Assembly (NCBI RefSeq): GCF_010093535.1
Contig: NW_022985188.1
Location: 729,248-793,247, forward strand
Source: Lindgomyces ingoldianus
Taxonomy: Eukaryota; Ascomycota; Dothideomycetes; Pleosporales; Lindgomycetaceae
Length of the DNA stretch: 64,000 nt
Direction of reading: 5' to 3'
The notes below the pieces were generated by a model. The model made no database searches, had not been told where the DNA came from, and saw only the letters and a program-made list of their open reading frames with translations. The position numbers and the translations under genes were made by a program. This document shows positions 1 to 64,000 of this stretch, in pieces (within the stretch, counting starts at the first letter, position 1; the number at the start of each line of letters is the position of its first letter).

Positions 1-941
1 AAGAAACTGTCCGTGTTCCACATCATTATGGTCTTCCGAGTCATCTCCATTGTCCTCCACCGCAGAATGCCATTCAAACCCCTCGTGAAAGATTTCCCTC
101 ACTGATTCTTCGAGTAAAGATCTGATTAGCCGCATATTCTCCGAATCGCTAGAGAGCATTTTTGCTCTTAAGGATCGTTCCTTCTCGTCAAGCTCCTCAC
201 GCTGTCGAGAAATTTTTTGAAGTTCGCTAGCGAGTTCATCCTCTAAAGCATTTTTGTTTAACTCCATAGCCTTGATCTTGCTACCAATCTCCAAATGAAG
301 CTCTTCAAGCTGTGCAACGCGCAAATGATCTTGCAAGGCTTCTGTCAGCCTCAGGGCAGAGTCGATTAGCTGATTCAACCCCCGAGCCGCGGTGGGAAGC
401 CGATGGACCGCACTATGCCGGAGTTTGTGCGTGGAGAAGAGAATGTCATGGAAGGAACCTCCGCTCACCGCTAAGGCATGATTTGGAAGGGTTTCAGAGT
501 GCTTATCGAGGATACGAGTCCACTTGGTTAGCTCCACTGCCGCAGCACAGTCCCAGCCATTGTCTTGGAGTATCGATGGCAGCCAACGTTTGACAAAATC
601 GAAACAGCACTCTTCAAGAATACGTTGGGTGGTTGTTAAGACGGTATGCTGTGTCGAATATGGAAGGTAAGAGGGGTAGAGTGACAATGGGCTGTCATTC
701 TTAGAGCGAATTAGTATGCTACCTAAAGGGAATGATTAATGATCCCGGTATTGTTCAACTTGAGCACTGTGGTCGTACCAGGTACAATTTCTCCAAGCTC
801 TAATAGCCTTTGGCGATGCTTGCCATCGTCTTCTTGGTCATTGTCGAACTGGGGAGAAGATGCAATCTCTTTTAGAGCCTCTGCCGCATACTGTGAAGGC
901 AAGTGATTCGGGTTGTAACTTAAGGTATTCACGTTGCATTC
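1..941 (-). CDS. Coiled-coil protein of unknown function, partial (C-terminus beyond left edge)
   Basis: A minus-strand frame runs open from about 941 to the left edge once one intron is removed. The intron is 778-723 (56 nt, donor GTACGA, acceptor TTTAG); splicing gives a phase-1 join that restores the frame. The upstream edge of this exon follows a CCTCAG acceptor near 942, so at least one further 5' exon is missing from my model. The encoded part starts with a polar segment rich in Asp/Gln/Glu, continues through a region with a Cys pair and a TTTQRILEECC stretch, and ends in a strongly charged Glu/Lys/Leu heptad region (about 300-80) typical of a coiled coil. I do not recognise a catalytic domain. 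No internal stop was seen in about 280 codons, unlike the neighbouring relics, so it may be functional. Role unknown. Confidence 0.6.
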
Positions 942-1098
942 CTGAGGTGATGGGAATGTATATCCCTAGTACGCAGGTTCAGGGCTCCCTTGAACCGCGA
1001 GATGGACGAGACTGACTGAGAAACTAGCAAAGTTCAGACTGTCGGTATTCTAAAACAGAAGCATTCCCCTTCCCCTCGTCGATACCTCCCTCACGAGG

Positions 1099-2038
1099 TC
1101 AGCGATGATGAAAAAACGTCTTTTGGTGTCCACCACGCCAAGAAATGCACTGTCGTGCACCCGTTCGTTGATCACCTTGAACGTTCGTATGCGCAAGATT
1201 GTGAATCAAGTCAGACACACCATCTGTTGCGGCTAGCTCTTTTCGGCACAGCCGGCCGTAATGAATGCGCTGTATAACGGTGTTAGTAAAGCTAGATCAA
1301 AAGGAGTGCTCATCGTACTTTCAGGACAGGATTGATTCCGGCTTGTACCTGAACATGGGATCCACTCTCAATAGCAAACTTGAGGAGGCGAGGTCGGCCC
1401 TTAGAATCATCGTCGCAGGTAGGACTGGCCCAAATACTGCCAAACACAAAGTCCACTATCAACTTCAGTCGTTTTCGCAGCCGTGATGCAACTACGGAGT
1501 TGCTAGTATAGTGCAAGTAGACGCTAGGGTGGAAGCCTCGAACCAACATGGTCTCGTGTTTCTCGATCTCCAGTTTTTCAGGGTGGAGACCCGAATGAAT
1601 GTAAGAGCTCACTTTCCTTGCAAGCTCGTTCCTTGCTGTGCTAGTCTGACATTAGAGACTCAGAAGGACTTTTGGTTGCTTTAACTCAACGACCTCTTGG
1701 AAGACATCGTAAGCTGCCTCCAGAACATCATCACCCAGGCCGAATCGCTGCCTTCTTCTTTCGCTGATCAGAACCCTCACATCAAGAATACTGACATCCT
1801 CAAGCAAATACCTTCTGCGTTTTGCGCCTTGTATCAAGGTGTCAATTTCACGGAGTGTTGCGCACCGGCGCATCAATTCTTCATACGATCCTTCATCAGC
1901 GACAGGCTCCAGAAGAACGATAGCGATGCTCAGTCGACCTCTAGCAAGTCGGATCGTATTTTCCACCACGTTTTGAGAGACTCCCTTCAATCGAGCATCG
2001 GTTGCCCAGCGTCGTATCGGTGCAATGTAGTCTCCCAT
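1099..2038 (-). pseudogene. Conserved-looking hypothetical gene broken by one in-frame TAA
   Basis: The minus strand starts at ATG 2038. The frame reads 128 codons to a TAA at 1654-1652, then continues in the same frame without a shift to about 1319. An intron follows at 1318-1270 (49 nt, donor GTACGA, branch TACTAAC, acceptor ATACAG), and the frame resumes at 1269 and runs to a TGA at 1101-1099. That TGA could be the natural end or a second lesion, because coding-like sequence continues past it. TAA replacing CAA is the expected RIP-type C-to-T change. Motifs visible include ISWRGGH and KTFFHH near the C-terminus and an Arg/Glu-rich helical N-terminal half. I do not recognise the family. It is probably inactive unless the TAA is read through or spliced out; no in-phase intron of normal size covers it. 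Confidence 0.5.
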
Positions 2039-2402
2039 AGTTCATTCTATGTGAGTGCTAGCATAAAATTCTAGGGCGCAAGGGTCAAAGAAGAAGGACT
2101 GTAATTAGACAAAGTCGGAAATTCCAATATAATCAGCCAATAGCTTAGACAGTAGACACCTGCTGTCCTGGCTCCCATCGTGCTTGACTTCTTTGAAGAC
2201 TATGGGGATGCAACGAAATCTATGGAGTCTTCGGTAGCGATCTGTAATACAGCACTAAGAGATCTAGAATCATTTATGCACTGGCTATTATCAATCCCCT
2301 GTTTCTAAGAATGAACCTTGGCATCAACACCTAGCGGCGCGATCGACTGTAACCTTTAAACTCCAACCGCCTCACCTCTACCTCTGCGACGGACACACAA
2401 AC

Positions 2403-3425
2403 ATGGAGCTCTTAAAAAAGCCCGTAATATCACCTCCACTACTGCTGCTAACGCGCGTGCGCCTCCTTGCGCAGCTGTGGCTCTTCAAGCTTTTGGTTTC
2501 CACTGTTCTTGGCTTCCAGTGCTGATCCATTAGCAAACGCCTGCTACACTAAAAGCCCACATTTACTAAATCATACCGTCTGGCCGGATCAAAGGAGTTG
2601 CGCATCTTCATTCCCAAGTCCTACAAGCCTGGCGATGCGCCCTTACCCCTCCTTATTGACATCCACGGCGGCGGATTCTGCATCGCAGAACCCGTGTCCG
2701 ACGACGTCGACAACGTGATTCTTGCACATACGCATGGCTTCTGCGTCGTCAGCATCCTGTACCGACTAGGTCCGAAGTACAAATGGCCAATTGCGGTTTA
2801 TGATTGCGCAGCTGCAATTGCGGCGGTGCTTGATGACGAGAGCTTGCTAGTTGACAAATCCTGAGTTGCTGTCGCCAGTTACTCCGCTGGTGGGAATCTG
2901 GCACTCACGGCAACGCAACTGCCGGGTGTTAAGGGCCGTATCTAGGGCGTTGCTGCGTACTATCTAGTTACAAATTTCACGCTTACTATTGATGAAAAGA
3001 TGGCCGTTGCAACCTAAGCGCCGGACGGAAAGGATTTTTTGACCTGGTTATTGCCTATGTTTAACATAGGGTACCTAGAGCCTGGCGTTGATTGAACTGA
3101 TCCTTTGTTGTCCCCTATATTTGCAAAGAGAGGTGACCTTCCTGAGAGGATCTCTCTCTTGGGGTGTGAGTACGATATGCTCTGCAAGGAAGCTGAGGCG
3201 ATGGCGGAAGATCTTGCGACTGCGGAGGGGGGCCAGAAGACGCCGCTTTTGAATGGGAGAAATGGTTGGACGAAAGGGAATATAAGGTGGGAGTTGATAG
3301 AAGGCGTTAAGCATGGCTTTAATTAGTCTCTGGCTAGAGGCGAGGAAGCAAAGATTCTTAAAGCGAAGTCGGAAAAGATGCATGCTGGAGTGGCGGAATG
3401 GTTGAAACAGCATGTTTATTCATAG
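2403..3425 (+). pseudogene. Alpha/beta-hydrolase (HSL-type esterase) relic with seven in-frame stops
   Basis: One uninterrupted reading frame of 340 codons from ATG 2403 to TAG 3423-3425 contains seven nonsense codons (TGA 2523, TAA 2550, TGA 2862, TAG 2943, TAA 3015, TGA 3093, TAG 3324) and no frameshift. The fold is recognisable. The HGGGF oxyanion-hole motif is at about residue 88, and the nucleophile segment S-Y-S-A-G-G at about 159-164 (families usually have GxSAGG). The acid is in CEYDML near residue 258 and the catalytic His in KHGF near 304. This is the order and spacing of the alpha/beta-hydrolase-3 (hormone-sensitive-lipase-like) family, and about 340 residues is normal for it. All seven stops are explained by C-to-T changes at CGA, CAG or CAA. 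The protein would have been an esterase of unknown substrate; it is dead. Confidence 0.85.
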
Positions 3426-3870
3426 AGCCTGAAGGATGTCAGGAGGAGCCAGATATCTCTGTACCAGATCAGCAAAGCGTGGGGCCCAGCAGCGTACCCC
3501 ATGTCCGCGACGCCAATGTCTTTGCGAAGGGGATGCCGTGTGCGGGGGTAGTACAGTCAACTCTTGATGGCGCGATACAAACAGGGAGCTAGGATTATAT
3601 CGTTATATTAAAATATTAATATAGCAAAATAGTTACATAAGCTAACTATCTAGGGTGCCCTAGACAGCCTACTTAGATTTCTAAGCCTTTACTTTAGTAT
3701 ACAGCTGCTGTAAAGTCTTTATCTACTAAAAAGTTATCTTATTTATATGTTCTTAATATAAGAGTAGTAACTTAAGAGCCTGCTCTGCCTTTGCAGGGGT
3801 AAGTATCTATATAAGAGCCTCTTTATCTTCTAATTTCTCTTTAACTACAGCTAGTAGCTAGCTGTACCTT
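3426..3870. other. Intergenic stretch grading from normal composition into RIP-mutated DNA
   Basis: 3426-3595 keeps a balanced composition but no gene is recognisable. A segment of about 23 bases at 3550-3572 reappears, reverse-complemented and with one C/T difference, at about 45390-45412 on the far side of the transposon block. After 3600 the sequence switches abruptly to AT-rich, TpA-rich DNA with stops in all frames. Confidence 0.5.
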
Positions 3871-4181
3871 TGTCAGATTGAAGCACTGTTTCTAGGCTTT
3901 CTGAGATGAATGATGGGTTTGGATATGATGTATGGGATGATTGATTGGTTCTATTGATTTGTCGATCCTTTTTCTGCTCTACTCGTGTTGCTCGGCTTTT
4001 GTTTTTCCGATCCGAGTTCCTCGCGCACTAGCCCTATGCGCGACCAGCTTGCAACATGCTGCAATTTGCTGCAACATGCTGCAATTTGCAGCAACATACT
4101 GTTCGAGCTTATTGCTCGTACTATGTAGCAGCTTTCGTCAAACGTTCCTCCTGTCTTGACAGTAGGTGCGCATATCTGACA
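3871..4181 (-). mobile_element. Solo LTR of the Copia-1 family (TSD ACCTT)
   Basis: A 311-bp sequence begins TGTCAGAT and ends ATCTGACA, which are perfect inverted LTR termini. It is the reverse complement of the Copia-1 LTRs at 7340 and 12507. The 5-bp direct repeat ACCTT flanks it (3866-3870 and 4182-4186). No internal retrotransposon sequence remains, so it is a solo LTR left by LTR-LTR recombination. It carries a short version of the TTGCAGCA-type decamer array (about 4050-4105). The surrounding DNA is heavily RIP-mutated but the LTR is largely intact, with many CpA/TpG sites kept. Confidence 0.92.
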
Positions 4182-5120
4182 ACCTTATAATAGCGTCTAC
4201 TATATTAAAGTTAAATTAATTAGGCTTATTATTTTTATTAATAGAATTAAGGAAGTTTTTAAGACTTATAGCGTTTTAGATTCTGCTAGCGTGCTATACC
4301 TATTTATATAGCTCCTCTAGCTTCTACTAAGGCTATTTCTCTAAATTAGGTAGACAGATTAGTTTCTATGTAGGCTAGATTCTAGCTTAGTAGAAGCAGT
4401 AATAGACTATATTACTATAAAAGTTATTATACTAGGCTTAAAAGGCCTAGTGTAAGGCATAGTAAAGGTTAACTTTAGTAGCTAGATTAGCGCCTTACTT
4501 ATAGCTAAAGACTATATAGTGTATCTATTACTTCTTATAGCAGCGCTTAAATTAACTAATAACACCTTAATTAAGTAGCTAATAAATACTAGTAAAATTT
4601 ACTAGTAGCTATTAAATCTAGATATTTAGTAAAGGTAGCATTAAATTAACCTTTAATATATAAGCGCTATAGTTATTTATAAGTAGTAGAATAGTCCTAA
4701 GCCTAATCTACTAATAAAAGGCCTATAGCTAGTTCTTTATAACTATATAGTTTATCTACGCCTTTAGATTTAATAACTATTAAACATTTAAAGCCTTAAA
4801 GTTAATGTTTGTAATGATGACACTTAGATGCATCGTCAGCATAGTCACACAATAGTCGGATGTGTCGGATGTGTTGTCACACAATGGTTGGATGCATCAG
4901 CAGATGCATCAGCACTATAGTCTGTTGCCAAGACCCACCCACTTATTTCGCATATATATAGACTCCTGCAAAGGACTCCTCTAGCAATACATTTAATGCA
5001 GTTCCTTATATCTCTAGTGCTTTACATAGCTTCACAGTTAACATAACATAAGGCATGTAGCCTAGCTGCCTTTCTAATAGCCTAAAAAGTAAAGCGCTAG
5101 CTATTAGTAAAGTTATAGTA
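4182..5120. other. RIP-degraded DNA with a less mutated patch at 4808-5000
   Basis: No gene. Most is TpA-rich repeat wreckage I cannot assign. At 4808-5000 the composition recovers. It holds repeated words (TCACACAAT twice, GGATGTGT twice, GATGCATC/GATGCATCAG), a TATA-like CATATATATAG, and the 13-mer TTGCCAAGACCCA. The last is nearly the same as the subterminal sequence of DNA transposon A. It may be the end of another TA-inserting transposon or an LTR; borders were not resolved. Confidence 0.35.
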
Positions 5121-6463
5121 ACGTACTTCATAGGCGAGTTGCTCACACACCCGAGTTGCTTACTTTTGCCAAGACCCCACCCTAACAAACTCTATTATAG
5201 CCTATAACAACCCGCTCTAGCACTATATAGTACAGTACAGCCTAGAATATTATTTAGATACTACTTCTACTTCTTACTTACATGTTTGTGTGTTATGCCT
5301 AGTCTAATTACACTATCTGCAGCGCCTTTAGAAAAGCTTACCTACTTTAGCTTACACCTGCTTCTTTACCTTTTTTCTGTTACTGCGCGCTCTAAACTTC
5401 TTTAAAGCTGTTAAGTATAAGCTTTTCTAAATTATTAAAGTTTTTTCTACTTTAATTAATTTTTTTATGTAATTTATATTATGTAGCAGCCTTATTAGCT
5501 ACTTAAAGCTTAGTAATTTTTTATTATGCTAACACTAGCTTATATGTAATTATTACTGCTTTTTTTAAAACTTTTTTAAACACTTTAACTATAAAAGTTA
5601 GTAAACTATTTATATGCTTCTAAATTTTTATTTTTATAAGCATTAATTATAACCTAAGTTCTAGAGTATTACTTAGAGTTTATAACTACTAAGGCTTATT
5701 ATATATAAGTAGTAGTAGTAATAAAGTGCATAACTTTATATTAAAGCCTATTATAACTTATTATAGGTTAAAAAGAACTAATCTAGCGCTTTAAAGCTTT
5801 TTTTAAATATTACTAAAAGTAATTATAGCATTATAAGCTACTTTAAAGCATAGTAAAAACTTTATTTTTATAATATAAGTAATCTAGTTGCATATAAGGT
5901 TTTTAGCTTAGTGCTTATACACCTTTTTAAAAAAAGTAAAACAACCTATATTAAGTAGCTATAGAAAGTGTAATAAGTAAAAAAGTATATAAATAGTAAT
6001 AATTTTATTATTTTTATAGTATTACTAAAAATAAAGTAAGTTATAGCTTTTATAGCTGTTAATAACTAGTAGATAGTAGCTACTAATAGTACACTTTTTT
6101 ATATACACGTTAAAGTGCTTTAACTAGTCTAAACTAAGCTAATTAGTAGTCTAGCTGCGCTTAGAAATTATAATAACTTAATTTTAAAGTAGATTTTTTT
6201 ATACTAGTTTAAAAAGTAGTTGCTACCTTAAAAAATAATAAAAAGTAAAATAGCCTACCTTTTAGCATTAATGCCCTAGATAGCTGTTGTCTACTTCTAG
6301 TTACCTAGCTAGACTGCTTTTAGCTGTCCTTATTTCTTTAAACTTATAATAACTGCTCTAGTAAATATCTAGCTTATTATAAACTATATTTTATTAAAGT
6401 TATACATATTATTATTTTAGATACTATACTTAGCTTTAATATTTTTTATAAAGTTAAACTAGC

Positions 6464-6781
6464 TGTCACGGTATCCTCCCTAGATCCTAGACATAACTGT
6501 ATTAGACGCGTACTAGAGTATTATTAGTGCACGTCTGACATAAACACAACATAACACAGACATAAACTTAAGCATAAACTGCTTTAACACTAACTAAACC
6601 TAGAACAGGCTTAATTTATACTTAAAGTGCTTAGACTTTTAAGCTAAGTATTTAATTACTAATTTTCTTCTAAACCTTTCTATTTTTTACATAATGTCTT
6701 GTACTTACTATAATACCTTATGTAGTAATTAAACTAGACCTTTATAAAGCTCTATAACCTTACTTGTGCATAATTATAACA
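6464..6781 (+). repeat. Gypsy-1 5' LTR
   Basis: 318 bp, the same length as the right LTR. It is more uniformly mutated than the right copy, especially in its second half, where the partner's CAATCGTGACA end has become TAATTATAACA. Confidence 0.9.
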
Positions 6782-7339
6782 TTATATTATATTAAAACTT
6801 TAGCTAAGAATAGCCTCTAAATTTAATCTAATAAGCTTAGTACTTGCACAACTCTAAGCTATTAAAGTAAGCTAAGAAGCCTTTTAAAAAGCGCTTACTT
6901 TATAAGAAAGCTACTACATTATAAGCTTTAAAGCTTTTTAAAAGGACTTTAAAGAACAGCTTTATGTTATTAAGTAGTTTGTTTTTACCTTAACTTTTAT
7001 TATAGTAGTAGGAACTAAGAACTTACTAGCCTTAAAGCTTACCTAGAAGTCTAGAGATAGCTTAACTCTTTCCTGCCTAACACTGCTTATAACTTGTAAC
7101 CTTTTTAACTTAGTAATAAAATCTAACTAACTCCCTAATCCCCTACTATTTAATAGAAAATAAAAAGACCTACTTTCCTTTCTACACAAGCTCTAATATA
7201 AACTTAAAGGAAACATAGACTAATTCCCCTCTAAACACTTTTAGTTACTATATACCTACTCTTAACTTAACTATAATGTAACAGCCTTAATTAACTTACT
7301 AATAGATAAGAATATTATTAACTTAAATTAATTTATAGT

Positions 7340-7721
7340 TGTCAGATTTGCGCACCTACTGTCAAGACAGGAGGAACGCTTGACGAAAGCTGCTACATAG
7401 TACGAGCAATAAGCTCGAACAGTATGTTGCTGTAAATTGCAGCATTTTGCAGCATGTTGCAGCAAATTGCAGCATTTTGCAGCATGTTGCAGCAGTTTGC
7501 AGCAAATTGCAGAAAATTGCAGCATTTTGCAAGCTGGTCGCGCATAGGGCAAGTGCGCGAGGGACTCGGATCGGCAAAACAAAAAGCCGAGCAACACGAG
7601 TAGAGCAGAAAAAGGATTGAAAAATGAACACAATCAAATACAATTAATTAATCATCCCATACATCATATCCAAACCCATCATTCATCTTAGGAAGCCCAG
7701 AAACAGTGCTTTAATCTGACA
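7340..7721 (+). repeat. Copia-1 5' LTR with decamer array
   Basis: TG...CA-bounded 382 bp. It contains an irregular array of ten-base units of the form TTGCAGCANN at about 7428-7528, and just upstream the hairpin CGAGCAATAAGCTCG, whose loop holds AATAA. A TATA-box was not located with confidence. Confidence 0.9.
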
Positions 7722-7739
7722 ATTAAGAGTCTCAGTGCC
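7722..7739 (+). other. Copia-1 primer-binding site, probably half-tRNA (Lys-CUU type)
   Basis: The bases directly after the 5' LTR, ATTAAGAGTCTCAGTGCC, read as the complement of a tRNA anticodon arm ending ...GAGACTCTTAAT, the pattern of tRNA-Lys(CUU) as I remember it from other eukaryotes. Priming by a tRNA cut in its anticodon loop is known for Ty1/copia elements. A match to this organism's own tRNA-Lys has not been tested. Confidence 0.5.
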
Positions 7740-7753
7740 TCCATCGATACAAA

Positions 7754-8083
7754 ATGGCCACCCAGCCTCCTCGAGACGCGACAGTCGTCCTTCGAGACCA
7801 CACCGACTACAGAGCCTGGATGATGCAGCTGCAATCGAGATGTGTAGCGCACAGCATCTGGCCGCAAGTGGATCCTAAGTTGACCATCCAAATGATCTCC
7901 AAACCAAGAGCTCTAAAGATGCCGCTAATAGCTGAGTTTTTACCAGCCTCTAACGTTGAAACGCCTACGCACCTGAACAAGCTATCAACAAGCAGTGTTA
8001 GAGCCTTTAAAGAAGCCATTAAATACTATAAGATTAAGGCTAACAAGTACAAGAGTAACAGACATAATTATAAAAAAGAGTAA
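7754..8083 (+). pseudogene. Copia-1 Gag N-terminal fragment (109 codons before first stop)
   Basis: ATG 7754 sits in a good context (AAAATGG) about 30 bp after the LTR. The 109 residues contain DYRAWMMQLQSRC and the following SIWPQVDP, the usual start of fungal Copia Gag polyproteins. From about residue 50 onward the coding signal decays, and a TAA ends it at 8081-8083, after which RIP stops are dense. The normal polyprotein would continue for over a thousand codons, so this is a truncated, non-functional frame. Confidence 0.75.
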
Positions 8084-11000
8084 TTAAGCTTCTAACAGAT
8101 TATTGTCTTTATCTAGTTAACAGTCAGCCTGCATCTGCAGTGTACATGCTGTTCTCTAGATTAACTACTTAGATAGTAGATTACAAACCTTAAAGCTACA
8201 GTAGGCGTTAACAACTAATTTAAACAAGAACGCGCGTGTGACTAATATAATGCATCCTTAAAGCTGCTAAGAAACGCGAGCATATAGGACCTGTAGCTAG
8301 CAGAGTATGACTACGCTGCCACAGAAGCGGAGACACAAAATGTTCTAGAAACAACGCAGTTTAATGCTGTAGCAAAGGACTTTCTAACTACTATAAATAA
8401 AGTTGCCCCTTATTAGTTTATAACCTTTTAGGAAAGCAGACAGTTTACACTAAACATAAATTAAAAAAAAATAATAAAGCGCTTTTAAAAACATATAATG
8501 TTAAATTATCTAATATATATAAGAAAGCATAAAGCTGCCTTTATAACAGATAACTTATTATACTTTACTAAAAGTAGAAAGACTACCTAGGGCACAAATA
8601 AGAACGCCTATAGTGCAGAAGTTGTAATATTAAGAAAACAGAGTAGACCTTAACATTAACATTATTAAAAAAATAATAAAAAGTTATTCTTAAGCTAAAA
8701 ACCTACTAAAATAGAAGGCACTAAATGTCCTACATGTAGACACATCTATGCACTAAAGGACTGCTTCTATGTCTATCTAGACAGAGCACTAGACTAGTAG
8801 ATGCTAAATAAGAGAGTTAAAGAGCTTATAGCATTAAAGTGTAAGCACAACTTAGAATTTTAAGGCCTACTAAGAGGGCAGCGTAAACATAATTTAAGAA
8901 TACTAATCCTAAAGAGTTTACATACACCTACGCTAGAGATACAAGAAGACTAACTTAAAAGCTAGAAAGTATTAAGAGTTAAGGCAGCTGCATTGCTAGC
9001 TATAGTTAATTTAAACTAGAACAGATATTTGCTAAAAAAATTATTTATCCTTAACTTAGGCTTAACATGCTATATTATAAATAATTTTAATTAGATCTAT
9101 AACTATTATTTACTAACACTAAAAGACTTTATCTAGTTTAAAAACTCTTGCATATAGATTTAAAGCTATAGATTAATTACACTAAGCTTAAAAAGTAAGC
9201 ATAGAACACATAGTTAAGCATACAGTCTTGTACTACATAACACTGCACTGTGCCTAGACCTGCTGTGCAACCTAGTCTTGTTCTGCCTACTGCAACAGAA
9301 AGAAATCTAGTAGGACACACAAGCAGAGCTAACTGCTTTAAAGGCCTTAGATAAGATAATAATTAAAGATCTTATAAAAATCTATAGCTAATAAGTGTTA
9401 GAGTACTATCTACTATAAAAGGGCTTATATTATACACACATAATTAACATAAGAACTAAACATAGTCTATAAAAGGCATTAGTAGAGCTATAGCATAAGC
9501 GTCTAGGACACTCTAGACTAGCTACACTTTAACACCTTATACAGTAAGCTAAGGGGGTGTAAATTAAAAAAATCACAACAGTCTAATGTAACTTATGTAG
9601 CAGAGCTAAGATATAATAATAAATTAGCTGCGCACTGTAAATTAGTAATAGTAGACCTAGTAAGAGACTGTTAATTAATTTCTATGCATATAAAGCACAG
9701 AGCATTATAAAAAAGCAGAGTTAAATGCTAATTACTAATAAGTATTCTAGCCTCTAGTAGGACCTTTACTTTAAGAATAATAAGCCTACTAAATTAATTA
9801 TTAAAGCTTTTATAATCTTTATCCTTTTTTTAAAGAACTATTATAATATTACTATAAAAGTTATTAAAGCTAATAACAAGATTATAACAGTAAAACTAGA
9901 GGTAAAACGCTAGCTAGCATTACATAGAATAACTGTTAAGCCTTTAGCACTAGATACATAAGCCTAGAACAGAGAAGCTAAACGCTTAGGGAGTGTAAAT
10001 AAGAAGAAGTTACAGGCTATGCAACTAGATGCTAACCTACTATAGGATGTATAGCTATACATTACTAGAGCTAGCGTATACCTATACAATTAGACGCTAA
10101 ACTATGCTAACAACTAAAAAACACTATATAAGATCTTCTTTACATAAGCAGCTCTAAATAATAAAGTTGTTATATTAATTTAAAAGCTAAGCTTTACACA
10201 TCTAAAAGCTTATAGCTGTAAAGCATTTATAATAACTAATAACATACATTAGAATAAGTCTAAGCTACAAAGGCTAGACCTAAAGGCGTAGATTAGATAT
10301 CTAGTTAGGTACTAATTATTAAACATCTACTGCGTATAGATACTACTGCTAGCAAAAGTAATTTATATATGTAATATTATTTTTAATAAACACTTAATTT
10401 TTAGCAGTAAGCCTAAAGACCTAATAGATAACCTTATACATAACATAGTAAAAAAAATTACTATATACATTAAAATAATTAAGCTTCTAACACCTAGTTA
10501 TTAGCTAAAGACAGAATTATTCTATAAAGACAACACTATAGATAATATATTAAATTTTAATAAAGTAGACTTACTAAGCTACTATTAAAAAAAGAAGATT
10601 AGAGATAACTATCTATCTTCTCTAAACACTCTGCTACCTGCAGCATTGCTTATACAGTTAATAGCTAGAGCAGCACTAAAGCTAAGCTAAATAAGGTTAT
10701 TAAAGACTGTACTATAGGCTGCAGCCTTTATAGCTAGTATAAGATCTAAAAGTGTAAAAAAGCATAGTAGCAAGACGCTAGATAAAGCAGCATTAATAAA
10801 AATGCTATTTAAAAGAAAGACACCTTATAGAAGCTAGCTACTACCTCTGCTATTAACCTAAAAGTAACTAGAGAAGCACTCTCTACATAAGATATTTAAA
10901 GCAGCAAAAAGAACGCACCTAGACAGTTATTAGATAATAAAATCCTAGACAGAGGTCTAGACAAAGCTAATTAAGGCAGCTAGACAGCAGATTCTAGATT

Positions 11001-12506
11001 GTATGTAGGTGTACACCTACAAGCTTAACAAGCACTATAGATTGCAAAAATATAAGGCGCAACTAGTAGTCTACAGCAATTAACAAAGAAACATTACTAT
11101 ATAAGATACCTACACTGCTACCCTAGCAGAACGCTTATTTTAAATGCTAATAGCAATATCTGCACGCTTTAACTTAGAGCTTAAACAATATAACATAACT
11201 AACATGTTTATACATGCAGCAATTAACCGCAATATCTACATGCAGATGCTAAGAGGCTATTAGAAACTAGGTACAATACTAAAGCTTTAAAAAGCACTAT
11301 ATAGACTGCAAATTTCTTCTCTACTCTAGTAATACTATTTTATAACAACTCTTAAAGGCCTTAGGTTCTTAGCTGTTTTACACAAACTCTACTACATAAC
11401 TAAAGCTAGAATATTTGTCTTCTTCTACGTAGACAACCTTATTATTGCGTACAAGAAAGGCTCTAAAGCAGATGTACAGCGTGTAGTAGACTAGTTACAA
11501 GAGAAGTATACCCTAACAGAAGGTAAAGACCTATAATAGTTCCTAGAAGTTAAGATTATTAGAGATTAATAGTAATAAATAATTTAGCTGTTACAGGCCT
11601 TATATATTAACAAGATAGCTAGGCTAGCTAACAGAAAGAACCTGCAGCACACTACACCTATAAGTAGGATTAAACTTATGCTGCAATCTAGTTTTGCAAC
11701 CCTATTAAAAGTAAATTAATATTAGCAGAAGATTAGATCTCTGCTCTTTGCAGCAGTTACTATAAGACTAGACATTGCCTTTGCTACATCACGCCTTGCA
11801 CGGTTTCTTACAAATCCCGCATCTGACTATTAGGATGCAGCTGATTGAGTCATCCTGTACCTACATGCGACACGGACGTACGCACTCTAATTAGGAGGAG
11901 AAGACTACCTTGTAGTAGCAAGCAATGCGTTATTTGTAGATAATACACTAGATAGGAAGAGCTCTTAGAGCTACATTATTTAACTATTTAGCAGATAGAT
12001 TGCATAGTAAGCAAATAAACAAGATATAGTCACAACATTAACAACAGAAGCAGAATTACTTGCACTGTTCTAAGTTGCTAAGGAAGCTATGTTTACAAGA
12101 ATGCTTCTTAACAAACTGTAGGTTAAGCTGCCTAATTTAACTATTATAATCTAGTGCAACAACAAGCAGACAATCTAACTAGTAAACAAAGAGATATCTT
12201 AACTTTAAACTAAGCTCCAACATGTTAACATCTATAACCACTAGCTCTAACAGGAAGTCTCTTAACAAATAATTAAGGTTGTCCATGTCCCCTCTAGCAA
12301 GATGCTTGCGGACAGACTCACTAAAGCGCTTCTAGTCAGCAAATGGCTAAGCTTTCTTTAGCAAATTCAGCTAGTTGACGTCAGGGAGAGGATAGTCAGT
12401 TAGGAAGCGGATATAGAAGAGATTAAAGCAAGAATGGAAGCCCTGGAAGCATACTAAGGTTGCGCAATTGGGAACCAGCTTGAAGCATGTCCAAGCTGAG
12501 GGGGTG

Positions 12507-12830
12507 TGTCAGATTTGCGCACCTACTGTCAAGACAGGAGGAACGCTTGACGAAAGCTGCTACATAGTACNNNNNNNNNNNNNNNTTGCAGCATGTTGCA
12601 GCAGTTTGCAGCAAATTGCAGAAAATTGCAGCATTTTGCAAGCTGGTCGCGCATAGGGCAAGTGCGCGAGGGACTCGGATCGGCAAAACAAAAAGCCGAG
12701 CAACACGAGTAGAGCAGAAAAAGGATCGAAAAATGAACACAATTAAATACAATCAATCAATCATCCCATACATCATATCCAAACCCATCATTCATCTCAG
12801 GAAGCCTAGAAACAGTGCTTCAATCTGACA
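12507..12830 (+). repeat. Copia-1 3' LTR (contains a 15-N gap)
   Basis: It matches the 5' LTR outside the array. The 15 Ns replace what is 73 bases in the 5' LTR, which exactly accounts for the 58-bp length difference. Confidence 0.9.
12571..12585. other. Assembly gap (15 N) inside the LTR decamer array
   Basis: Fifteen Ns placed at the tandem decamer array of the Copia-1 3' LTR, most likely an unresolved repeat and under-sized. Confidence 0.95.
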
Positions 12831-15800
12831 ATAGTGTTCTTATAAGTAACTTATAAAGACCTAAATAAAAAGTTAACAGCCTTAAGTTGCCTAAACACCT
12901 TATAAAAAAATAAAAAAAAGCTTTACTTTACACTTTACTAAGTTCTGCTAACTTGCATTTAATATAGGCTTAAATAAGATAGGTCTAATTACAGCTTTAT
13001 ATAACTCCCTCTTAACTAAACTGTAACGCGCTATAGTAGGAGAACCCCTTCTAAACAACCTTAACGCGTACGCAAACCTAATTGCTACCTATAATAATAA
13101 CATAAGGTTCCTCCTTGTACAAGCCCTAATACGCCCCTAAACTAGCGTAGTTGCAAATAAAAACTTTAATGTAATAAAAATTAATTTAAATTATGCTCTA
13201 GTTAGTTCTAAAAAGTGTAAAGATTATAAAAAAAAAAGTTAATACTTTAAGTGTAGTAAGTATAGTTATATTTTCTAAAACTACTTTATTTCTTTTTTTT
13301 TAAGTCTGCGCAAGTAGTGCTGCTAGCACTTATTAAAAATTTTTACTATTTTAATTTTATTTCTGTAAGAGCTCTAACTTGTATTTAAGCTCTAATCCCC
13401 TTTACTACTCTTAACATAGCTGTAGCTATAGCAGTAAGAGCCTGCAAAAAGGCTTGTCTTAGGGTTAAGTTGCCCCTTAGGACTAATTTAACACTAGATC
13501 TCTGCTAACTTATAGGCTAAGTCCTTTACTAATAACTAGAAGTACTAAGTTAATATTTTTATATGTTTATAATAAAAAACTATATTAGCCTTAATATAAG
13601 CTCTTATTAACTTAGAAGTAAATAGTATAGGTTACATTAATAAAAAACTAGCGTGTAAACTAAATCTCTAATTAATACTACTTACCTAAATAATTTACTT
13701 AACTAGATTTAATAAAAAATAACTTAAAAAAGGTTTTATCTCTTGTACTATAACTATTATAATTACCTACTAACACTATAAAGAGCAGATTAAGCTTTAT
13801 GTAATAAATATAAAATGTTATAACTTAATTCTAGAATAACTATAGCTATATTAGCATAAGGTTGCCTTTAATTACTAAAAGTAAGTTCTAAACTTTAACT
13901 CTTTCTAATGCTAAGATGTATACTTATGCTTACACCTAAACAACACTTAAATAGCACTTAATATAGAAGGTCTCTAGACCTACTTTTTAATAACCTAAAA
14001 AAGAACTACCTAAGTAAGGCTAACAAGCTAGGCCTTTTACTAAAATAGGCTATGTAAAATAATTTAATAACTACTTAAACTTAAAAAAAAAAAGCTTTTA
14101 AAAAACTTTTACTTACCTAATTTAAACATAAACTAGGACTTACACAGCAGATAGACATCTACTACATAGAACCTACCCTATTTGTAACCCTAGCTTAACA
14201 ACTAGATTATAAAATCTACATAGTTATAATTTCTAATATAGACTAAGCTTTAGCTCTTTAAAAACATACTAACTTAAAGATAATAGTCTTTTAAGACTAC
14301 TATAACTTGTTATATATCTTTTTTTAAGATAAGTCTAATAAGCTTTTAATATAATGTCTATATAATTACTAAATAACTTTTAAGCCTAGTAAACAACCTA
14401 GTTATAGGCTACTATATAGGATGTTGCTAAATAAATTAAAAGTGCTCTAAAAATACTTTAATAAGAACCTAAAAAAAGAGTTTATTTAAGCTAGCTTCTT
14501 ACTAGTAGTGTTACTTATACTATTTATAAAGAAACTTAGAGGTAGGCTTTAATTCTATGTTAACTACTAAGGACTAAATGCTATTACTATTAAAAACTAA
14601 TACTTAATTTCTTTTTTATAAAAAACTCTAAGCTAACTAAGTAAAGTAAAGTATTTTATAAAGTTAGATATTATTACTGCCTTTAATAAGCTAAAGATAG
14701 TAAAGAGTAATAAGTAGCTAACAGCGTTTTAGACCTAATATAGACTATTTAAGTACCTAGTAATGCCCTTTAGCTTAGCTAACACACTTAGTACTTTTTA
14801 ATATTTTATAAACAACTTACTCTAACCCTACCTAGACATGTTCTGCACTACATATATTAATAATATTCTAATCTATAGTAATAGCCTTTTAGAGCACAAA
14901 CAGCATGTACGCCTAGTGCTAAAGGCTATAGAAGAAGCAGGTCTATAACTTAATGTAGACAAATGTAAGTTCTACTAATTAAAGGTTATATATTTAAAAT
15001 ATATAATCTTTATAAATAGTATCTAAATAGACCTTATTAAAGTTTAGACTGTGCTAGATTAGTAATACTTAAAAGATATAAAAAATGTTTAAGCTTTTAT
15101 AAAATTTACTAACTTTTACTAATAATTTATTAACAACTTTTTATAGCTAGTAAGCCTTATAATTATACTTACTAAAAAAGGGGTTTAATTTAACTTTAAC
15201 TTAAATTACTAATAGTTTTTTAACTAGCTAAAAAAAGCCTTTACTAAAGCTTTAATACTCTACTACTTTAACTTTAAACTACTAATACTTGTAAAAGCTA
15301 ATGCCTTAGACTACATAGTAGTAGGAGTTCTCTTCTAGACTAAGCTAGACAGGACTATTAGGCCTATTATATACTTCTTAAAAAGAATAAGTCTTGTAAA
15401 AGGTAATTATAAGATCTATAATAAGAAATTGCTTACTATAGTATACTACTTTAAATAATAGCAACCTAAACTAGAAAGTGCAGCGCATCTAATATAGGTT
15501 CTATTTAACTATAAGAACTTATAGTACTTTGCAACTATAAAATAACTTAGCTACTAACAAGCCTGTTAGTCTAAATACTTATTTTATTTTAATTTTAAGA
15601 TTACTTATTATTCTAGTTAAAATAAAGGGAAACTAGATGCCTTTATAAGGTAATTCTAAGACATCTTTACTTAAGAAAAAGTGTAAAAAGCTTAACACTA
15701 AACTTTACTTTAACTTAAGCTATTTTTAGACCTTAACTTAAACAAAATAAATTAGATAATTAATTAAATTATTACTAATAAGTATTTAAATAATAAATTT

Positions 15801-17307
15801 ATCTAAGAAACCTTAGACCTGCTTTAAAATAGCGCTAGTTAGTTAAAAAAGGTAACACTAGCTAACTATAAAAACTAAAATAGTAAGCTATATTACTATA
15901 ACTAACTTATAATCTTTAATTCTAATAAACTAAGAATTAAACTACTCTAAATTATACATAACTTGCCTGTTAGAGGACACTTAGGCAGAGGAAAGACTCT
16001 TAACCTACTATAGAGAGAGTACTACTAGCCCTGCATGTTCTATACTGTACGCTAATACATATTATGTTGCTATACTTACTGTAAAGTAAAGGCCTTTTAA
16101 AAAAGGTATAATAGCCTACTTAAACTACTTCTAATCTCTAAATAAGCTTAGAAAAATATATTTATTAATTTTATTATAAACCTACTTTTATTTAAAGAGT
16201 ATATAAATATTATAGTAGTTATTAATTACTTAACTAAGTATTAACACTTAATACTATGTTCCTCTAGAACTGCCTCTAATATAGCCTAGTTATTCTACTA
16301 ATACATATAAGTTTACTATAGCCTACCTAACATAATTATATTAGATAGAGGTACACAGTTTATCTTAGCCTTTTAGGACAAACTCTGTAAATAGCTCTAA
16401 ATTATCTCCTATCTATTTATAGCTTTTTACCTAGAGACTAATAGCTAGACTAAGAACATAAACACTATAATAAAATAAGTTCTATAAGTGTACACAAACT
16501 ACTAGTAGGACAACTAGGTAAAATAGTTAGCTATAGCATAGTTTAAAGCTAATAACATAACATCTAAATTAACATAAGTATTCTTATTCTTAGTAAACTA
16601 TAGATACTACTTCTAAATAGAATTTAAACTACTTATAAATACCTTCTAACTAACTTATTAATTTATATAAGTAATAAATGTAAATAGACTTATTAATAAG
16701 ATTTAAAATATATCTAAATATGTTTATAAAAAGCTTATATAGGCTTAAGCTCTTTAATAAGAGTACATAAACTAATTTTAAACCTCTGCCCCTGCGTATG
16801 CAGCTGGCAAAAAGGTCTAGCTAGACGCTAGAAATATTTAAATAAACTAATAATTAAAAAAACTTAATTAGAAAAACCTTAGCCCCTTTATAGTAGCTTA
16901 TATAGTCTTATTGCACGCTTACTAATTAATTCTACCTAACAGCATAAAGATACACCCTGTGTTCCACGTATTATTGCTGCGCTAAGTAGCCTTTAAATCT
17001 AACTATCTACCTAGACAGCTAAACCTGCTACTTAAACTTATTATTATAAATAATAAACTAAAATATGTTATAGAAGACGTTAAATAGATCTAGTTTAATA
17101 AAAAAAAACATATCTATAAATACTTTATAAAATAGACTAGATATAATAAACTGTTGTAGGAACCTGTAGAAGCTCTATAAAAGAACTCTATAGTAACTTA
17201 ATTCTATGCCTAATACCTATTTAAACTAAACCTGTACCCTAATAAAAACAACCTAATGCTAGAACTACTAATGTAAAGGATTCCCTTCCTAATAAGGGGG
17301 GGGGTAC

Positions 17308-17625
17308 TGTTACAGTATCCTCTCTAGATCCTAGACATAACTGTATTAGACATGTACTAGAGTATTATTAGTGCACGTCTAACATAAACATAACATAACA
17401 TAGACATAAACTTAAGCATAAACTACTTTAACACTAACTAAACTTAAAACAGGCTTAATTTATACCTAAAGCGCTTAGACTTCTAAGCTAAGTATTTAAT
17501 TACTAATTTCTTTCTAAACCTTCCTGTTCCTCACACAATGTCTTGTACCTACTATGATACCTCACGTAGTAATTAAACTAGACCTCCGTGAAGCTCTATA
17601 ACCTTACTTGTGCACAATCGTGACA
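17308..17625 (+). repeat. Gypsy-1 3' LTR
   Basis: 318 bp. The last 110 bp (from about 17515) keep CpA/TpG sites that are mutated in the 5' LTR, while the first 200 bp are mutated in both. Confidence 0.9.
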
Positions 17626-17889
17626 CTAGCTTTAAATTACTATAAGATTTTTATAAAAAGCTTTTTTATAGTTATACTTACACTTAAACTTTACTTTAAG
17701 CTTTAAGTAATGCTTAATAAATATATTAGGCTAGTTTATGCTAATATAGCTTATATTATGCTTAGCACGCAAAGAATTAGCTATATTAGCTATAGCTGCT
17801 AGCTAGAGGGGAAATCCTTACACATCTAGCTTAAGTATGTGCTAAATAATTACCTACTTTTTATTATTATCTAGCTTTTATAAGTTAAC

Positions 17890-18138
17890 GTACTTTATAG
17901 ACGAGTTGCTTACACACCTAAGTTACTTACTTTTGCTAAGACTCTACTACACTACTTTTCTTACACTAATGTATTCTTAATAACACTACTTAAACATGTT
18001 AAAGAAACATTAAATATAGCTTACGCTTTAGGCTTTTAAATAAAACGCAACACTTTTTAACTAACACGCTGCAGCTATCTACAGAGTCTTTTAAAAGATA
18101 ATAAGTAACTAACACGCTAGACAACCTTTTTAAGCTAA
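17890..18138. repeat. Loop of element A, a copy of the element-B terminus
   Basis: It starts ACGTACTTTATAGACGAG and carries paired AGTTGCTT/AGTTACTT words. It then follows the same sequence as the first 245 bp of element B (compare 21254-21496 and 54882-55130). It lies between the two 1.6-kb arms of A. This suggests A grew around, or captured, a B-type end. Confidence 0.6.
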
Positions 18139-19753
18139 TTATATAGCTAACTTATAAAAGCTAGATAATAATAAGAAGTAGGTAATTATTTAGCATATAC
18201 TTAAGCTAGATGTGTAAGGATTTTCTCTCTAGCTAGTAGCTATAGCTAATATAGCTAATTCTTTACACGCTAAGTGTAATATAGGCTATGTTAGCATAAA
18301 CTAGCTTAATATGTTTATTAAGTGTTACTTAAAGCTTAAAGTAAAGTTTAAGCGTAAGTATAACTATAAAAAAGCTTTTTATAAAAATCTTATAGTAATT
18401 TAAGGCTAGTTTAACCTTATAGAGAATATTAAAGCTAAGTATAGTATCTAAAATAATAACATATATAACTTTAATAAAATAAGGTTTATAATAAGCTAAA
18501 TATCTACTAGAGTAGTTATTATAGGTTTAGAGAGATAAGGACAGCTAAAAGTAGTCTAGCTAGGTAACTAGAAGTAGACAACAGCTATCTAGGGCATTAA
18601 TGCTAAAAAGTAGGCTATTTTACTTTTTATTATCTTTTAAAGTAGCAACTACTTTTTAAACTAGTATAAAAAAAATCTACTTTAAAATTAAGTTATTATA
18701 ATCTCTAAGCGCAGCTAGACTACTAATTAGCTTAGTCTAAACTAGTTAAAGCACTTTAATATATATATAAAGAAGTGTACTATTAGCAGCTACTATCTAC
18801 TAGTTATTAACAGCTATAAAAGCTATAACTTACTTTATTTTTAGTAATACTATAAAGATAATAAAATTATTACTATTTATATACTTTTTTACTTATTACA
18901 CCTTTTATAGCTACTTAATATAGGTTGTTTTACTTCTTTAAAGAAAGTGTATAAGCGCGAAGCTAAAAACCTTATATATAACTAGATTACTTATATTATA
19001 AAAATAAAGTTTCTACTATGCTTTAAAGTAGCTTATAATGCTATAATTACTTTTAGTAATATTTAAAAAAAGTTCTAAGGCGCTAGATTAGTTCCTTTTA
19101 ACTTATAATAAGTTATAATAGGCCTTAATGTAAAGTTGTGCACTTTATTACTACTACTACTTATATATAACAAGCCTTAGTAGTTATAAACTCTAAGTAA
19201 TACTTTAAAACTTAAGTTATAATTAATGCTTATAAAAATAAAAATTTAAAAGTATATAAATAGTTTACTAACTTTTATAGTTAAAGTGTTTAAAAAGGTT
19301 TTAAAAAGAGTAGTAATAATTATATATAAGCTAGTGTTAGTGCAATAAAAAAATTACTAAGCTTTAAGTAGCTAATAAGGCTACTATGTAATATAAATTA
19401 TATAAAAGAAAGTACATTAAGGTAGAAAAAACTTTAATAATTTAGAAAAGCCTACGCTTAATAGCTCTAAAGGAGTTTAAAGCGCGCAGTAACAGGAAGA
19501 AGGCAAAGAAGCAGGTGCAAGCTAAAGTAGGTAAGCTATCCTAAAGGCGCTGCAGATAGTGCAATTAGACTAGGCATAACACGCAAACGTGTAAGCAAGA
19601 AGCAGAAGTAGTATCTAAATAATATTCTAGGCTGTACTATACTATATAGTGCCAGAGCGGGTTGTTATAGGCTATAATAGAGTTTGTTAGGGTAGGGTCT
19701 TGGCAAAAGTAAGCGACTCAGGTGTGTGAGCAACTCGCCTATGAAGTACGTTA

Positions 19754-19972
19754 TAGACCTGTTTTATTTATATTAAATATATCCTTCTCTGTGTACTCTC
19801 TACACAGCGTTCTAATAGCCCTTATCTCCTGCTTAGCTTAGGCTAGTACTAAAGCAGCCTTACTATAATACTTATAAAGCTTAATATTATAACATTGCTT
19901 AAAGTTAGTAAGCTAGCTTACGCTAAACTCTAGTATAAGAAGGTTAACATAATTAGGTATTTACAGCTAAAT
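19754..19972. other. RIP-mutated spacer between elements A and Z
   Basis: AT-rich, no gene or repeat border recognised. It continues, across element Z, with the sequence after 44241 (shared TAAAT target repeat), so it is older DNA into which Z inserted. Confidence 0.6.
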
Positions 19973-20272
19973 TGTAACGATTCTTATGAATCGTTCCATC
20001 TTAAGTTGCCTAGAACCTCTAGAAGGCCCTTGTATCAGCCCCGACCTCAACCTGGCCCTAACTCTGCCCAGCCCCCTGCTGTTACCTCTATTCTCTTATA
20101 TATTTAGTTGCACCTTGCCTCTGTAGCTAGCTTAGTAGTTTTCTAATATCCTTTGTACAAGGCCTATAGGTGTTAATAGAAATTCCTAGGTTCTAAGTCC
20201 CCACGCACTTCTATATGCCTCTAAGTAGATTTCTACTGTATTTAGACTTATTGTCTTGCCTGTGCTGTTACA
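19973..20272 (+). repeat. Element Z 5' LTR
   Basis: 300-bp LTR with TG/CA ends. It is moderately RIP-mutated compared with the solo copy at 44396-44705, which is nearly clean and GC-rich. Confidence 0.88.
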
Positions 20273-21496
20273 TTATATTAGGAAACTTACTTTTACTAGT
20301 AATAGCTTTATTATAATATTATACTAATTGTTTATTTAACTATATCTAAGCTTAAGACATGTCTAATTTAGTTTAAGTTATAATACTTACACACTATTAT
20401 ATTAAACTATTTAGTTTATAAATAAGATTTTAAAGACTTTTTATTAACTAAAGCTTTTAAGTTTAGAACTTTTTATCTCTTATAATTAAAATTGCTTTTA
20501 AAAAAGGTATAAAAAATGCGTAAAGGTAGAAACCTAGAAACTACTAATAACTTATTAGAATTAGAGGTAACTACTAATGTTTAACTAACTACCTTTTAAC
20601 TTTAGAGTTAAATACACTCTAGCTAAGCTATACCCTACTTAACTTAAAGTTAATGCATAGTAACATGTTTTAATAAACCTTAATTAACTACTAAATTACT
20701 TCTAATAATGCCTTAAATTACCTCTACTACTTTAATAGTAAGAGACTTTTAAGACACCTCTAATAACACTTAAATGCTACTACACTAAACACACGCTTAA
20801 GGTTAATAGCTGCATAGATAGCAAAGAATAAAGAGTAAGTTTTAATTATTAATAGGCTAGACATTTATATAAATTACTATTAGAACAGGCGCGCACGCAT
20901 GGCATTTAGTTTAGAGGACACTGCTAGCAGTGCAAAGGAATATTTTAGAGTAAGGACACTTAGCTAAATTAAACTAGTTTTAGTTTAAAAAAGTAGAGAA
21001 CATAATAGTAATACTTTATACTATAATTACTACTAATAAAGACTATTAGTTTATAAAAGGAGGGGTAGTGTAATAATTCTTATAAATTATTCTATCTTAA
21101 GTTGCCTAGAACCTCTAAAAGGCCCTTGTATTAGCTCTAACTTTAACCTAGCCCTAACTTTCTCTAGCTCTCTACTGTTACCTTTATTCTTTTATATATC
21201 TAGTTGCACTTTGCCCTTATAGCTAGCTTAGTAGTTTTCTAATATCCTTTATAATGTACTTTACAGGCGAGTTGCTTACACATCTAAGTTGCTTACTTTT
21301 ACTAAAACCCTACTAAACTACTCTTCTTACACTAATGTATTTCTAATAACACTACTTAAACATACTAAAAGAATGTTAGATATAGCTTACACTTTAAGCT
21401 TTTAAATAAAATAAAAAACTTTTAAAGAAACATGCTATAGCTATATATAAAGTTTTTTAAAAGATAATAAATAACTATAGCACTAGATAACCTTTA

Positions 21497-22083
21497 TGTT
21501 ACAGCCAACAGACAGACTGTAATGACCTAATTAGCTGTCCCACACAGCCCGAACGACGTCGGATGGAAGAAGCTTAACCCCACGTTAAATAAATCACGTG
21601 ACAGGACAGATAAGGAATGGCTTTAGCTTTTAGACAAAAGCCTAGCAGAGTGTATCATCTAATAGGCCATGCAGGCTTGCAGGCTGTGCAGGCTATGTAG
21701 AAACAAGCATGCAAGCATGCAAAGCATGTAAACCTTATGTATATAGTCTTAATTACAACTATAGTTAGAAAGTTATAATTACTATTTAGTCTTTACCTAC
21801 TTAATAGACTAAAAGGCATTAAAACTTTTATAAAAAGGACATTGCTGCCTTATATATCTTGCACTATATATACCTCCTTTTCTATCCTTACAGATTAGGT
21901 TTGCTAGCTCCCTATACAGCTGCTAGGCTAAACTACAACCTGCCTTCTTTACTCTGCTATACTTATACCCTGCTTAACAGACTGTACACCTAATCTAGCT
22001 AAGTTCTACCCCCTTCTGCTAATAACTACTATAGGCTGTTATACTCCTAAAAATACTATTTTACTAGAGTAAAGATTAAAACA
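21497..22083 (+). repeat. Gypsy-2 5' LTR
   Basis: 587 bp. Here the first 150 bp are the less mutated part, whereas in the 3' LTR the last part is the cleaner one. Contains GCAGGCTTGCAGGC-type direct repeats and a TATATATACC promoter-like box near 21867. Confidence 0.9.
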
Positions 22084-25000
22084 GTAATTACTACTACCTG
22101 CAAAGTATAGCTACTACTACCTTAGACATTAGCATAACAGGCGCTTTAGCTGCTAGCACTAGCTAGACCCCTATAGTAACTAAGGAAGCACAGAATTAGC
22201 AAATATTATATCTTTAAAATAAGTTAGAACAACTTAAATAACACTTTTAGCTATAAGTATAATAAGGGCCCTTAAATATCTACTAACTACAAGCTTTTTA
22301 GCTAGAAGTGGCTAACTTTAGAAACATTATATAAGAAAAAACTAGTATTAAGTCTAAAAAGACTTTACACCTAGCCCCCTCTAAAGCATTTAACAGCTCT
22401 GCTAAAGACTTAAAACTCTTCTTTATAAAGTGCTACCTCTACATGTAATATAATAAAGGTGCCTTTAGAATAAATAAAGAAATAATTTTATAAATAAGCT
22501 TATACTTAGAAAGATTACTTACTATCTAGTTTTAACTTTACACTAATAACTAGATAAACTATAAAGTAAATAGTAAACTTTTACTACTAGAAATATAAAA
22601 GGTCTTTAAGAACTTTCATTTATTTAAAGCAGCCTTAACTATAATTTATAGGCTAGTTAATAAAGAAAAATAAGCAGTTAACAGAATAGACTTCCTCTAA
22701 TAGAAAGGCAGCTCTGTCTAGCGCTATGCAGCCTGCTTTAGAGAGCTGCTAGCTATCTATAGATAAACTAATAAAAAAGCAATAAAATAAATATTCTATA
22801 ACAGGCTTTTAAACATTATTAAGAATAAATTTACTTATATAAAAAAGCCTAAAAGCTTTAAAGATTATGTTAAAAAAGCACTTACCTACAATAAAAGACA
22901 TGCTAAATAATGTAAAAAAAAAGATAGGCGTAACAACTCTAAAACCTAACTAGTTCTAAAAGAAGAAGGAAACCTTATAGTTTAATAGTAAACTTATAGA
23001 CTTTAGCTACACTAAATATATATGTAGCTTCTCTAAGAAAAAAAGCAGTCCCTTTAAAAGTGTAAGGCTACCTTTAAATAAAGAATAAAAGAAATAGCTT
23101 AAAAAGAAGGCATAGTTTAACTGTAAAAAAGTAGGCTACTTTTATTAAAAATGTTTAGACTTTAAATAACTAGAGAATAAAAATAGCAGGTTAACTATAA
23201 AAGCTATGTATGTTAATAAAGGCTTAACGCATAAAGAAATATATAACAGGCTTAATAAACAACTTTACTAGAGATGTAGAGCTAATTATAAATCCTCTAA
23301 CTATCTAGTAAACTATTAGAAGGTAGAGGTTTAAGAAGAAGACAGTATCTCTAGAGCTATTAAATAAGCTGTAGTCTTTAAAAAATAGTAGCACCTAATG
23401 TAAGTAGCTAACTACATTAAAAATGTAAAAAAAAAAAAAAAGAATAATATCTTCTTAAATAAAGCAGATTAAGAATTTTACTAAAAGAACTTAAGTAATA
23501 GTTTAAGTAAAAAAACTATTAGAAATGTAGAAGATTCTATAACTATAACCTTTATAAAATAAAACTTTATAAAGTAATTCTTAATAATAACTATAATACT
23601 TATAAAGTTATAAGGAAAATTGCTATAGTCTACTATAACATTTTAAATAAAAAAGAATAAAAAAATTTTTTTAAAAAAATCTTAGTAAAAGAAAACAGCC
23701 TTAACTAGCATCTAACACCTTTATAAACCCTAGCTCTATTAGAAGATTAACTAGACACACTACCTCTAGCACTAGTAGTAATAAGAAAAAAGCTAGAGCT
23801 ATAATGAATCTATAGGCATTGCATTCTATGCAGAAGTAAAAGACACAACGCCTACTATTATAAATATAAAAATTACCCCCTACAGATAATCTAAACAAAA
23901 GAATACCCCTAATAGGCCTAAATACAGCCTATCTCTATCTACACTAACTTTAAATAATGCCTGTTCACTTAGTACCTTTGCATAAATAAGTACTGTACTT
24001 AACACTAGCTAACTAAGCACTAAGCTAGCTAGTAGCTAATAGGTGCATAAAAAGCAAAATATTTACTAACACCTTAATAAAATTAGCTATAACTTATAAG
24101 ATGCTAAACTGTTAGCACTACAACACAGGTCTACCTTATAAAAAGAAACTCTAGACTAAATGTAAAAAAGCCTCTAATTATGCTTTCTACTACTTCTAGT
24201 AAAAAGCTAATTAACAGAACAATTAGCTCTTATACTACTATAAAGTAAAAAGCATTAACTGCCTAGTAGACAACTATATAATAAAAGATTACTAGTAATT
24301 TAAAATCATAGCTAACTAAGTAGATAAATAAATACATAGCCTTTTAAGCATTAAGAAAAACAACTTTAGTATAAATTATAATAAAGTCTATTACAATATA
24401 AAAGTCCTAGTAGTAGTAGAATAAAAGTTAGGAAGAAGCCTAACAGCTAACTGCACGCTTAAATTTCCTAAAGAAATAGTATATAAAGGCCTTGCGCTAA
24501 TAAACAGTAGATGCATGTTTACAGTAATTAACTCTAAATAAGTTAAAAATTACAAGATACTATACTAAATAAAAAAGTAACCCTTTTAGGTATTTTTAGT
24601 AGACACATTTTTAATTAAATATAGTAAAGAAAAAATCTAATTAGAAACTAAAAAAGTAACTTTAAAAACTAATATAACAACTAACTACATATCCCTAAGC
24701 ATATAGCTACTTAAAGGAAAATACTAGATTATACTAGGATATAATTAGCTTTATTAATACAACTCTAAGATAGACTAGAAGACTATAATAGTATAAGTAA
24801 AAGCTAAACACACGCAAGCAGCATAATTAACTAAACCTTAGAAGTTCCTTTGCTAAGAACTAGAAGCATATGCTATCTAAATAATAAAAGAAAAACTAAA
24901 GAAAATCTCTTTTAAAAAATTTAAAAAAGAAAAAGATTTAGACTAAGTTAGAATCTACTAAATTACAGAAGAACCTAAAAAGAAACTTTTAAAAAAATAC

Positions 25001-25423
25001 TATAGCTATAAGAATATGTTTATAACCCCTAAAGATCTAAAAGAATTACCTCTATATTAACTTTAGAATTATATAATTAACCTTAAACTAGACTTCTAAC
25101 TAAAAACTTATAAGCTACGCCCTTTTATAGCAGCTTAGAAAGAAGCACTATAAGAATACATAGACTGTATGCTAGCAAGAGGTTATATTTAGAAAAGTAA
25201 AAGCCTAATAGCATTAGCAGTAGTCTTTATAAGAAAAAAAAATAGAAAAGTTAGAGTCTATTAAGACTATAGAACTCTTAATAAAAATACTATAAAAGAT
25301 TAGTTTTCTTATTTTATTATCTAGAACATTATAAACTAACTAAAAGAAACTAAGCACTTTACTAAGTTTAACGTCTAAGACAAATTTAATAAAATAAGAA
25401 TAAAAAAAGAATATAAATAGATA

Positions 25424-26554
25424 ACGTACCTAACGGGTTGGCCGGCCACACAGGTTGGCCAGCCACTTTTGCCAAGCCCCTACTAAAACTACCCTATTCT
25501 CTTGCAAAACAGCCCACTTTAGCCCTGTATAAAGTAATATAACATAAGATATTATTTAGAGTCTACTTTTACTACTTACTTACACATACGCAAGTTATGC
25601 CTAGTCTAATTACACTGCCTACATTGCCTTTAACTTAGCTTACCTCTTTTAGTGTGCACCTGCGTTTTTAGCTTTTTCTTATTACTACGCGCTCTAAACT
25701 TCTTTAGAGCAGTTAGATAAGCTCTATCCTTAACTATTAAAGTCTTTTTTGCCTAAATCTACTTTTTTTTATGTAATCTATGTTATATAGCAGCCTTATT
25801 TACTGCTTAAAGCTTTATAATCTTATAGCCTACTTTATTACATTAATGCTCTAGATAACTGTTATCTACTTTTTATTACTTTACTATATTACCTTTAGCT
25901 GTTCTTATTTCTCTAAAGCTATAATAACTACTTTAGTTAATATCTAGCCTATTATAAAGCCTAACTTGTTAAAGTTATACCTGTCTTTATTCTAGATACT
26001 ATACTTAGCTTTTATATTAGCTACTAGGCAAAACTAGCCCTAGATAACCTTTAAATCCTTATAAAGCGCTTTTTTATAATTATACTTATAATTAAACTTT
26101 ATTATAAACTTAGGGCAGTGCTTAACCTACATACTAGTCTAGTTTAAGCTAACCTAGCCTAGATTACGCTCTGCAGGCAAGGAATTAGCTATATTAGCTA
26201 TAGCTGCAAGCCTAGAAGAAAATCTGCGCGTAATAAGCTTAAGTATATACTTAACAACTACTTTTTTTTAAGCTTAGTTAGATTCCTTAATTTAGGCTAG
26301 CATTCTGCTTGTAAAGGCTGTCTAGCGCGTTAATTGCTTAGTGTTGTGTAAAAGACATTATAGATAGCTGTAGCGCGTTATAAGAAGAGTTTTAAGTCTT
26401 ATTTAAGAGCCTAAAGAGCAAGCTGTATCTAACGTTCTTTAGAAGATTTAATTTAGTGTTGTTGTTAAGGCATTATGTAGATAGGTAGAGTTTAGTAGGG
26501 GCTTAGCAAAAGTGGCCGGCTAACCTGTGTGGCCGGCTAACCTGTTAGGTACGT
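25424..26554. mobile_element. 1.13-kb TIR DNA transposon inserted in the Gypsy-2 reverse transcriptase
   Basis: Inverted ends ACGTACCTAACGGG / GTTAGGTACGT are flanked by TA (25422-25423, 26555-26556). Removing it rejoins the RT frame of Gypsy-2. Inside each end is a pair of GGCC-rich words (TTGGCCGGCCAC, TTGGCCAGCCAC) followed by CTTTTGCCAAGCCCC, closely parallel to the ends of elements A and B. The left interior also resembles the left part of element A (shared CCTAGTCTAATTACACT). There is no transposase frame, so it is a non-autonomous element. Confidence 0.85.
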
Positions 26555-29500
26555 TAACAGCTTTTAAAACTTTATAAGCTTTTTATAAGCTTTTTATTAT
26601 GCTGTTTAAGCTTACTAACACTTTTATAACTTTCTAAAAAGTAATTAACATAGCACTTAACCTATACTTAGACATCTTTATCTTAGTATACTTAGATAAC
26701 ATTTTTATATACATAAAAAGAGATAAACTAGACTATATAGCAAAAGTACAACTAGTGCTAAATAAACTCTAAAAGTATAAACTTTATTTATAGCTAAAAA
26801 AAATGCAAATTTAACATATAAAAAATAGACTACTTTAGATTTATTATTAATAAAGAAAAAATAAAGATAGACCTTACTAAAGTAAGCAAGGTACTTAAAT
26901 AGCTAATACTAAAAACTATTATAAAAATTAAAGGATTTCTAGGTCTTACTAGCTACATATAAAGAATAATTAAAGACTACTTAAAAATTACGCTACTACT
27001 TACTAACACTACCTTAAAAGAAAAAGCTACTTAGAAATTCTAATAGATAACAGAAATAAAAGAAGCCTTTTAAAAGTTAAAATAGATAATAATAAGCTAC
27101 CCTGTCCTTAGAATGTACAACTCTACACTAGAAATAAAAGTGCACACTAATACCTCCTTAAGAGCAAAAGAAGCAGCACTCTTTTAAAAATAAAAAAATA
27201 GTTAATAGCATCTAGTAGCCTACTACTTAGCAAAATTTACACTATTAGAACAAAAGTATACTATCTCTAATAAAAAGTTAAAAGCTATAGTTAATGTATA
27301 TAGAAACTAAAAAGTTAAACTTTAAAGCTTTAGTTAATAATTTATAATTTTTACTAACTACATAAACCTTATTACTTTTTTTATAACTAAAAAACTTTTA
27401 CTAATACATATGCAATAAGCTATAAAACTTACTTAATTTAACTTTATTATTAAACATGTAGCAGAAAGTAGCAACTAATAAGTAGACACTCTAAGCTAAC
27501 ATATTAATTACTTTAAAAAGAATAAAGAAAATTCTAAAGAATTTATAATTTTTAAAGAAACTTTAGAAGAACTAATCTATAAAAAACTAAACTAAAAAAA
27601 ACTACTATGTTTCTTTATAATAGTTAAATAAGAATAAAAGAACTTAATAAAAGAATATTATAAGGCTTCTATGTTTAGACACTTAAAAATTAGTTTACTA
27701 CAAAAGAAAATTAAAAACACTATACTCTAAAAAGTGCCCTAGTTAAAACACTTATATACTAAAGTTTTATAAGAATGTAACACCTGTAATAAAAACAATC
27801 TATAACAACATAAACTTTATAGACTACTCTAACTAATTATAGCGCTAAGTTAACTATAGACTATAATAGCTATAGACTTTATTATAGAACTACTACTATT
27901 ATAAGAACTTAGTATAAAAAGACTTTATAACATAATTGCATAAGTTATTAATAAAACTACTAAATTTATTTACTTATAGCTATTAGAAAAAAGCATTACA
28001 GCTAAAAAAATTATGTTTAAATTAAAAAAGAACGTCTTAGCTACTTATAGCTGCCCTAAGATTATTATTTTTAACTATAATAAACTATTTACTAGTAAAT
28101 TCTAGGCAGCTGTAGTTAAGCACTTAAGAATTAACTATAAGCTCTTTACTGCTTACTACCTATAAATAGATAGATAAACAGAAAGAGTAAACACAAAAGT
28201 AGAAAAATATCTGCGTAAATATGTGTTAAATAAATAAAATAACTAGGTAAAATAGCTACTAATAGCATAGTTTGCTATTAACACTATAGAATTAGCTATA
28301 ACTAAAGAAACCCTATATAAAGCTAATTTTAGATATTCTTTATGCTATAAGCTTTAAGGCTTGCAACTAATAAACTTTTTAAAAGCTATAAATTAAATAA
28401 CTAGACTTTTAGAACTGCATTAGAAACTTGCTAGAGAAGCATAGTTAGCTTAAAAAGCTATAAAGAAAGCAGTAAACTAAAAAAGATAACTAGCACTAGA
28501 AATACACTTTAATAATTATATATATTTAGACATAAAAAATCTTAAAACACTAAGACCCTCTAAAAAGCTAGCTAAGAAATGTATAAAACTTTATAGAGTT
28601 ATATAAACATGCCCTAGCATTTGTAAACTTAAGTTACTAAAAAAAATGTAAATACACTTTTAGTTCTACACCTCTAAGCTTAAACTTACGCCTAAGACTA
28701 TCCTACTAGCAACTATAAGTTAGAAAGAAGAAGAAAAAGAATATAAAGTAAAATAAATTCTAGACTATAAAGAAAATAAGTACTTAGTAAAATAAAAAAG
28801 ATAGCCTACTAGCAAGAACACTTAAGAACTTATAAAGAACTTATTAAACGCTCTCTAAGCCCTTTATAAATACCTAGAGTCTTTTCTAAATAAAACTATC
28901 TAAGAGAAAGCTCCCTAGACTAGAAAACATTACTATTAGTTAAAGTTGCAGCAGCACTAGCTAGCTGCAATATAGGAAGCCTACAACCCTTTAACATTAG
29001 TTAAGGAAGAGAAAGACCTGCAGCTTCTGCCTCTAGCGCTTTAAGCTTATCTAAGAATAAAAGGTCTCTTTTTAAATACTTTACTTTTTAATTCTTTAAT
29101 ACTTTTAACTGTTTATAAGCCTTTTTTTATAAAAAATAATTAACTAAAGATGTTTTAATAACTCTTTTTTTATATATTCTATTTTCTTAAACTACCTCTA
29201 CTTTAGCTAAGAGCTTTTTACACTCCTGCTCTAGATAATCCTAGGCTGTGTTAGACATAAAAGTGTTGCAATAACTACTTTTTTATACACACTTTACACA
29301 CTTGTCTAACAATAAGGACATTATGTAAAAAGACCTACTTAAATAATAAGCGCTATAGAGACGCATCTTTGTATAATAAAGAGGGTTAAGATAGGTAATA
29401 GTGCAAAGGTAATAGGCAGTAGCAGAAGAGTAAGAAGCCTAATAAGGCATAGTTAGAAAAACTAGACATTAAGCTAGCCTCTAAAAAAAAGCACGCACTA

Positions 29501-29574
29501 GATAAAAAAAAAATCTAACACTTATAGCAAAAAAAACATAATAGTAAGGACGCTAACTAGAAGGAAAGCCTGCG

Positions 29575-30161
29575 TGTTACAGCTAACAGATAGACTATAA
29601 TAACTTAATTAGCTGTCCTACACAGCCTAAACAATGTTAGATAGAAGAAGCTTAACTTTATATTAAATAAATTACGTAATAGGACAGATAAGGAATAGCT
29701 TTAGCTTTTAGATAAAAGCCTAGCAGAGTGTATTATCTAATAGGCTATGCAGGCTTGTAGGCTGTGCAGGCTATGTAGAAACAAGCATGTAAGCATGTAA
29801 AGCATGTAAACTCTATGTATATAGTCTTAATTATAACTATAGTTAGAAGGTTATAATTACTATTTAGTCTTTACCTACTTAATAGACTAAAAGGCATTAA
29901 AACCTTTATAAAGAGGACATTGCTGCCTTGTATATCTTGCACTATATATACCTCCTTTCCTATCCTTACAGATTAGGTTTGCTAGCTCCCTATACAGCTG
30001 CTGGGCTAAACTACAACCTGCCTTCTTTACCCCGCTATACCTATACCCTGCTTGACGGACTGTACACCCGATCCAGCTAAGTCCTACCCCCTTCCGCTAA
30101 TAACCACCATAGGCCGTCGTACTCCCGAATATACCATTTCGCCGAAGTAAGTATTGTAACA
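29575..30161 (+). repeat. Gypsy-2 3' LTR
   Basis: 587 bp, preceded by a purine-rich AGAAGGAAAGCCTGCG. The segment 30020-30161 keeps many C and G bases lost in the 5' copy. Confidence 0.9.
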
Positions 30162-30537
30162 CTTTATAAGCTAATTCTATAGCTAACTTATAAAGGCTAA
30201 GTAATAATAAAAAGTAGGTAATTATTAAGACTATACTTAAGCTATATACATAAAAATTTTTCTTTTAAATAGCATTTATAGCTAATATAGCTAATTCTTT
30301 GCGCGCTAAGTGTAATCTAGGCTATATTAGCATAAACTAGCCTAGTATGTTTAGAAAGTGTTATCTAAACTTTAAAGTAACATTTAAGTGTAGTATAACT
30401 ATAAAAAAGCTTTTTATAAAAGTTCTAAAGTAATTTAAAGCAGGTTTAGCCTTATAAAGAATATTAAAGCTAAGTATAGCATTTAAGATAATAATATGTA
30501 TAACTTTAGTAAAATAAGCTTTATTATAAGCTAAATA

Positions 30538-30817
30538 TGTTAAATAGGCTCCAACAGCTAGCTGCTTATAGTATAAGCACTTAAGTAGCAAGAGTAAGAG
30601 TAGTGTACAGTGTGCACAGCGTACAAGGTAGGTAAAGTAAGGGCAACATGTTTCTAGTTCTATTACTCTTGTCTTTCCTTTATATAGAGGAAAAAAGGGA
30701 TATCTAAATGTTTACATATAAAGGTTTACACACAAGTATTATATAACATAGATACATAATCCTGCTTATGCGCAATTGCTTATATCTAGGCTGTAACACT
30801 GCTACTGTGTATAAACA
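30538..30817 (-). repeat. Copia-2 X 3' LTR
   Basis: 280 bp, the most RIP-mutated of the four Copia-2 LTRs. The other three (36788, 42896, 43277) keep much of the CG-rich first 120 bp. Confidence 0.9.
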
Positions 30818-33800
30818 CTAGCAACTTTTCTTTTTATCTAAAAAGTTACCTTTTATACGTGTTACCTCTCTTCTGTCTGTGTAAGTTTATTTAATTATAT
30901 TCTGCCTTTACTCTACCTTATTTGTTAAGACTTGCCCCTAGTAATGCTATGCATTAAAATAAGCTAGTTATGCTATGTAAATAGCTTTTCTCTTTTTTAT
31001 TCTTTACTTTTTAAGCCTTACTATACAATCCTCTAGCTCTTTTCTTTTTTTATATAGTGCTAGCAGTAATATATTCTTATAATAAGAAAAATAAGTGCGT
31101 ATAATATAAAAAAATAAAAAGAAATAGGCTTTATATAAAAGTGTTATTAGTCTAGTTAGTCTAAAGCATCTTTACGCATAGAATCTAGCTAGTCCACAGA
31201 TGCTTCTATCTAGACAGAGAGGTAGTTAGTTAAGACTAATAATTAAAAAGCCTAGTTTAGTATTTTTTTTATATATATATTTACTAAGTTATTTTTACTA
31301 TTAATTTACTTAATTTTAGTAATTTCTTTTTTCTTATATAATTTATAGAGTAATATAATGTTAATTATAAGTTACTTTTTACTAGTAGTGCTTAGCTTAA
31401 TAAGGTAATTATATAGAAACCTTAAATCTATGCAGATTACTACTAGAATTAGTAGTAGTTTAAGTGTTTATATAATTTACTATAAAGTTATACTAAAAGT
31501 AATTATATTATTAAACTTTTTAACTATTCTAGATAGTTTACTAGTAAAGACACTTCTAGTTACTTTTTTACACTTAGTAGAATTTTAGTATATAATAGTA
31601 CTTAGTATTTTAAAGTAGTTACTTTACTTTATATAGTTTTTATTACTTAATATAATTAAAAATTTTAGCTATAAGCTAAAGTTTTTATTATTAGTAAATA
31701 ATTTATCTATAAAGATAAACAGCTTTGCATAATTAAGCTATAATAGTAGAAAAGTAAGACTACACTTACTATTATCTATTTACTATTAGATTTATATGTT
31801 AAGTGTGTTAAATATTATTATATAAAGAGTTTATAGTTTATGTAGTAATAAAAAAGTTAAATGCTACTTTTAGTTAACATATAAATGCAATATATACCTT
31901 TTTTACACATTACTTAATATATTATTATGTAGCATTTTTATTTTTTAAGTTAATTATATAAAAGTAGCTTACTTATTTTTTTTAAGTAAAAACTACTATA
32001 TTATGTGTAAGTTTAATCTTTTTACTATTAAACTTAATAGGCTGCTTTTTTACTAAAATAGTTTTACTTTTTATATAAAACTTTACTTTTTATAGTTTTT
32101 TTTTCTTTTTACATAAAATTTTTTATTATAATACTTAAAGTGTTATCTATTTATAGGCTAGTAATACTAAAAGTGTGCTTTTCTTTATTAGTAATTAAAA
32201 ATTAGAGGTTATATAAAAAGATGTGCATATGTAGCTTTTCTTTATAGTAGTTATAGTATGTTTTAAACTAATACAGTCCTAATTTAGCAGCTTTATATAA
32301 GAGTTATACAACCTAGAGTATTATATTTAGTAGAAAGCTTTAGCGCATCTTCTTTAGTAGCTTTATGTATAGCGTGCGCATAAGCTTATTTATTAATTAG
32401 ATGTATGCTTATATAATATTACATAGTTTAAAATACATTCTGTATATAGCTCTTAGGCTTACTTTTATAGCTAAGAGTAGTCTTTAGCTTATTCTTTAAA
32501 TAATTAGTAACTAAGTAAGAATTTCTTTTTTTTTATCTAAGTAGCTAGTAAACACTAGGCAGGATTTTTTATATAGTTAGGTTATTTTGCCTTTTACTTT
32601 TTATATAAAGTAAAGGTTAAAAATCTAACCTTTATGCTTTATTAAGTTATACACTATAACTTTAAAAGTGCTATTAGTAATTAAAGTGTTTATCTTTATA
32701 TAGTCTAATTTTTTAAATAGTTTTCTAAGTATAGTAATTACACTATTTATATAAAGATTAATAAATAAGGCCTAATTATTCTTTTTTTTTAAGTTAGAAA
32801 TACTTAGTCTAGACTTTATATAAGTTTTCTTTACCTTTTACTTTTTCTAGTATTTATATCTTTTTTTTGCACTAGTGCAGCATTACTATCCTAAAGGGCT
32901 TAGTTTATAGTAGGCTTTAGTTCTACTTTTATAATATTTTTATAAGGCTGTTTTTTTTTTCTTTTCTTTAAAAAACTTTTTTATATAAAGATTAGTTTAT
33001 CTAGGTTATTTATTATAAGTAAGTTATCTATTTTTTTTCTTTATAGTACAGTTTAACCTGTGTATATTAGAGCTTTAGTAGGCTATTTTTTTTAATAATA
33101 ATGTTTTTTCTTTTAATGCTTTTAATTTTATATAAGCTAGTCTAGCCTTTCTTCTCTTTTTATGCTATAATCTTTAAGCTAAGGGGAAAGTTAAGAACTT
33201 TATATATTATAAAGCTATTATAAGTATTAATTATATAATTAATATTTACTTTTATATAGTCTTTTTAAAGTATTTTATTACTTTTTATACTGTGCTTGCT
33301 TATGTAATATTATCTAGTAATAGTAAAAAGTTTAAGTTAATTTTTAGGTATGCCTTAAAGACTAGCAGTGTAGGTACTAGACTGTGCAGGCTAGCTATGT
33401 TATTTAGAGCCTTAACTACTATCTATAGAATAGCCTTATTATCTGTATAGTTACCTAGCTTAGTCTTTAGGATGTTAAACGCTTATTAAAGAGGTATGTG
33501 TGCGCACTTAACCTTTTTAACTGCCTAATATGCTTTTATAGGCATTTGCCTACATATAGCTCTTATAATCTTTATATAAGCTTAAAAATCCTTTAAAGTA
33601 AAGTTTATACTAGAGTTATATATAATATAGTCTAAAGGTTCTTAATAGGTGTTAATCTAGCATTTATATAGTGCATCCTAGGTATCTTATGTAAATATAG
33701 ATTTTAGAAATATAGCAGCTTAAAATAATGTGTTTATATTAATAACATATAAAACATTTTTATTATTAATTTATATAATATTAATAATAACTTTATAGTT

Positions 33801-36787
33801 AAAGTAGGTGTTATTTTTAATTATAAACTTAAATTTTTATTTAGCTTAGTTATATAATTAGTAAAAGTAGCAAAACTTCTTAATCTCTTCTAGCACTGCA
33901 GCATTAATGTTATAGCTAGCGCTAGTTAGCATCTTTTAGAGTTTTTTTATGCAAGGGTGTTTAAATTAGCAGTAAAGGCAGTAAAGTTTTAATTTAGTAA
34001 AGAAAGATATAAATTCTTTTTTACTAATATTAAAAAAAAGTGTCTTTATTTTTATATAATAAAAATAGTAGTTTTATTTTTATATATAATTATATTTAAA
34101 ATATTATTAAAGTATGCTCTAAGTTAGTTAGCATCTGCTAGTAATAGCAGAAATAGTGTTAAAGTTTTTAAGATGTAGTATATAACTAAACTAATTAAGT
34201 TCTAGATTTATATAGTACTAATTAATCTTTTTAATGTCTAGCTTTTAAAGCTAATATTTATTTAGCTAAGTGTTTAATTAATTTCTATATATAAGTTTTT
34301 TTATATGTACACCTTAAGTTAGAACTTACTAATAGTAAAGATTTTTACTGCGCTTATATCCTATAGTTTACTTTAGCATACTATACAGTATTAGTTATTA
34401 AGGATAAACTGCTTAGCATATTTCTTAGGTTTAATGCTGTAGATGTTCTCTTTTATTGCACAGTATAAATAAGTAGTAAAGGTAAAGTAGTTAATAGCTT
34501 TTTTAGCATTTTTACTTTTTTATTTTATTTTTTTTATATTATATAAATTTTTTTTAAAGTAACCTTTAAAGTCTTAAATATATAAGGTAATAGCTTTATA
34601 TAATAAGGTCTTATTATAAAAAATTTTATATAAAGTAATGTACTAGTTCTTTGCTTATGTATAGTTATTATAAGAGTAGTTTAATAACTAACATTTTTTT
34701 ATAGCAAATAAAGCACTTTTTTATCTGTGTGTAGTTGTCTCTAGATTGTAGCCTAAACTTAGATAAAAATCTTCTATATTATTTTTTTTATGTAGAGAGA
34801 AGCTTTTTTCTTATTATATAGACTTTTATTATGCAGAGTTATATTAGCAGTCTATGTAGTATACATTAGGTAGTTTCTAGAGGTATTAGTTTACCCTTTA
34901 GTCTATAGTAACTTAGAGTAATACCTATAAGTTACTAAATAAATCTTTACATAAGAGCTTAATAGTAAACATAGCATGTTCTAGTTTTAGTTATCCTTAA
35001 TAGGCTTATATAATAGCAGTGTGCAGTAAAACATTTTTTTAAAATTTTATTTCTAGTGCTTTTTATATAAGTGTAAGCTTATTAATTATTATTTTAAAAA
35101 CTTTATATAAACTTTTATTAAAGTTTTTTTATTAGTATTATATAAAAGTTATTATTATCTAGTCTGTCTAGTACTAGCTATAGTTTACATTAGTGTTAAA
35201 GTAACTACTTAAGGTGTTGTATAAATGCTTTTAGTCATGTCTAAGGCCTATGTTATGCATATAGTACATATTTACCTAACTTTTTAGAATATCTAAAAAG
35301 ATGTCTGTATACTAAGTTTCTTAAATATTTAGCTATTAATATAAATTAATAAAGATTCTTATTTTATTTATAAAAATGTTATATAGTTAACTTATATAGT
35401 TATTATTTTTTTTATGCTTTTTAAAATTATATAATCTTATTTACTAGAAGTTTTTCTTTAGTAGTTTCTCTCTAGAGTAGAAGTTTATATAGGTTATAAT
35501 GTAGTATAAATTATGTAGGTGGTATTAGTAGTGTATACACTACTGTAGGCGGTAGTGTGTATAATTAAGGGTGTAGAGCAGGTGTTAGGTAAGGTAGCAT
35601 GTATTATTTATACAGTAATTAGTGTAGTGCTAGCTAAAGTGTAAGAGCAGGTAATACTAGTATGTTTAGTGTTAATAGCAGCATTATGTTTAGTCTGCTT
35701 CTATGTAAAGCCTTATATAGTAATAAAAGTTATGTATAAAGCTTTTTTAGTGCAATTACTTTTTTTATGCTATATTATATAGCTTCTAGGCTTAAGTACT
35801 TTTAGTGCTTAGCTGTAGTGTAATTTTTTTATCTTTTAGCACTTATATAAGCTTTTTTTTAAATATACAGCTAAGTGCTAAGAAGTCTTATAGTGTCTAT
35901 TTTTTAAAATTTTTTATGTATAAACTTAGAAAAGTAGCGCCTTTTTAAGTTATTATAACTATATAAATTAGTAATTATATAACTTATATATAATTAAGTT
36001 TATAAGCTTATTAAAGGTTTTAATATATTAATCTTATTATTTTAGTACTCTAAGCTAGTTTTATTTTATAGTATTACTTTTAATATCTCTATGTTCTTTA
36101 TAAGTTATTTATATAATAAAAATTATTTCTTATTCTTTTTATTATTACATAAAGTTGTTAGTTACTAATAAAATTTTATTATAATAGTATAGTTAATTAC
36201 TTTTTTAGTAAATTACACAGGTACTGCTATTATCTAGCTGCTAAGTTATGCAGCTTTAATAGCTTTAGTGTGCGCTTTACACTATCTCTTTTTTACTTTA
36301 TATAGTAGCAGAGCTTGCTGTATAATATAAAAAATTAATCTACTATTTTAAAAAATAAGTAACTAAATAAAGTACTTTATAAAGCATAAGTGCTTTATTA
36401 TTACTCTTTCTAAAAAATAAGTAATAAAATAAAGTGCTTTATAAAGTGTAAAGTTAATTACTTGTGTAGTAGATTACACAGGTACTGCTGTTATCTAGCT
36501 ACTAAGTTGTGCAGCTTTAATAGCTTTAGTGTGCGTCTTACACTATCTCCTTTTTACTTTATACAGTAGCAGAGCTTGCTGTATAATGTAAAGAATTAAT
36601 ATGCTATTATCTAGCTACTAAGTTATACAGCTTTAGTAGCTTTAGTGTGCATCTTACACTATCTTCTTTTTACTTTATACAGTAGCAGAGCTTACTGTAT
36701 AATGTAAAGAATTAATCTGCTATTTTAAGAGATAAGTAACTAAATAAAGTACCTTATAAAGTGTAAGTGCTCTGTTATTACTCTTTC

Positions 36788-37067
36788 TGTCCGTACGCAG
36801 CAGCAGCGTCGCGGCCTGGATACGAGCGATCACGCACGAGCAGGATCACGTATCTATGTCACATGATGCTCGTGCGCGAACCTCTGTGCGCGAACATCTA
36901 GATATCCCCCTTTTCCTCTATACAGAGGAAAGACAAGAGTAATAGAACTAGAAACATATTACCCTTACCTTACCTACTTTATACGCTGTGCACACTGTAC
37001 ACTACTCTTACTTTTACTACTTAAGTGCTTATACTATAAGCAGCTAGCTATTAGAGCCTATTTAACA
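36788..37067 (+). repeat. Copia-2 Y 5' LTR
   Basis: 280 bp starting TGTCCGTACGCAGCAGCAG. The first 120 bp are almost unmutated and GC-rich, the rest is RIP-altered. Confidence 0.9.
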
Positions 37068-40000
37068 CTAATTAGTAGTTAATTTAATTAACTATAAATT
37101 AGTAAAAGTAATAATAAAGTACTTATGCTTTATAAGGTACTTTATTTTGTTACTTATTTCTTAGAAAGAGTAATAGCAAAGTACTTACACCTTATAAGGT
37201 ACTTTATTTAGTTACTTATTTCTTAAGATAGTAGATTAATTCTTTACATTATATAGTAAGCTCTGCTACTGTACAAAGTAAAAAAGAGATAGTGTAAGAC
37301 GCACACTAAAGCTACTAAAGCTATATAACCTAGTAGCTAGATAATAGCACATTAATTCTTTACATTGCATAGTAAGCTCTGCTACTGTACAAAGTAAAGA
37401 GAAGATAGTGTAAGGCGCACACTAAAGCTATTAAAGCTGCACAACCTAGCAGCTAGATAATAGCAGTACCTACATAATCTACTAGAAAAGTAATTAACTA
37501 TACTATTATAATAAAATTTTATTAGTAACTAACAACTCTATGTAATAATAAAAAAAATAAGAAATAATTTCTATTATATAAATAACTTATAAAGAACATA
37601 GAGATATTAAAGGCAACACTATAAAATAAAACTAGCCTAAAGTACTAGAATAACAAAATTAACATGTTAAAGGCTCTAATAAGCTTATAAACTTAATTAT
37701 ACATAAGTTACATAATTACTAATTTATATATAATAACTTAAAAGGGCGCTACTTTTTTAAGTGCGTACATAGAGAATTTTAAAAAATAGACACTATAAAA
37801 CTTCTTAGCACTTAGCTACACATTTAAAAGAGAGCTTATATAAGTGCTAGAGAATAAAAGAATTACACTATAGCTAGGCACTAAAAGTACCTAAGCCTAG
37901 AAGCTATATAATATAGCATAAGAAAAAGTAATTACACTAAAAAAGCTTTATACATAACCTTTATTACTATATAAAGCTTTGCATAGAAGTAAACTAAACA
38001 TAATGCTGCTATTAACACTAAATATACTAGCATTACCTACTCTTACACCTTAGCTAGCACTACACTAATCACTGTACAAACAATACATGCCACCCTACCT
38101 AACGCCTGCTCTACACCCTTAATTGTACACACCACCGCCTGCAGTAGTGTATGCACCACTAATACCACCTGCACAATCTATACTACATTACAGCCTGTAT
38201 AAACTTCTATCCTAGAGGGAAACTACTAAAGAAAAACTTTTAGTAAATAAAATTATATAATTTTAAAAAGCATAAAAAAAAATAATAACTATATAAGTTA
38301 ACTATATAATATTTTTATAAATAAAATAAAAATCTTTATTAATCTATATTAATAGCTAAATATCTAGAAAACTTAGTATATAAACATCTTTCTAAATATC
38401 TTAAAAAGTTAGGTAAATATATACTATATGCACAACATAGGCTCTAGACATAACTAGAAGCATTTATATAACACCTTAAGTAGTTACTTTAACACTAATG
38501 TAAACTATAGCTAGTACTAGATAGACTAGATAATAATAACTTTTATATAATGCTAATAAAAAAACTTTAATAAGAGTTTATATAAAGTTCTTAAAACAAT
38601 AATTAATAAGCTTATACTTATATAAAGGGCACTAAAAACAGAATTTTAAAAAGATGTTTTACTACACACTACTATTATATAAGCCTGTTAAGGATAACTA
38701 GAACTAGAACATGCTATATTTACTATTAAGCTCTTATGTAAAGCTTTATTTAGCAACTTATAAGCATTACTCTAAGTTACTATAAACTAAAGGGTAAACT
38801 AATACCTCTAGAAACTGCCTAATGCATACTACACAGACTACTAATACAACTCTACATAATAAAAGTCTGCACAATAAGAAGAAAGCTTTACTTTATGTAA
38901 AAAAAAATAATATAGAAGATCTCTATCTAGGTTTAGGCTATAATCTAGAGACAACTATACACAGACAAAGAAGTGCTTTATCTACTATAAAAAGAGATGT
39001 TAGTTATTAAACTACTCTTATAATAACTATATATAAGTAAAGAACTAGTATGTTGCTTTATATAAAGATTTTTATAATAAGACCTTATTATATAAAGCTA
39101 TTACCTTATACATCTAAGACTTTAAAGGTTACTCTAAGAAAAAAAATAATTTACATAATATAAAGAAAATAAAATAAAAAGGTAAAAATGCTAAAAAAGC
39201 TATTAACTACCTTACCTCTACTACCTATTTATACTGTGTAACAGGAGAGGACATCTACAGCATTAAACCTAAGAAATATGCTAAGCAGTTTATTCTTAAT
39301 AACTAATACTATATAGTATACTAAAGCAAACTATAAAATATAGGCGCAGTAAAGATCTCTACTATTAGCAAGTTTTAACTTAAGGTGTATATATAAGAGA
39401 ACTTATGTATAGAAATTAATTAAACACTTAGCTAAACAGATATTAGCTTTAAAAGCTAGACACTAAAAAGATTAATTAGTACTATATAAATCTAGAACCT
39501 AATTAGTCTAGTTACATACTACATTTTAAAGACTCTAACACTATTTCTGCTATTACTAGTAGATGCTAACTAACTTAGGGTATACTTTAACAACATTTTA
39601 AATATTATTATATGTAAAGATAAAACTACTATACTTATTATATAAAAATAAAGACACTTTTTTTTTAATATTAGTAAAAAAAAATTTATGTTTTTCTTTA
39701 CTAAATTAAAACTTTACTGCCTTTACTGCTAATTTAGACACCCCTACATAAAAAGACTCTAGAAAATGCTAACTAGCGCTAGCTACAACGTTAATGCTGC
39801 AGTACTAGAAGAGATTAAGAAGTTCTGCTACCTCTGCTAATTATATAACTAGGCCCTACAAAAATTTAAGTTTATAATTAAAGATAACACTTACTTTAAC
39901 TATAAAGTTATTATTAATGTTATATAAATTAATAATAAAGATGTTTTATATGTTATTAATATAAACACATTATTTTAGGCTACTATATTTCTAAAATCTA

Positions 40001-42895
40001 TGTCTACACAAGATACCTAAGATGCACTATGTAAATACTAGATTAACACTTATTAAAAACCTCTAAACTATATTATGTATAACTTTAGTATAAACTTTGC
40101 TTTAAAGGATTTTTAAGCTTATGCAAAAATTATAAGAGCTATATGTAGGCAGATGCCTGTAGAAGCACATTAGGCAGTTAAAAAAGTTAAGCATGCGCAC
40201 ACACCTCTTTAATAAGTGTTTAACATTCTAAAGACTAAGCTAGGTAACTGTACAAATAATAAGGCTATTCTGCAGATAGCAGTTAAGGCTCTAAACAACA
40301 TAGCTAGCCTACACAGTCTAGTACCTACGCTGCTAGTCTTTAGAGTATACCTAAGAATTAACTTAAACTTTTTACTATTACTAGACATTATTGCATAAGT
40401 AAGCGCTGTATAAAAAGTAATAAAGATACTTTAAAAAGACTATATAAAAGTAAACATTAATTATGTAATTAACACTTATAATAGCTTTATAATATATAAA
40501 GTTCTTAACCTCTCCTTTAGCTTAAAGATTATAGCATAAAGAGAGAAGAAAGGCTAGACTAGCCTATACAAGATTAAAAGCATTAAAGAAAAAGATGTTA
40601 TTATTAAGAAAAAAAATAGCCTACTAAAGCTTTAATGTACGCAGGTTAAACTATACTATAAAGAAAAAAAAAAGACAACTTACTTATAATAAATAACTTA
40701 GATAAACTAATCCTTATATAAAAAGATTTTTTAAAGAAAAGAAAAAGAAAACAGCTTTATAAAAATATTATAAAGGTAAAACTAAAGCCTACTATAGACT
40801 AAGCCTCTTAGGATAGTAATACTGCACTAGTGCAAAAGAAAAATATAAATACTAAAAAAAGTAAAAAGCAAAGAAAACCTGCATAAAGTCTAAACTAAGT
40901 ATTTCTAACTTAAAAAAAAAAAAATAATTAGGCCTTATCTATTAAGCTCTATATAGATAGTGTAATTACTACACTTAAAAAGCTATTTAAAGAATTAGAC
41001 TATATAAAGATAGACACCTTAATTACTAATAGCACTTTTAAAGTTATAGTGTATAACTTAATAAGGCATAAAGGTTAGATTTTTAACCTTTACTTTATAT
41101 AAAAAGTAAAAGGCAAAATAACTTAACTATATAAGAAATCCTACCTAGTGTTTGCTAGCTACTTAGATAAAAAGAAGAAAAAAATCCTTACCTAGTTACT
41201 AACTATTTAAAAAATAAGCTAAAGACTACTTTTAGCTATAAAAGTAAGCCTAAAAGCTATATATAGAATGCATTTTAAACTATGTAATATTATATAAGCA
41301 TACATCTAATTAATAGATAAGCTTATACGCACACTGTACATAAAGCTACTAAAAGAAATGCGCTAGAGCTTTCTACTAAATATAATACTCTAGGTTATAT
41401 AACTCTTGTATAGAGCTACTAAATTAAGACTGTATTAGTTTAAGACATACTATAACTACTATAAAAAAAAGCTACGCATGCACATTTTTTTATATAACCC
41501 CTACTTTTTAATTACTAATAAAGAAGAGCACACTTTTAGTATTACTAGCTTATAAATAGATAACACTTTAAGCATTATAATAAAGAATTTTATATAAAAA
41601 AAAAAGAAAAAACTATAAAAAGTAAAGTTTTACATAAAAAGTAAAACTATTCTAGTAAAAAAGCAACTTATTAAGTTTAATAGTAAAAAAATTAAACTTA
41701 CGCATAACATAATAGTCTTTACTTAAAAGGGATAAGTAAGCTACCTTTATATAATTAACTTAAAGAATAAAGATGCTGCATAATAATATATTAAGTAATA
41801 TATAAAAAAGGTATATATTGCATTTATATGTTAACTAAAGGTAGTATTTAACTTGTCTATTACTGCATAAACTATAGACTCTTTACATAATAACATTAAC
41901 ACACTTAACATATAAATCTAATAGTAGATAGATAATAGTAAGCGTAGTCTTACCTTTTTACTATTATAGCTTAATTATATAAAGCTGTTTATTTTTATAG
42001 ATAAATTATTTACTAATAATAAAGACCTTAGCTTATAGCTAAGATTTTTAATTATATTAAGTAATAAAGACTATATAGAGTAAAGTAACTACTTTAAAAT
42101 ACTAGGCAACATTATACACTAGAATTTTACTAAGTGTAAAAAAGTAACTAAGAGTGTTCTTACTAGTAAACTATATAGAATAGTTAGAGAGTTTAATAAT
42201 ATAATTACACTTAGTATAACTTTATAGTAAATTATATAAACACTTAAACTACTACTAATCTTAGTAGTAATCTGCATAGATTTAAGGTTTTTATATAATT
42301 ACCTTATTAAGCTAGGCACTACTAGTAAAAAGCAACTTATAATTAACATTATGTTACTCTATAAATTATATAAGAAAAGGGAAATTACTAAAATTAAGTA
42401 AATTAATAGTAAAAACAACTTAGTAAATGTATGTATAAAAAAAACACTAAACTAGGCTTTTTAATTACTAGTTCTAACTAACTACCTTTCTGTCTAGATA
42501 GAAGCATCTGTAGACTAGCTAGATCCTGTGTGCAAAGATGCCTTAGACTAACTAGACTAATAACACCTTTATATAAGGCCTATTTTCTTTTATTTTTTTT
42601 TTTTTTATATTATATATAATTATCTTTCTTATTATAAGGATCTATTACTGCTAGTACTATATAAAAAGAGAAAAGAGCTAAGGGATTATACAGCAAGGCT
42701 TAGAAAGTAAAGGATAAAAAAAAGAAAAGCTATTTACATAGTATAACTAGCCTATTCTAATGCACAGCATTACTAAGGCAAGTCCTAACAAATAGAGTAG
42801 AGTAAAGGCAGAATATAATTAGATAAACTTACACAGACAGAAGGGAGGTAACGCGTACAGAAGGTAACTTTTTAGATAAAAAGAAAAGTTGCTAG

Positions 42896-43175
42896 TGTCT
42901 ATACGCAGCAGCAGCGTCGCGGCCTAGATACAAGCAATCACGCACAAGCAGGATCACGTATCTATGTCACATAATGCTTGTGCGCGAACCTCTGTGCGCG
43001 AACATCTAAATATCCCCCTTTTCCTCTGTACAGAGGAAAGACAAAAGTAATAGAACTAGAAACATGTTGCCCTTACCTTACCTACCTTGTACGCTGTGCA
43101 CACTGTACACCACTCTTACTCTTGCTACTTAAGTGCTTATACCATAAGCAGCTAGCTGTCGGAGCCCATTCAACA
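42896..43175 (+). repeat. Copia-2 Y 3' LTR
   Basis: 280 bp ending CCCATTCAACA. Here the last 100 bp are the less mutated part. Confidence 0.9.
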
Positions 43176-43276
43176 CTTTCTAAAAGATAAGTAATAAAAT
43201 AAAGTACTTTATAAAGTGTAAGTACTTTATTATTACTTTTACTAATTTATAGTTAATTAAATTAACTACTAATTAG

Positions 43277-43556
43277 TGTTAAATAGGCTTTAATAGCTAG
43301 CTGCTTATAGTATAAGCACTTAAGTAGCAAAAGTAAGAGTAGTGTATAGTGTGCACAGTGTACAAGGTAGGTAAGGTAAGGGCAACATATTTCTAGTTTT
43401 ATTGCTCTTGTCTTTCCTCTGTATAGAGGAAAAGGGGGATATCTAGATGTTCGCGCACAGAGGTTCGCGCACAAGCATCATGTGACATAGATACGTGATC
43501 CTGCTCGTGCGCGATCGCTTGTATCTAGGCCGTGACGCTGCTGCTGCGTACAGACA
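43277..43556 (-). repeat. Copia-2 X 5' LTR
   Basis: 280 bp, the reverse complement of the Y LTRs. The GC-rich end at 43440-43556 is nearly clean. Confidence 0.9.
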
Positions 43557-43674
43557 AAATATTTATTAACTATACTTACACTTAAAACTTTACTTTAAGC
43601 TTTAAATAACACTTTATAAATATACTAGGCTAGTTTATGCTAATATAGCCTAGATTATACTTAGCATGTAAAGA

Positions 43675-43969
43675 NNNNNNNNNNNNNNNNNNNNNNNNNN
43701 NNNNNNNNNNNNNNNNNNNNNNNNNNNNNNNNNNNNNNNNNNNNNNNNNNNNNNNNNNNNNNNNNNNNNNNNNNNNNNNNNNNNNNNNNNNNNNNNNNNN
43801 NNNNNNNNNNNNNNNNNNNNNNNNNNNNNNNNNNNNNNNNNNNNNNNNNNNNNNNNNNNNNNNNNNNNNNNNNNNNNNNNNNNNNNNNNNNNNNNNNNNN
43901 NNNNNNNNNNNNNNNNNNNNNNNNNNNNNNNNNNNNNNNNNNNNNNNNNNNNNNNNNNNNNNNNNNNNN
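43675..43969. other. Assembly gap (295 N) in the right TIR of element B
   Basis: The left flank is element-B TIR sequence; the right flank is the second part of a Z-family LTR. The missing part should therefore hold the rest of that TIR and about the first 200 bp of the LTR. Confidence 0.9.
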
Positions 43970-44071
43970 TGTCATTGGTATTCCCAGGTCTCTGAGTCCC
44001 CACGCACTCCCATATGCCTCTGAGTGGATTCATACCGCATTCGGACCCATTGTCTTGCCTGCGCCGTTACA
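43970..44071 (+). mobile_element. Z-family LTR, 3' part (5' part lies in the gap)
   Basis: 102 bp matching the end of the Z LTRs, ending GCGCCGTTACA, followed by element-B end sequence from 44072. It is nearly unmutated, so probably a young solo LTR. Confidence 0.7.
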
Positions 44072-44245
44072 TTAGCAAAAGTAAGTAACTTAGGTGTGTA
44101 AGCAACTTGCCTGTAAAGTACGTTACAAGGCCTATAGGTGTTAATAGAAATTCCTAGGTTCTAAGTCCCCACGCACTCCCATATGCCTCTGAGTGGATTC
44201 CCACCGCATTCGGACCTATTGTCTTGCCTGTGCTGTTACATAAAT

Positions 44246-44395
44246 AGCCTTTACTTTCTTAATAAAGATATTGCTAGAGACGTTGCTGCTAGAGCTCTTA
44301 AAGTGCTGCTGCTAGTTAAAGAGAATAGCTTCTAAAATAAGCTACTGTGCCTACTATTAATATAAGTAGTTAGTAGCAGAGCTATTAGCACTATT
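44246..44395. other. RIP-mutated spacer between Z and the solo LTR
   Basis: About 150 bp of AT-rich DNA with no gene seen. It continues the older sequence interrupted by Z. Confidence 0.5.
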
Positions 44396-44705
44396 TGTAA
44401 CGATTCTCGTTCCATCTCAGGTCGCCCGGAACCCATCCGAAGGGTCCCCGTATCGGCTCCGACCCTGGCTCGACCCTGACTCGACCTGGCCCCGACTCTG
44501 CCCTGCCCCCTGCTGTTACCCCTATTCCCTCATGTATTTAGTCGCACCTCGCCCCGTAGCTAGCTCGGTAGTTTTCTGATATCCTTTCGTACAAGGCCTA
44601 TAGGTGTCAATGGCATTCCCAGGTTCAGAGTCCCCACGCACTCCCATATGCCTCTGAGTGGATTCCCACCGCATTCGGACCCATTGTCTTGCCTGCGCCG
44701 TTACA
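44396..44705 (+). mobile_element. Solo LTR of element Z family, nearly unmutated (TSD CTATT)
   Basis: 310 bp, TGTAACGATTC...GCGCCGTTACA, flanked by CTATT on both sides (44391-44395, 44706-44710). It is rich in CpG and CpA, in sharp contrast to the 19973 and 21069 copies, so it represents a near-ancestral sequence of the family. Confidence 0.92.
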
Positions 44706-44742
44706 CTATTAAAGTAGCTATATTACTTTAGAAGAGACTTAG

Positions 44743-45134
44743 TGTCAGATATGCGCACCTACTGTCAAGACAGGAGGAACGTTTGACGAAAGCTGCTACA
44801 TAGTACGAGCAATAAGCTCGAACAGTATGTTGCTGCAAATTGCAGCATTTTGCAGCATTTTGCAGCATTTTGCAGCATTTTGCAGCATGTTGCAGCAAAT
44901 TGCAGCAAATTGCAGCATGTTACAGCATTTTGCAGCAAATTGCAGCATGTTGCAAGCTGGTCGCGCATAGGGCTAGTGCGCGAGGGACTCGGATCGGAAA
45001 AACAAAAGCCGAGCAACACGAGTAGAGCAGAAAAAGGATCGATAAAATCAATACAATCAATCAATCATCCCATACATCATATCCAAACCCATCATTCATC
45101 TCAGGAAGCCCAGAAACAGTGCTTCAATCTGACA
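44743..45134 (+). mobile_element. Solo LTR of Copia-1 family, nearly unmutated (TSD CTTAG)
   Basis: 392 bp with TGTCAGAT...ATCTGACA ends and CTTAG on both sides (44738-44742, 45135-45139). It contains the longest decamer array of the four copies (about 44830-44955), about a dozen units. Confidence 0.93.
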
Positions 45135-45139
45135 CTTAG

Positions 45140-45370
45140 ATACTGTTAACTAATAAATTTAATAGCTATATTTTTACTTAAACTAGTTAATTATGTTAAT
45201 ACTATTATTACAGAGCACACTACTGCTTATTAGTAATTGCTATACATAGCATTTTCTTTTCTTAATATAACAATATTTAATTAAAAAGCCTATAATATAG
45301 TTAGTATTATAAATTGTAAATTTCTAGTAGGAAATTAATTTAGGAGCTAAAACAATATTGCTATGTTAAG
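45140..45370. other. RIP-mutated tail of the transposon block
   Basis: AT-rich, no gene seen. The composition changes abruptly to balanced DNA at about 45380. Confidence 0.5.
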
Positions 45371-45409
45371 TTATTGTTATATCGCGCATCGCGCCATCGA
45401 GAGTTGACT

Positions 45410-45535
45410 GTATGAAACGGAGAGGAGTGCGGCTTTTCGGCCGATGCGAGCTTTGACCGTTCGCTGAACAGGTAGTATGAAACAGAGAGGAGTGCGGCTT
45501 TTCGGCCGATGCGAGCTTTGACCGTTCGCTGAACA
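45410..45535. repeat. Two tandem copies of a 61-bp unit
   Basis: Units 45410-45470 and 45475-45535 start GTATGAAAC(G/A)GAGAGG and end TCGCTGAACA. They differ by one G/A change and are separated by four bases. They lie at the border between the RIP block and the gene island. Open frames across them on the minus strand are repeat read-through, not a gene I can support. Confidence 0.9.
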
Positions 45536-46060
45536 TGCTGCGATCCGGGCTGTCGGAATTGGTCGACCATGAAAAGCTGTTGGTGGTTGCGCGCTTCTGG
45601 GGAGAACTCCTGGGCATTCCCCAGCTGCGCCTCGCTCTCTTTGCGGCGACCTCGGGAGCCTCAACTACTCCAGCCGCTGACTGATCACGCGCTATGTAAT
45701 TGGTCAGACACGACCGCATCCCACCACTCCGACGCCACTTCCTCCCCTAATTATACCAAGCTCGTTCATCTTAGGCATTCAGGCATCTCAGGCACCAAGG
45801 CCGCATCGCACGCCGACAAAGAAGGAGATTGGAAAGTCTCAAGAAAAATTCCTTTAGAATCTTTGCCCAGCAGCCCCATCCCAAGGTCGCAATGCTGGGC
45901 GTAAAAATGGGCCAATATGTCTACGTGGCTGAATTTACATGTACGTAGACAGCGAATGTCCATATAAAAGGACGAATGCTTTCTGGTCTTTCCAAAGTAT
46001 CACCTTTCCTTTTACTCATTCTATATCCTTTCCTACTCTCAAAGGCAAGTCTTCGCTGCC
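45536..46060 (+). promoter_or_regulatory. Upstream region of the secreted-protein gene with a TATA box
   Basis: No gene is supported here. A TATAAAA box at 45963-45969 lies 92 bp upstream of ATG 46061, with a pyrimidine-rich stretch (TCACCTTTCCTTTTACTC) in between, a usual fungal core promoter arrangement. Confidence 0.5.
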
Positions 46061-47811
46061 ATGCTCCCTTTGTCCCATCCATCCGCCCTTCTGGCATACA
46101 CGCTCTGTGTTTCCGGTCTCGTCAATGGCTCCCCAACGATGAGTCGCCGCGGCGGTAACAATCCATTGGCAAACAATCTCAGTCCTGATTATGGACCAGT
46201 CGGGGCCTGCACCGACCCCAACGATTACAGTACGCCGGAAAAAAGGGCAAATATCTGGTTTCACAGTCATGGGGGGGAGCTTGCCGAATACTATCTGCGC
46301 AATGAAGGGACAGAGAAGCACGACACAGTCGATTGGGTGCAGGACATCTTCAAGCTTCTCTTCCCAAACAGCGATCCAGCTCAGATGAGTTGCACAGGGT
46401 CCGAGACTAGTTGCGGTGTGGGGACTCTCGACTGCAGTAAGTACGACACTCCGATAACGCACAGCGCACTTTTCTAATAATATCATCAGAGAAGGACTTT
46501 GATAACAGAGATGTGGGTTTTCCGCTTGGACGTCATCTCTTTTGCATTCAGTGACACTACTCCAGGATCCTTGGCCGGCAGCCTTTTACCTTTTCACTTC
46601 AATCGGCAACATACACACATACTTCGCACAGTACCTTGAACGTCTTGATTGGTTGAAGGGAAACTTGACAAATGACCTTCCCATCCTTGTCGACGACTTC
46701 CAAGTCGATAAGGAGACTGACAAGGAGCTAAACTTCTACGCGATACTAGCCGGTGCATTAGGCATGGCTGCCGGCGCGACCGCTGCAAATCCCGCCATAT
46801 CTGGACCCCTCGGGGCTCTAGGCGGTATCTCGGCGATCATTGCAAACACAAAACCGCCAAACCAAGATTCGGCGTTCGAAAAGATGGGCAAGGTCAAAGC
46901 TGATTTAGCCAAAATTACCAGTGCTACATGTGAACAGGCTTACAAGGCCATTACCCAGATACAAGATGCCATTCATGGCCGCGAAGGAACTAGTGAAGAT
47001 ATGCTTCCAGCGGAGATGCTGCACGAAGACGACTTCAGCGCTGAATACCAGCACAAGATTCCGAAGGTTATGGGCGCAGGGGCTTGGCTGCTCGAGCATC
47101 CAGACCAGAATCTCCGAGCAGACTTCAAAGAGGTCGGAAACCGAATGGTATGTTCAGAATCAGCTCCGTCCCAGAAGCGCACTGATGGTAAATTTTCGTA
47201 GATGCAAACCCTCGCAATTCATCTTATGCGCGTCTTCAATCAGGCATACCTCTTCATCTTCACTGACAGCTCGGCGGACAAATGCGTAGGTGGCGGTGCA
47301 GTTTGGGACCCCGACGCCAATCTCTGCTACTCTTTCGGAAGCATCGCGAAGCACGACGTATTCGGTAACGAGCTCCAGACGTACTCCATTCAAGGCAACA
47401 ACGATTTCGCCAAACCCCTCTGGGACAAGTACGGCGCGGACAGGCTCATCACGTATGCCCCTCCCGATCACCACAAGTCTCCAGTAAGCTAACTAGCTGC
47501 GCCCGCTCAGGTACCGCAACATCATCGACTGCTGGCTCAACAACGATTCCAAAATCGGCGTTCCGACTCTATCAGCTACCAGCCCCGGAACAGACATTAA
47601 GCGCTGCTTCTTCAGCATCGAGGTCAAGAAAGGCAGCCTCGACAATGCGGCGAACACGGTGTGGATGAATCTGGTGCCTGAGGAAGAATTTCCGAACTTC
47701 TCGGGTGAGGACAAGATCAATAATGGCGGGTACCCGGCGGCTTGCAAATATCGCACGTGGGAGGGTACGAACAATTGCAGGCAGTGGCCGGTCGCGTACA
47801 ATATGGATTAG
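46061..47811 (+). CDS. Secreted Cys-rich protein of unknown function, four exons, intact
   Basis: Exons 46061-46436, 46552-47147, 47202-47452 and 47511-47811 join in frame to 507 codons. The introns are 115, 54 and 58 nt: donors GTAAGT, GTATGT, GTATGC and acceptors TTCAG, CGTAG, CTCAG, with a CTAAC branch site in the third. The N-terminus has a hydrophobic core followed by small residues (LLAYTLCVSGLVNGSP), a signal peptide. A segment CTDPNDYSTPEKRANIW follows. A Gly/Ala-rich hydrophobic stretch at about 187-223 could be membrane-active or buried. The C-terminal half has many Cys, a DPDANLCYSFG segment and ends NNCRQWPVAYNMD. No TM anchor or enzyme motif is recognised. It is the only intact gene between two transposon blocks. 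It could be a secreted host- or competitor-interaction protein, but that is inference from location and export signal only. Confidence 0.8.
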
Positions 47812-48053
47812 ACTGCTTAGGCAAATAGGGGGATTTTCGGTTTTGGTGTTCTGTCTTGTGTGTTTTCATTCCTACTCTGCCGGCGGACTGGGAACGGAGG
47901 CTGCAGCTGGCCTGCGTCAATCCTGGCTAGTCTTCGAGGGATCTTTTCTGCATATTGACTTTTACCTCCCGGGCTTTTTGGTTCTTCTCAGTTCAGTGTT
48001 TGTTGCCACCTTCGCTTGAATTTCGATTTTGAAGCTCTTAGATGATGATTCCA

Positions 48054-48650
48054 TTATTTCAGCCTGTAGTGTGTCTCTCCTGCTTGGAGCACTGTGTTGC
48101 AAAGATCAAGCTCCTTCACCGAATCCTCAGCCGATGTCTTCACCACCTTACCATTAAGCACGCACTCCCAGAACTCAAGCATCTGTAGCGTATACGGATC
48201 TTCATACAAGTTGTTTAATCTCGTAAATGTTCGTTATACACCCAGTCCAGTTTGATGCTGTTGTAGTCATTCTTGGTAGGGTAACACTAAGCCATATAAG
48301 CCATATTATTGCCTTCACGGACAAGGGTGTGGCAAGAGCGGGCAGGCCTTCTTCGCCACTAGCAGTACCAAAATCCCCTACGCTTCGCTGGTGATCAAAC
48401 ACGAATAGGCGCCGTTTGTGACAAAAGTATGAGCGATCATTGCAGGGGAGATAGTGCAGTGGCTTCTTCTCGGCATGCGATCCCGGTTCCGTGGATGATT
48501 TGAGATCTATCCTAGCGAGGGAGGTGCGTGCCAATCGCGCAAAAGGCTAGAAACAGACCCAGAAAATGAGTATATCATACGCTTCATCGATATAAAATAC
48601 CTACCGAATAAGCTCATCTCCTTTTTCGACCGCCTCATTCAGGTCCGACT
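48054..48650 (-). pseudogene. Relic with an oxidoreductase-like C-terminus (Gfo/Idh/MocA-type, tentative)
   Basis: The minus-strand frame ending at TAA 48056-48054 reads LYEDPYTLQMLEFWECVLNG and continues about 28 residues. Just upstream (about 48230-48270) the segment YNSIKLDWVYNEHL lies in another frame, so a single-base shift near 48226 breaks the gene. Farther upstream about 95 codons (48540-48255) are open but look out of frame. A short exon-like piece with EKGDELIR lies at about 48610-48650, followed by GTAGGT. The DPYTLQMLEFWECVLNG block resembles the C-terminal helix of Gfo/Idh/MocA dehydrogenases, but I am not sure. Dead in any case. Confidence 0.35.
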
Positions 48651-49341
48651 ATAAAATCCAAGGAGGTAAGAAGACATATCGTTGATGATAGAGGCAATCC
48701 CCAGGCATGTTTGCAAATATGCTAAGGGCCTAGAGAGGTCGCTTGAGGCAAGATTTACTAGAGTTTCTGCGGGGTGATTACTGGTATCCTCGATTTGTTG
48801 AATATGATCTATCCTAAGTGGGGAGCTTATTGGAAAACCTTATGTAGGGCTACGAATAGTACTGATTTAGCGTAAGGAGCCGGTCAGAGGCCACTACATG
48901 TACAAGAAGATGCAGGTAATCGGACGCGAGTAGGACCTGTCATTGCTCTAATAATCGATTGATATCCATACTTTACAACGGCGGCGCTGCAAACCTTCCC
49001 CGTGTATCACGTGAAGAGACACGCTAGCCGTATCGAGAGTCCGTGCCGGTGAAAGCTCGGACGCGCTATGAACCTTGCGATCGACACGTTGCGCCGGACT
49101 TTCTTGCCTTCCCTTCTTATGCTTCCGGCATGAGCTCGGTGAACTCGATGTTACTTTGCCGGGGCGGCAGGCCTACTATGGCCTAAAGTTATGCTTTTCT
49201 CCGACAAGATAGTTGTTGTTGTCGTTGCGCTCTGTGGTTGCAGCTGCTGCTGATAAAGCGTCTCGCAAGGACGCGGTTATTTTCAGTCTACCATGAGCCT
49301 CTGTCTTCTCTCACGTCCGCAACGCTTTCGAGCTTGACAAC
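48651..49341. other. No gene recognised
   Basis: Balanced composition with scattered short frames on both strands. Possibly the worn 5' part of the oxidoreductase-like relic on the minus strand and the promoter of the next relic. No RNA gene or repeat seen. Confidence 0.4.
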
Positions 49342-49830
49342 ATGGTCGAATTTACGGTATCGCGCTGTGTTGTACCCCTCCTCCTTCTGCATGCTGTGTT
49401 CAGCAAAGCTACCAGCCATGTCCAACGCAACAACACTGAAAGCTACGCCTGTAATCTTCTTCATGAATTGATGAACTGGATGGACATGTATTATGACGCT
49501 GACGCGGGGTATCTCTTCTCTCTGGATGCGGACGCTTTGACATACGAAACTTGATCATTAGCTTGGTATGCATCTGGATTACTAGCGAGGAACGAGGGCG
49601 ACGATGCCGAACAGGCTGCGAAGATTATTCGCAATGTTATCGATGGCCAGCACAAGAACATTAGCTTCTAGTGGTTCGGCGACTACTAGGTCTACCTAGA
49701 GGAGCCTACCGTTGGCACCGAACAGTATCCCCCAGTCATCTACAACTCCTGGGATCCGAATTGGAGGGGGTTCGTCGGCACAACTTTCTTTAGCGTGTGC
49801 AGAAGTGCATCGTTCTGTACAGAAATATGA
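49342..49830 (+). pseudogene. Secreted-protein relic with three RIP-type stops, 3' truncated
   Basis: From ATG 49342 one frame encodes a signal peptide (VVPLLLLHAVFSKATS), then Y-A-C-N-L-L-H-E-L-M-N-W and DADAGYLFSLD. Beyond a TGA (49552) it reads WYASGLLARNEGDDAEQA. Beyond two TAG (49669, 49687) it reads PPVIYNSWDPNWRGFVGTTF at about 49735-49790. The three stops are CGA/CAG-to-stop changes. After GTTF the frame loses similarity and ends, so the C-terminal part is deleted or replaced. The sequence looks like a conserved fungal secreted family that I cannot name with confidence; a glycoside-hydrolase-like fold is possible. Confidence 0.6.
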
Positions 49831-50195
49831 GCAAAAACATGGTCGATTCTATAAAAGGTACCGTAACGGACTAATCAAAATGCGTGCCTCCGAAAGCCTT
49901 GGCAATCGAGGAACAACTCAATCCGGAGCCTCTATCGGTCGGCGTCTCTGGTTGCAGCCCAGAACACTTCTCAACTCTAAGCTAAAGTGCACGCTGCATG
50001 CTAAGCCCGTATTTACAAATCTCCCTTTCGCCGCAAACAGTTTGGTGATATGGCTGTTTCCGGATAGATCTTATACAAAGAAAGTAGATCAAACAGGGTA
50101 GAGCTTAATTATAAATATAAAGGTGCTCTGTTCCCTTTGCATAGCAATACATATTGGAAAACGAGCTACTTCCCAGCAACCATACCAACGATATC
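49831..50195. other. Unassigned stretch before the dynamin-like fragment
   Basis: No gene supported. A TATAAATATAAA run near 50111-50122 may be the core promoter of the following gene. Confidence 0.35.
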
Positions 50196-50644
50196 ATGGC
50201 AAGAGGACTTGAACTCTCGTCGGTTGGCGATCTCGACAATGAGCAGCGACTCAGGATACTGGGTATCATAGACAAGCTCCGTGAGCTCGGAATCAGTGAG
50301 AACGTTTCTCTGCCCCAGGTTCGTACCTACGACAACTGTTTGGTCCCTGAAGCTGATCGAAGCCAGCTCGTTGTTGTTGGTGATCAGTCAAGCGGAAAGT
50401 CATCTCTCCTCGAGGGACTCACTGGGCTGTCATTCCCTGTAGCCAGTGAGTTGTGTACCCGCTTCGCCACACAGATTGTGTTGCGTCGTGCGCCAGTCGA
50501 GGAAGCAGAAGTGCGCATTACCATCATCCCTGGCCCAGATGCCCAAGGAGACGAAGACATGTTGGATAGGTTGCTCGGCTTTGAGAGAATTATTTCCGCC
50601 GGCAAGCAGGATCCGATTCTGATCACAATAGTTGATATGATCGT
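50196..50644 (+). pseudogene. Dynamin-like GTPase, 5' fragment cut by a transposase relic
   Basis: ATG 50196 opens MARGLELSS. An intron at 50319-50366 (48 nt, GTTCGT...CTGATCGAAGCCAG) should be removed, because it sits exactly inside the usual LPQLVVVGDQSSGKSS block. The G1 loop GDQSSGKSS and the switch-I segment CTRFATQIVLRR are intact, followed by FERIISAGKQ. At about 50620-50645 the dynamin sequence stops and minus-strand transposase sequence begins. The DxPG (G3) and TKxD (G4) motifs, middle domain and GED are missing. Fungal dynamin-like proteins of this type act in membrane remodelling or antiviral-like functions; this fragment cannot hydrolyse GTP normally. Confidence 0.8.
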
Positions 50645-51450
50645 CAGGTCTTCTCCTTAGTACAGCGATTGAACACCTGTTCAAGCCAGGCTAGTCTAAT
50701 ATCATTGTTAGTCCAGCCAGAGGGGGATGAGGTGATAAAGGCCTCATGTTCTCCTGCCTTGATTGTGTCTACCTAGGCTGATTGAATGCCCTTGTTGGCA
50801 GCCTCATAGATCAGGCTTGGTGGCAGAGCTGATCCATCAGCGCAGATACACGCTAGGACTGTGATCCACGCTTGATTGCCATCCTGGAGTGATGCTCTGA
50901 CTTCCTTTCTCTCCCACATTCGTCGGCTGAATATCCTCTTTGATCTGCCAACGATACCAATTAGGAAGCCTTTCTTATCCATATTGTAGGTATGACGAGG
51001 TTCTATCTGGTGTTGATTGATCTTGCTGTGTAGCAGGTCGAAGTAGAGGCGATATTTATCCTCTGAATCAGCTTTGTGGCGATTGCTGTCCATGCTGACT
51101 GTCCATTGCGAGACGAGATGAATGCTGTGTTGGTTGATGAAGCGGGTAACCCAGCTCTCGCTGACTGCCTTCTTAGCCACTGCAGAGGCGAAATTTTGAA
51201 TCATCTCCCTAGTAGGAGGTATATGTCTCTCTGTGAGTCCTTCGATATATCGTACAAGCCCCTGCTCTTGCTGTAGGTTGAGCTTCTGCTGGTTGATGTT
51301 CTTGGCTTTATTTGGGGCCTGAACGCGCTTGTGGCTTCGGGATAACGTAGTTCGATTTACACCGTAGATAGCAGCAATATTTCTGTACGAAAATGATTCT
51401 CCTAGATTCAAGGATTCAATAGCCGTAATCGCGTCCTCGATTGCCTCCAT
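50645..51450 (-). pseudogene. Pogo/Fot1-type transposase, broken and 3' truncated
   Basis: Start ATG 51450 (MEAIEDAITAIESLN). The N-terminus has a psq-type helix-turn-helix (SYRNIAAIYGVNRTTLSR) and then a CENP-B/Tc5-type DNA-binding region (RYIEGLTERHIPPTREMI...WVTRFINQH). The DDE catalytic domain begins with YNMDKKGFLIG (first Asp; the usual Glu after Asp is Lys here), then GRSKRIF and ITVLACICADG. A TAG at 50775-50773 replaces a likely Trp codon, after which the same frame continues with FITSSPSGWTNNDI and LAWLEQVFNRCTKEKT to about 50645 and stops at the dynamin junction. The second Asp region is present in part; the third acidic residue and the C-terminus are lost. Base composition is normal, so RIP has not acted strongly. 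Confidence 0.85.
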
Positions 51451-51554
51451 ATTGATAGAGTTATGACGCGTCAAATGGAGGAAATATTTTGGTGTTTTGG
51501 TGTTGGGTGGCTCGTCACGCGAAGTGGCTCGGCACGCGTACAGACACGTCACAT
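51451..51554 (-). mobile_element. 5' end of the pogo-type element with paired subterminal repeats
   Basis: In transposase sense the element starts at TA followed by ATGTGACGTGTCTGTACG. It then carries two similar words, GTGCCGAGCCAC and GTGACGAGCCAC, about 17 bp apart, before the transposase. This is the same layout (ACGT/ATGT at TA, paired subterminal repeats) seen in elements A, B and the 25424 element. The other end of the element is missing. Confidence 0.55.
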
Positions 51555-51574
51555 TATAAAGTGTTATAGACATA

Positions 51575-52523
51575 AAGAAATAACTATAAACTTAAGCTCC
51601 CTTTTATAATAAAAATACACTTATAGTTTTACTCTTTAAAACTTAAAAAGGCTCTAAAACAGATTCTACTATCTATAATAAAGTAAAAGGACGTAGAAAT
51701 AGAATATAAAGTAGAACACATTATAAGCAACTAAAAAAAAAGATAAGAACTTTTAGTTAAATAGAAAGAATAGCTTACTAGTAAAAATATATAAGAACTT
51801 ATTAAGAACTTAATAAACACTTACTAACTATTAAAAAGATATTTATCTTATTTAAATAAAACTAGCTAGAGGACAGCAGCTTAAAAGAGAACACATTCCT
51901 AGCTGCTAAAGAAGGCACCCTACTATTATTAGATAGCAGCAATGTACAAGAACAGGACCCTAGAGACGCTAGCTAAGAAGGAGAAAGACTAGCAGCCTCT
52001 CTCTTAAGTGCTTTAATTTTATTTAATAATAAGAAGTCTTTTTCTAAATACTTTACTCTTTAATTTTAAAAGCTTACTAGCTACTTCTTAAGACATAGTT
52101 TTTTAAGACTAGAATAGCTTTTTTTTTATACTAATAGCTTCTTAGTCTAAAATTTCTTTAGGTTACTTAATAGTTTTAACTACTTTTTTTTAAAACACTT
52201 TTAAGTAGCATCTAAAATAAAGGCATTACACCTACTGCTTTTTTTTTACACACTCTACACACTTGTCTAATAATAAGGTTAGGACATAAGAAGATTTAGA
52301 AGAATAACATAGCTTACAAAGATGCATCTTTACATAATAAAGAGGATTAAGGTAGGAAGCAGCTTGTAAATAATAGATTTAACTCTACTATTAAAGCATA
52401 GTTAATAAAGATAGACCTTTATAAAGTGTTTATTAAAAAGGACTTATAGGTAATAAAAGAATTCTAACACTTATAGTAGAGTAGGCAGAACAGCAAGAAC
52501 GCTGCTAGGGAGGGAGACCTGCG
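51575..52523 (+). mobile_element. 3' end of a Gypsy-2-related chromovirus interior, 5' part missing
   Basis: AT-rich, RIP-mutated. The order of words (an AAGAACTTATTAAGAACTTA-like stretch, later ATACTTTACTCTTTAATTTTAA, then a purine tract AGGGAGGGAGACC before TGTTATAA) follows the 28.7-29.6 kb part of Gypsy-2, i.e. chromodomain tail, 3' UTR and polypurine tract. The pol region is absent; the fragment starts near the pogo relic. Confidence 0.6.
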
Positions 52524-53281
52524 TGTTATAATCTATAACTAGATTAGCTAGAGACTAGTTAATGTGCCCCACTGTAAGGCCGAGATGGCGCTTACGTGCG
52601 ACAGGTATATATACTATTCTGCACCCGAAAATCAACGTTGGTTGATTATTCGTACCTTTTGGTTGTATTAGCGGAGTGGTGCGGAGCCCCGTCCTTACAC
52701 CCACTACCTAAACAACTAGGCATAGAACCCCTTTATGCCTAATAAGAAAGAGCTAGATAAAGAGGATTAGAACTTAGTAAAAGACTATACAAAAACTGCA
52801 TTACCTAATAGAAACACTGCATAAGAGATTATAGTAAGCGCAAGTCTTAGTAACCTAGGACTACAATTACTGCACAACAGATTGCAGTAAGCGTAACACT
52901 TAGCAGGCTAGGCCTGCAATGATTATAAAAATAAAAAAAGAATAAAAAGGCCTTATTAATTAACTTTAAAAGAGTGTAATTAAAGTTTAGTTTATTTTTA
53001 CATAAACTAAGTAGCATTCTAGCTTTATAATAAGCTGTAATACTAGTTGTATATCTTGCACTATATATACCTCTACTTCTGTCCCTAGGACTGTTTGACC
53101 TAGTGCCTATACTGCTGTCTAAGGGCAAACCACAATTCAGCCACCTACTTACCTCCCTAACTAGAGCCACGCTAAGAACTGTACATCTAAGGAAGGCCTC
53201 TTCATAACCTCTGTCACCTAACACAAGCCTGCGTGCTTAGGGCATTCTAAACTAGAACTCTCTTAAGTAAAAATTATAACA
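52524..53281 (+). repeat. LTR of the Gypsy-2-related element (about 758 bp)
   Basis: It starts TGTTATAATC after a polypurine tract and ends near ATTATAACA. It shares the TATATCTTGCACTATATATACC promoter-like block with the Gypsy-2 LTR and then diverges. A patch at 52560-52690 is unmutated and GC-rich. No partner LTR is in the window. Confidence 0.55.
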
Positions 53282-53496
53282 TTAATTAAAGCTATTAAAC
53301 TCTTAGAATTTTTCTTTCTAGTATAGTATAAAGCATGTTATAAAAAAGTAGTTTTCTTTACAGTACTAGTAAAAAAAGTGTTTAATTTTTTCTTTTAAGT
53401 CTTTTTCTATAAGACTAGGTGTTGCGTTTGCTAAAAGGTCAACCTCCTAGCTAGCACAGCAGAAGGATATATATAGACGGATAGCTGTACGCGACA

Positions 53497-53508
53497 CACC
53501 CCCCAGCT
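53497..53508 (-). other. TRIM polypurine tract
   Basis: On the minus strand AGCTGGGGGGTG ends exactly at the downstream LTR, much like the TGAGGGGGTG tract of Copia-1. Confidence 0.7.
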
Positions 53509-53744
53509 CGAACTGTGGAACGAGAGAGGTGAAACATGTTGAAACAACCTCAACACCCTCCTAGCCTAAGCAGAAGAACTTAGAGACAGATCTAGTAAGG
53601 TAGCCTCTGTAATAGACGCACTGCCTAAATGCTCTTTGCTAAGCGTGGGAATTAAACACGCAGTGCTCTAGGATAATGCAATCCTATTAGTGGAGCAGGG
53701 GTGCGCAAATTTTTAAGCGCTAACCATCTACACTACGCCGCGAA

Positions 53745-53757
53745 CCAGGCTCATAAC
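53745..53757 (-). other. TRIM primer-binding site, half-tRNA of initiator Met
   Basis: GTTATGAGCC on the minus strand, immediately next to the LTR, is complementary to GGCTCATAAC, the anticodon arm of initiator tRNA-Met up to the anticodon loop. This internal priming is known for Ty1/copia elements. Confidence 0.7.
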
Positions 53758-54881
53758 TGTTGCGTTTGCCAAAAGGTCAACCTCCCAGCTAGCACAGCAG
53801 AAGGATATATATAGACGGATAGCTGTACGCGACACTAGGTTTAATAGTAATAGCTTTTATTACTATAGTAGTATCTTTATTCTTTACTTTTCTAAAGTCT
53901 AGGCATTTTTAATAAAAGTAGCTTACTTTTTTATAGTTTAGGTAAGCTTTCTTTTAAAGCTACTTTTTTTTTACTTTTTATTTAATAGTAGCTTATTACC
54001 TTTCTTAAGAGTTTTATTATTCTTTTAGAAGGTACTATGTATGTGTTTTATGTAGCTAAGGTCTATTAGTTCTTTACTATATTAGAGAGCCTTCTTTCTA
54101 GGTGCTAGCTTAGGCTTTTAGGCTGCTGCGCCTAGTTTTTTTTTATGTTTACATTTTTTATATTAATTATTATAAGTTACTACTTAATATATTTTTTAAA
54201 AGTATTTAGTTTTCTATTATACATAAACTTATTTTTAATTATGTTATATAGTTTTTTATAAAACATTCTTTCTAAAGCTTTTTAGTCTATTTATTTATAG
54301 ATAGCTAGTTGTTTGTAAAAGCAGGCTGTGTAGTGCTAAACTGTCTCTTTTTCTTACTATAAGGTGTTTATTTTATCTGCTACTACTTTTTCTTTATTAA
54401 CTAGCTTATAAATTATAGTCAAGGCTTTCTTAAATAAGTTTATACTACTAAATATCTTTTTAGTTTAAAGTAAAAGCACACTGCTATTTGTTTTAAAGTT
54501 TATCTAATTATTAGCATAGGGTTAAAACTAGACAGCTAGTAAGCTGTCTAGGTGCAGCCTTATCTATAAGATTATCTTCTTATAGGTCTAGAATGCTCTT
54601 TTATTATATTGCATATATAGGTGGCATTATGTAAAGAAAGGCTTAAGGTTTTTTAAGCTTCTAGTAAAAAGCTTTAAAAAGGCTAGTTTTAAAGTCTTTT
54701 TAAAAGTAATACTAGCTTTTTCTTAAGTAGTATTTTTAAAGTTTAACACTTTAAGTTATAGGGCCTAAATCTATACATTAATAGTTGTAGGTTATTAGTT
54801 CTAGGCTAATTACATAAGAGCTTACTTAAGAGCTATTATTTTACTATTTATAGCCCTTAGCTTTTTAATTTGTTCTACATA

Positions 54882-56003
54882 ATGTACTTTACAGGCAAGT
54901 TGCTTACACACCTAAGTTACTTACTTTTACTAAGACCTTACTAAACTACTTTTTTTATACTAATGTATTCCTAACAACACTACTTAGATGTGCTAAAAAA
55001 AATGTTAGATATAGCTTATACTCTAAGCTTTTAAATAAAATATAAAACTTTTAAAAAAATATACTATAGCTATATATAAAGTTTCTTAAAAGATAATAAA
55101 TAACTATAGCACTAAGTAACTTTTATAAGCTAATTCTATAGCTAACTTATAAAAGCTAAGTAATAATAAAAAGTAAGTAATTATTAAAACTATACTTAAG
55201 CTATATATATAAGAATTTTCTTTTTAAATAGCATTTATAGCTAATATAGCTAATTCTTTACACGCTAAGTATAATTTAGGCTATATTAGTATAAACTAGC
55301 TTAGTATGTTTAAAAAGTGTTATTTAAAGCTTAAAGTAATATTTAAGCATAGTATAACTATAAAAAAGCTTTTTATAAAAGTTCTAGAGTAATTTAAAGC
55401 AAGTTTAGCCTTATAAAAAATATTAAAGCTAAGTATAGTATCTAGAATAATAACATGTACAACTTGAGTAAAATAGGCTTTATTATAGGCTAAATATTTA
55501 TTAACTATACTTATACTTAAAACTTTACTTTAAGCTTTAAATAACACTTTATAAGCAGAGCAAGCTCTGCTAATAAACATACTAGGCTAGTTTATACTAA
55601 TATAGCCTAGATTATGCTTAGTGTGTAAAAAATTAGCTACATTAGCTATAAATGCTATCTAAAGAGATAATTTTTATGTATATAGCTTAAGTATAGTCTT
55701 AATAATTACCTACTTCTTATTATTACCTAGCCTTTATAAGTTAGCTATAGAATTAGCTTATAAAAGTTACTTAGTGCTATAGTTATTTATTATCTTTTAA
55801 AAAACTTTATATATAGCTGTAGTATGTTTTTTTAAAAGTTTTATATTTTATTTAAAAGCTTAAAGTGTAAGCTATATTTAATATTCTTTTAGCACATCTA
55901 AGTAGTGTTGTTAGAAATGCATTAGTATAGAAAAAGTAGTTTAGTAGGGTCTTAGTAAAAGTAAGCAACTTAGGTGTGTAAGCAACTTGCCTGTGAAGTA
56001 CGT
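54882..56003. mobile_element. DNA transposon B copy 2, uninterrupted 1122-bp foldback element
   Basis: Ends ATGTACTTTACAGGC and GCCTGTGAAGTACGT, TA on both sides (54880-54881, 56004-56005). The left about 480 bp match the reverse complement of the right about 500 bp, leaving an unpaired centre of roughly 150 bp. The right arm has an extra small hairpin, GCAGAGCAAGCTCTGC, absent from the left arm. No open frame. It serves as the intact reference that shows how copy 1 was split: the chromovirus went in after CTTTA-like sequence at about 55127, and the Copia-2 element X at AAATA near 55494. Confidence 0.85.
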
Positions 56004-56005
56004 TA

Positions 56006-56440
56006 TACAAAGACTATAAATATTCTACCTAGATTATCTCTACTACTATACATGTAATTTAAGAACACCTTCTTATAAGCCTTTCTTACATGCTATATAA
56101 CTAAGTATAGAATAATCTTATTATCTATATATTACACTACTCTCTTAGATTAGTTCCTGTACTAGCTTCCCCTGTTGCTAATACAGCCAAGCAAAGGATA
56201 AAGCTATAGAAGTTAGAAAAACAGACATTTAAAGTTGAATTGTTAAAGCGACAACAACACAAGTTTAGTATTATATTATTTTAATATTGCGTTTTATATA
56301 TAGTATTAGTTGCGCTAAGAGATTATTATCTAGCTTAGTGATTTGTCTAACTTAGTAATTGTTTGTGTTAACTAATTGTTATTAGCAATATTTATTAGCG
56401 ATAAATTTATAGTTGCCTAGTCTAGCTCCTAGGAGAACGT
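56006..56440. other. AT-rich transition without a recognised gene
   Basis: RIP-type composition fading out toward 56440. Around 56200-56265 there is a short Lys/Gln-rich reading stretch with a stop, possibly a worn transposon-protein end. Not assigned. Confidence 0.4.
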
Positions 56441-56620
56441 TAGCGCACGTGCCCCCGCGTGACCCAGATTCTTAGCGAACCTACCACGGAAAACGTCGCG
56501 ACTTTCGGAAAACTTTTCGGAACCTTGTCATTTGCTTACCTACCACCCATAACCTCCCGGACTGGAGATTCTTATAACGCCAAAATTGAAGCCAAGAACC
56601 ACTCAAACACGCTCCCGGCA

Positions 56621-59120
56621 ATGGCGCAACCAACTGTGAATAAGTGGGTAAAGGCCGAGTTTCGTCGTCGCTATGGGGATGAGAAGAAGCTGCCTGCGTT
56701 AAACTTCGACAAGTTACGCAACGAACTTCAAAAAATTCGCCCTAACGACGCTAAGGAAATTACTGCAGCGTTGAAGCGGTAAGTGAAAGCCCCCCTAAGT
56801 ATTGGCTTTTATCTAACTCAAGACAGGATGGATGATAGTATGATTTTGGTGGGCTATTCCGCAGGGAAATGCGTTAAATATAGCTAACTGTGTGCAGATT
56901 TTATGTAGTCGATTCCCTCTCGATGGAAAAGGCCTCTTTCAGAATCGAAATGCAGTGATTGACGCACTATCCCAGCTCAGGCCCGGTCTCCCCTTGAGTG
57001 CGGCAACTTATACCGTCAAGAAGTTAGTATTGCCCAGAATTCGCCATGTACCCATCATAGGGTCAACTCAATGCAAAACCGTACTAAAATATGAGAAGGG
57101 TCGAACAGGCAAATTTCAAGTCGGCTGCCAGATTGGCATCTCCCACGGAATCACAGGGGACAAACCTTGAACCTGCTCAGCAGGTGAGGTCAGCAGCTGT
57201 TCAAAGTAGTGCACCCAAGCAACCTCAGCAAGCCAAGCCAGCTATTGCCCCCCAGAATCTCCTCAATCTATCCCGGTTAACTCCACCAATCGTTCAAGGC
57301 GGGGTTCCCATTCAGTCTCCCGTCTCCGATTTTGCCTTTCGGATGGTATGGATAGGTCGACGACCTACTTGATCACTGCTAACTATGTTCAGCCTTCTTC
57401 ATCAAATCTTGCATTAAATCCACCCTATTCTTTTTTACAGCCGTCAGACGACCTTTTAGCAAAGAAATTGAGACAGATACAGCTTGCAGACAATCCTCGA
57501 GATACACCCGTAAGTCTTGGCCAAGTCTTTGAATGTGCTCGCCTTGATAAATTTTGGGGAATAGCCTAGTGAAAGGGCCTCTATATCAGTGGGATCTGAT
57601 GATGAATCTCTGGATTCCAAGGAAGAAGTCGCCAACAAAATCGGCCGTAGTTCTAGCCGATTTGGTCGCTTGATGACCAAAAAGAGGGCAAACATGATAC
57701 TCGGCGGGGAGTCCGATGATCAAGGAGCTCAGGTCCGGCATGCTCCATTGCTCTCTGGAAAAACCATTGAAGCGGCCAAAACTGATCTAGTACCCCAGTA
57801 CGGTTTCCTCGGTGAGAAAATTACTGTGGATACTGGCCATTCTGACCCTCTGATATTCATTAATACAAATACCCCGTTCTCCGCCTTCATATGCGGTGTT
57901 CAAGGAAGCGGAAAGAGTCATACGACATCATGTATTCTCGGTAAGTCCGACCGATGTCTCTGTTAACACCTACTAATAGTTATTAATTAACTAGAAAATG
58001 CCCTCATACGTTCATGCGAGATTGGCGAACTGAAGAGCCCCCTGTCAGCGCTAGTGTTTAGTTTTGGCGACTTTAACGTCGATGGTGCCGGTTTCAGCAT
58101 CAGCGAAGCTGCCTTTCTTGCCATGCCTCACTCGGATTTCCCTGGGCACCCCTCGGTCAAGAAAGTCACTATCATGGTGCCTCCATCGAATCCAGCTCTG
58201 GCAAGGTTGTATCGGCGGATTCCTAATGTTAAAGTCATACCATTCAAGTTAAAGCCTGAGACACTTGGCATCGGTACACTGCTTACGCTGATGGCTGTAA
58301 ATCAATCGGATAGTACGCCCCTCTATATGGCGCAGGTCACCAAGATTCTCCGAGAGATTGCGCTGGAGCATGAGGGTAGGTTTGACTACGCCTACTTCAA
58401 GAAGAAAATTGATCTTTGTGACTTCAATCCTACCCAATTGAACATGCTCACCATGCGTCTCGATCTACTCGAATCGTTCTTGGATCTAGATAATAGTTGT
58501 CCTGCACCAACATTCCAGCCTGGAGAAGTGACTATCATGGATATGTCATGTCCTTTTGTTGACGCAAATACCGCTTGCGTTCTGTTCAAGATTGGGCTTC
58601 AGGTGTATCTACAATCAAAGGCGCCTGGTAAAATGATCGTCCTTGACGAAGCGCACAAGGTAAAGAAGTTCCATTTCTCCTTCCTTCGTGTTTACTAAAT
58701 AAGTACCAGTACATGCTTGAAGTCCCAGGTGCCAAAGCCCTAAACGACTACCTCCTAGCTATCATTCGCCTCCAACGACACTATGGAGCACGTGTTATCG
58801 TCTCAACGCAGGAGCCAGTCCTTCTCACCGACCTTATCGCACTCTGCTCTATAACTGTGATTCACCGCTTCTTCAGCCCAGAATGGTTCGCCGCGCTGAA
58901 GAAACACATTCCCATGGCTGGGCATGATCATATCGAGCTAATGCAGAAGATTGAGCAGCTTGCGACAGGACATGCCCTTATATATTCGTCGAATGCGGTG
59001 TTGGGACAGAATGAGGACGGAAGTCTGATCAAGGGCACTGGAAAGCTCATTGAAGTTGAGATACGGAGCCGGGTCACGAGCGACGGTGGTCAGTCGGTGT
59101 TGTGCGTGGATGAAGTGTAG
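56621..59120 (+). CDS. HerA/FtsK-like P-loop ATPase, multi-exon
   Basis: From ATG 56621 (MAQPTVNKWVKAEF), introns 56779-56826, 57346-57440, 57941-57994 and 58660-58709 have good donors, branch sites and acceptors and join in frame. Two further junctions (about 56850-56910, and between 57048 and 57113) are less certain. The join after the GTAAGT at 57510 is also unresolved: the nearest acceptor breaks the frame, and a join at 57612 would restore it. Conserved parts: Walker A GVQGSGKSHT near 57900, FSFGDFN after the next intron, Walker B MIVLDEAHK at 58630-58659, then VIVSTQEP (sensor-like) and a C-terminal region to TAG 59118-59120. The order fits HerA/VirD4-type ring ATPases found in many fungi with unknown role. 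The N-terminal part is Pro/Gln-rich linker. The last three exons carry no stop. Confidence 0.7.
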
Positions 59121-59938
59121 TTGTGAACCATTACCGGTAGCATCTTGCGGCATTACGGTAGAGAGTCTTCATTAGGATTGCTACAAAGCATTGGGTGTAT
59201 ACCATGTGATCTTATCCAGCAGGAGTAGGGCTACATAGGTATAGGCACATTCTAGATTGCTCCGTGTTCCTATACCTGTTGTCTAAGGGGTTGCAATGTA
59301 TGGTGGATGCATTTGGCTCGGCCTTTCTTCGTGGCTGCCAAGGCCTAAGGACATTTGTTGCAAATAGAGGTTGCGTGAGCATGCAGCTAGGTAGAAGCTG
59401 ATGAAGTGAAGTGTATTGTGAAGTGTATAAGTGCTCTGCTGCAGAGTATTTATCTACATCTATGACTGAAGGGGCAGTAAGGGCCATAGTAATGGTCGAG
59501 TAGCCATAGTCAAGGTAGTAGGGGCCGTTGTGGCTCAGGGAAGGAAGATTTCCGTATCAGGAATGCGACAACATTCGCCGTCCAAAGCGTAATCATTTGC
59601 GTGAGAGCGAATCCTTCCCCGGATTTAAGGCTGGGTGTCAAACATCCACAGAATAACGCTACGGCTCGAGCGTCCTTGTTTATATATCGTCAGAGTAGTT
59701 TTCATTAATGAAATCCATGCACCCAAGATTCCCTTCGCCCTAATTCTCAGAGCTTACCTAAGCACTAGTCTAGGCCGGTACTCGTGGAAAGAACACTGCT
59801 GGACTGATTGACAATCAGGCGAACCGTCTATGTCACCTACCTCAACCTTTGATATTTAGCACAGCAGTCTGACATTCCTTAAGGTTTTCTTCCTCCCTCT
59901 ACAATCCCAACCTCTCGGTTTCCATCCCAGTCTTCACC
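59121..59938. other. Intergenic region
   Basis: No gene seen. The pyrimidine-rich stretch at 59880-59935 before ATG 59939 looks like the promoter and 5' UTR of the former glycosyltransferase gene. Confidence 0.5.
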
Positions 59939-61420
59939 ATGTCGACGTTCCAACGGATTCTCTCATTAGGATTCATCCCCATCCTTGCTCTTCTAGCTCT
60001 CCAGTTTTACTCTCCCGAGGCATTCCAGTCTTTCCAAGATGTCATGTATCCGTACGTTTCTGGTACTCCACTGAGTCATTTCTTCCATGATTTTCTCCCT
60101 CCTCGATCTGAAACGCCCATTATCGTGACTAGCATGACCTACTAGTCGTATTACCTGACCTAGGATACCTGATAATCTTCATCGCTGGAAGAACTTTCTA
60201 GAAACACATCACGAATCTCCATCCCAATATCAATTTCTCGCCAATGATCGGTCATGACGACAAGATGAGCGATGAAGATATCAAAACCTGGATGTCCCTT
60301 TCCAATGGCGTCGGCCAAGAATTGTTCAACTAAAAACGGTGCTGGCAGGTGATATGCCTAATCAGCAAGAGAGTATTCAAATTCAATTCCGAGAATTTCG
60401 GGAGAAGTATGGCAGCAAGAAGCCCCTTATTAGTATGTTCGATCAAACTGTTGCAAGTAGTTACCCCATTCTGCTAGGAGGACCTAGAATCATACCAGAT
60501 GCAAACATCGACATCAGCCTAGCTCCACTCACGCTTGAATCGAACGACACTTATCCTTTTTGTGTTGGCAAGGCACCCCAACAGCGTGGCCAACAGTCCG
60601 TACTACGGCTCATGCTTTCCGCTCCGCTACGGTCACGTGAGTCGTACAAAAGTAGTAACTTTGTGAGCCGTGGCATGATATTGCGAAGGCGAAGGAGGAC
60701 GGAAAGAAGATTATTGCTGTTAGCCAAGGCACCGTGAATACCAATCCAGAAGACCTTGTACTGCCTACACCAGAAGAATTAAAAAGTCGCGATGATGCTT
60801 TAGTTATTGCATCCTTGGTGGTTATCGAGCCGGAAGACGTCCCGAATCTAGTTGTGCCTGTAAATGCGAGGGTAACGAAATTTGTGCCATACGATTTGTT
60901 GCTACTGTTGGTAAGTATTCCGTTCGGGTGGAACCTGGATATCTTAGCTGACTTCAAATATCAGACGGACGTTCTTGTTCCAAATGGCGGATACGGGGCA
61001 GTCCAACATTGCCTTCGAGTTGGAAGGCCCATGGTTGTGTCCGGGACTGGCTAAGACAAAACTAATACGAATGCCATTGTGCAGTGGTCAGTGGTCGGAA
61101 TCAACCTTGGTGAGCGCCAGCCTGGCGCACAGAAGATATGGGTGAGGGTGAGGGAAATACTTAACAACGAAACTTACAAGAACAAGGCTATGGTGATGAG
61201 CAAACAATACGAGAAATATGATATGTAGGAGGTTTTGGACAACATGGTAAATGACGTTGTGAGAGATTGGATGCGAAAAAACCGGCTAGTAGAAGGGGAT
61301 TGTAAAAGTGATGGATCACACTTAGGTTTATTATTTCCACGTATTAACCTATCATGTTTTCTATCACTTTTGAAAAGTTTGGCCTTCGCTGCGGAGGCTG
61401 ATTTGTTGTTTATCGCCTAA
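59939..61420 (+). pseudogene. UDP-glycosyltransferase (family-1 type) relic
   Basis: ATG 59939 starts a membrane-anchor N-terminus (ILSLGFIPILALLALQF) that reaches TAG at 60143. The following sequence reads, in changing frames, through GRTF and HPNIDFSP at about 60190-60240, then IQFREFREKYGSKKPLI and SLAPLTLESNDTYPF at about 60370-60560. It continues through VSQGTVNTNPEDLVLPT at 60718-60770 and the donor-binding block VPNGGYGAVQHCLRVGRP at about 60980-61033 (G-G-x-x-x-x-x-H-type, where families usually have a Gly-Gly-Asn or Gly-Gly-Tyr before the loop). A TAG-like break follows at about 61052 (SGTG then stop then DKTNTN). The C-terminal tail runs to 61420. At least three stops and two frameshifts: non-functional. 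The intact enzyme would have transferred sugar to a lipid or secondary metabolite. Confidence 0.8.
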
Positions 61421-63265
61421 AAGCGAGCATTATTCAGACCCTAGTCACTTTCCCTTTATACCCTTGTTCCGTCGTTGATAGATACACAAACCTACCGATA
61501 ATCAATTTGTTCCTTTAAACACAATTTCAAACACTATGTGGAACGAAGCAACACCAAAGTCCGACTTTCTATCTTTGCTGCCCCATCTGCACTCCAAGGT
61601 ATACAAACACATATTCTCAGCCAACGGCCTAAGTCCGAGTACCAATGACTCTTCATACCTGACAAGGGATTTTATGACGTGGGAAAGCATGAGGCTGTTA
61701 AGATTATGGAGAAGAAGCACATTCAATTCTCCAATGAAATACAGTTATATTTGTGACAGCTCGATTGAGAACCTCGTGACCTTCAGCTCTGATAAGCCTT
61801 AGTCTGTGATTTCATTCGGGTATATTGGAGAGCATTGGGCCTTGCCTTGTTCTAATTTATCAGTAACCTAGACAAACTCCGAGTCTTAAAGATTTAATCA
61901 AGTATTATTGAGCCAATTCAACTCCAGATACACTCTCCTATCTCTGAGTCTCGCTGGATTAGCGATTGGGGCACTGGAGCTGCGGTTGATATCGGGACCT
62001 TCGTGTATATTATACCCATAAGATAATCTTTTATGTAAGATCTTCGTGACTCTTATAGCCTAACATAATACTAGTCTAGCGAATTCTCTGTGAGCCTATG
62101 TTGGCAGAAGCAAGTCCTACTATTCGAATTATAGTCATCACCATATTTCCCACAAAGTCACCGTGATGTTATTTGCATAGGTAATAGCGGACTATACTTC
62201 CCGCTTTGCCTTCAGGAGCAAGTTCAAGGAAACTTTATATAATTACCTTAACATTAACGAACACTAAATAAAAGATTTTCTCACTCAGGGGGGAAGAACT
62301 ACTCATAGACTAGCCCACTCCTTTGCATATATAGACCCCTAAGGTCCCTCACTGCGTGGCGAAAAACACGCCATGACGAAAATCCACTAACACTTTTCGA
62401 CACAACAAACTCAACAGCAAGGTACGACCGTAGATATTCTCAGGATAGCAGCTTTGAATCTTGAATTATTGTCTGTCATTATTATATTTTGACAGTTTTT
62501 ACTCCTTACTGTGCAATACCACCATCTGCATTGAGCTTCTCTCGAGAGCTTGACTTAGAACAGCCTGGTAGCCACTACAAAGTCGATAGATCTTGTTGAA
62601 AATCCTACAAATTGTAGACAGGCATGTAAGCTTCCTATTCTAAGAGCAGCAACTTGATCCGAATTTTGTTGTGCTGTCGCGGCGACTTGACATCTATCTG
62701 TAGATTTTAGAAAACCCGGCATGAAACTTAGTGGCTGTATAGAAAAGTTGAAATCAGCTTAGCTAAAATCTAGGGCTGAATACCGCATTGTTGCCTAATT
62801 TCTTAGCGTTTGGCGTCGCACAGCCATTTGAAAGAATGGCGCGTGTTAGCGACTCACTGGCTATGCTATGCCCTCTCATATTATGTCATAAAGGCCACGT
62901 AGCTGTTCCACTTTGTCGCTTAATGCTGGAACTTTCCCTCCGTCTTGATATCTCTTCACGATCAACACAGTAACAAAATTACTTTTCTCAGATCTCATGC
63001 TAGAAGCCGGGAATGTGCCTTAGAGAAGTGCAGGCGGCTTGTGCGCTGCCTCATGACCTGTACAGCGTGCACGTGACGGTGCAGGTGAGCCTGCGCCATG
63101 TTTTTGCACTGCCTCAAGTACGATCACCACAGCCTACCACTATAAGAGACTACGTCAAATCAGTCTTTCCTACTTTTCCATACTCAGTTAGACGACGTGA
63201 AAACCTCCCCTTTCTTAAACAGTTCTCTCTTCTTGTGTTAGCATCCCCGAACTCCTGTAACAGTC
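61421..63265. other. No intact gene; possible small relic at 61536-61860
   Basis: 61536-61860 has a weak coding look (GKHEAVKIMEKKHIQFSN and EPRDLQL in one frame, with TGA codons between) but no family I can name. 61870-62780 holds nothing recognisable. 62990-63265 is a GC-normal leader directly upstream of the HET gene and may contain its promoter. Confidence 0.4.
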
Positions 63266-64000
63266 ATGCAATTACTGCACTTTAATGACTCTGGAAGACT
63301 GGTCTTAACAGACTTCGCTAAAAGAACAATTCCGCCGTATGCAATCCTGTCACATAGATGGTGGGGAGACGACCTTGAGGTCCACTACCAGGAAGTACTA
63401 AACAACACCTATGCAAGCAAGGATGGCTACCGCAAGATCAGATTTTGCGCCGAACAGGCTGCCCAAGATGAACTACAGTACTTTTGGGTTGACACATGTT
63501 GCTTCGACAGATACAACAGCCGTGAACGCTCGAATGCGGTCAACTCGATGTTCCGGTGGTATCAGAACGCCGCAAAATGTTACGTATTCCTTCGCGATGT
63601 GTCAGTAGCTACTGCGACAGATGCCCAGCAGCAAAGTACATGGGAAGCACGTTTCCAGGCAAGCGAATGGTTTACTCGAGCTTGGACGCTTCAAGAACTT
63701 ATTGCTCCAGCATCAGTTGAATTCTTTTCTTCTGAAGGTCAGCGACTGGGAGATAAGGAATCCCTCCTGCAATTGATACACAACATAACTAGCATTCCAT
63801 TAGAGGCTTTACAGGGCTGTCCTCTGGAGAAGTTCAGTGTCTCCGATCGAATGACGTGGGCCCGAACCCGCAAAGCGACCGAGCCAGAAGACCATGCATA
63901 TTGTCTTCTTGGAGTTCTCAACGTACAAATACCTCTCACATACGGTGAAGGAAAAGAGAAAGCATTAAGCAGGCTTCAAGACGAGGTTAAACACTCGGAT
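63266..64000 (+). CDS. HET-domain protein, N-terminal 245 codons (continues past right edge)
   Basis: ATG 63266 opens MQLLHFNDSGRLVLTDF, the usual start of HET (heterokaryon incompatibility) proteins. The frame stays open for all 245 codons to the window edge, with no intron needed. Hallmarks in order: YAILSHRW (25-32), CAEQAAQD and FWVDTCC (61-79), SMFRWYQNAAKCYVFL (94-109), WFTRAWTLQELIAP (135-148), FFSSEG and LGDKESL (153-167), RMTWARTRKATEPEDHAYCLLGV (195-217) and PLTYGEG (223-229). HET proteins trigger programmed cell death in non-self recognition; many are followed by NACHT, ankyrin or WD repeats, which cannot be seen here. No RIP stops, so probably functional. Confidence 0.93.
   Translation, partial: MQLLHFNDSGRLVLTDFAKRTIPPYAILSHRWWGDDLEVHYQEVLNNTYASKDGYRKIRFCAEQAAQDELQYFWVDTCCFDRYNSRERSNAVNSMFRWYQNAAKCYVFLRDVSVATATDAQQQSTWEARFQASEWFTRAWTLQELIAPASVEFFSSEGQRLGDKESLLQLIHNITSIPLEALQGCPLEKFSVSDRMTWARTRKATEPEDHAYCLLGVLNVQIPLTYGEGKEKALSRLQDEVKHSD

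What the first reader, a model, noticed from the sequence alone, without database searches (positions are those of the whole stretch)
53420..53834. A 415-bp miniature LTR element with a half-tRNA(iMet) primer site and tRNA-like interior
All LTR-element hallmarks are packed in 415 bp: 77-bp LTRs, TGT/ACA ends, CTAGG TSD, PBS and PPT in correct order on the minus strand. The PBS GTTATGAGCC fits initiator tRNA-Met cut in the anticodon loop. The interior (about 53625-53740, minus strand) holds an A-box-like TAGTGTAGATGG in a plausible D-arm (GTGT/GCGC stems) and, farther on, a T-arm-like GCGTG...CACGC with a B-box-like core. A strong hairpin (TAGGAT/ATCCTA) lies between them. A non-coding element that may carry its own pol III promoter while being an LTR retroelement would be unusual.
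Basis: partly seen in the sequence, partly recalled or inferred. Interest (0 to 1): 0.78.

Follow-up and report, generated by a model that had tools for sequence, protein, structure and literature searches.

The report
Miniature LTR element with tRNA-like interior
A 415-base non-coding jumping element, present in many copies in what looks like a fungal genome, probably borrows the enzymes of larger elements and carries a decaying tRNA-glutamine-like stretch inside it, a variant of a recently described kind of element.

Summary
Window 53420-53834 (sense = minus strand) is a complete 415-bp LTR element: 77-bp LTRs (2 differences), TGT/ACA ends, CTAGG duplication, PBS next to the LTR, G-run PPT. 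It is one of a family: of the 30 copies I aligned, 30 have the PBS at the LTR edge and 28 an exact 5-bp duplication. The PBS matches host initiator tRNA-Met from base 39 inward (10 nt here, 13 nt in 7 of 30). Three Copia elements of this genome carry this PBS or one a base different, so trans-mobilisation by Copia is the best reading. The tRNA-like interior is probably real: a tRNA-Gln-like D-arm follows the PBS, and 7 of 30 copies have both canonical A and B boxes. Here the B box has decayed (GTTTAATTC). No cloverleaf is kept. A pol III start there should fall at the PBS and could not make a mobilisable RNA, and three of six copies with identical LTRs have a broken B box. I read the tRNA-Gln-like piece as a captured passenger, not the promoter of transposition. 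Helenus, the nearest published kind I found, carries its tRNA piece in the LTR. New variant of a known kind.

The parts
53420..53834 (-). whole miniature LTR element
   Evidence: LTRs, ends and TSD; 42 matching rows in the genome, 40 of 280 candidates scored
53758..53834 (-). 5' LTR (element sense), TATA-like run at LTR positions 22-30, T4 at 61-64
53420..53496 (-). 3' LTR (element sense)
53415..53419 (.). target-site duplication CTAGG, low side
53835..53839 (.). target-site duplication CTAGG, high side
53748..53757 (-). primer-binding site GTTATGAGCC, complementary to host tRNA-iMet up to canonical base 39
   Evidence: directly after the LTR in 30 of 30 aligned copies
53717..53735 (-). tRNA-Gln-like D-arm with A box TAGTGTAGATGG
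53669..53686 (-). hairpin TAGGAT/ATCCTA, inside an outer stem TGCTC/GAGCA
   Evidence: pairs partly broken among copies
53643..53661 (-). T-arm-like GCGTG...CACGC with decayed B box GTTTAATTC (GTTCRATTC in 7 of 30 copies)
53497..53504 (-). polypurine-like G run next to the 3' LTR

Best explanation
[quoted passage not shown] Shown: its anatomy, its copies, TSDs, half-tRNA-iMet PBS, and Copia elements in the genome with this PBS or one a base different. Inferred: an RNA polymerase II transcript starts in the 5' LTR (TATA-like run) and is packaged by Copia proteins; Copia RT primes from half-tRNA-iMet at the PBS, the G run primes plus-strand DNA, and Copia integrase inserts it with a 5-bp duplication. 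The tRNA-Gln-like segment directly after the PBS is inferred to be a captured tRNA (or SINE-head) piece, now a passenger that decays by RIP-like C-to-T change. It is not the promoter that makes the mobile RNA.
For: Family and structure: (30 of 30 with the PBS at the LTR edge; 28 of 30 TSDs). PBS fit to host iMet. Copia: L092 and L093 hold GTTATGGGCC about 3.7 kb upstream of stop-free RT domains on the same strand, and L094 holds GTTATAAGCC about 3.8 kb upstream of a degraded one. tRNA-Gln likeness of the less decayed copy L015: segment score 22.5, 0 of 500 shuffles as good; whole element on both strands, 1 of 300 as good, and summed sense score over 30 tRNAs above all 300 shuffles. Decay: 64 transitions to 4 transversions, CpA enriched. 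Three of six copies with identical LTRs have a broken B box.
Against: No transcript or new insertion was seen. Helper and element share little: against six loci with a Copia-type PBS (three of them tied to an RT domain) the interior of L015 matched only the 13-nt PBS in three and one 14-nt stretch elsewhere in L092, and the LTR matched none. The tRNA likeness of the window copy over its whole length is weak (10 of 300 shuffles as good; summed score near the null mean), the decayed copy L022 does not differ from shuffles, no tRNA model matches, and no acceptor stem was seen. A broken B box in a copy with identical LTRs may also have arisen after insertion.
Confidence: 0.75

Rival explanations
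1. The A and B boxes are a working internal pol III promoter that makes an RNA used by the element, as proposed for TRIMp3 elements.
For: 7 of 30 copies have both canonical boxes in the right order; no T4 lies between the B box and the 3' LTR in L001 and L015; the less decayed state occurs in copies with different indels.
Against: B box canonical in only 9 of 86 pattern sites; A-box GG in only 32 of 85 pattern sites; the expected start (recalled: about 18-20 bp above the A box) lies at the PBS, so the RNA would lack the 5' LTR repeat; 3 of 6 copies with identical LTRs have a broken B box.
Confidence: 0.12
2. The tRNA-like look is chance: an A-box match and a T-arm-like hairpin with no common origin.
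For: Window copy whole-element score reached by 10 of 300 shuffles; no Rfam tRNA match; in 12-nt windows the boxes are not more conserved than the rest of the interior (A box: 74 of 250 windows as conserved or more; T-arm: 122 of 250).
Against: Less decayed copies look more, not less, tRNA-like; D-arm and B box are in tRNA order and orientation; L015 aligns to host tRNA-Gln from its first base, with gaps; the 19-nt D-arm is among the more conserved windows (18 of 243 as conserved or more).
Confidence: 0.15
3. The tRNA-Gln-like segment is kept as an RNA signal next to the PBS (packaging, dimerisation or primer placement).
For: It starts at the end of the PBS; D-stem pairs form in 30 of 30 copies.
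Against: D-stem pairs hardly vary, so they say little; folding z -0.31; the A box has decayed in 12 of 30 aligned copies.
Confidence: 0.15

Closest known systems
Helenus TRIMs (Kojima 2024, PMC10886601)
   Same: TRIM size; 5-bp TSD; fungal members mostly use an anticodon-loop PBS, iMet the commonest, shared with Copia; tRNA-derived A and B boxes, mostly without a functional tRNA
   Different: [quoted passage not shown] here it is in the interior after the PBS. The paper's fungal hosts are Basidiomycota; this genome looks like a Pezizomycotina ascomycete (one named hit; RIP-like bias), not proven
SMART FRetro129 (PMC3281118)
   Same: Very short Copia-type non-autonomous element, TGT...ACA ends, 5-bp TSD; helper LTRs do not match
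   Different: 292 bp, in grasses; its interior is 96% identical to its helper's, whereas no such helper was found here
Cassandra (TRIM with 5S rRNA sequence; described in PMC10886601)
   Same: Small RNA-derived pol III boxes inside a TRIM
   Different: 5S rRNA, in the LTR, transcription reported; here tRNA-like, in the interior, untested
Drosophila copia / yeast Ty5 half-tRNA priming (named in PMC10886601)
   Same: Priming at the anticodon loop of a tRNA (the 39-base iMet half is recalled for copia)
   Different: Those are autonomous elements

Membership tests
TRIM/SMART | under 1 kb, two LTRs, TSD, PBS and PPT | tested here: met
TRIM/SMART | no coding capacity | tested here: met
   no stop-to-stop ORF of 130 aa or more overlaps the element, which could hold at most about 138 aa; shorter ORFs were not listed
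TRIM/SMART | moved by an autonomous LTR element | tested here: inconclusive
   Copia with this PBS or one a base different present; movement not testable here
Helenus | tRNA-derived sequence in the LTRs | tested here: not met
   the best sense match of L015 to 30 host tRNAs lies at element 99-142, in the interior
Helenus | 5-bp TSD and PBS to the tRNA anticodon loop (most fungal members) | tested here: met
TRIMp3 | functional pol III promoter | not testable with these tools
   boxes only; no transcript data
Copia-type primer use | half-tRNA-iMet PBS | tested here: met
Retrozyme | hammerhead ribozyme in the LTR | tested here: not met
   no match of any kind at the gathering score in the window; at E up to 5 only one snoRNA and one sRNA family match, both far below their gathering scores, at 53320-53940
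SINE | tRNA head, no LTRs, TPRT tail | tested here: not met
   LTRs and 5-bp TSD present
tRNA gene | cloverleaf recognised by ARAGORN or the Rfam tRNA model | tested here: not met
   for the window; for L008, L015, L029

The most novel reading that the evidence does not exclude
An LTR retroelement lineage that placed a tRNA-Gln-derived module directly after a half-tRNA-iMet primer site and kept it through several sub-lineages because the module works, either as an internal pol III promoter (perhaps productive in tandem arrays, where an internal start reads through a whole downstream unit) or as a tRNA mimic beside the PBS.
Probability: 0.2. Interest if true: 0.75.

Novelty: new variant of a known kind. 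Interest (0 to 1): 0.45.

Why it matters
[quoted passage not shown] An interior pol III start cannot give a normal LTR template, so this family would separate capture of a tRNA from use of its promoter. It is also a lightly RIP-marked element of about 420 bp inside strongly RIP-marked DNA, which bears on whether very short elements escape RIP.

Tried and rejected
A first comparison with copies in mixed orientation was dropped and redone. My first hand reading of the B-box variants (not in a call) was wrong and was corrected by the motif count. ARAGORN and Rfam found no tRNA in the element. Two longer elements (L075, L087), which could have been helpers, are mini copies with foreign inserts bounded by short inverted repeats. 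A SINE source was sought with the tRNA-Gln A-box stretch without the extra A: one exact site in the genome, inside the tRNA-Gln gene; inexact relatives were not sought. A ribozyme was not found. A PBS regular expression was faulty (it gave 2) and was redone (30 of 30). The third stop-free full RT domain (C84) could not be followed: its contig ends 1.9 kb upstream and the 296 bp fetched show no such PBS. Covariation gave no support: pairs hardly vary. Searching fungal relatives was not possible with the collections on hand.

Full report
WHAT IS THERE. The 415 bp at 53420-53834 are a complete LTR element read on the minus strand. The 77-bp LTRs differ at 2 sites, the ends are TGT/ACA, and CTAGG flanks both sides. 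The PBS GTTATGAGCC follows the 5' LTR without a gap, and a G run ends at the 3' LTR. No stop-to-stop ORF of 130 aa or more overlaps it. The window holds no second copy. It lies in a 68.4-Mb, 99-contig genome.

COPIES. A search with the 415 bp gave 42 rows; only 40 of 280 candidates were scored, so copy number is a lower bound. I aligned 30 copies, the 30 best matches to the window copy, not a random sample. All 30 have TGT/ACA ends and the PBS GTTAT[G/A]AGCC directly after the LTR; 12 of 30 have G at the variable base. 28 of 30 have an exact 5-bp TSD; the other two, L009 and L023, follow GGGTG, the end of another unit's interior; chance is 4 of 870 mismatched pairings. The 30 copies are 412-431 bp; their two LTRs differ by 0-6 sites, mean 1.7. 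Of 30 loci found with the LTR alone, 12 show a single LTR within the stretch held. One of these (L062) follows interior sequence near a contig end, and 8 of the other 11 have an exact 5-bp TSD. L082 holds three LTRs with two interiors between them, and in L023 interior sequence precedes the first of two LTRs: tandem units.

PRIMER. The host tRNA-iMet gene was found. The PBS is complementary to it for 10 nt in the window copy and 13 nt in L015, ending at gene base 38, which I count as canonical base 39 from the anticodon. Seven of 30 copies have the 13-nt form. The genome holds 34 exact sites ACAGTTATRAGCCYGG; by comparing lists, 19 coincide with family sites or 37 and 15 do not. I read four of those 15 (L094-L097); ACA is part of the pattern, and I did not check for a matching 3' LTR. 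L094 lies about 3.8 kb upstream of a degraded Copia RT domain on the same strand; the other three were not tied to an RT. Two stop-free Copia RT domains (C52, C7) have GTTATGGGCC, one base different, after CACA about 3.7 kb upstream. So Copia elements here use this primer or nearly so. Beyond the PBS I found no shared sequence except one 14-nt match in L092.

THE tRNA-LIKE INTERIOR. Thirty host tRNAs (those fetched, of 34 found) were compared with the element. In L015 the best sense match is tRNA-Gln(TTG) at element positions 99-142, and the best antisense match is tRNA-Met at the PBS. With cheap gaps, L015 aligns to tRNA-Gln from its first base; shuffles scoring as well are 0 of 500 for L015, 2 of 500 for L008, 0 of 500 for L029 and 2 of 500 for the window copy. 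An earlier segment test gave, for the best score, 1 (L015), 4 (L004), 1 (window copy), 0 (L002) and 36 (L022) of 300, and for the summed score 0, 0, 5, 0 and 85 of 300. Over the whole element and both strands the best score is reached by 1 of 300 shuffles for L015, 11 of 300 for L029 and 10 of 300 for the window copy; the summed sense score exceeds all 300 shuffles for L015 and L029 but is near the null mean for the window copy. The likeness thus tends to fade with decay, as a tRNA relic's should.

BOXES. The A box TRGYNNARNNGG at its place is intact in 18 of 30 aligned copies and the B box GTTCRANNC in 7 of 30; all 7 have both. Genome-wide, the exact D-arm pattern occurs 85 times: 32 with GG, 53 with AG (counted by eye). 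82 of the 85 also match with the PBS, 11 nt upstream in each; reversed-pattern controls gave 0. The exact T-arm pattern occurs 86 times: GTTCGATTC 7, GTTCAATTC 2, GTTTGATTC 8, GTTTAATTC 69 (counted by eye). Copies with other changes escape these patterns. Host tRNA-Gln has GTTCGAT, so CG is taken as the older state. The boxes are not clearly more conserved than the rest of the interior: in 19-nt windows the D-arm is fairly conserved (18 of 243 windows as conserved or more), the T-arm average (125 of 243); in 12-nt windows 74 and 122 of 250. No tRNA is recognised by ARAGORN in the window or by Rfam in the window, L008, L015 or L029.

DECAY AND SETTING. Two-state columns, each state in at least 2 copies, hold 64 transitions and 4 transversions; 28 of the 62 with known context are CpA, against 58 of 218 in the background, binomial p about 0.001. 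Flanks of the window copy show a strong RIP-like bias (TpA/ApT 1.97; CpA+TpG over ApC+GpT 0.54; GC 0.27), while the element has 1.64, 1.06 and 0.47. Flanks of the 30 copies average 30.5% GC, at most 36.6%, against 47.5% around 30 tRNA loci. 33 of 39 Copia RT matches carry stops, almost all TAG or TAA. That a length near 415 bp helps escape RIP is inference; younger age explains it as well.

DOES THE POL III PROMOTER MATTER? The A box starts at element base 100. From recalled pol III rules a start would fall near bases 80-90, at the PBS. Such an RNA lacks the 5' LTR repeat needed for strand transfer. Six aligned copies have identical LTRs; three have GTTCGATTC and three GTTTAATTC, which suggests, but does not prove, that copies with a broken B box still moved, since 77 bp of LTR may stay unchanged while the box decays. 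The LTR has a TATA-like run, matched in 28 of 30 copies by the pattern used. I therefore favour pol II transcription from the LTR and a passenger tRNA relic.

LITERATURE. Kojima 2024 (PMC10886601; parts 1-3 of 6 of the text, the discussion, legends and tables read) defines Helenus by tRNA-like sequence in LTRs, finds it among fungi in Pucciniales and some Agaricomycetes, and reports anticodon-loop PBSs, iMet the commonest, shared with Copia. SMARTs: PMC3281118 (passages). TRIMs are reported in Venturia, an ascomycete (PMC4646964, passages), without sequence detail in what I saw. My searches listed no paper that I recognised as an interior tRNA-like TRIM; I judged by titles, abstract starts and the papers named here, and the library holds open-licence papers only. 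Passages of PMC9970103, PMC13041039 and PMC12859917 added nothing on this point. The host species is not identified: the one hit with a species name among the 120 listed is from Cochliobolus sativus at 62%.

Noticed in passing
window 4001-43600 and 52000-56000: Very AT-rich DNA (GC about 0.27-0.28) with a strong RIP-like dinucleotide bias beside blocks of GC about 0.47.
   Followed up: partly
window 53339-53359 and 53915-53935: A 21-nt inverted repeat (81%) lies on either side of the element, as if it had landed inside a palindromic repeat.
   Followed up: no
L075 1501-2218 and L087 834-1577: Copies of 718 and 744 bp carry inserts that begin and end with short inverted repeats (TGTAAC/GTTACA; TGTCACG/CGTGACA) and look like nested miniature DNA transposons (judged by eye).
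   Followed up: partly
window 50773-51573: ORF of 266 aa that looks like a pogo/Tc1-type transposase (judged by eye).
   Followed up: no
L082 1501-2258; L023 1501-1921 and upstream: Tandem units of the mini element with shared LTRs.
   Followed up: partly
window 12571-12585 and 43675-43969: Runs of N.
   Followed up: no
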